Shown in pieces: positions 1 to 29,888 of a stretch of DNA of 29,888 nt; the stretch's first letter is position 1; every line of letters begins with the position of its first letter. Source of the stretch: a virus. The translations under genes were made by a program, and so were the position numbers. The notes below the pieces were generated by a model. The model did no database searches, was not told where the DNA came from, and saw only the letters and a program-made list of their open reading frames with translations. The stretch lies in IMG/VR virus record IMGVR_UViG_3300020401_000063, positions 1-29,888 of that record; one strand, given 5' to 3'.

Positions 1-366
1 AACCTCTACGCCGCTAGACGTATCGCGCACCTGTCTGCCAAAATCGCTGGCCAGCATTGCATTGTACGAGCATGACAGGATATATCTCTCTGGATTCCTG
101 GCCATAAAGTAAGCTGGAAACAATACAGTAGAAAACGTGGATTTTGCGTGGCGCGGCGGCATAGTAACCAGAAGGTTTCTTGCTTTGCGACCGTCATTGT
201 CCTCCAATAAACCTTTTTCAAGCAAATCTAGCTTTTGTATCAAGTCTAATTGAAAGTCTGCCAGCGTAAATTCAGGGTGTATTAGCTTTACAAAACCGAG
301 AAAGGAGTTTTCTGCGTCTTGTATTCTAAGAAGGTGCTTTGCCGCCTCTTTTCTGGATACGTTCAC
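1..366 (-). CDS. terL: Terminase large subunit, N-terminal part (cut by window edge)
   Basis: This is the N-terminal 122 codons of the packaging motor ATPase, which pumps DNA into the prohead and cuts it. Residues around 75-82 read PPRHAKST, a terminase-type Walker A loop. It is followed by a stretch ending in RYILSCSYNAMLASDFGRQV, which is typical of the TerL ATPase core just after Walker A. The start is a GTG at 364-366 that overlaps the stop of the upstream gene as GTGA, which indicates translational coupling. The reading frame stays open to base 1, so the Walker B region and the nuclease domain lie outside the window. The family call is confident. The exact start is an inference from the overlap and the lack of a better ATG. 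Confidence 0.9.
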   Translation of the reverse strand, partial: MNVSRKEAAKHLLRIQDAENSFLGFVKLIHPEFTLADFQLDLIQKLDLLEKGLLEDNDGRKARNLLVTMPPRHAKSTFSTVLFPAYFMARNPERYILSCSYNAMLASDFGRQVRDTSSGVEV

Positions 367-518
367 TTCCTAATACCCTTTCTTAGCACCCTAGACCCCT
401 TAATCTCGTTGGCTACGCCCTGGTCATGTATTGAATCTGCCATGATTTTAAAGAAGTGGTCCATAATTGCCTCTTGTCTTCGGTGTTCTGGCACTCCTTC
501 TAGGTTTAATTCACTCAT
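363..518 (-). CDS. Small conserved-type protein between terminase subunits
   Basis: This encodes 51 residues starting MSELNLEG and rich in charged residues, with a basic C-terminus (VLRKGIRK). I do not recognise a family. The chosen ATG overlaps the upstream stop by 8 bp (ATGAGTGA), and the stop overlaps the terL GTG by 4 bp. It is therefore sandwiched in one packaging operon and probably translated by coupling. An in-frame ATG at 602 would give 79 residues but would overlap the upstream gene by 92 bp, so I prefer the shorter form. By position it could be a packaging accessory protein, but nothing in the sequence proves that. Confidence 0.6.
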   Translation of the reverse strand: MSELNLEGVPEHRRQEAIMDHFFKIMADSIHDQGVANEIKGSRVLRKGIRK

Positions 519-945
519 CGCCGTTGCAAATGACTTCAGGGTCTTGTTCGAGATTAGTGCTTCCTTCTGTGGGTTCGATACCAACCCCTTTTCCTTCGTC
601 ATCTTCTAATCCTTCTGGTTCTACGTCTATTATTTCGTCTACTCCCGACGCTATCGCCTCTAATTCTGTGCGCGACATCTCCGTAAGGGACTTATGGCTG
701 TGTTCATGTTGATGATACGAGGCTGATAAGTCGGGAATAACCTTGTTTAGAAGGTTAGAAAACACTCTAGCCTGTGTCGGAGACCATTCTCTGTCCCCTT
801 TCAGCACTTCATCCGCCATAATAATATGGTTTGACATGTTTCGCGCGATTTGACCACGCAAATTTGCCACCTGATTGGGTGATAAAGCCACTTGGCCAGT
901 GGCTGTTTTTACACTTACGCGGTTTGTAAACTTAGTTTGCGACAT
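511..945 (-). CDS. Terminase small subunit-like protein
   Basis: This 144-residue protein starts at an ATG preceded by GGAGAAAAG. Upstream in-frame codons extend the frame to 1065 but have no ribosome site, and the extension is low-complexity. The central segment around residues 51-72, with the phrase WSPTQARVF followed by NLLNKVIPDLS, matches the short helical pattern common in phage proteins encoded just before TerL and annotated as terminase small subunits. Residues 1-30 are basic and polar; the last 45 are strongly acidic. Small terminase subunits recognise packaging sites and stimulate the TerL ATPase. The call rests on this pattern plus gene order (small subunit, small protein, large subunit). 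No clear HTH was identified by eye. Confidence 0.6.
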   Translation of the reverse strand: MSQTKFTNRVSVKTATGQVALSPNQVANLRGQIARNMSNHIIMADEVLKGDREWSPTQARVFSNLLNKVIPDLSASYHQHEHSHKSLTEMSRTELEAIASGVDEIIDVEPEGLEDDEGKGVGIEPTEGSTNLEQDPEVICNGDE

Positions 946-1110
946 CTTTTCTCCTGACGTTTTGAAATTTGCTCGCGAGTCGAGAGGGGTCGGTGACGTG
1001 CCACCAGCCACAGCGTCGGCGGTCGGCGGTATAGCCCCCCCACCCCCTGCGTCGGCGTCACACATGGGTCACATGCCCGCGAACATTCGTCGAAAAGCGG
1101 TGTTTGCGCT

Positions 1111-1128
1111 CCCCTCGTAGGGGATTTT
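1111..1128. promoter_or_regulatory. Small GC hairpin in the divergent region
   Basis: CCCCT (1111-1115) pairs with AGGGG (1119-1123) around a 3-nt loop, followed on the + strand by ATTTT. Read on the - strand it is ATCCCCTACGAGGGGA, which resembles the first hairpin of the duplicated rightward leader element but faces the terminase genes. It could be a weak terminator or a third, diverged copy of that element. Confidence 0.4.
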
Positions 1129-1246
1129 CGCGCCTGGACGTTTGGAAACCCCTCCCAACGCGCGCAACCGATACCCTCGTGTGAAACAAATCCAATCATT
1201 TCAGCAGTCTACGCGTACGCGCGTGACGCGTCGTCCGCCTGCGCGC

Positions 1247-1294
1247 ATCCCCTAAAGGGGGTAGGGGTTCTGTGGTGGAGGCAAAGGCTTCCAC
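1247..1294 (+). promoter_or_regulatory. Two-hairpin leader element, copy A
   Basis: Hairpin 1 is ATCCCC (1247-1252), loop TAAA, then GGGGGT (1257-1262), which pairs with one T-G wobble. It is followed by AGGGGTTCTG. Hairpin 2 is GTGGAGGC (1275-1282), loop AAAG, then GCTTCCAC (1287-1294), with one G-T wobble. A closely similar arrangement lies at 4892-4949 upstream of the CobS-like gene. The element precedes the start codon at 1332 by about 38 nt, so it probably lies in the 5' leader of the transcript. Function is unknown; a transcription, stability or translation control element is possible. Confidence 0.5.
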
Positions 1295-1331
1295 AGGGCA
1301 ATTCCGCCCGCATGTACGAAGGAGAAATCGC

Positions 1332-1679
1332 ATGTACACACAAATCAGCATCAAGAACATCGCGCAAGGCGTGAACGACAACCCCGAAACTCGCGCGGAC
1401 GCAATCGCAGAAATGCGCATGCGCGTCGAACGCGACGAGGCCAAGCTCGAAGCAACGGGCAAGGGCGAGGGCAAGCTCGCGCGTGAGCGCAAGTTCCTCG
1501 CGCAACTCGAATCGGGCGGGGCGTTGGACGCCAAGGCCGCGTTCCAGTCTGACGCGCCCGCGAAACCTGCGCCCGTTGCCGACAAGCCGAAGGCTGTCAC
1601 GCAACGCGACATGCTGGCCGCAATGCGCGAGGCTGACCCCGAAGCCCTTGCGGTCGCGTTTGCGTTGCTGAAATCGTAA
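1332..1679 (+). CDS. Unknown GC-rich small protein
   Basis: This encodes 115 residues starting MYTQISIKN. The ATG is preceded by AAGGAGAAATCGC, a strong ribosome site; the same 5' context (GAAGGAGAAATC) is repeated before the gene at 1800. The protein is helical and charged in the middle, then has an Ala/Pro/Lys linker near residues 74-88, and ends in a short helix (QRDMLAAMREADPEALAVAF). I recognise no family. Its G+C and use of CGC/GCG codons are clearly higher than those of its neighbours. It stands alone between a structured leader and a very strong terminator, so it is probably a separately transcribed and possibly abundant small protein. Function is unknown. Confidence 0.8.
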   Translation: MYTQISIKNIAQGVNDNPETRADAIAEMRMRVERDEAKLEATGKGEGKLARERKFLAQLESGGALDAKAAFQSDAPAKPAPVADKPKAVTQRDMLAAMREADPEALAVAFALLKS

Positions 1680-1694
1680 CGCGCACGCATTTGA

Positions 1695-1727
1695 CCCCTG
1701 CCGCAGAAATGCGGCAGGGGTTTTTTT
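1695..1727 (+). terminator. Strong rho-independent terminator
   Basis: A perfect 11-bp stem, CCCCTGCCGCA (1695-1705) and TGCGGCAGGGG (1710-1720), closes a GAAA tetraloop and is followed by seven Ts. It lies 15 bp after the stop of the 1332-1679 gene. Confidence 0.95.
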
Positions 1728-1799
1728 GTGCGTTTTTGTCGTTCGCACAGGAAACAACACAAACACAACGACAACACAACCAGCCGAAGGAGAAATCAC

Positions 1800-2000
1800 A
1801 TGGCTAACTCAGTAACGCCAGAGGAAGTTCTGGTATCTATCATCGACAGCCCGCGGGCAGTCACGGAAAAAACACCCGATACGTTGTGGAACGACGTTCA
1901 AGCGTTGGATTATCCAGCAACGGACGCTGACCCCAACGACGTCTGGGCGTTTGTCATGTTCAATCAACCACGTCTCGCGGGGGTGAACGATGACGAATGA
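1800..2000 (+). CDS. Unknown small acidic protein
   Basis: This encodes 66 residues beginning MANSVTPEEV. The ribosome site GAAGGAGAAATCAC is nearly identical to that of the gene at 1332 and fixes the start. The 72 bases before it are A/C-rich and look unstructured after the terminator at 1695-1727. The protein is acidic, with Trp residues (TLWNDV and DVWAF) and no recognisable motif. It overlaps the next gene by 11 bp and opens the chain of small overlapping genes that runs to 4221. Function is unknown. Confidence 0.75.
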   Translation: MANSVTPEEVLVSIIDSPRAVTEKTPDTLWNDVQALDYPATDADPNDVWAFVMFNQPRLAGVNDDE

Positions 2001-2181
2001 AATCGACGAACTCATGCGTGAGGACGCAGAGGGCAGGGATTTGTATTCCGAAACATTCCGCGCCTATCAACAACGCCTCAAGCGCGAACGTGCTGACAGG
2101 TTTGTCATGCACACATGTATCGTTCTAATCAGCTTCGTCATAGGCTTTATCCTAGGCGTAAGCACTGGCATCAACACATAA
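1990..2181 (+). CDS. Small single-pass membrane protein
   Basis: This encodes 63 residues. The first 38 are highly charged (MTNEIDELMREDAEG, then an Arg/Lys-rich helix). Residues about 40-60 form one hydrophobic segment (HTCIVLISFVIGFILGVSTG), consistent with a transmembrane helix and the charged N-terminal part in the cytoplasm. The start overlaps the upstream gene by 11 bp. No family is recognised. Small one-helix proteins in early phage gene clusters often act on the host envelope or on host membrane complexes, but that is only a general possibility here. Confidence 0.75.
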   Translation: MTNEIDELMREDAEGRDLYSETFRAYQQRLKRERADRFVMHTCIVLISFVIGFILGVSTGINT

Positions 2182-2192
2182 GGAGGACAGGC

Positions 2193-2468
2193 ATGTCTGA
2201 TAAATACAAAATCATCAAGGGCTATGATTACAACAAGCCCTACAAATACTCTGGCAAATATGCCGAGTTGAAAACAACTCTCGACAACATGGAAGATGGC
2301 GACTGCGTTTACGTCTCAACACATGCCGAAGTTGTTGCGTGCATTAACCATCCGAAAACACGAGGCTTCGCAGGGTTTCGTGTTCGCACTCGCCGTGACA
2401 AAGACACTGGCGGGTATTACGTGTGGAAGTTGAGGAAAGAGGAGGACACCAACGATGATAGTCGATAG
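2193..2468 (+). CDS. Unknown small protein
   Basis: This encodes 91 residues starting MSDKYKIIKGYDY. AGGAGG at 2181-2186 is placed well for this ATG, whereas the longer frame upstream has no site. The protein is rich in Tyr and Lys in the first 30 residues, then alternates beta-like and charged stretches (GDCVYVSTHAEVVACI, then GFRVRTRRDKD). No known domain is recognised. It overlaps the next gene by 14 bp. Confidence 0.75.
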   Translation: MSDKYKIIKGYDYNKPYKYSGKYAELKTTLDNMEDGDCVYVSTHAEVVACINHPKTRGFAGFRVRTRRDKDTGGYYVWKLRKEEDTNDDSR

Positions 2469-2655
2469 GGCAAAACTTGAGCAATCCATCCAAATGACAA
2501 GCGACCTAGACACCATTTGGGACGCGCTTGAATGTGGTCGGGACGGGAGTTGGTTCTCGTTGGGCGATGGAGCATGGGACGAGGTTCGCACGGCCATGTC
2601 TAACATTCACAAAGCACTCAACATTGTACAGGAAAGGCACAGAGACGATGGGTAA
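2455..2655 (+). CDS. Unknown small protein
   Basis: This encodes 66 residues, MIVDRAKLEQ onward, mostly helical with two Trp residues. The start lies inside the end of the upstream gene, with GAGGACACC just before it, and the stop overlaps the next ATG by 8 bp. No family is recognised. The Trp/Asp-rich pattern (LDTIWDALECGRDGSW) has some resemblance to the short protein at 3427-3594 (FETVWYALHSFRED), so the two may be distant paralogues. That is an inference from eye comparison only. Confidence 0.7.
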   Translation: MIVDRAKLEQSIQMTSDLDTIWDALECGRDGSWFSLGDGAWDEVRTAMSNIHKALNIVQERHRDDG

Positions 2656-3025
2656 TCGAGCAACCATTGAAATCGTGGATGCGGCAGGCGAATCTTCGCC
2701 TGCCAACATCTACTTGCATTGGCATGGCGAACCTGATTACGTCTGCCAGTTTGTCAAGGACGCCGCAAAAGTCATGCGGAGGTGCGACGCTAACTATGCG
2801 ACAGCCAGACTGGTCGCTCACGTTTGCAGAGCAATCGACGACAACACAGCCGCGTTATCGGTTGGTCTACAACAGCCAGGCGATAACGAACAAGCGGCCG
2901 CTTTGCTCGACCATGGGCATTACGTCGTGGATATGGGTGACGGAACAATCACCCAACACAATCGCTGGCTACCAAATGGCGGCGAGGTTATTCGAGAAAT
3001 CAATATTGAATTTTACGGAGGTTAA
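2648..3025 (+). CDS. Conserved phage/plasmid hypothetical protein (GNRA...IYLHWHG type)
   Basis: This encodes 125 residues. The N-terminus, MGNRATIEIV followed by ANIYLHWHGEPDYVCQFV, matches a pattern I know from many small phage and bacterial hypothetical proteins (GNRAVI...IYLHWNGG...V..FL). Their function is unknown. The rest holds helices with several Cys and His residues and a beta-rich C-terminus. The start overlaps the upstream stop by 8 bp (ATGGGTAA). The family resemblance is recalled, not computed. Confidence 0.75.
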   Translation: MGNRATIEIVDAAGESSPANIYLHWHGEPDYVCQFVKDAAKVMRRCDANYATARLVAHVCRAIDDNTAALSVGLQQPGDNEQAAALLDHGHYVVDMGDGTITQHNRWLPNGGEVIREINIEFYGG

Positions 3026-3026
3026 T

Positions 3027-3446
3027 ATGACTAAATACAAAGTTACGTTTGACACTTGGTATGAACTGGAAGCCGATGATGAAGACGATGCGGTATACAG
3101 CGCATGGGATATGTTGAACTCAGGCGACTTTGCGCCAGACGTTGAAGAAATCAAAGGCGCAACCCCACACGAGCATAAGTTGATTGACGAGACGCATGAC
3201 TTCTTCCTGCTTGCGTTGGGTAACTTCACTTACGAGACGCCACCGCTGGATATACGCACGTGGGATATGGGTAAGGCTGACAAGTGGGTCGCAGAACACC
3301 TGTGGCAACCCTTTGAAGACTGGGATGTCAATGATGTATGGGAGGCGGCGGCCGACCTCGAACGCCAATTCAATGCTGTCAAAGACAAAATACTGCAAAA
3401 CGCAAACACGACGAAGGAGTTGGCCGATGCTGAAGTCGGAGTTTGA
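3027..3446 (+). CDS. Unknown acidic protein
   Basis: This encodes 139 residues, starting MTKYKVTFDTWYELEADDED one base after the upstream stop, with ACGGAGGT as ribosome site. It opens with a beta strand and an acidic stretch, resembling the small ferredoxin-like 'Y-V-x-V-x-A-x-D-x-x-E-A' pattern of many phage proteins. The rest is helical with several Trp (residues 77-107). No catalytic motif is visible. It overlaps the next gene by 20 bp. Confidence 0.7.
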   Translation: MTKYKVTFDTWYELEADDEDDAVYSAWDMLNSGDFAPDVEEIKGATPHEHKLIDETHDFFLLALGNFTYETPPLDIRTWDMGKADKWVAEHLWQPFEDWDVNDVWEAAADLERQFNAVKDKILQNANTTKELADAEVGV

Positions 3447-3594
3447 GACAGTGTGGTATGCGCTTCACAGCTTTCGTGAAGATTGCATACCCGAAGGCGA
3501 CCCCATGTATGACGAACAGTGGGACGCGATATGCGGGTCAATGGCGCGCATTATGGAGACAGTTGGTATCAAACATGAGGAGTTAGATGAATGA
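3427..3594 (+). CDS. Unknown small protein
   Basis: This encodes 55 residues beginning MLKSEFETVWYAL. GAAGGAG lies 7 bases before the ATG. The frame is open further upstream, but only in the shadow of the preceding gene. It is acidic and helical, with no recognised domain. The stop overlaps the next ATG by 4 bp (ATGA). The N-terminal half resembles the protein at 2455-2655. Confidence 0.65.
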   Translation: MLKSEFETVWYALHSFREDCIPEGDPMYDEQWDAICGSMARIMETVGIKHEELDE

Positions 3595-3821
3595 CTGCAA
3601 AACCGCAAAAACTATTCAGCTTTGTGTGTTCGTTTTACGAACACCCAACGCTTGGAGATGAAAGCCCTTTGCTCGTGAGTAAGGGCAACCACTATTACTA
3701 CACCGACCTGTTCGATATGCCTGATTGCCACGCCGAAGCGTTTCAAGCGTATGAGGGTGCTACTACTTGCGCCCACGAACTTGGTGAGGTGTACGAGAAG
3801 AAGGAGAAAAGCGATGGCTAA
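3591..3821 (+). CDS. Unknown small protein
   Basis: This encodes 76 residues, MTAKPQKLFSFVCSFYEH onward, aromatic-rich (FSFVCSFY, HYYYTDLF), with a charged C-terminal helix. It is coupled by ATGA to the gene before it and overlaps the next start by 8 bp. No domain is recognised. Confidence 0.7.
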   Translation: MTAKPQKLFSFVCSFYEHPTLGDESPLLVSKGNHYYYTDLFDMPDCHAEAFQAYEGATTCAHELGEVYEKKEKSDG

Positions 3822-4221
3822 TTACATGTGCAACGTGCGTAGCAATTACGTGCATGTTAAAGACAAACAAGCGTTCGAGGAGTTTCTTGAGAGCTTCGAG
3901 TGTAAACCAATCTACGATAACGAAGGCCGCATTGGGTTCTACGTCGATAACATGGATGGCTGTTCGCCATATCGTTACGATGACGATACGGACGAACATC
4001 AAAACCTTTTGGATGCGGCTTTGGAAATCGGCTCACATCTGCGCGAGGGCGAGGTTTTCGTGGTAGAAGAGGCTGGATGGGAGAAGTCGCGCTACCTGTG
4101 CGGCTACTCATACGCTGTGAACGACAAAGGCAGAACCCTATCCGTCGATATGTCCAGCGCATTACGCAAACTGGTCGAAGCTGAATGGGGCAACGCAGAT
4201 TACACGGAGGCAACTTACTAA
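3814..4221 (+). CDS. Unknown protein, possibly ArdA-like in character
   Basis: This encodes 135 residues, start MANYMCNVRSNYVHVKD, with AAGGAG upstream. The sequence is acidic and aromatic with an N-terminal beta strand and a central acidic stretch (YRYDDDTDEHQ). The strong negative charge is reminiscent of DNA-mimic proteins, but I see no diagnostic motif and make no such claim. Its stop overlaps the next ATG (TAATG), so it is probably co-translated with the methyltransferase-like gene. Confidence 0.65.
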   Translation: MANYMCNVRSNYVHVKDKQAFEEFLESFECKPIYDNEGRIGFYVDNMDGCSPYRYDDDTDEHQNLLDAALEIGSHLREGEVFVVEEAGWEKSRYLCGYSYAVNDKGRTLSVDMSSALRKLVEAEWGNADYTEATY

Positions 4222-4868
4222 TGGCTAAGGTATTAATCGGATGCGAAACGTCTGGCATTGTGCGCGAGGCGTTTCTCAAACTTGGGCATGACGCATGGTC
4301 TTGCGACATCCTGCCGAGCGACGTGCCAACCAACAGGCACTTCCAAGCAGACGTGCGAGACGTAATGCGTGACTACGAATGGGACATGCTGTTCGTTGCC
4401 CACCCGCCTTGCACGCGGTTGTGCAACAGCGGCGTGCGATGGCTTCACAAACCACCGCCTGGGCGTTACTTGCACGAAATGTGGCAAGAGTTAGACGAGG
4501 GCGCTGAGTTGTTCAGCGACGTGTGGAACGCAGACATCCCGCATGTTGCTGTCGAGAACCCTGTCATGCACAAGTATGCCAAGGAACGCATACGCAACTA
4601 CGAGCCACAAGCGCAATCCATACAGCCATGGGAGTTTGAGACGTCGGAAGCTGGCGCTGATAACGTGAAGAAACGCACGTGCTTGTGGTTGCGTAATCTG
4701 CCGAAGCTCATGCCCACTGGGTCTCTCGATGGGTCTACCGCAAGGCCAGAGGTACACCATGCCTCGCCAAGCAAAGACCGATGGAAAATTCGCAGTAGGT
4801 TTTACCACGGCATTGCCAATGCCATGGCAAATCAATGGGGGCATCACGTGCAGGGAGCGGTTTCCTAA
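4221..4868 (+). CDS. C5-cytosine-methyltransferase-like DNA methylase
   Basis: This encodes 215 residues with the layout of the compact phage 'Dcm-like' family. An SAM-binding start reads VLIGCETSGIVREAF (residues 4-18), then an acidic strand CDI (28-30). WDMLFVAHPPCTRL (55-67) contains a PPC motif at the place of the catalytic Cys. VENP at 111-114 takes the place of motif VI (ENV), and KRTCLWL is at 151-157. The C-terminal residues resemble the tail seen in these phage proteins (SRFYHGIANAMANQW). It would methylate DNA or modify a pyrimidine; the substrate is unknown. It is shorter than bacterial C5 methylases and lacks an obvious target-recognition domain. It ends the small-gene operon. Near-absence of CCGG in the window makes its target interesting. 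Confidence 0.75.
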   Translation: MAKVLIGCETSGIVREAFLKLGHDAWSCDILPSDVPTNRHFQADVRDVMRDYEWDMLFVAHPPCTRLCNSGVRWLHKPPPGRYLHEMWQELDEGAELFSDVWNADIPHVAVENPVMHKYAKERIRNYEPQAQSIQPWEFETSEAGADNVKKRTCLWLRNLPKLMPTGSLDGSTARPEVHHASPSKDRWKIRSRFYHGIANAMANQWGHHVQGAVS

Positions 4869-4891
4869 TGCGCCCAAGCACGCCCACCCAC

Positions 4892-4949
4892 ATCCCCAAA
4901 GGGGATAGGGGTTTTGAATGTGGAGGATTGGATGCAGTGCATCCGTCCT
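4892..4949 (+). promoter_or_regulatory. Two-hairpin leader element, copy B
   Basis: Hairpin 1 is ATCCCC (4892-4897), loop AAA, then GGGGAT (4901-4906), perfectly paired. It is followed by AGGGGTTTTG and TGTGGAGG. Hairpin 2 is GGATGC (4930-4935), loop AGT, then GCATCC (4939-4944), with an outer AGGA/TCCT stem (4924-4927 and 4946-4949). The order and spacing match copy A at 1247-1294. The T-G wobble of copy A is a proper T-A pair here, which suggests the pairing matters. Confidence 0.5.
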
Positions 4950-5002
4950 TGCATAGTGTCACGAAAACTTGACACTCAACACCGAACGGCGTAACTATGC
5001 AA
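4949..5002 (+). promoter_or_regulatory. Nested inverted repeats and possible promoter before the CobS-like gene
   Basis: TTGCATAGT (4949-4957) and ACTATGCAA (4994-5002) form a perfect 9-bp inverted repeat. Nested inside are AGTGTC (4955-4960) and GACACT (4971-4976). A consensus -35 hexamer, TTGACA, is at 4969-4974, with a weak TAACTAT about 17-18 bp downstream. The arrangement fits a repressor-operated promoter or a structured leader. Which one cannot be told from sequence alone. Confidence 0.45.
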
Positions 5003-5053
5003 ATATGGTTGTGTGTTACGTCAACCCTAACTTAACTTAATTGAGGTAAATTT

Positions 5054-6730
5054 ATGACTAGTTATTTTCAAGAAACTGTCGTGCCTATTCTTCAACCAGT
5101 CTTTGAAGACAACCAGACGTTCAATCACAAACGTAGCAAAGCGAGAGCGGCGCTCAAAGAAGTTCTGAATGAATTTTGTGACGGAAAAGTTATGGTGGAG
5201 GCCGCACAAGCGGGGTTTGATAAGTGGGAGAAATCTCCAAACACAATCAGCCAGATTGTGAACAACGTATCAGCACCCATGACATGCGTTGTATGGTGCG
5301 TACTGTTTTCTCACAACCACGATTTTGGTGGTTCCGATTGGCTCAAATCTCACTTGCACGACGCACTGAGAAGACCTGACTCTTGTCATAGAGGACGTGA
5401 CAACAAGCCAGTGTATTTGATGCACAAGTTCATTGACGAAGACGTGATGACACAAGTCTCAGAATTGCTCGACGACCAATACAACTTGGACTTGTCGTTG
5501 ATTACAAGTTCAATAACGCAACCTGAGCCGACCGAGACGCCAGTCATGGAAACATCGCCGCATGCCGATGATGCAGGACTGAACGACACAATGCGAGCGG
5601 CCGTGGACTTGATGCTCAAAGATACAAAGCACGGAAGTTTGGGGAGCATCGAGCATGTTATCGAAATGCAAACCGACAAGATTGCAGACCTTGAGGACGC
5701 TCTTGCCAAGGCCGTATCGCAACCGAAGATACACCAACCCGTCAGCGTTCAAGCCACTGGAGAGATACCAAGCGGCACTGTCGTTGTGAAGAAAGCTACG
5801 GACGTGTTCGAGGGTACGCAAGCACCACTGTTTGACATCGACGTCCCTGTCGGTGAGTGGGATGCTCCGCATCCCTTTGTGCCACAGAAGGATGAAGACT
5901 ACGTCTTCAATGCTGACACGCTGGTTCCGTTGCTTGTTGCTATTCGTGACGGGCAAAACCCATGGCTCAAGGGTCATACTGGCACAGGCAAAACGACGCT
6001 TGCTGAACAGATTTACGCACGTCTCAACTTGCCAGTGTATCGTGTCAACTTGGATTCGGATATCACCCGTGGCGAACTTGTCGGCCGCGAGGTGCTGACC
6101 ACCAAGGATGGTAACACTGTGACCAAGTTTGTGGATGGTGTTATCCCGAAAGCAATGCAAGAGCCATGCTTGCTGTTGCTCGACGAGGTCGATGCCTCAC
6201 GTCCCGACCTGGGTTTCGTGTTGCAACGTCTCACCGAGGGCAACGGCTTCATGCTTTTGGAAGATGGCGGTCGCACAATCCAGCCACATCCATTCTTCCG
6301 TATCTTTGCCACTGCCAACACTAATGGTCGGGGTGACGATACTGGTCTGTACTCTGGTACTCGTGCGTTGGGCGCGGCCTTCATCAACAGGTTCAAACCC
6401 TACATTGATGTCGAGTACATGCCAGCAGATGAGGAGCGCGCGTTGCTCAAGACGAAGGTCGGTCTGAACGATGATGATGCCACGACCATCACGAACTATG
6501 CGACAGAGCATCGCGTATCATTCATGCAAGCCAACCTTACCCTGCCTTGTTCTCCAAGGGACACTATGGCTCTGGGTATGGCCTACCTTAACTATTCGCG
6601 TTTGTTTGCACACAAGTCCCGTGCGGAGATATGGGAACTTGCGTTCCATCACACGCTTGTCAATGCCGCTGACGCTGACGATGCGACAGTCATTCGCGGG
6701 TTCATCAATCGCATCATCGAAGGAGAGTAA
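5054..6730 (+). CDS. cobS-like: CobS-like AAA+ ATPase (MoxR/CobS clade)
   Basis: This 558-residue protein has an N-terminal 270-residue region that I do not recognise. It ends in a CobS-type AAA+ core. Walker A is GHTGTGKT at residues 307-314, and the segment NLDSDITRGELVGR follows about 20 residues later. Walker B is LLLLDEVDASRP, with sensor I in FRIFATANTNGRGDDTGLY. CobS is the ATPase of aerobic cobaltochelatase, and CobS-like proteins occur in several marine phages. Without a CobN, a role in cobalt insertion is unlikely; such ATPases more often remodel a partner through a VWA protein. The next gene encodes exactly that partner, starting 1 bp after the stop. The start has GAGG 7-8 bases upstream. 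Confidence 0.88.
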   Translation: MTSYFQETVVPILQPVFEDNQTFNHKRSKARAALKEVLNEFCDGKVMVEAAQAGFDKWEKSPNTISQIVNNVSAPMTCVVWCVLFSHNHDFGGSDWLKSHLHDALRRPDSCHRGRDNKPVYLMHKFIDEDVMTQVSELLDDQYNLDLSLITSSITQPEPTETPVMETSPHADDAGLNDTMRAAVDLMLKDTKHGSLGSIEHVIEMQTDKIADLEDALAKAVSQPKIHQPVSVQATGEIPSGTVVVKKATDVFEGTQAPLFDIDVPVGEWDAPHPFVPQKDEDYVFNADTLVPLLVAIRDGQNPWLKGHTGTGKTTLAEQIYARLNLPVYRVNLDSDITRGELVGREVLTTKDGNTVTKFVDGVIPKAMQEPCLLLLDEVDASRPDLGFVLQRLTEGNGFMLLEDGGRTIQPHPFFRIFATANTNGRGDDTGLYSGTRALGAAFINRFKPYIDVEYMPADEERALLKTKVGLNDDDATTITNYATEHRVSFMQANLTLPCSPRDTMALGMAYLNYSRLFAHKSRAEIWELAFHHTLVNAADADDATVIRGFINRIIEGE

Positions 6731-6731
6731 G

Positions 6732-8741
6732 ATGAAACATATTACTGGCGACAAACTACAGCACGAGGTTATCAAAACCTCTCAGGCGTTCTATCGTGAC
6801 CAAGATATCAGCGTCGAGTTTGGTGGCGAGACTGCCATGACGAATGGCAAGAACGTCATCATCCCAAGCGTTCCGCTTGACCACAACTTCACGCTAGACG
6901 AAGCCGCGGTCATCCGTGGCTTTGTTGACCATGAGGCAGGTCACGGCCGCCATACCAACTTCAACATCTCCAAACGCAACAAGACCATCAAAGCTGACAT
7001 GGCAAAGTATGAGCATTACATGCCCATCACCAATGGCATCGAGGACGTTCGCATCGAGCGCTTGATTGTCAAGGAGTATGTCGGTGCGAAGGCCAACATT
7101 GCTCATACCAGTGCATATGCAAACAACATGTATCTCGAACTGTATGAGCAAGACCCAAGCATTGCCAAAGACATCGGTGCAGTCGGTGCTGTTGCTATCA
7201 CATGGGAAGGCCGACGTCGCATTGGCTACGCTGACCCGACCTTGGAGAAGTGCTTGGACACGTTGCCCGACAGTATCCGCAAGTCTGTTGAGGGTGTGGT
7301 TGACCGCATCGACAAGTGCAAAGACACCAAGGGTGCGTTCATGCTGGCCAGAGACGTGCTGAAAGAGTGGGGTCTCGACAAAGAGAAGCCCGAAGGTGAC
7401 GAGCCACAGGATGGTAACGAGAAGCAAGACGGGGACAACGGCCCTGATGGTGGCGGACAGGAAGTCAGCACAGCACCAACCAAGACCAATGCCGAGACGT
7501 CAGACGATGAAGACGCCGAACAGCCAGACAACGGCGGCGGAGCAGGCAAGCCAGGTGACGGCGGTGAGGACGACGGCCCAGACGTAGTTGTCCGCGCTAC
7601 CGAAGAGGCTTTCGGCAAAGACCAGACTGGCAAGGGTGAAGGCCAAGGCGGTGGCTGGGGTATCGGTGATGGTTCTGGTGACAGTTCCAAGCCAGCACGC
7701 CCAGCGATTGAGGTTAACCTTGAGAAAACGCTTACCAACATCATACCTACAGGTCGTTCCCGTGGGTACACAGTGCTGTTCGGCGGTGACGACCAGCATG
7801 TCAGACCCGACAGTGGTGGCGTTCTTTCAGAAAAACTCAACGAGAAGACGAGAGAAGCTAAACGTCTTGGCAGGTTCTCCAACATTGTCGAGGCGTCAAG
7901 CGGACACACTAATCGTATGAGACGTAAGATGGAACGCGCCTTGCAATCCAAGATGGAGCGCACTTGGCGTGGCGGTCACGAAGAGGGTTCGCTGAATGGC
8001 CGCGCTTTGGCAAGCGCGTTGTCAGGCAACCAAGCTATCTATCGCAAGCGAAGCGACATCGAGGAACTGGATACATGCGTTACCCTGCTTCTCGACGCAT
8101 CGTCTTCTATGTACGGACGTCGTGCCAAACTTGCGACGCAGTCCGTTGTCGCTCTGTCCAAGTTGTTTGACAAGATGAACATACCTTTCATGGTTGCCTG
8201 CTTCAATGTTGATGGCATGCACATGGCGCACCCAAGACGCAAGCACGGCTGGTATGAGAAGAGGTGGGAAGAGTATGGTGACAAGCATGGGTATGACAAC
8301 GCGTCTAATGCACGTGCCTACCCAATTACAGTGTACATGCTTAAAGAGTTCAGCGATTCACTGAAGACTTCACAGCATCGTATTGCGGCGTACCAAGAAA
8401 TGGTGAACGGCTCCAACATTGATGGCTGTGCGATACGTCAGGTCGCTGACCAGTACCTGTTGCCTCGCCCTGAGAAGAAGAAGATATTGATGACGTTCTC
8501 AGATGGTCAGCCATGCGGCGGTACTGGCGAGTACGGTCGCCTTTCGGAAGTTGTCAAATCTCTCACGGGTGAGGGTGTTGACTGCGTTGGCGTGGGTATT
8601 CAGACGGACAGCGTGAGTCAGTTCTATCCGAATTGGGTTGAGGTCAGAGACCTTGAGGACTTGAGCAAGGCGGCAATGGACAAGATTGCCAAGCTATTGA
8701 TGGGCAAACGCTTCAAGGTCGATTCACGTGACGCGGCCTAG
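6732..8741 (+). CDS. cobT-like: CobT-like VWA protein with HEXXH metallopeptidase-like domain
   Basis: This 669-residue protein is the likely partner of the CobS-like ATPase; GGAGAG precedes the ATG. The N-terminal part carries VDHEAGHGRH, with HEAGH at residues 67-71, a zinc-metallopeptidase signature. EDVRIE at 104-109 may give a further metal ligand. A long acidic, Gly/Asp-rich low-complexity linker spans about 220-330. The C-terminal VWA domain has the MIDAS motif DASSS at 455-459 and a later MTFSDGQP strand. In CobT and related MoxR-partner proteins the MIDAS ion bridges the ATPase to its substrate. The combined zincin and VWA arrangement suggests an ATP-driven protease or remodelling system rather than vitamin B12 synthesis. 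The VWA call is confident; protease activity is an inference from the motif. Confidence 0.85.
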   Translation: MKHITGDKLQHEVIKTSQAFYRDQDISVEFGGETAMTNGKNVIIPSVPLDHNFTLDEAAVIRGFVDHEAGHGRHTNFNISKRNKTIKADMAKYEHYMPITNGIEDVRIERLIVKEYVGAKANIAHTSAYANNMYLELYEQDPSIAKDIGAVGAVAITWEGRRRIGYADPTLEKCLDTLPDSIRKSVEGVVDRIDKCKDTKGAFMLARDVLKEWGLDKEKPEGDEPQDGNEKQDGDNGPDGGGQEVSTAPTKTNAETSDDEDAEQPDNGGGAGKPGDGGEDDGPDVVVRATEEAFGKDQTGKGEGQGGGWGIGDGSGDSSKPARPAIEVNLEKTLTNIIPTGRSRGYTVLFGGDDQHVRPDSGGVLSEKLNEKTREAKRLGRFSNIVEASSGHTNRMRRKMERALQSKMERTWRGGHEEGSLNGRALASALSGNQAIYRKRSDIEELDTCVTLLLDASSSMYGRRAKLATQSVVALSKLFDKMNIPFMVACFNVDGMHMAHPRRKHGWYEKRWEEYGDKHGYDNASNARAYPITVYMLKEFSDSLKTSQHRIAAYQEMVNGSNIDGCAIRQVADQYLLPRPEKKKILMTFSDGQPCGGTGEYGRLSEVVKSLTGEGVDCVGVGIQTDSVSQFYPNWVEVRDLEDLSKAAMDKIAKLLMGKRFKVDSRDAA

Positions 8742-8757
8742 AACGCGCAAGTTAATC

Positions 8758-9036
8758 ATGCACACTAGCTGGTTCGCGTTAGCGAATCGGCAGTGGCCTT
8801 ACCAGTTCTGGTTTGACGTAGCGGCCGAAGTCAAAGATGGTGGTATAAATCGCAATCATCTGGACAAAGTAAAGCAAGTTGTCCGTAAGCAAGAGAGGAG
8901 CAAAAGATGGCAGAGATACCTGAAGCTGACATTAAAACCAAACTTCGGATGGCAGTCCATTCCAATGAGACTATCGCATATTCAACCGAAGAGGGTTTTA
9001 CTGGAGGATGGACTGCTTTATGTGCAGAGGCGCTAG
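8758..9036 (+). CDS. Possible small protein, doubtful
   Basis: The frame MHTSWFALANRQWPYQF onward gives 92 residues. It fills the 165-bp gap after the CobT-like gene, and a GTG at 8728 could extend it by 10 residues. The composition of the first 50 residues is protein-like (WFDVAAEVKDGGINRNHLDKV). There is no ribosome site, and the last 43 codons overlap the better-supported gene at 8907 in another frame. It may be a remnant or a real short overlapping gene. If it is not coding, the gap 8742-8906 holds nothing else I can name. Confidence 0.3.
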   Translation: MHTSWFALANRQWPYQFWFDVAAEVKDGGINRNHLDKVKQVVRKQERSKRWQRYLKLTLKPNFGWQSIPMRLSHIQPKRVLLEDGLLYVQRR

Positions 9037-9332
9037 AAGAAATCCTACGTCTAGAAAGTTTGATACCCGAACCCAGGCGACCAGACTACCAGCACACCAA
9101 GGACTATCACGGCCCTGTGACGTGCAAGCAATCATACGGAGAGTTTGTGCGGGGCGATATGTACGAGGGTGAACTGCATATACACAAGCGGGGAACAACC
9201 AAGAACCGCGCTTGGATTGTGTGGGATAAGTACGGAGTGAAGCCATACGATTTTTCTGTTGTGGAGTTTGATAACTATTTTTCAAAAGGTGAAGTCAGAA
9301 AGGACATAAGAGATGAGTGGAAGCGAAAGTAA
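8907..9332 (+). CDS. Unknown phage protein
   Basis: This encodes 141 residues, start MAEIPEADIKTKLRM, with GAGAGGAGC 6 bases upstream. The first 50 residues are helical (GGWTALCAEALEEILRLESLI). The second half is polar and aromatic and looks beta-rich (ELHIHKRGTTKNRAWIVW). No domain is recognised. The stop lies 20 bp inside the next gene. Confidence 0.7.
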   Translation: MAEIPEADIKTKLRMAVHSNETIAYSTEEGFTGGWTALCAEALEEILRLESLIPEPRRPDYQHTKDYHGPVTCKQSYGEFVRGDMYEGELHIHKRGTTKNRAWIVWDKYGVKPYDFSVVEFDNYFSKGEVRKDIRDEWKRK

Positions 9333-9570
9333 AGTGCCAGCGTTAACGCATATCACTGGCAACGAATACGAAATGAACTGGCCAAGCGTGTGGATTACCA
9401 CGCCAAGCGGTCGCAAGTATCGCATCGAGGATAGGGGTATAGCTGGAGATAGGATTGACCATTCTCTTATAGCTGGAGACCCACCCGCAAAAGAACTTAT
9501 TAAGATAGTTGAAGACAGTGACGGAAAAGGAACTCTTGAGTTTCCGTCAGCCGCGGACAAGCCCCAATGA
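9313..9570 (+). CDS. Unknown small protein
   Basis: This encodes 85 residues, MSGSESKVPALTHITG onward. It reads as a small beta-rich protein with VWITTPSGRKYRIEDRG near the middle. AAGAGATGAGTG gives a weak ribosome site. It overlaps both neighbours (20 bp upstream, 4 bp ATGA downstream), so translation is probably coupled. No family is recognised. Confidence 0.65.
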   Translation: MSGSESKVPALTHITGNEYEMNWPSVWITTPSGRKYRIEDRGIAGDRIDHSLIAGDPPAKELIKIVEDSDGKGTLEFPSAADKPQ

Positions 9571-9845
9571 GCCAGCCAATCAAGCAGAAGTGGTGGCAAT
9601 TCCACAAAGATAACCCGCATATATACGAGTTGTTTTGTAAGTTTACTTGGGAAGTCATAAACGCTGGGCATGAGAACTACTCAGCCAAGGGTGTGTTCGA
9701 GCGCATCCGATGGCACACAGATGTCGAAACTCATGGCGAGAAATTCAAACTATCAAATAATTACACGCCGTATTATGCCAGATTGTTTATGCACTATCAT
9801 AAGCAGTATGATGGTTTTTTCAGAACAAAAGAACTAAAGGAGTAG
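9567..9845 (+). CDS. Conserved phage hypothetical protein (FHKxNP...ERIRW type)
   Basis: This encodes 92 residues. The pattern FHKDNPHIYELFCKFTWEV, then YSAKGVFERIRW, then NNYTPYYARLF is familiar from small proteins in many phage and prophage genomes. Its function is unknown to me. It is probably a compact helical protein. It is coupled through ATGA to the gene before it and is followed 3 bp later by a GTG-started gene. The family resemblance is recalled, not computed. Confidence 0.75.
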   Translation: MSQPIKQKWWQFHKDNPHIYELFCKFTWEVINAGHENYSAKGVFERIRWHTDVETHGEKFKLSNNYTPYYARLFMHYHKQYDGFFRTKELKE

Positions 9846-9848
9846 CAA

Positions 9849-10139
9849 GTGTACAGAGTTAAAATTTGGCTCGACGACAGAGTTGAGACGCAGTTTGCGC
9901 AAGACGAAAAGTACGCGCAGATGAAACGACAGCGCGCAGAAGTCGCAGGACACAGGTGCGAAGTTATGGATTGCGAACAATTCAAGACGGCAATGAATGA
10001 CAAGATGTCTGAGACAGTGACACGCGTAGCCAAAGGCATGTCCACACAAGCAGACGCAGACGTCGTTACAGCTTTGTTTCACAGGCTCAACGACGAGTTG
10101 CCAGACGAAATGAAATTTTTGGATAACGAGGGTGACTAG
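9849..10139 (+). CDS. Unknown small charged protein
   Basis: This encodes 96 residues and starts at GTG with AAAGGAGTAGCAA upstream. The N-terminus is a beta strand (YRVKIWLDDRV), followed by a long basic-acidic helix (EDKYAQMKRQRAEV-like region, residues 19-33) and an acidic end. No domain is recognised. It is the last clear gene before the integrase control region. Confidence 0.65.
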   Translation: MYRVKIWLDDRVETQFAQDEKYAQMKRQRAEVAGHRCEVMDCEQFKTAMNDKMSETVTRVAKGMSTQADADVVTALFHRLNDELPDEMKFLDNEGD

Positions 10140-10160
10140 CGACCTCCTTTGGCGGGGTAC

Positions 10161-10238
10161 ATGGGGCATCTCGCATTGACAACCACAATCTTGGCTTTGG
10201 CGGCCCTCTATCTTTTGTTTACCCGCCTAAGCAATTAG
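10161..10238 (+). CDS. Possible 25-residue membrane peptide
   Basis: An ATG-started frame encodes MGHLALTTTILALAALYLLF plus five more residues. Almost all of it is one hydrophobic helix followed by an Arg. GGCGGGG lies just before the ATG, a poor ribosome site. It sits in the gap between the last small gene and the integrase. The length alone could occur by chance; the clean hydrophobic profile is the only support. The remainder of 10140-10315 should hold the integrase promoter and perhaps attP, but I cannot define either. Confidence 0.35.
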   Translation: MGHLALTTTILALAALYLLFTRLSN

Positions 10239-10315
10239 TAATGCCGTGTTAGTCTGAAACATTTGGACGGAAAATTGTGGTCAGCCCCAACTAATTTAAC
10301 TTATGAGGAAGTAAA

Positions 10316-11323
10316 ATGCTAAACATTGTAAAACGTAACGGCGTGTATCACGCATCAGGCACAATCAATGGCGTTCGTATACGCAAGTCACTTAACACTA
10401 CGGACAAGAAAGTCGCCAAGGCGCTTGTCCAAGAAATCGAAATCGACACGGCGGTCAACAAAGCTGGAGCCAATCACACGTTTGGCGACGCTCTTGATAG
10501 CTACCTTAGACGTAACCCCGACCCGTCGGATACTACCTGGAAGTACCTGGCCAAGTTTGGCCAGGCGTGGGGAGACGTACCGCTTTCCAAAATCAACACT
10601 GAGTTTATTGAAAACTGGTTGGACACACGGCTCGGCAAAGTGAGTGGGTCAACAGCAAGACGAGAGATGAATTGTTTTATGCCAGTGCTACGTCATGCAA
10701 GCATGCGTGGCTGGATTGCAGACGTTCCGTCAGTCCCTCGGCCCGATGATGGCGAACCCAGACTTCGCTACTTGAACGACAAAGAATATGACCTGTTGTT
10801 TTGCACACGAGACGACAGTATTGCTTGGCATTTAGCGCACATACTTGTACACACGGGCGCGCGATTAGGGGAGATTGTTAACTTGCTGTGGGGCAGTGTG
10901 GTGCTTGACTGCAATGACCCATATGTCCAGCTTACAACACGCAAACGGAAGCACGGCCGTAAATTTACAAGACAGGTTCCGCTCAACGGCACAGTGGTTG
11001 ATACATTTAGGTCTATGGCAACAAAGTATCCGACCGCCCCAGATAATAGAGTGTTCCCAATGTGGGCCGACCAAAGGTCGGCTGGCAGAGAAGTAAAAAA
11101 ATTGGCTGCGCTGGTAGGTATCGAGGACTTCCGTCCCCACGACCTTAGACGTACATTTGCTACGCGCCTGCTCAATGCGGCAGTGAACCCCCGTACCGTT
11201 GCAGACCTACTTGGCCACACCGATTTGACAATGGTCATGCGTTATATGGTTCCACCAGACGAACTCAAACGCTCCGCTGTCGAGTCACTGTCAAAAATAA
11301 ACAGCGACTCGATTGGTGTCTAG
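10316..11323 (+). CDS. int: Tyrosine recombinase / phage integrase
   Basis: This 335-residue protein is of usual length for a phage integrase, with ribosome site GAGGAAG. It begins with an Arm-type N-terminus (VKRNGVYHASGTINGVRIRKS) and a SAM-like core-binding domain at about 52-140. The catalytic domain carries R183 (HTGARLGEI), H275 and R278 (HDLRRTFATR), H301 (LGHTDLTMVM) and the nucleophile Y310. All the key residues are present, so it should be active. It would recombine phage attP with a bacterial attB. The gene ends at a terminator lying inside the opposing gene's 3' end. Its presence indicates a temperate life style or an integrative origin. Confidence 0.95.
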   Translation: MLNIVKRNGVYHASGTINGVRIRKSLNTTDKKVAKALVQEIEIDTAVNKAGANHTFGDALDSYLRRNPDPSDTTWKYLAKFGQAWGDVPLSKINTEFIENWLDTRLGKVSGSTARREMNCFMPVLRHASMRGWIADVPSVPRPDDGEPRLRYLNDKEYDLLFCTRDDSIAWHLAHILVHTGARLGEIVNLLWGSVVLDCNDPYVQLTTRKRKHGRKFTRQVPLNGTVVDTFRSMATKYPTAPDNRVFPMWADQRSAGREVKKLAALVGIEDFRPHDLRRTFATRLLNAAVNPRTVADLLGHTDLTMVMRYMVPPDELKRSAVESLSKINSDSIGV

Positions 11324-12118
11324 CAATGTAGCCCCGTGTCCCTGAAGCGTGATGCGGGGCTTTTCATTAGATGGGAATGGATGTGAGCCAATGCGGTGAG
11401 GAAACCTACCGCTGTGTATATACATGTGTCCAATCTTGTAGGGCTGGTAATGTCTTTTGTTGTTCTCATCCCAGTAGTCAAGGCCGCCAGCGTCGTCTGG
11501 TAATGCGATTGCCAGTGTAAAAGAGAACGGATTTGCAAAAGGCTCTGTCCACAAGATGCGCTGGAACGGCTCGTCTGTATGTATGTGACCGCCGACATGT
11601 TCTCTTTTAGATGCAGTGTCATTAAATATGTGAAAGCCCATCAGACCTGCGAACGGCAAATCAATACACTCTCTTTGGTATATTTTACCTATCGTCTCTT
11701 TTACGCTGGTCAACAACGGTCCGAAACTACGTTGTATTATTATGTTGTTTTGTTCTGCTACCTCATAATAAGAAGGCTGGTCATCAGTCGGTATTATTAA
11801 ATCATTGTATGTGGACGCGCCGAGCGTCCAGAATGTATCCATCCCGCGCGATATCCAGTATGGCTGAAGAGAGAGAACGATAGACTTAACAGTTTCACAC
11901 TCTCCCTTATTAAACATTTCAATTTCTAAAATCCTTGGTGGATTCTTAAATGATGCTTCGGTCCTAGCTTCTTGCGCAGATGAAGCCCACGCTTCTTCTT
12001 GCGCCTCCTGCTCCGCGTCGGACTTTCGTAGACGAACGTGGCCTTCTTTGCCATCAGTAACTCCAGAGTGCGGGAGACGTATAATTTTCGCAGACGTCGA
12101 GGTGGATGAATCGTCCAT
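11291..12118 (-). CDS. 2-oxoglutarate/Fe(II) dioxygenase-like protein
   Basis: This encodes 275 residues, with AAAGGA before the ATG. The first 60 residues are polar and low-complexity. The C-terminal half has the facial-triad pattern of Fe(II)/2OG oxygenases: HTD at residues 180-182, a distal His (H241 in RFPHRIGSH), and an Arg (R255 in PRITLQG) 14 residues later, suited to bind 2-oxoglutarate. The segment DAGGLDYWDENN resembles the 'GG-L-ff' strand of P4H-like members. Substrate is unknown; nucleic acid, protein or a small metabolite are all possible. It overlaps the endopeptidase gene by 65 bp and runs 33 bp into the end of the convergent integrase gene. Family call is by motif only. Confidence 0.65.
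   Translation of the reverse strand: MDDSSTSTSAKIIRLPHSGVTDGKEGHVRLRKSDAEQEAQEEAWASSAQEARTEASFKNPPRILEIEMFNKGECETVKSIVLSLQPYWISRGMDTFWTLGASTYNDLIIPTDDQPSYYEVAEQNNIIIQRSFGPLLTSVKETIGKIYQRECIDLPFAGLMGFHIFNDTASKREHVGGHIHTDEPFQRILWTEPFANPFSFTLAIALPDDAGGLDYWDENNKRHYQPYKIGHMYIHSGRFPHRIGSHPFPSNEKPRITLQGHGATLLDTNRVAVYF
11330..11364 (+). terminator. Rho-independent terminator of the integrase gene
   Basis: AGCCCCG (11330-11336) pairs with CGGGGCT (11355-11361) around an 18-nt loop, followed by TTTT. It is 6 bp after the integrase stop and lies within the coding sequence of the convergent dioxygenase-like gene. Confidence 0.75.
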
Positions 12119-12431
12119 TCATTGGTCCTTTCTGTTGTATTCCTATGCGTGATATGCCGTGCCTTTGCGCGCACTCAATCAACGCAAGTGCTTGTCCACC
12201 TGAGACGCCGATGTCTATGGCTTTGCCAGTGGCGTGCGCCCCTGGTTTTTCTTTGCGTGCTTCGATGGGGTGTTGGGGTGAGCGATACCCTGAGTTAACG
12301 GGGAATGGGAAGCCGAGTTCGTCTCGCATCTTGTCTATGATGAGCATAAACTCTACGTCCATACCCTCATCGCCAGTTGCCTGGCACTTCAGTTCCTCAC
12401 GACTAAAATATTTCAGGTCGTCTAGGCTCAT
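12054..12431 (-). CDS. Endolysin, peptidase M15 family
   Basis: This 125-residue protein has the zinc L-Ala-D-Glu/D-Ala-D-Ala peptidase M15 pattern: SGYRSP at residues 47-52, GAHATGKAIDI with H66 and D73, and FIHLDV with H110. It would cut the peptide stems of the host cell wall at the end of infection. It has no signal peptide, so release depends on the holin encoded just upstream, whose stop overlaps this start as ATGA. A longer frame reaching 12572 lies within the holin gene and is not needed. The protein is short, as expected for a single-domain phage M15 endolysin. Confidence 0.88.
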   Translation of the reverse strand: MSLDDLKYFSREELKCQATGDEGMDVEFMLIIDKMRDELGFPFPVNSGYRSPQHPIEARKEKPGAHATGKAIDIGVSGGQALALIECAQRHGISRIGIQQKGPMNGRFIHLDVCENYTSPALWSY

Positions 12432-12820
12432 TTCTTTTTTCCGGCCCAGCCAGTCACCGCCCAGCGGATGCCTAGTGAGCCAGCTACGGCCCCGCAAAAT
12501 ATCCAACCGTACCATTCGGGAGCATGCTCCGTCAGGTGTTGCCAGCCGATTGCGACGTATTCTTGCGTCCAAGGCAGGAAACTACCTACGAAGGGTGCAA
12601 GCACGACACATAGAGCTACCTCGTCTTTCCACGAGTACCGCGTTTCTTTAAGCGCCTGTATATCGTAATCGGCAACCGTCTTCGCCGCATTTTCAATCTG
12701 CGCGATTTCGGCCTCGACACGAGCCACTTGTACACGCGCCTTAGCTTCTGCCTTGATTTGGCGGTTCTTGAGTACGCCAGTGGCAATGGATGATACGCTA
12801 TTGACGATAGCTCCCCACAT
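12428..12820 (-). CDS. Holin, three-TM type
   Basis: This encodes 130 residues. The N-terminal 55 are helical and amphipathic (KAEAKARVQVARVEAEIAQI). RYSWKDEVALCVVLAPFVGS then leads into a membrane segment at about 67-82, and PEWYGWIFCGAVAGSLGIRW holds a second at about 103-120. The N-terminus may insert as well. This matches the 'holin of 3TMs' family known from phages and alphaproteobacterial gene transfer agents. It would form the lesion that lets the M15 enzyme reach the wall. It is coupled by ATGA to the endolysin gene. Confidence 0.8.
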   Translation of the reverse strand: MWGAIVNSVSSIATGVLKNRQIKAEAKARVQVARVEAEIAQIENAAKTVADYDIQALKETRYSWKDEVALCVVLAPFVGSFLPWTQEYVAIGWQHLTEHAPEWYGWIFCGAVAGSLGIRWAVTGWAGKKK

Positions 12821-12824
12821 TTTT

Positions 12825-13046
12825 CTACCTCTTCTTCCAACTTATCCGTTTCGACGACGTCTTCTTCCTCGCCGCCGATGTGCATTGTGCTTTTGTCGGC
12901 CGACATGCTGGATAACTCCTACGCTTCTCGCCCTTCTGTCGTCCACATGGCTTGCCCGTCTTGCAATCAATCCAGCCCTTGCCATTGTTTTGTGCGAACC
13001 ACGTCTTCAGACTATTTGATTTCTTTGACTTTCGTCGTCCCGCCAT
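12825..13046 (-). CDS. Small basic Cys-containing protein (DUF5872-like)
   Basis: This encodes 73 residues. GGAAGGAT seven bases upstream favours the ATG at 13046 over one seven codons earlier. The core LKTWFAQNNGKGWIDCKTGK, then PCGRQKGEKRRSYPACRPT, matches a small family I recall as DUF5872, found in phages and large DNA viruses. It has conserved Cys residues and a very basic tail. Function is unknown; the Cys/Lys/Arg richness suggests nucleic acid or virion binding. It sits inside the late leftward operon, 4 bp before the holin gene. The DUF number is from memory. Confidence 0.7.
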   Translation of the reverse strand: MAGRRKSKKSNSLKTWFAQNNGKGWIDCKTGKPCGRQKGEKRRSYPACRPTKAQCTSAARKKTSSKRISWKKR

Positions 13047-13051
13047 ATCAT

Positions 13052-13528
13052 TTATCCTTCCACCCATGCCATCAGTAAAACTACTATTAAAGCTGATATA
13101 AAACCAGTGACGCCGACAACCGTTGCGACTATACGCATTGTTTCTTGCATTTCTTTTTTACGTCTAAGAGCCGCTTGTTTTTCCTCCCGTATGCGTTCCT
13201 TCTCTTCCTGTAGTCTCTTCGCCCGTTCATTTACAATCTGTCGCCATGTTCCGTATCCAAAGCGATTGTCTATGAGTATTGATATTTCTTCCATCTGCTC
13301 TTGAGCCAGCTTTGCATCAATTACACTATGGGCCGCGTCTTTGGTTTGTCCAAGCACTGATTTGTTACCGAACCTCTCCTGTTGAACTTGCTTCTCGCCA
13401 GCAAACAACGCATCAATACTGCCCGCAATGTCTCTAATATCATTGGCTGTGTTGATGTTTTTCTTGATAAAATCAACGGACTTCTGCACTAACGCGATGC
13501 CAGTTAACGCAGTAGAAATAGGCTCCAT
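13052..13528 (-). CDS. Coiled-coil protein with C-terminal membrane anchor
   Basis: This encodes 158 residues, start MEPISTALTGIALVQKSVDF, with AGGGGG about 10 bases upstream. The N-terminal 50 residues look like a membrane-active or amphipathic helix. A long charged coiled coil follows (residues about 100-130, rich in Arg/Glu/Lys). The C-terminal 23 residues form a transmembrane helix (MRIVATVVGVTGFISALIVV). I recall similar proteins next to lysis genes in marine phages, annotated only as hypothetical. By layout it could be a spanin-like or virion protein, but it lacks a lipobox and I do not claim that. It starts 5 bp after the desaturase stop. Confidence 0.75.
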   Translation of the reverse strand: MEPISTALTGIALVQKSVDFIKKNINTANDIRDIAGSIDALFAGEKQVQQERFGNKSVLGQTKDAAHSVIDAKLAQEQMEEISILIDNRFGYGTWRQIVNERAKRLQEEKERIREEKQAALRRKKEMQETMRIVATVVGVTGFISALIVVLLMAWVEG

Positions 13529-13533
13529 CTCAC

Positions 13534-14292
13534 TTACCCCCTGCGTCCTTCGTTGTGAGGAAACCACTGGATTAATAACCAATAAGGTATGTCTACCAAT
13601 CCGAGACGCGCACTTTGCGCGTTCTCGTGATGCGCGTTGTGGTATTGCTCAGGCGAATAAATCGCGGCCATCAAATGATTTTGCGGCATCCACTTCCAAT
13701 GGCCAGTGTACACACTGGCTACTTGGTGTCCGACCACAGTAAGGTATACAAAGCACCACTCAGAAAAACCAAACAGGGATACAAATAAGAGAGCCGTCGT
13801 AATTGAAAGCGGTATGTAATATTTATGTTGAGCGCGGTACAATTTATTTCTAAGCAGGTCTCTTACATACTTCACTCGCGGCGGTATAAAGCTGACGTTT
13901 AAGTTGTGCCAAATAGAAAAGTGCGGGCCATGTGCATCCTTCTCTGTGTCTACATGAGCATGGTGTTGGCGGTGTATAGCAGACCACTGGATTACTGGGG
14001 CTACACCAAGACCACCAGACGTAGACGCAAAAAATATATCGAGCCACCTGGGACACTCCCAGGACTTATGGCAGACGTAGCGATGGACGTAACCAGACGC
14101 AAGAATTTGAAACGCAAGAGTGCCTGCGATATACCACCAGAGCAGTGACCAGTTACCTACAATCAACAACTCATGCAGAACTACGACCGAGCAAAAAACA
14201 CCGACACCCATCAGTATAGACGCAAGTCGGTCATTCATTTCGCCCAGAAAGTAATCTACTTTTTCTTGCGCTTTTTTGATGAGTTTCCCCAA
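13534..14292 (-). CDS. Membrane fatty acid desaturase (acyl-CoA delta-9 type)
   Basis: This 252-residue membrane protein has all three histidine boxes of the acyl-lipid/acyl-CoA desaturases: H70-RYVC-H75, H107-RQ-H110-H111 and H218-NA-H221-H222. HRQHHAHVDTEKDAHGPHF is the delta-9 desaturase signature after box 2. Hydrophobic helices flank the boxes (about 27-46, 50-66, 160-190). It would insert a cis double bond into acyl chains in the host membrane using a di-iron centre and host electron carriers. It is about the size of the short bacterial DesC-type enzymes. The gene lies in the middle of the late operon, 37 bp overlapped by the upstream small gene, so it is a true phage gene and a likely auxiliary metabolic gene. 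Confidence 0.9.
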   Translation of the reverse strand: MGKLIKKAQEKVDYFLGEMNDRLASILMGVGVFCSVVVLHELLIVGNWSLLWWYIAGTLAFQILASGYVHRYVCHKSWECPRWLDIFFASTSGGLGVAPVIQWSAIHRQHHAHVDTEKDAHGPHFSIWHNLNVSFIPPRVKYVRDLLRNKLYRAQHKYYIPLSITTALLFVSLFGFSEWCFVYLTVVGHQVASVYTGHWKWMPQNHLMAAIYSPEQYHNAHHENAQSARLGLVDIPYWLLIQWFPHNEGRRG

Positions 14293-14432
14293 TTTTTAGC
14301 TCCCACACGTCTGCATTTAACCAATGCGCCTGAAGCGTAAGCGCTTGGAAAAACACGATATCTCGACTTGACCTTGTGATAACAAGCGTCTTTTTTGCTA
14401 CTCGATTTCTTAGCTTTTTTTCTTGCGGCCAT
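14256..14432 (-). CDS. 58-residue basic phage protein (YRVFPSAYASG type)
   Basis: GAGGAAGAA precedes an ATG that encodes MAARKKAKKSSSKKDACYHK, then VKSRYRVFPSAYASG, then ALVKCRRVGAKNWG and a Lys/Arg tail. The phrase CYxKVxxRYxVFPSAYASGA followed by VKCR is one I know from small hypothetical proteins in cyanophages and other marine phages. Function is unknown. The extreme positive charge suggests DNA or virion association. It is short and easily missed. It overlaps the desaturase start by 37 bp, and another frame of this region reads as a 76-residue protein that looks like a shadow. Confidence 0.75.
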   Translation of the reverse strand: MAARKKAKKSSSKKDACYHKVKSRYRVFPSAYASGALVKCRRVGAKNWGNSSKKRKKK

Positions 14433-14519
14433 TTCTTCCTCGCTTCTGTGTACATGGACACGGCTTGTGTTGCATATTTCCTGAGCGCGTCTTACGCCCC
14501 AATACTGGAACTGATTTAC

Positions 14520-14780
14520 TTACCATGCCTTACAACTCCAATACCGCGCCTTCGTCTTTGGCCCTGGGTTATCGCAGTTGTGGCGCGCGCGGAATGATTT
14601 ACGTCTAGCTGGTATGTTCTTCTTGATTTTCATGTTCGGGTCGCCAAAGCGCACGACCTTTACACCACCGTTAGACTTGACGCATACGCCAGATTTTTTC
14701 GGCCCGCCAGGTGTACGGAAAGGTTTGTTTAGTTTCTTTCCCTTACAGGCCGCGGACACGCGGCCTTTCTTCTTAGCCAT
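14520..14780 (-). CDS. Small basic protein (DUF6321-like)
   Basis: This encodes 86 residues, start MAKKKGRVSAACKGKKLNKP, with GGAG 7 bases upstream. The continuation FRTPGGPKKSGVCVKSNGG, VVRFGDPNMKIKKN, ARRKSFRARHNCDNPG, then ARYWSCKAW matches a small, highly conserved family of phage proteins that I recall as DUF6321. Its Cys/His set (C12, C33, H67, C69, C83) could bind zinc. Function is unknown. It is the first gene of the leftward late cluster after the control region at 14781-15027. The DUF number is from memory. Confidence 0.75.
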   Translation of the reverse strand: MAKKKGRVSAACKGKKLNKPFRTPGGPKKSGVCVKSNGGVKVVRFGDPNMKIKKNIPARRKSFRARHNCDNPGPKTKARYWSCKAW

Positions 14781-14890
14781 GTCGTAACTCCATAGTTAGT
14801 CTAAGTAATGTAGCTATTTATTTTTGGGAGGTCGTCCCGATTACGGCCCGACACATACGCAACATCTGCGAAACTTCTTTAATTTTTTTT

Positions 14891-14912
14891 GAAAAAAATC
14901 GGCTCGTCACCG
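14891..14912 (-). terminator. Weak candidate terminator for leftward transcription
   Basis: On the - strand CGGT and GCCG pair around a 5-nt loop and are followed by ATTTTTTTC. The stem is only 4 bp. It lies downstream of the HTH/zinc-ribbon gene and before the late cluster. Confidence 0.35.
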
Positions 14913-14923
14913 CGCACTTGAAA

Positions 14924-14978
14924 AAACTCGTGGTATATTGAGTTTATTAACCAGTTGGTTTGAACTCGGACTGGTTAA
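14924..14978. promoter_or_regulatory. Paired dyads ahead of the late leftward genes
   Basis: AAACTC (14924-14929) and GAGTTT (14940-14945) flank a TATATT core. Immediately beside them TTAACCAGT (14947-14955) and ACTGGTTAA (14970-14978) form a perfect 9-bp inverted repeat. The 247-bp stretch 14781-15027 has no supported gene. These dyads look like protein-binding sites or RNA hairpins controlling the late cluster that begins at 14780. A further GC-rich arm pair, GGGGCG (14980-14985) and CGCCCC, lies next to them. Confidence 0.4.
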
Positions 14979-15027
14979 CGGGGCGGCGGTCTCTCTCTTT
15001 CTCTGCGCTTGGAGATTGTCGCCCCTA

Positions 15028-15324
15028 CTAGTCGTCTTCATACCCCCGACAAGCTCTGCAATCCTTGCAATAGTACCAATTTTTTGGGCGGCTTTCTTTT
15101 TTGCCACATTCCATGCACGGCCTATCCCACATGGATACACTTTCTTTTCGCGCAACCACGTACTTTGCGCCTTCAAATTCTCGGATGCCTTCCCGTACCA
15201 GTATTCTTTTTAACGTATCAACACAAACACCTATTCGAGTTGCTACGTCATTCAAACTCATCGAGTCGTGGTTTTCGCGAAGCCAATCCATTTGTGTGTC
15301 AGAAACATTGACCACCTTTGGCAT
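15028..15324 (-). CDS. HTH protein with C-terminal zinc ribbon, probable regulator
   Basis: This encodes 98 residues. Residues 21-46, SMSLNDVATRIGVCVDTLKR and onward, form a helix-turn-helix. The C-terminal half has C70-x2-C73 and C86-x2-C89, with an extra C92, a zinc-ribbon arrangement. It is likely a DNA-binding regulator. It is transcribed leftward from a region with a large dyad (15352-15404) that could be its own operator. The start is the ATG at 15324; the ribosome site is weak (GGTATCTATGCC upstream contains only GAGGT). Alternatively it could be a phage HTH protein involved in late transcription, since it heads the direction of the late genes. Confidence 0.75.
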   Translation of the reverse strand: MPKVVNVSDTQMDWLRENHDSMSLNDVATRIGVCVDTLKRILVREGIREFEGAKYVVARKESVSMWDRPCMECGKKESRPKNWYYCKDCRACRGYEDD

Positions 15325-15351
15325 AGATACCTCATCATTACACTACGTCTC

Positions 15352-15404
15352 AGAATGGACATGCGTTTGGACATGTCTAGACATTTGGACACACTGTCCA
15401 TTCT
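15352..15404. promoter_or_regulatory. Large dyad operator candidate with repeated TGGACA/TGTCCA
   Basis: AGAATGGACA (15352-15361) and TGTCCATTCT (15395-15404) are a perfect 10-bp inverted repeat. At its centre lies the palindrome ATGTCTAGACAT (15373-15384). TTTGGACA occurs twice between the arms. The arrangement is typical of several repressor dimers binding side by side. It sits in the 246-bp divergent gap 15325-15570, between the regulator gene and the RuvC gene, just upstream of a promoter-like TTGACA. Confidence 0.6.
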
Positions 15405-15446
15405 TAGACGTATTCTTTGTGATTTGACGTCTCAATGCAACCAATA

Positions 15447-15475
15447 TTGACAAAACCTTGCGAATATGTTAAAAA
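15447..15475 (+). promoter_or_regulatory. Candidate sigma-70 promoter for the RuvC unit
   Basis: TTGACA at 15447-15452 is followed, after 17 bp, by TAAAAA at 15470-15475 (4 of 6 matches to TATAAT). It lies downstream of the large dyad and about 95 bp before the RuvC start. Confidence 0.5.
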
Positions 15476-15521
15476 CTTCTTCGTGTTTTAGTTATTTCAA
15501 ATAATAATATTACTATCTGAC

Positions 15522-15554
15522 ACCGCCCTAGCTCCGCTACGGCGGTTATTTTTT
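15522..15554 (+). terminator. Terminator hairpin in the RuvC leader (possible attenuator)
   Basis: ACCGCC (15522-15527) pairs with GGCGGT (15541-15546), extended inside by TAGC/GCTA around a TCC loop, and is followed by TATTTTTT. It lies downstream of the candidate promoter and 17-25 bases before the RuvC start, so a rightward transcript must pass it. It may act as an attenuator or need antitermination. Confidence 0.75.
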
Positions 15555-15570
15555 CGGAAGGTTATTTATT

Positions 15571-16023
15571 ATGGCCTTAGCGAAGAAGTTTTTAGGGCTG
15601 GACTTGGCTACCAAGACTGGTTGGGCGCATACCGATGGGGCAGGCGGCACAATCAACCTTGCAAACAAAGAAAAAAACCGCGGACAGATGGCCGCACAGT
15701 TCGACAAAACAATTAGAATTATTCTTAAAGAACACGACACGTCTCACATAGTTTGCGAGCTACCACCTGTTGGATTAATGGGTAACGCACGTCTCATACT
15801 CCTGGGATTGTTTTGGCAAGCGCAACACATAGCCTACGATTTTGACAAACCATTTATTCCAGTGAACGTAACCAAGGTAAAGAAGTGGGCAACAGGTAGC
15901 GGCAAAGCATCTAAAGAAGAAATGATGGATGCGGCAATTCAACTTAAATGGATGGAGCCAGTTGATGATAACCATGCTGATGCCATGCTTATATGTAAGT
16001 GGGGAGAGGCAACCATTGAGTAA
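15571..16023 (+). CDS. ruvC-like: RuvC-like Holliday junction resolvase
   Basis: This 150-residue RNase H-fold nuclease resolves branched DNA before packaging. FLGLDLATKTGWAH gives the first catalytic acid D11. VCELPP gives E63, and VDDNHADAMLI gives D132/D133 and D137. The segment VTKVKKWATGSGKASKEEMM (100-119) is the DNA-binding pattern seen in phage RuvC proteins (V-K-K-x-x-TG-x-G-x-A-x-K). Length is usual for the family. The ribosome site is GGAAGG. It is followed by a small gene whose TTG start overlaps its stop by 8 bp. Confidence 0.85.
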   Translation: MALAKKFLGLDLATKTGWAHTDGAGGTINLANKEKNRGQMAAQFDKTIRIILKEHDTSHIVCELPPVGLMGNARLILLGLFWQAQHIAYDFDKPFIPVNVTKVKKWATGSGKASKEEMMDAAIQLKWMEPVDDNHADAMLICKWGEATIE

Positions 16024-16201
16024 GCTCCCGCCGATGGATGCAAACAACCGAAATCAATATACAGACAAAGAGTGGGCGGAGCTTGCGGAAGCATGGAAAA
16101 AAGAAGCTCCCGAATTATTTGATGCGGCTAGGACAGTCAGAGATTGTTTTGGGGACGGTGTAAAGCTGGTTTACATTGGTCCGATACGGGAGAAAGAGTA
16201 A
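16016..16201 (+). CDS. Unknown small protein with TTG start
   Basis: This encodes 61 residues if it starts at the TTG, which is preceded by GGAGAGG at a good distance; the next ATG (16034) would give 55. The protein has a helical acidic middle (DKEWAELAEAWKKEAPELFD) and a beta-like end (VKLVYIGPI). No family is recognised. It is coupled to the RuvC gene and faces the convergent Prim-Pol gene across a 40-bp gap, in which I see no terminator. Confidence 0.65.
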   Translation: MSKLPPMDANNRNQYTDKEWAELAEAWKKEAPELFDAARTVRDCFGDGVKLVYIGPIREKE

Positions 16202-16241
16202 GCCTCCTGAGCAACCTCTCCCCCCCGCACGGATGTTCTTT

Positions 16242-18152
16242 CTACTTACATTCGACTTCTATTTCAAGCCATTTATTAATTACATCTAACGGTCTGTTAA
16301 GTTCCATCGCAATCTCGGATGGTGGTCTACCAGTCAGCGCCATTTCTTTTGCGCGTTGTTTAGTTGAGTAACTGCACACCAACTTGGATTCGCCCGTCAT
16401 CTTGTGGGTTGCCCAGCCAATAAACTGTATCGGGTCATGCAAATCTGTCCACTCCCTGACTTTACCATAGCGAACCTCAAGAACCATTGACACGTACCAC
16501 TCGTCAGTGATTTTCTGTTCGAGCAAGTCGATGGGCGGGCGCTCATACTTACCGTTCCAAATTCCAGCTTTTTGTTTGGCGGTGTCTTCGTCACGATAAA
16601 CCTGTGCTATGCGTATCTGTGTTTCCAAAACAGTAAGCTGGTTTGTTGAGCCAGCCTCTCGTCCAAGGCCGTCGTCACCAGGTTTGTTCGAGTGATGCAA
16701 CATAATCACCGACTTGCCTGAGTTTCTTAGACGTAAAGCCAGTTGATTTACTTGGCTCCATTCGTCAGCAGAGTTTTCGCTCATACCACTCCATGCAGTA
16801 CGTATCGTATCAATGACCACAACATCTGGGTTTGCAAAATTTATCCAACCAGCAAGCTCACTTAGCCCAGCGCCAGTGCGCAGGTTCATTTCAACCTGCT
16901 CAAGCCATGGCGTCCAAACCTGGAACCTGTCACCTGCATCTCCAAACAATCGTCTCAAATCAACCATGCGTCGCCCAAGGTCTCCGCTAGATAATTCAAA
17001 GTCCAAATACAATACGTTTGCAGGTTTCCATATTTCAAACGGCCCAAAGTATCTTTGTCCTGCGGCCATTGCGTACAGGGCGTGTTGTAGAAACATGGTC
17101 TTTCCTGAGCCACTGTACCCGTGAATTTGAATGATGGTGTTCGGACGAAGCCAAGGCTCGATTAGATACTGTCTGCTCTTACCCTCTTCGACAAGACGCT
17201 CTGCGTCTGCGGATGTCACCAGCTTGCGGTCTCTTTTCTCCTCGTCAACAACAACCAGTTCAGCGCGTTTGTATATGTAGTCTCCAGTTAAAGGGTCAAA
17301 CCTTTCTGGGTGGTTTTGTTTTTCTGCTCGCTCCATGCTTGCAACGGTCTCTTCAAACTCCACGTCTCGAAGCGGCTCTTCAAACCACTTGTCCATAAAC
17401 GCCCTGACTTGCACACGAAGTTGCGGCCCAAAGTTACCCAGCAAAATCATTTCACTGGCGTATCGCATAACCCTGTCGTTACGCGCGTTGCCTTGGCCAG
17501 TCGGTATCTTGCCGCTTGAGAAGCCAGCCTCTTTGATAAACTCCTCTGTTCTATCCCACTCGCTTATTTTTTCAGAAGGGTCATACCCTATGGATGATAA
17601 ATCTAAGTCTTCAAAAGATATGTCGGCAAATTCATCTGGCGGTTGCGAGGGAGACCAGTCTTCCCATACAGGTAAATCGTCCTGTCTATCTAAGCCTTCT
17701 GGCACTGACCATTGATAGCCCTTGCTTGGTGGCAACAGAGCGTATGAACCATCGCCTCTAAAATCCAAACCATTAACCCGCGGCCAATCATGGCCGCGTG
17801 AGTTGCCACCAGCCCTTGGGCCGCGGCGCAAACCATCCATTGGGTGCTTGAACCAAAGGTGATGACCGCGCTTAGTTTTCACACGAACTTGTGATTCCAT
17901 TCCGCAACTTATTGCCGCGTTCAAAGCGTCCTCGTTATCACAATCGACGATAACAACTCCGCTTATACTGCCAGTCACAACGGCAATGTTTGCGTTGGGA
18001 AACTTATCAAACCATTCGGTGACTTCGTCGGCCGTTGGTTGACGCTGTTGATATTCTAACCACTTGATTGCAGGGCGCTTTGTGTCTGGCCTAATCGGTA
18101 TTATTGAAAGACCTTCATCAAGATACTCAAGAGCTTGATTTACCGTCTCCAT
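16242..18152 (-). CDS. Prim-Pol primase/polymerase fused to RecA-like helicase
   Basis: This encodes 636 residues. AGGAGG seven bases before the ATG at 18152 decides the start; an upstream TTG is five codons earlier. The N-terminal bifunctional primase-polymerase domain (about 1-155) has VVIVDCD with D70 and D72, RGHHLWF with H97/H98, and GLDFRGDGSYALLPP. The C-terminal half is a RepA/AAA_25-type RecA-like ATPase: Walker A GYSGSGKT at 345-352, a Walker B strand DVVVIDTI, and VIMLHHSNK as motif 3. A short HTH-like end (RPPSEIAMELNRPLDVINKW) may bind DNA. It would prime and unwind phage DNA. No separate DNA polymerase gene is visible, so the phage probably relies on the host polymerase or on a gene outside the window. 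Confidence 0.88.
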   Translation of the reverse strand: METVNQALEYLDEGLSIIPIRPDTKRPAIKWLEYQQRQPTADEVTEWFDKFPNANIAVVTGSISGVVIVDCDNEDALNAAISCGMESQVRVKTKRGHHLWFKHPMDGLRRGPRAGGNSRGHDWPRVNGLDFRGDGSYALLPPSKGYQWSVPEGLDRQDDLPVWEDWSPSQPPDEFADISFEDLDLSSIGYDPSEKISEWDRTEEFIKEAGFSSGKIPTGQGNARNDRVMRYASEMILLGNFGPQLRVQVRAFMDKWFEEPLRDVEFEETVASMERAEKQNHPERFDPLTGDYIYKRAELVVVDEEKRDRKLVTSADAERLVEEGKSRQYLIEPWLRPNTIIQIHGYSGSGKTMFLQHALYAMAAGQRYFGPFEIWKPANVLYLDFELSSGDLGRRMVDLRRLFGDAGDRFQVWTPWLEQVEMNLRTGAGLSELAGWINFANPDVVVIDTIRTAWSGMSENSADEWSQVNQLALRLRNSGKSVIMLHHSNKPGDDGLGREAGSTNQLTVLETQIRIAQVYRDEDTAKQKAGIWNGKYERPPIDLLEQKITDEWYVSMVLEVRYGKVREWTDLHDPIQFIGWATHKMTGESKLVCSYSTKQRAKEMALTGRPPSEIAMELNRPLDVINKWLEIEVECK

Positions 18153-18339
18153 GTTTGTCCTCCTCAAAATAAATATCCACGTCTAGCGCAAAATGTTTTT
18201 TGATGTCAGACAGTTTGGTAGATGTAATCATATCTTGGTCCATCCACCTGTACGGAGAAGTGCGTGATACGCCTATTGTCTTGGCAAGGTTGCTGACCCC
18301 GCCGCAATCATCAATCAGTTTTTTTACGTTAAATTTCAT
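18127..18339 (-). CDS. Cro/CI-like HTH protein
   Basis: This encodes 70 residues. GGVSNLAKTIGVSRTSPYRW (residues 13-32) is a helix-turn-helix of the Cro/CI type, and the C-terminal 20 residues are polar. At this size it is like Cro: a DNA-binding domain without an oligomerisation or cleavage domain. It shares 26 bp with the Prim-Pol gene and heads that transcription unit, so it probably binds the 93-bp divergent region beside it and governs both the Prim-Pol and the recombination operons. No clear ribosome site precedes the ATG. It could also be a copy-control or excision regulator. Confidence 0.75.
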   Translation of the reverse strand: MKFNVKKLIDDCGGVSNLAKTIGVSRTSPYRWMDQDMITSTKLSDIKKHFALDVDIYFEEDKHGDGKSSS

Positions 18340-18432
18340 AATGGAATAAATTAGTTACTTGTTGACATTGTGCCGCAAACATGACACCTTTCGTTACGTA
18401 TTTCAACTTAAACTTTTAACTTAGATTACATT
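18340..18432. promoter_or_regulatory. Divergent control region between Cro-like and recombination genes
   Basis: This A/T-rich 93-bp gap has TTGACA at 18362-18367 on the + strand and the loosely repeated words GTTACTTGTTGAC and GTTACGTATTTCAAC. Neither flanking ATG has a good ribosome site, so the transcripts may be leaderless. It is the natural binding site for the Cro-like protein. No convincing -10 hexamer is seen. Confidence 0.4.
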
Positions 18433-18915
18433 ATGAAAATACTTGGATTACCCGAAGAGGGTGCGAAGAAAAAAAAGCCCGAACCTGTTGAAGCGAACAT
18501 GCGCAGTTACAGCGCCATTAGACATCACAGTTCCAACACAGCCTTTGTTGAAAACGCAGACACTGTTTTTGGCCAGCTTGAGGCGGGGCGCGAAGAGTTA
18601 GAAAAGGCAAGAACAAAAATAGAAGCGGCCGAAGCTATCATTATGGAGATTGCCAGGAGCATGGATATAAAAGATGGTGAATTAGAAAGCCATGTGTTCC
18701 GAGCAGAAATAAAGTCAAAAGAAAGGGTGACTTGGAACACAGAAGAACTGGAAAAAATATTCCACGAAAAAGACAAGCTACCCAAACATATCAAAAAATC
18801 TTTGCGTGTTGATAAAGATACCTACGAATCACTGCCACGCGAAGTTCAGAATATTCTGGAACCAGCCAGAATTGTGAACCCCCAAAAACCACAAATTAAA
18901 GTTAGGAGAAAATAA
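18433..18915 (+). CDS. Coiled-coil protein upstream of Sak4 (Gp157-like)
   Basis: This encodes 160 residues. Residues 38-80 form a charged coiled coil (EAGREELEKARTKIEAAEAI). A beta-rich segment follows (LESHVFRAEIKSKERVTWNT), then LRVDKDTYESLPREVQNIL and a basic end. The order of coiled coil, short beta segment with a 'W-x-x-E-x-L' motif, and basic tail resembles the Gp157-type proteins found upstream of phage recombination ATPases. The role is unknown. It is the first gene of the recombination operon, and its stop abuts the next ATG with AGGAGA as the ribosome site for that gene. Confidence 0.65.
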   Translation: MKILGLPEEGAKKKKPEPVEANMRSYSAIRHHSSNTAFVENADTVFGQLEAGREELEKARTKIEAAEAIIMEIARSMDIKDGELESHVFRAEIKSKERVTWNTEELEKIFHEKDKLPKHIKKSLRVDKDTYESLPREVQNILEPARIVNPQKPQIKVRRK

Positions 18916-19695
18916 ATGGGATTGTTCAGTAGCACCAGCGAAGCTGGTATGAAGCATCACAAGACACTCTTGTATGCACACCACGGCTTTGGAAAGACAT
19001 ACCAATGCAGGTTCTTTGCGGAGAACTACGGCAAGGGTCTGATACTTTCTGGCGAAAGTGGGTTGGCTTCTCTATCAGACGTGGACATTGACTTTGTTGA
19101 GTTCCACATGTGGGACGAGGAGATGAATGAAAAACTGGCGAGGAATATTCCAGAGGGTGGGTATTCCTTCAAAGGCATAGTTAGGCTTATCAATTCAGCA
19201 GAATTTAAGAAGTCTGATTACAAGTGGATTTGTATTGATTCACTTACTGAAATGTCAGACAGGTGCATGAAAGATGTTGAGTGTACTTTTGCAGAACCCA
19301 CTGACATGAGAAAGTGGCAAGCCTACGAAAATCAAATGATGGGCGCGCTCAAGTTTATACGAGACTTGCCTATGGAAGTTTATGTTACTTGTCTTGCGAA
19401 GGAAGAGAAGAACGATAACGACCAAACAGAATACTGGCCTATGGTTCAGCAAACCAAAGTCGCCAAAAAGTTGCCAGCGTTATTCGACCATGTGTTTTGT
19501 GGTTTGCGCTCAACAGACGATAGCAGTTCAGACATACAGGTGAACCGCCAAATCGTAACCGACCACGTCTATGGATGGCACGGAAAAACCCGTGACCCAT
19601 CGAATTGTTTAGACCCAGTCGAGAAGGGCGGCAATATTGTCGAACTTCTGAAAAGAATCCAGAAACCTAAGAAACCTACGGAGCAAAGTAAATGA
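18916..19695 (+). CDS. Sak4-like RecA-fold recombination ATPase
   Basis: This 259-residue protein has the Walker A loop HHGFGKT at residues 22-28 and the Walker B strand WICIDS at 104-109. It also has the SGESGLASL segment and the C-terminal region typical of Sak4/AAA_24 proteins. These are truncated RecA-like ATPases that promote single-strand annealing or strand exchange in phages, usually together with an SSB. Gene order supports the call: an SSB-like gene follows with an ATGA overlap, then a nuclease. Length is usual for the family. Confidence 0.85.
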   Translation: MGLFSSTSEAGMKHHKTLLYAHHGFGKTYQCRFFAENYGKGLILSGESGLASLSDVDIDFVEFHMWDEEMNEKLARNIPEGGYSFKGIVRLINSAEFKKSDYKWICIDSLTEMSDRCMKDVECTFAEPTDMRKWQAYENQMMGALKFIRDLPMEVYVTCLAKEEKNDNDQTEYWPMVQQTKVAKKLPALFDHVFCGLRSTDDSSSDIQVNRQIVTDHVYGWHGKTRDPSNCLDPVEKGGNIVELLKRIQKPKKPTEQSK

Positions 19696-20243
19696 GTGAT
19701 TACAACGGATTCGGAAGCATCGACCTGTCAGATGTTAGTGAAAGTGGTGAACAGCGCAAAACAATACCCGCTGGAAACCACATTGTTAAGGTCGTAAGCG
19801 CCGCCATGAAAGACACAAGTAAAGGCGGCAAAATGCTTGAGGTTAAGTTTGAGAATGACGAAGGCCAGTATGTGTTGGAACGTCTCAACCTCGTTCATAA
19901 AACGTCTCAACAGGCTGTAGATATTGGCAAGCGCAAGTTGAAAGAGCTTCTAGTATGCGGCGGGCATCCTACCCCTGATAAACCTGGAAGTGTTGAGTCA
20001 TTAGTAGGCTTACGTCTTGGCGCACGAATTGTAAGTGGGCAGGATTGGCGAGACAAAGAGGGCAACGTACGTCCAGGCGGGGGAGAGTTACGTTCAACTG
20101 CGCCATTTTTTAAACCAGACGATGGCAGTGTTACGATTGGTGAAGCGCCAAAGGACGACCAGATGTTTGGAAAGTCCGATAGTAAGACTGATACTAAAAA
20201 ACAGTCTGAGGACGAAAAAGGCGACGACAATATACCCTTTTAG
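19692..20243 (+). CDS. SSB-like protein (DUF669 type) with acidic tail
   Basis: This encodes 183 residues. The beta-rich body (IVKVVSAAMKDTSKGGKMLEV, then YVLERLNLVHKTSQQAVDIG) matches the DUF669/SSB-like proteins found beside Sak4. The C-terminus is disordered and acidic and ends DDNIPF, the SSB tip motif that recruits partner proteins. It would coat single-stranded phage DNA and load Sak4 or the nuclease. Coupled to the Sak4 gene by ATGA. Its stop codon lies inside the first arm of an inverted repeat. Confidence 0.8.
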   Translation: MSDYNGFGSIDLSDVSESGEQRKTIPAGNHIVKVVSAAMKDTSKGGKMLEVKFENDEGQYVLERLNLVHKTSQQAVDIGKRKLKELLVCGGHPTPDKPGSVESLVGLRLGARIVSGQDWRDKEGNVRPGGGELRSTAPFFKPDDGSVTIGEAPKDDQMFGKSDSKTDTKKQSEDEKGDDNIPF

Positions 20244-20278
20244 TTCTGGCAACCCTCCCTTCAGACAAACTAAAAGGG
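20235..20278 (+). repeat. 11-bp inverted repeat overlapping the SSB stop codon
   Basis: CCCTTTTAGTT (20235-20245) and AACTAAAAGGG (20268-20278) pair perfectly around a 22-nt loop. The SSB stop codon TAG is in the left arm. Confidence 0.7.
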
Positions 20279-20279
20279 C

Positions 20280-20312
20280 GGGGGCGGTGCTTTGGAGAAG
20301 GATACCGCCCCC
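20280..20312 (+). promoter_or_regulatory. Strong GC hairpin with SD-like sequence in its loop, before the nuclease gene
   Basis: GGGGGCGGT (20280-20288) pairs with ACCGCCCCC (20304-20312); the 15-nt loop contains TTGGAGAAGG. The nuclease ATG at 20321 follows 8 bases later. There is no T-tract, so it is not a standard terminator. Folding would bring the looped SD-like sequence close to the start codon, so it may set the translation rate of the nuclease relative to SSB. Confidence 0.55.
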
Positions 20313-20320
20313 AATTCTAG

Positions 20321-21139
20321 ATGGATGTAAAGGATATCATAGCTAAGATTGATGCCGCTTCTGTCGAGGACAGGGAGTTTCGGCCGTACCTTGGCGCGTC
20401 TTTAATAGGAAATAATTGCGAAGCGTTTTTGCAGATGCAACTGAAAGGGTATCCGTCCAAAGATTTTGCACCGCATACGCTACGTATATTCGCACTGGGA
20501 CATGTCCTTGAGGACATGGTTGTCGCAGACTTAAAGAAAGCTGGCTTTAATGTCATGGAAAAGGATGACCTGACAGGCAGGCAATTTGAGTGGAAAGAGT
20601 GCGGTGGACACGTAAAAGCACACGCCGACGGATTGATTGATATAGACGCTGGCTCTCTGTCCTTATTAGAGATTAAGTCTATGAACGATAAGAAGTGGGG
20701 CGAGTTTAAAAAAGAAGGCGTTCGTATTTCGCATCCTAATTATTTTGCACAGTGTCAGATGATGATGGGGATGGGAAAGATTAAAAACGCTTTGCTTGTC
20801 GCGTACAACAAGAACACCAGCCACTATCATGTGGAGCATATCCCGTTTGATGATTTGGCGTTTTCACATATAGCGCTCAAGATAAATAGAGTGCTTGGTG
20901 GTGGCAGAGAAAGAACGTCTGATTCGCCCGACCGCATGGTCTGTAAATTCTGCAATCGAAGGCCAGTGTGTTGGACTGACCAAATGGACGATTTGATTGC
21001 AAAGGAATGTAGAACTTGCACATGGTCAAAGGCTAACGATGACGGGTCTTGGCAGTGTATGAAACATAGCAAGCGATGCAGAGAAATATGTGATGACTGG
21101 GTTCGCATAAATCTTGAGGAACAAGAACCATGGATTTAG
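20321..21139 (+). CDS. Cas4-like PD-(D/E)XK exonuclease with Fe-S type cysteines
   Basis: This encodes 272 residues. The RecB/Cas4-type nuclease core is seen in GHVLEDMV (H61, E64), HADGLIDI (D103), LLEIKS (E117, K119) and the following Q144. C33 near the N-terminus together with C208-x2-C211-x5-C217 matches the four-cysteine 4Fe-4S arrangement of Cas4 and AddB-type nucleases. After it comes a second Cys group (C230, C233, C246, C253, C257) that could bind zinc. It would resect DNA ends to supply single strands for the SSB and Sak4 pair. No ribosome site lies at the usual distance, except in the loop of the hairpin before it. Confidence 0.8.
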   Translation: MDVKDIIAKIDAASVEDREFRPYLGASLIGNNCEAFLQMQLKGYPSKDFAPHTLRIFALGHVLEDMVVADLKKAGFNVMEKDDLTGRQFEWKECGGHVKAHADGLIDIDAGSLSLLEIKSMNDKKWGEFKKEGVRISHPNYFAQCQMMMGMGKIKNALLVAYNKNTSHYHVEHIPFDDLAFSHIALKINRVLGGGRERTSDSPDRMVCKFCNRRPVCWTDQMDDLIAKECRTCTWSKANDDGSWQCMKHSKRCREICDDWVRINLEEQEPWI

Positions 21140-21435
21140 CAGAGTTGAAAGAAATAAATAAAAGGCTAAGGGATGCGAACGGCAAGATTGGCCATCACAA
21201 ACTACAACTGGATTCTGTAAATGACAGGATTAATTACATCACAGTCTGCATGCAGTGTTCCGATAGAGATGAAGAAATACTGGCACTAAGGAACGACCTT
21301 CAAAAAGCTATAGATAAAAAGCGACATGTGTTGTTAGAAATACAACGTCACGAAATCATAAAGGAAGAAATTGAAAATGAAAAAGAAGAAGGCGAATACA
21401 GAAGAAAAACCCAATATATGGGACAGTTCCGCTAG
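21130..21435 (+). CDS. Small coiled-coil protein
   Basis: This encodes 101 residues, MDLAELKEINKRLRDANGKI onward. It is almost entirely charged helix, with a CMQC pair near residues 40-43 that could be redox-active or metal-binding. It overlaps the nuclease end by 10 bp, with GAGGAACAAG as ribosome site. No family is recognised; small coiled-coil proteins after phage exonuclease genes are common. The next gene starts within its last 59 bp. Confidence 0.65.
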   Translation: MDLAELKEINKRLRDANGKIGHHKLQLDSVNDRINYITVCMQCSDRDEEILALRNDLQKAIDKKRHVLLEIQRHEIIKEEIENEKEEGEYRRKTQYMGQFR

Positions 21436-21643
21436 TAATAACGTCAACAAGCCCCCTCACTACACGAGCGGCGATATCGAATGTATTCACGCCATAGAGT
21501 CGGCGCTTACTGAAGAGGAGTTTCGCGGTTACTGCAAGGGTAACGCGCTAAAATATATCTGGCGCTCTGGCCTCAAGAACGATGCAAAAGAAGATATACA
21601 AAAAGCCCAGTGGTATCTGGCAAAACTATTGACCGTTATTTAG
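21377..21643 (+). CDS. DUF3310 protein (T7 gp1.7-like domain)
   Basis: This encodes 88 residues from the ATG that lies 9 bases after AAGGAAG; a TTG two codons earlier is possible. VNKPPHYTSGDIECIHAIES, then FRGYCKGNALKYIWRSGLK and DIQKAQWYLAKL, is the DUF3310 domain, nearly full length. The domain is widespread in phages and is present in T7 gp1.7, which has been described as a nucleotide kinase. Whether this short form has that activity is unknown. It ends the rightward operon and overlaps the stop of the convergent giant gene by 8 bp. Confidence 0.88.
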   Translation: MKKKKANTEEKPNIWDSSASNNVNKPPHYTSGDIECIHAIESALTEEEFRGYCKGNALKYIWRSGLKNDAKEDIQKAQWYLAKLLTVI

Positions 21644-24600
21644 GTTTTGCCCAGTTCTGCATAAACGAACTTTTTGGGATGGTTCGTTTTTTCGGCCCAG
21701 CGACTGCGTCTACAATACCACTTCTTACGTCTCGATACCCACCTAGAACAGGTATTCGTGTGGCGGCTATCCTTGCCGCTTGGCGCTGTTTGTAGTTCTC
21801 GTCGCTGAATACGCCTTGTCCAAAGGTAATTCCATCCATTACCGCCCCAGCAGTTGGGCCGCCAAAGACAGAAAGTATTCTTTGCGCGCCATATACGCCG
21901 TTATCGGCTTGCTCTGCTGTCTGATACAAAATATCCGCAAACAATCCAAGTCCACCCATTTGCACCATGCCCTCGATATACCAGCCCATAAACTTATCAG
22001 CGTCTATGCCATAGACTTCTCCGTGCAATCTGGCGTCCCAGCCCATAGACTCAGCTATTTGATTAAAAGAGCGGTCGCGAGGTTGCCTGGTGTCATCTTC
22101 GCCACGAGCTTGGACGTAGTCTTTTATAAGGTTTGCGCCAGCGCCCCCCGCAAGCGGGGCGACTGTCGCGAGCATCAGGGCTGGCGATATACGTCTACCT
22201 CCGCCAGTCATTGGGTCCGCAGTTACAGCTAGACGTCCAGCGTCGTAGCCCATCCTGCTCATCATTAGCGGGAATGATTTAAGCTGGAATATAAGTTGCC
22301 CTATAGGGCTTTGCGCTAACAGCGGTATATCATTTGCGTTGGGCGTAAATATTGTTTGGTTAGAAAACTTGATGATAGCTTCTTGCACCCTTTGTTTCGC
22401 GTCTGCTCTTTGCGGGCTGTCGCTGGGGTCGGGAATGAAGCTATCAAAGTCATCTATTCTTTGGTTTGTTGCGAGTAGCTCGTCTAATCCGTAGGCTCGC
22501 AGAATACGATATGCACTTTTAAATTTTCTATTTTGTTGCGCTAAATCTAGGCGCGGGTTGAAGTTCGTAAGCGCAATAGCGTACTCGGCTTTGAACCATT
22601 CGTGTCCAACAGCGGAAGATGCACTGCGCCAGAAACCAGTCCATGGAGAAAGCAGAGTAGCGTTAAAGAAAGCGACTGTGTTGCGTGAAGAGTCTGCACC
22701 GTACAGGCCAGTCATGCGTTCGTGTATCTGGTTCTCTAATGCCGCCCCAATATTGCGTGTCATCTTGCGATAATGCGGGTTTGTCATGTATTGACCCAGA
22801 CCTTTGGTAAACGCTTTAAGGCTACCAGAGCGCACGAGAGGCAGAATCATGTCACCAAAAGATGTAAAGACCGTAGAGCCAAGTAAAGTAATCGCGTTGA
22901 AATTACGCATTATTTTGGAAGTCCTGTGGCCGTAGTCTGAGAATATACCGTATCCAGCCATGCCCTTACGCTGTAATGAATCCAAAGTTCCCTGGGCAAA
23001 TCTTTCTTTGTTTCTGTCCAGCGGGCCATTCATGTTTTGACGGTCCAAAATAGCTCCAATAATTGCGTCTATTCTTTTGCTGAAAGCAGGCTCGCCGCGG
23101 GCAGTGTCGAAGCTATCCATAAACTGACGCATGGCAACCTCGCCCTTGGACGCCAAAGCGATAAGTTGTTGAGCGGCGCGCTGGGCCGCCACTTCGTCGC
23201 CTTCAAATGGCATGCGAGACTCACGTCTAATCTCCAACTTATCGTCAACGTAATCAGTTTGTGCGTTAACAATAACTTTTTTGGAAACTTTCTTCTTGGA
23301 AAGAAGCTCACCAATAGCAGTAGCCATATCATTTGCCGCAACCACTTTCATGTAGTCATGGAAACCGTGCATTTCGTTGCCATACTTTTCAGCCAAGTCA
23401 ATTCTACGAACTGCGTTGTCTGCATACTTACTTATGATTGCTTCCAAATCATTCTCAAGATACTGGCCGACATCGTCGAGATGTTCTTTAAACTCATCGA
23501 GACGTATGAGGCGCTGGTAATCTATATGGTCTCCAGAATTTTCGCGTGCGGACGCCACCTCTGGCGGCGTATAAACACCGTCTTCTTCAACTAAGCGTCT
23601 ATACACTGAATCAGCTTTCGCCAAAGCCGTATCAATAGTCAATGCTTCGTCCCTGAATCTTTCTCCTTCCGAGATAAAGTATCGGGCCAAAGACAGTTTG
23701 AAGTTTTCAGGGTCGCGCAATATTTTTTCTACGCTCCACACCTGCGGAAAGTAATCTTTTACAGTGCCAACCATGACACCAGCCTCGGTAAGCTCGTAGT
23801 GAATGTTCCTAAACATCTCACGTACTTTTTTGTAAGCAAACCTTTCGCCAGCATTGAGGTTTTTAACGGCCTCTGACTCAGGGCCGCGCCTAACGGCATT
23901 TACAATTTTTAGGTAAGAGCGTGGCTGGTCAACACCCAAGGCATGGTGGATGCCGTATTTGCCAATGTTAAAATCGCTTGCTTTACGTAACCAGTTTTTT
24001 ATTCCCCCTCCGCCCTGAAGTCCTGCAAGAGCCTCGAATATTGGTGATATATGGTTAGACGTACGTGCGGCTAGACGTTCGTAGTGACCCGTACCCTCCA
24101 TGCGTGCAGGAGCAATCCAATCTGCGAGCCATGTAAGTCCGAAACGTCTAAGGTTATGAGAGTTCTCACCAAACCCTACATTGAAAGCTCGACGTATTGC
24201 GCTTTGCTGTCGGCCGTTTGGCAGTTTACCGCGCGCCATATTGCCAATACCAGCGGCCGCGTTTGCTGACACTCCAGCGTCTCGCAACTGCTCTTCCATG
24301 GTTACAGTCTGGCCTTCGTTAAGCTGTCCTTGTTCGGCCATTGTATTAATGATACGAGCGTTGGTTCTTGATACCTCGTCTTTGTTATATATGTACCCAA
24401 CACTGTCTCGGCTATCATCAAACTCACCCGCCATAGCATGCTTGATATTGTTTTTATCTTCAAACATAAGGAACATTGTTTCAGACTGACGTTCTTCGTG
24501 TCCCTTTAGTCCATCGTAGCCAATGTCCTGCAAGACTTTGTTTAATTTTGTCGAAGCGTTTGCACGGGATATTGGTCGGCCCGTTGACCGCTGAGTCGCG

Positions 24601-27600
24601 TCCATGATGGCGTCAATGAACTCCATGTGCAGGGCGTCGCCAGTGATGTAGCCGCGTGACTCAATCATGTTAACGGCTGACTGCACGTCAACAGCGTCAC
24701 GAGTGTCCAAGCCAGCCATAATCTGCCGTATTGCTGGGATATCATCTAAGCCATAGTCTCTATCTATTGTGAAATCAAAGAAGTTGGCCTTGCCCAAATA
24801 TACAGGATGATATCTTGGCTTAGGCAAGACGTTAAACTTCTTTAACATGTCGTCAATTTGGTCTTCCACGACACGCTTGCTTACGTATACTTCATCAATT
24901 TGTTTATCATAGTGCAAGCCAGCAGGAAACTCGGCTGTGCTTGTTTCTATGCTGTTAACTTTTCTTGCTTTCAAAGTCATAATTGTATCGTCCATTATGT
25001 CTTTGATTTCTAACAAGTCATTGAAGGTATCAAGGTCTGTGTCTGTTGCCCCGCCGTCACGCAACGGGCCAGTCAAAGATTCATAGTATTCGTCCTGGGT
25101 ATTTTGTGTAGCAAGTTGCCTTACCATGATGCCGTTTCCGTATCTATCATGGCGCATAATCTGAGGCATTAGACCCCGCTCTCCCAGCACGTGCGGGCGC
25201 TTACCAGCTATATCCACTGTAGAAAGAATGTATAAAGGCGGCGGGTTGTTCGGGTCTGTATTACCTGTAAATGCGTTGATGGCATCCTTTCTGTTTTGGC
25301 TAGAGTTATTCCAAAACGCCTCTGTTGTTCTTTTCATGCCAGTCAAGTCACCTGTAGCCTCATCATCGTACCGACTTGGGTAAAAGATTTTGTCAATGTT
25401 GGGCGTAATTCCCTCTGAGTGAGAGTAACTGGTAAACACATTTCCATACGCGTCAAGCGAGGGATGCGCTTGTTTAATTCTTTTGTCCATCTGCCCATTT
25501 AGTATGTACGCCACGTGCTGTTTTACAGTGTGGACAAATGGGTCTAGGTTTTCGTTCGGGTCTGTGCCAGCCATATTCTTTGATGTTTTTACAACTAACT
25601 CACGAAGCGCAACGTCCCAATTTTCTTGAGTTATGGCCTTACCCTGACCGCCCTGAGCCAAAGTTCCAAATGTTCTCCGCCAAAGGTCTCGATGCAGTGT
25701 TTGGGTTGGGTCCATTATCACAACCGCTGTAATAACATCCTGCACGACAGCTTTGGCATTTTTTTGGCCTACTGCGCCTTCGGATTTAGGCGAAAGATTT
25801 GTAGCCAGACTGCGTAATTTTTTTCGTAACTCAGAAAACTCTGGGCTATCTATGTCAATCTGTTCATCTAGGTAATTACTAGGCGCAATACTTGGTGTGG
25901 CACTATTTGGGTCTTGGATGTCTATACGTCTAGCTACATCGTTGACGTCGCTCACACCCATCATTGCCAAATGTATGCGATTGGTCGGCCGAGGCGCGCC
26001 TGTTAAGTTTGCCAAGCGATAGAATACCGTACGCATGATATTCATTTTATCAGGGTCACGATGGCTTAGTTTTTCCTGAGCAACATTAAGACCAGCCCTA
26101 GCCCCAGGACTAATTGTTGTTCCAGAAATACCCTGCGTTTCAGCAATCTCCATTTCGATAGCACCCAAAGTTACTTGGCTGTCTATAAGCTGTGGCTCAA
26201 CCTCATCTGAAATTGGGTGAGCGCGCTCGTTTTCTTTCATTTGACGAGCGACTTGCTTGCCATAATCGGTTTCACCGTATTTTCCTAATTCATCAGCAAG
26301 CTGTGTGGGCGTTGCAGTTCTGTAGTTAATCGCTTGCCCATCATCTATTTGAGCAACAGTCGGAGATTTGTTTGTTCTTGCAACATCAGCGTTTTTTCTT
26401 GTTTCCTTGGTAATTTTATCCTGTTTGCGTTGTTTTTTGCGCTTACCATCCCGCAACTGCTTAGAGTATTTTGCGTACCCTTTAAGCTCTTTTTTAGGGG
26501 CAAAAGAAATACCTGCATACCCGCCCTGCATTTTGATAGGTTCGTCTGATAACTCGTTAAACTTTTTACGAGCATCGTTAATTATGATTTCAATAAGCTC
26601 GCTAGTTTCAAAGCGAGGGTCTCCGTCTTCTGTTCGGTTGCCATAGACGATTTGAGTAATTCTTTCTGCATCTTCTGTTACGTTGCGAGAAACAGCGTCG
26701 TAACTAAACCCTAAATTTTCAGCATCAGAAACACTAAGGGTGCTTACGTCCCGACCCATGGCGGCGTAAATTCTTTGGTATAAACTTTGGGCAAGTTTGT
26801 GAGTTCTGCCAAGTAGCATGAACGGCTTACCAGACTCTCCATATTGGTTGCTTCGTGCTTGTTCTGGGGCGGCCAAACCATACAGTCTATTGGCCAGCAG
26901 TTGAGCATTAAACACTATGCTGTCGTCATTACCACTTATCACTGATTGCAATAATTCTTCGTGGTACGAAGTTAACTCTTCCACCACACGATGCAACGCC
27001 TTACCCGCGTCTGTGACTGGCTCCATCACGCCTTCGTGTAGAGCCGCGGCTTGCAGATTGTCTGGCAGGATTTTACTAAATAAGGGAACCAAGTCAGGGT
27101 CGATGTTTTTCTTATTAATAAAGAAATCCACGAGACTTTTAACGTATCTTGCTATCTGCCTCATGTGACGACTTTTGTTCCAAAAACTATCCTGCCTAAA
27201 CTCTGGAGCAAGCCTTTCGTTCATGGCCCAAGACGCAAATTGATTAGCAAACCATTCTTGCGGGCTGTCCATAGCGTTGGTGGTTTCTCGCAACTCCCCG
27301 CCATAGATAAATGTCCCAGCATGGTCTGCCCGTCTCTGAAAATCTGGTGCTATGCGAACTCCAGGCTCTTCTCCCATGTTGAACATAGTTTGAGCCAACT
27401 TCATTTCGCGCACTGTGCCAGATTCTTGGTCTATGTACTTTTGGGCAGTGTTCCAAAAATTTAATTTATCTTCGGGTGTTAAGATATTTTTGTATGCCCA
27501 ATGACCAAGCTCATGCAACGTGACGAAAAGACTTGGTTTTACACCTTCATATCTTGTCAGTTCTATTTGATTAGTTCTTTCTAGCGGATTTCGAGAGGCG

Positions 27601-29888
27601 CTTGCATTAATAAGTCCGTCACCCTCGCCCTCTATAAATCCTGGGGCCACGTCATCAGCAGACTCTGAAAGGGTTCTAAGAACCCTGTTTAGCTCTGCAA
27701 GCTCTGCCTCAGATTGAATCCTGCCAATCGCCTTCAATTCTTTTTGTGATTGCGCGATTGTCTTGCCAGGATATCTTACATCTTCGGGAACAATAGAAGA
27801 CCTGAACGTCTGCAATCCTGCAAAAAACTCAGCATAAGTTTTTTGCATATCCCCTTGACCGACACGCGGCCAACCAACGCTCATTTCAATATAATCTATA
27901 GCATTTACAAAAGTTAATTTATCTACTTCGCCAGCTTTTTCTACTAAGCCGTTCAACAGTACATTGACATCATTTCTTCTGTCTCTCGGCAGAGGCATCT
28001 CATCTACTAACGACCTCAAGCCATCTATTTCTTCAACAAATTTTGTGGGTGACAGAGGCACAACCTGTTGAGACGCTTGTTGTGCCGTCAGATATGGACG
28101 GCTAATTTTATTTGGAGACCAAACCTCGAACTCTTCCGTAGCGACCTGGGAGTTGCGAGCGCCTTTCGTGTGACCAATTTCAAAATCTTCTATGTTTGCT
28201 TTGCCAAGCAAAGCCTCGATGCCCTTACCTTCGTCAATCTGGTTTTGCCCTATGACGCGTATCTTGCCTGTCTCTTTATTTCGCAGAGCAAGTCGCTTGC
28301 CATTAGTGCTTAATACAGGGACGTCTGGAATGTCTGATGCAACTGGCGTAAGACTGTTTTTGCCAGTTTGTTTTAGCGCTTGAGCGAACGCTCGCAAGTC
28401 ACCGTCTTCGTCAAACTGCGCCCTTGCTGTTTTTATAATGTCTTTATCCGCGCGCACTGGTACATCTGTGGATGTGTAGTGCGTTTGATTTGGCCCTTCA
28501 CCACGAGCCATACGCATGTTTGCTTCGTGCTTGTATGCCTTGTTGGTTATTGGGTCGTAAAAATACGTCTCACCTTTTTTTGCATGCTCAGGCTTAATAA
28601 TATTTTTCTTGCCGCCCGCCCTCGGAACTAGCGTTCCTTGGCCGTCGGCAATACGCTCACCGCCCGTCGAGACGTAAACCTGGACACCCGTATTTGGCAC
28701 AAGCCTTGTTTTTGTTTGCACGACCTCGCGCATAGCATTTGGGTTTTCGTCAGTTGGCGCTGGCACGTCAAAGCGTACTTCGTATTCTTCTTCGACCAAC
28801 TTATTTGCCGCGGCCACAGCGTTGTCGTAGCCGTAAATAGTTTTAGTGTCAGGGTCTAGCCCTTCTGGTACTGATGGCGCGCGCCCAATAAATTCGCCAC
28901 GTTTTAGGAAGCTCTGTATTCTGTTAAATGTGCTTCTGCCAGCGGTAGTTTCGGTTGGTGGGTTAGCAAGCGTTCCAGTTAAATCGCCGCTAGTTTTTTC
29001 GATTGGCTTGCCGCGCTCCTTCAGCACCCTTACGACAGCGGCAATCCTTGCTGTTGGTTCTGGCAAACCATTAGCCATCATATTTTTAGTAAGTTGTTTT
29101 ACTTTCTTTTGCTCTGTGCCTGTTAGCTCAACATTGCCTTGTATATTATCTTTATTAAAAGTTTTTCCGACCGTATCTTCGTCAACCGCTTCCATAAGCT
29201 CATTGAAAATACGCTCACCCTGCTCTGGGTCTTTTTTGATAAGGGCTAACCTTGCAACGTCTGGAGCTTGTTGGAGTATCTGACCGAACATTCCGTCAGT
29301 TTCATCGTCTAGCTCTTGTAAAACTTTTTCTGCGCGGGCTGTGTATGTCGTGTCAGGTGTTGCCCCTGCTTCGACGTCATCAAATTGTGTAAGAGCCTTA
29401 ACTAGATTGGGTCGTTTTATTTGTTTTATTGTTCCATCTTTTGATACAGGAATAGTACCATGGGCTATAGCTTCGGCTAAATCCTCTTCTGTTTTGCCAA
29501 GCTGTGATAAGACGTTCGCCACAGCCTGTCTTTGATTTTCGCTTCTATAATTAATTGTATCTGGCGTTAGCGGGCGTATTGGCCCTGCGGCTTCTTGTGG
29601 TAACGAAACAGCGGACTGGTCATCTGGAAGTCTTACGATTATTGCTCCGCTAGTTTTGTCTCGGTAGCCAGGTAGCAGAAACTCTCCGTCCTCCATATAA
29701 ACAAACTCAATAGGCGAGTCGTCTACTGGCTTCGTACTGTCTGGTTCAACACCAGTTTCTGGCGCTGTTGTTTCTGGCTCTACTACTTCGACAGGTTGAG
29801 ACGTAGCTGGCTCTGCCGCAGGCTGGTTGCCTTTGGACGCAATAACAGCGCGCACGTCTTTGACATTATATTTTTTGCCGCCTTTTGT
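21636..29888 (-). CDS. Giant virion-associated polyvalent-type protein with zincin motif (N-terminus outside window)
   Basis: This frame encodes at least 2750 residues and stays open to the right edge, so its start is not visible; a GTG at 29855 is only an internal candidate. Numbering from that GTG, the first 60 residues are Pro/Glu/Thr-rich. HELGH at 781-785, in a VTLHELGHWAYK context, is a zinc-metallopeptidase motif. A segment ending IGYDGL near 1778-1782, then TMFLMFEDKNNIKHAMAGEF, resembles the end of ADP-ribosyltransferase or toxin-like domains in large polyvalent proteins. The C-terminal 350 residues hold hydrophobic stretches and resemble an LPD38-type domain. Such proteins are packaged in the virion and injected with phage DNA to counter host defences and modify host proteins. 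It could also be a structural ejection protein. No virion RNA polymerase motifs were seen. Confidence 0.8.
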   Translation of the reverse strand, partial: TKGGKKYNVKDVRAVIASKGNQPAAEPATSQPVEVVEPETTAPETGVEPDSTKPVDDSPIEFVYMEDGEFLLPGYRDKTSGAIIVRLPDDQSAVSLPQEAAGPIRPLTPDTINYRSENQRQAVANVLSQLGKTEEDLAEAIAHGTIPVSKDGTIKQIKRPNLVKALTQFDDVEAGATPDTTYTARAEKVLQELDDETDGMFGQILQQAPDVARLALIKKDPEQGERIFNELMEAVDEDTVGKTFNKDNIQGNVELTGTEQKKVKQLTKNMMANGLPEPTARIAAVVRVLKERGKPIEKTSGDLTGTLANPPTETTAGRSTFNRIQSFLKRGEFIGRAPSVPEGLDPDTKTIYGYDNAVAAANKLVEEEYEVRFDVPAPTDENPNAMREVVQTKTRLVPNTGVQVYVSTGGERIADGQGTLVPRAGGKKNIIKPEHAKKGETYFYDPITNKAYKHEANMRMARGEGPNQTHYTSTDVPVRADKDIIKTARAQFDEDGDLRAFAQALKQTGKNSLTPVASDIPDVPVLSTNGKRLALRNKETGKIRVIGQNQIDEGKGIEALLGKANIEDFEIGHTKGARNSQVATEEFEVWSPNKISRPYLTAQQASQQVVPLSPTKFVEEIDGLRSLVDEMPLPRDRRNDVNVLLNGLVEKAGEVDKLTFVNAIDYIEMSVGWPRVGQGDMQKTYAEFFAGLQTFRSSIVPEDVRYPGKTIAQSQKELKAIGRIQSEAELAELNRVLRTLSESADDVAPGFIEGEGDGLINASASRNPLERTNQIELTRYEGVKPSLFVTLHELGHWAYKNILTPEDKLNFWNTAQKYIDQESGTVREMKLAQTMFNMGEEPGVRIAPDFQRRADHAGTFIYGGELRETTNAMDSPQEWFANQFASWAMNERLAPEFRQDSFWNKSRHMRQIARYVKSLVDFFINKKNIDPDLVPLFSKILPDNLQAAALHEGVMEPVTDAGKALHRVVEELTSYHEELLQSVISGNDDSIVFNAQLLANRLYGLAAPEQARSNQYGESGKPFMLLGRTHKLAQSLYQRIYAAMGRDVSTLSVSDAENLGFSYDAVSRNVTEDAERITQIVYGNRTEDGDPRFETSELIEIIINDARKKFNELSDEPIKMQGGYAGISFAPKKELKGYAKYSKQLRDGKRKKQRKQDKITKETRKNADVARTNKSPTVAQIDDGQAINYRTATPTQLADELGKYGETDYGKQVARQMKENERAHPISDEVEPQLIDSQVTLGAIEMEIAETQGISGTTISPGARAGLNVAQEKLSHRDPDKMNIMRTVFYRLANLTGAPRPTNRIHLAMMGVSDVNDVARRIDIQDPNSATPSIAPSNYLDEQIDIDSPEFSELRKKLRSLATNLSPKSEGAVGQKNAKAVVQDVITAVVIMDPTQTLHRDLWRRTFGTLAQGGQGKAITQENWDVALRELVVKTSKNMAGTDPNENLDPFVHTVKQHVAYILNGQMDKRIKQAHPSLDAYGNVFTSYSHSEGITPNIDKIFYPSRYDDEATGDLTGMKRTTEAFWNNSSQNRKDAINAFTGNTDPNNPPPLYILSTVDIAGKRPHVLGERGLMPQIMRHDRYGNGIMVRQLATQNTQDEYYESLTGPLRDGGATDTDLDTFNDLLEIKDIMDDTIMTLKARKVNSIETSTAEFPAGLHYDKQIDEVYVSKRVVEDQIDDMLKKFNVLPKPRYHPVYLGKANFFDFTIDRDYGLDDIPAIRQIMAGLDTRDAVDVQSAVNMIESRGYITGDALHMEFIDAIMDATQRSTGRPISRANASTKLNKVLQDIGYDGLKGHEERQSETMFLMFEDKNNIKHAMAGEFDDSRDSVGYIYNKDEVSRTNARIINTMAEQGQLNEGQTVTMEEQLRDAGVSANAAAGIGNMARGKLPNGRQQSAIRRAFNVGFGENSHNLRRFGLTWLADWIAPARMEGTGHYERLAARTSNHISPIFEALAGLQGGGGIKNWLRKASDFNIGKYGIHHALGVDQPRSYLKIVNAVRRGPESEAVKNLNAGERFAYKKVREMFRNIHYELTEAGVMVGTVKDYFPQVWSVEKILRDPENFKLSLARYFISEGERFRDEALTIDTALAKADSVYRRLVEEDGVYTPPEVASARENSGDHIDYQRLIRLDEFKEHLDDVGQYLENDLEAIISKYADNAVRRIDLAEKYGNEMHGFHDYMKVVAANDMATAIGELLSKKKVSKKVIVNAQTDYVDDKLEIRRESRMPFEGDEVAAQRAAQQLIALASKGEVAMRQFMDSFDTARGEPAFSKRIDAIIGAILDRQNMNGPLDRNKERFAQGTLDSLQRKGMAGYGIFSDYGHRTSKIMRNFNAITLLGSTVFTSFGDMILPLVRSGSLKAFTKGLGQYMTNPHYRKMTRNIGAALENQIHERMTGLYGADSSRNTVAFFNATLLSPWTGFWRSASSAVGHEWFKAEYAIALTNFNPRLDLAQQNRKFKSAYRILRAYGLDELLATNQRIDDFDSFIPDPSDSPQRADAKQRVQEAIIKFSNQTIFTPNANDIPLLAQSPIGQLIFQLKSFPLMMSRMGYDAGRLAVTADPMTGGGRRISPALMLATVAPLAGGAGANLIKDYVQARGEDDTRQPRDRSFNQIAESMGWDARLHGEVYGIDADKFMGWYIEGMVQMGGLGLFADILYQTAEQADNGVYGAQRILSVFGGPTAGAVMDGITFGQGVFSDENYKQRQAARIAATRIPVLGGYRDVRSGIVDAVAGPKKRTIPKSSFMQNWAKPK

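Follow-up and report, generated by a model that had tools for sequence, protein, structure and literature searches.

Do a CobS-like ATPase and a CobT-like protein that are encoded side by side in a virus serve cobalt insertion in vitamin B12 synthesis, or could they form an ATP-driven machine that cuts or remodels proteins? The question is raised by two genes in the window, the whole stretch of DNA analysed here (29,888 bases, a fragment from a virus record). An earlier note, made from the sequence, favoured the second possibility, partly because of a zincin motif in the CobT-like protein.

The gene pair and its closest annotated relative

Both open reading frames are real and lie on the plus strand. 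The first (5054..6730) encodes a CobS-like AAA+ ATPase of the MoxR/CobS clade (558 aa), and the second (6732..8741) encodes the CobT-like protein (669 aa). The stop codon TAA of the ATPase gene occupies 6728–6730 and the ATG of the CobT-like gene begins at 6732, leaving one base between the genes. The ribosome-binding site of the second gene (AGGAGA, 6721..6726, plus strand), as read from the sequence, falls within the last codons of the ATPase gene, just before its stop. A frame or start-codon artefact was ruled out by this clean site and by full-length homologues. Co-transcription of the pair could be inferred from the spacing; sigma-70 promoters and terminators were no more frequent near the pair than expected by chance.

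The closest annotated relative of the window is Roseobacter phage CRP-810 (57.7 kb, complete). The gene order common to both includes cobS, cobT, an integrase, a primase-polymerase, an AAA/Sak4-type protein, a PD-(D/E)XK (Cas4-like) nuclease and a very large protein beside internal virion proteins. A scan for CRP-810-like CobTs returned no further ones.

The CobS-like ATPase

The ATPase is matched by AAA_5 (3e-18), by phrog_249 (5e-60) and by the solved CobS 9ujv_A (4e-52, residues 260–505), and its matches comprise CobS, midasin, NorQ and CbbQ. Walker A (GHTGTGKT, residues 307–314, 5972..5995, plus strand) contains G307, G312 and K313, and Walker B (6170..6187, plus strand) ends in D377-E378. 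These residues, together with the sensor and arginine positions N422, R446 and R502, are invariant in 32 viral CobS proteins. With these residues and a VWA partner, the protein qualifies as the clade 7 AAA+ ATPase of a MoxR AAA+/VWA couple; the VWA/AAA+ pairing proposed in the earlier note is borne out by homology to solved CobS and CobT.

The first 270 residues of the ATPase had been described as unrecognised and as a possible selector of the target. The N-terminal part is indeed unmatched, but only to about residue 206 (5054..5671, plus strand), since the PHROG CobS model begins at residue 207 and the 9ujv match at 260. This region is variable and helical, has no family match, and is modelled by AlphaFold with pLDDT mostly below 70 across residues 1–175. 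Client selection by it is possible but unsupported, because the first 175 residues are variable and poorly modelled.

Architecture of the CobT-like protein

The CobT-like protein belongs to the CobT sequence family: PF06213 (CobT, 7e-16, 58.9 bits, cut-off 26.1) and PF11775 (CobT_C, 3e-22, 79.9 bits, cut-off 21) both score above their curated cut-offs, and a CobS-type AAA+ gene stands 1 bp upstream. On the plus strand, a zincin-like N-terminal domain (residues 1–212, 6732..7367) is followed by an acidic Gly-rich linker recognised by composition (about residues 213–330, 7368..7721), which joins the two domains and is highly variable in length among homologues. The VWA domain (CobT_C, residues 437–657, 8040..8702) is supported by PF11775 (2.7e-22) and by the solved CobT 9uka_G, whose match covers residues 389–656.

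The motifs HEAGH (67–71), EDVR (104–107) and DASSS (455–459) all stand where the earlier note had placed them. Its description of the MIDAS as complete is correct for DxSxS (DASSS, 8094..8108, plus strand) and for the third Asp (D591, in SDG); at the Thr position, however, the protein has N-I-D, a feature shared with canonical CobT. D455, S457, S459 and D591 are invariant in the 9 homologues compared.

In the N-terminal domain, HEAGH (6930..6944, plus strand) is the putative zinc-binding and catalytic motif, suggested by its conservation in viral homologues. The segment NGIEDVRIE (residues 101–109, 7032..7058, plus strand) would supply a third zinc ligand, D105 or E104, as indicated by conservation of D105 and by its register with DUF2201 proteins.

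The zinc-binding signature in viral and cobaltochelatase CobT

Viral proteins were compared in a set of 49 non-redundant CobT homologues with a median identity of ~21%. The pattern DHExxH...NxxED is kept in 42 of the 49, with the longer form NxxEDxRIE in most homologues, and the columns of the domain with the highest conservation include 67, 68, 71, 104 and 105; at such identity the HEAGH and EDVR motifs are therefore more than chance, and a fortuitous HExxH was ruled out by its too wide conservation. D105 is present in 42/42 homologues that carry HExxH versus 2/7 of those without it (Fisher p 1e-5), an association that is not significant in tree-aware pairs. Cyanophage proteins annotated as 'peptidase' belong to the same family and carry HEVGH.

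Canonical CobTs differ from the viral ones in retaining the corresponding segment with the ligands gone (DSMALR...VEQ). In Rhizobiales cobaltochelatase CobTs, S-M-A-L-R/K occupies the HExxH position in 80/80. In a wider sample of 40 CobT-bearing genomes of Pseudomonadota the motif is lost in 38, present in one (L188) and unreadable in one; CobN is also found in 33 of these 40. In the tree, whose root was not inferred, canonical CobTs form a single clade with full support.

This pattern bears on a reading in which the pair is a non-proteolytic remodelling chaperone: ring and VWA would act like NorQ/NorD or RavA/ViaA, and the HExxH domain would be a structural module or one for metal-binding client recognition. 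Canonical CobT functions without HExxH, and the motif has been lost in 7/49 viral homologues, across several lineages; catalysis is therefore not always needed. Several viral CobTs without the motif have kept the rest of the protein. The best-studied MoxR/VWA pairs are, moreover, chaperones (PMC9976466; PMC3893208). However, members with an intact motif conserve E68, the position of the catalytic base, no less strictly than the ligands, and it is peptidases, not a chaperone module, that the domain resembles. A chaperone of this kind is considered rather unlikely.

Predicted fold and distant relatives of the N-terminal domain

AlphaFold models the N-terminal domain with pLDDT 95 and pTM 0.90. 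Predicted strands 27–30, 41–44 and 52–54 are followed by the HEAGH helix 55–74 and by a later helix, 96–115, that carries N101, E104, D105 and E109. In the model, the order of strands, HExxH helix and acidic helix, with the third ligand on the later helix, is the layout of a gluzincin-type zincin. Foldseek of the domain against the PDB gave no significant match of any kind, zincins included; against a viral library it returned phage CobT and VWFA proteins, one of a haloarchaeal virus among them.

Pfam detected no peptidase family in the N-terminal domain of the window, and the models PF13203 and PF09967 did not match the window protein at E up to 1; the domain appears related to DUF2201 at the level of profiles only. 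DUF2201_N carries the annotation of a putative metallopeptidase domain. In hhalign, the profile of the viral domain matched it over 75 columns, and the two motifs fell in register (P 6.6e-5, score 33.6); the match depended on alignment depth (none with one DUF2201 sequence, weak with five, found with deeper alignments). The observed score was never reached in 200 column shuffles (maximum 23.6) and was reached in 1/200 when the HExxH columns were kept; masking HExxH left the alignment unchanged (P 0.004). The viral domain also resembles M48 peptidases (P 3e-5), whereas canonical CobT gave no match to them (P 0.057), and the viral and canonical CobT domains are similar to each other (P 2e-8). 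The viral form therefore bridges cobaltochelatase CobT and the peptidase families. Loss of the zinc site in canonical CobT would be the simpler direction, because both peptidase families carry the site.

The placement of HEAGH in a zincin-looking domain is thus upheld by conservation of the motif and of the downstream N-x3-D, by the predicted topology and by profile similarity to DUF2201 and M48, for which canonical CobT is negative.

CobN and the vitamin B12 reading

Viral CobS and CobT have been proposed to hijack host CobN (PMC8651126), as an auxiliary module that would speed cobalt insertion. The homology to cobaltochelatase CobS and CobT is clear, some members co-occur with ribonucleotide reductase, and cyanobacterial hosts can carry CobN, as seen in the Synechococcus elongatus control; hosts of other members may have it as well. 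Neither the window, nor any of five complete viral records, nor the E. coli control genome contains CobN. The absence of CobN asserted in the earlier note was weak evidence from the window alone, because the window is a 29.9 kb fragment, but the complete relatives lack it too. E. coli, Klebsiella, Salmonella and Vibrio have phages and phage-plasmids that carry the pair, and the conserved HExxH-D site is missing from CobTs of CobN-bearing genomes.

Participation in B12 synthesis is for these reasons judged improbable. The viral pair is most likely not a cobalt chelatase, and the earlier note was probably right on this point, given the absence of CobN from the complete viral records and the E. 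coli control. The 'peptidase' annotation of cyanophage cobT has been called mistaken (PMC8651126); the HExxH-D domain suggests that this label may be apt.

Distribution and gene neighbourhood

The pair had been treated as unusual, but viral cobST was already reported as widespread (PMC8651126). Among phage records 46, and among plasmid records 995, contain CobT relatives; many of these plasmids are ~110 kb long and, like known phage-plasmids, non-mobilizable. CobS relatives were found in 513 phage records, mostly of cyanophages. In 59 of 66 viral loci CobS lies near CobT on the same strand, in either order, and 6 of the other 7 are truncated at the locus end.

Genes for replication or recombination (DNA polymerase, ligase, primase, gp46, gp45/gp44) are found within a few kb of the pair in most annotated relatives. 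A primase-polymerase is located ~8–9 kb from the pair in the window and in CRP-810. In phage PhiR41_1, whose host is E. coli K-12, a CobT with HEVAH stands beside CobS and DNA polymerase III. To judge by this neighbourhood, a client connected with replication is the best guess, and a late role in virion assembly becomes less likely. Tail assembly has been connected with a MoxR/VWA pair of an archaeal virus (cited in PMC7159879), but here the neighbours are mostly replication and recombination rather than structural genes. No link to defence was seen either (a defence library lay outside the search). The suggestion that the pair is an anti-host or anti-defence device or a virion-assembly factor found nothing pointing to it, and an assembly or anti-defence role is scarcely credible.

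Alternatively, a metalloenzyme of the phage or the host, for example ribonucleotide reductase, could receive its metal from the pair, with the HExxH-D site as the carrier. The relatives NorQ/NorD and CobS/CobT serve metal insertion (PMC9976466; PMC8651126), and ribonucleotide reductase is encoded near the pair in one relative. However, no partner enzyme is constant between neighbourhoods and the HExxH-D site resembles that of peptidases; metal loading seems very improbable.

Comparison with known systems

Cobaltochelatase CobS/CobT (PF06213, PF11775; 9ujv, 9uka) shares with the viral pair the two-domain order of CobT, the ATPase core of CobS and the adjacency of the genes; it differs in that canonical CobT has no HExxH-D site and the viral pairs tested have no CobN. 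The viral cobST of CRP-810, Cobavirinae, ICP2, SSU5, Rhizobium phages and T4-like cyanophages (where the genes are called 'CobS' and 'peptidase') represents the same family and pairing, described as B12 genes.

DUF2201 metallopeptidase-VWA/MoxR pairs (PF13203 and PF09967) likewise combine a zincin-like N-terminal domain, a C-terminal VWA domain and an adjoining MoxR-type ATPase, and have HExxH...N-x3-D-x2-I in the same register as the window protein. Unlike them, the window protein is not recognised by PF13203 or PF09967, and its VWA domain is of the CobT type. Proteins similar to a DUF2201 metallopeptidase-VWA protein were found in 563 phage records. In all four N4-like loci examined, such a protein adjoins an annotated ATPase, an independent instance of this kind of pair, and the two scanned contain DUF2201_N and DUF2201 domains. 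In N4 itself the homologues are gp24/gp25, which PMC4193335 lists among core genes without known function.

NorQ/NorD and RavA/ViaA also consist of an AAA+ ring with a VWA partner (PMC9976466), but they are chaperones or metal-insertion factors and are described without a zincin domain. In NorQ/NorD the VWA domain plugs the AAA+ ring, and the MIDAS binds an acidic patch of the client (PMC9976466).

Proposed mechanism

The reading we prefer, and consider somewhat likelier true than false, is that the pair forms a MoxR/VWA-type machine driven by ATP, either a zinc-metallopeptidase or a remodeller, whose CobT-like half is related to cobaltochelatase CobT but is zinc-competent. On the model of NorQ/NorD and CobS/CobT, the CobS-like protein would assemble into a hexameric AAA+ ring, the CobT-like protein would dock there by its C-terminal VWA domain, and the MIDAS metal would bind a client. 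Hydrolysis of ATP could then strain or open the client, which the N-terminal zincin, on its flexible acidic linker, would cut by means of HEAGH and D105 or E104. To judge from the gene neighbourhood, the client would most likely act in DNA replication or recombination of the host or the phage. Cobaltochelatase CobT would be a relative whose zinc site was lost.

A wider version is plausible but is put forward more tentatively, being a little harder to believe than to doubt. Viral cobST would be a widespread AAA+-powered metallopeptidase and not a B12 pair, it would form one superfamily with the DUF2201/MoxR pairs (N4 gp24/gp25), and cobaltochelatase CobT would descend from such a peptidase-VWA adaptor by loss of the zinc site.

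Implications

Viral cobST itself is already known; the new point is an N-terminal domain that keeps the zinc-binding signature lost in cobaltochelatase CobT. Viral cobS and cobT have repeatedly been counted as cobalamin auxiliary metabolic genes in papers on virus ecology, and the usual B12 label of the module is probably wrong for viruses. If viral CobT is of the peptidase type and works without CobN, many such functional claims need revision, and many viral 'B12 genes' may in fact encode machines that use ATP to cut or remodel proteins. If true, this would also provide a testable function for N4 gp24/gp25 and would explain the origin of the non-catalytic N-terminal domain of cobaltochelatase CobT.

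Other genes of the viral fragment

A tyrosine integrase (PF00589, 2.5e-23) is encoded at 10316-11323 (+), and a site-specific integrase occupies the equivalent place in the Roseobacter phage CRP-810, so that a temperate lifestyle is possible for the virus. A fatty-acid-desaturase-like protein (13534-14292, -), uncommon in phages, matches PF00487 at 1e-6, narrowly below the cut-off. The 2739-aa open reading frame at 21636-29855 (-), for which searches of Pfam and PHROG returned no match, has the same position as CRP-810 gp35 (about 2016 aa), which adjoins 'internal virion protein D'.

CobT-like proteins and their relatives

The CobN subunit of cobaltochelatase was searched for and not found in Caulobacter vibrioides of the control panel, which possesses CobT (PF06213), or in 7 of 40 CobT-bearing Pseudomonadota genomes; therefore, canonical CobT as well may have a role independent of CobN. 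The putative zinc motifs are retained (HECGH...NCLEDPRVEAR) in a CobT-like protein of bacterial genome G021 (L188:5055-7280, +).

The DUF2201 metallopeptidase-VWA proteins of the N4-like loci L193, L194 and L196, homologues of N4 gp25, are labeled 'HNH endonuclease' in public records; the L194 protein, the one scanned, matches only DUF2201_N and DUF2201 in Pfam.

HExxH has been lost in several lineages of viral CobTs (loci L008, L009, L148, L135, L112, L121 and L144), in which the VWA domain and CobS are still present. These are putative inactive forms, of use as natural controls.
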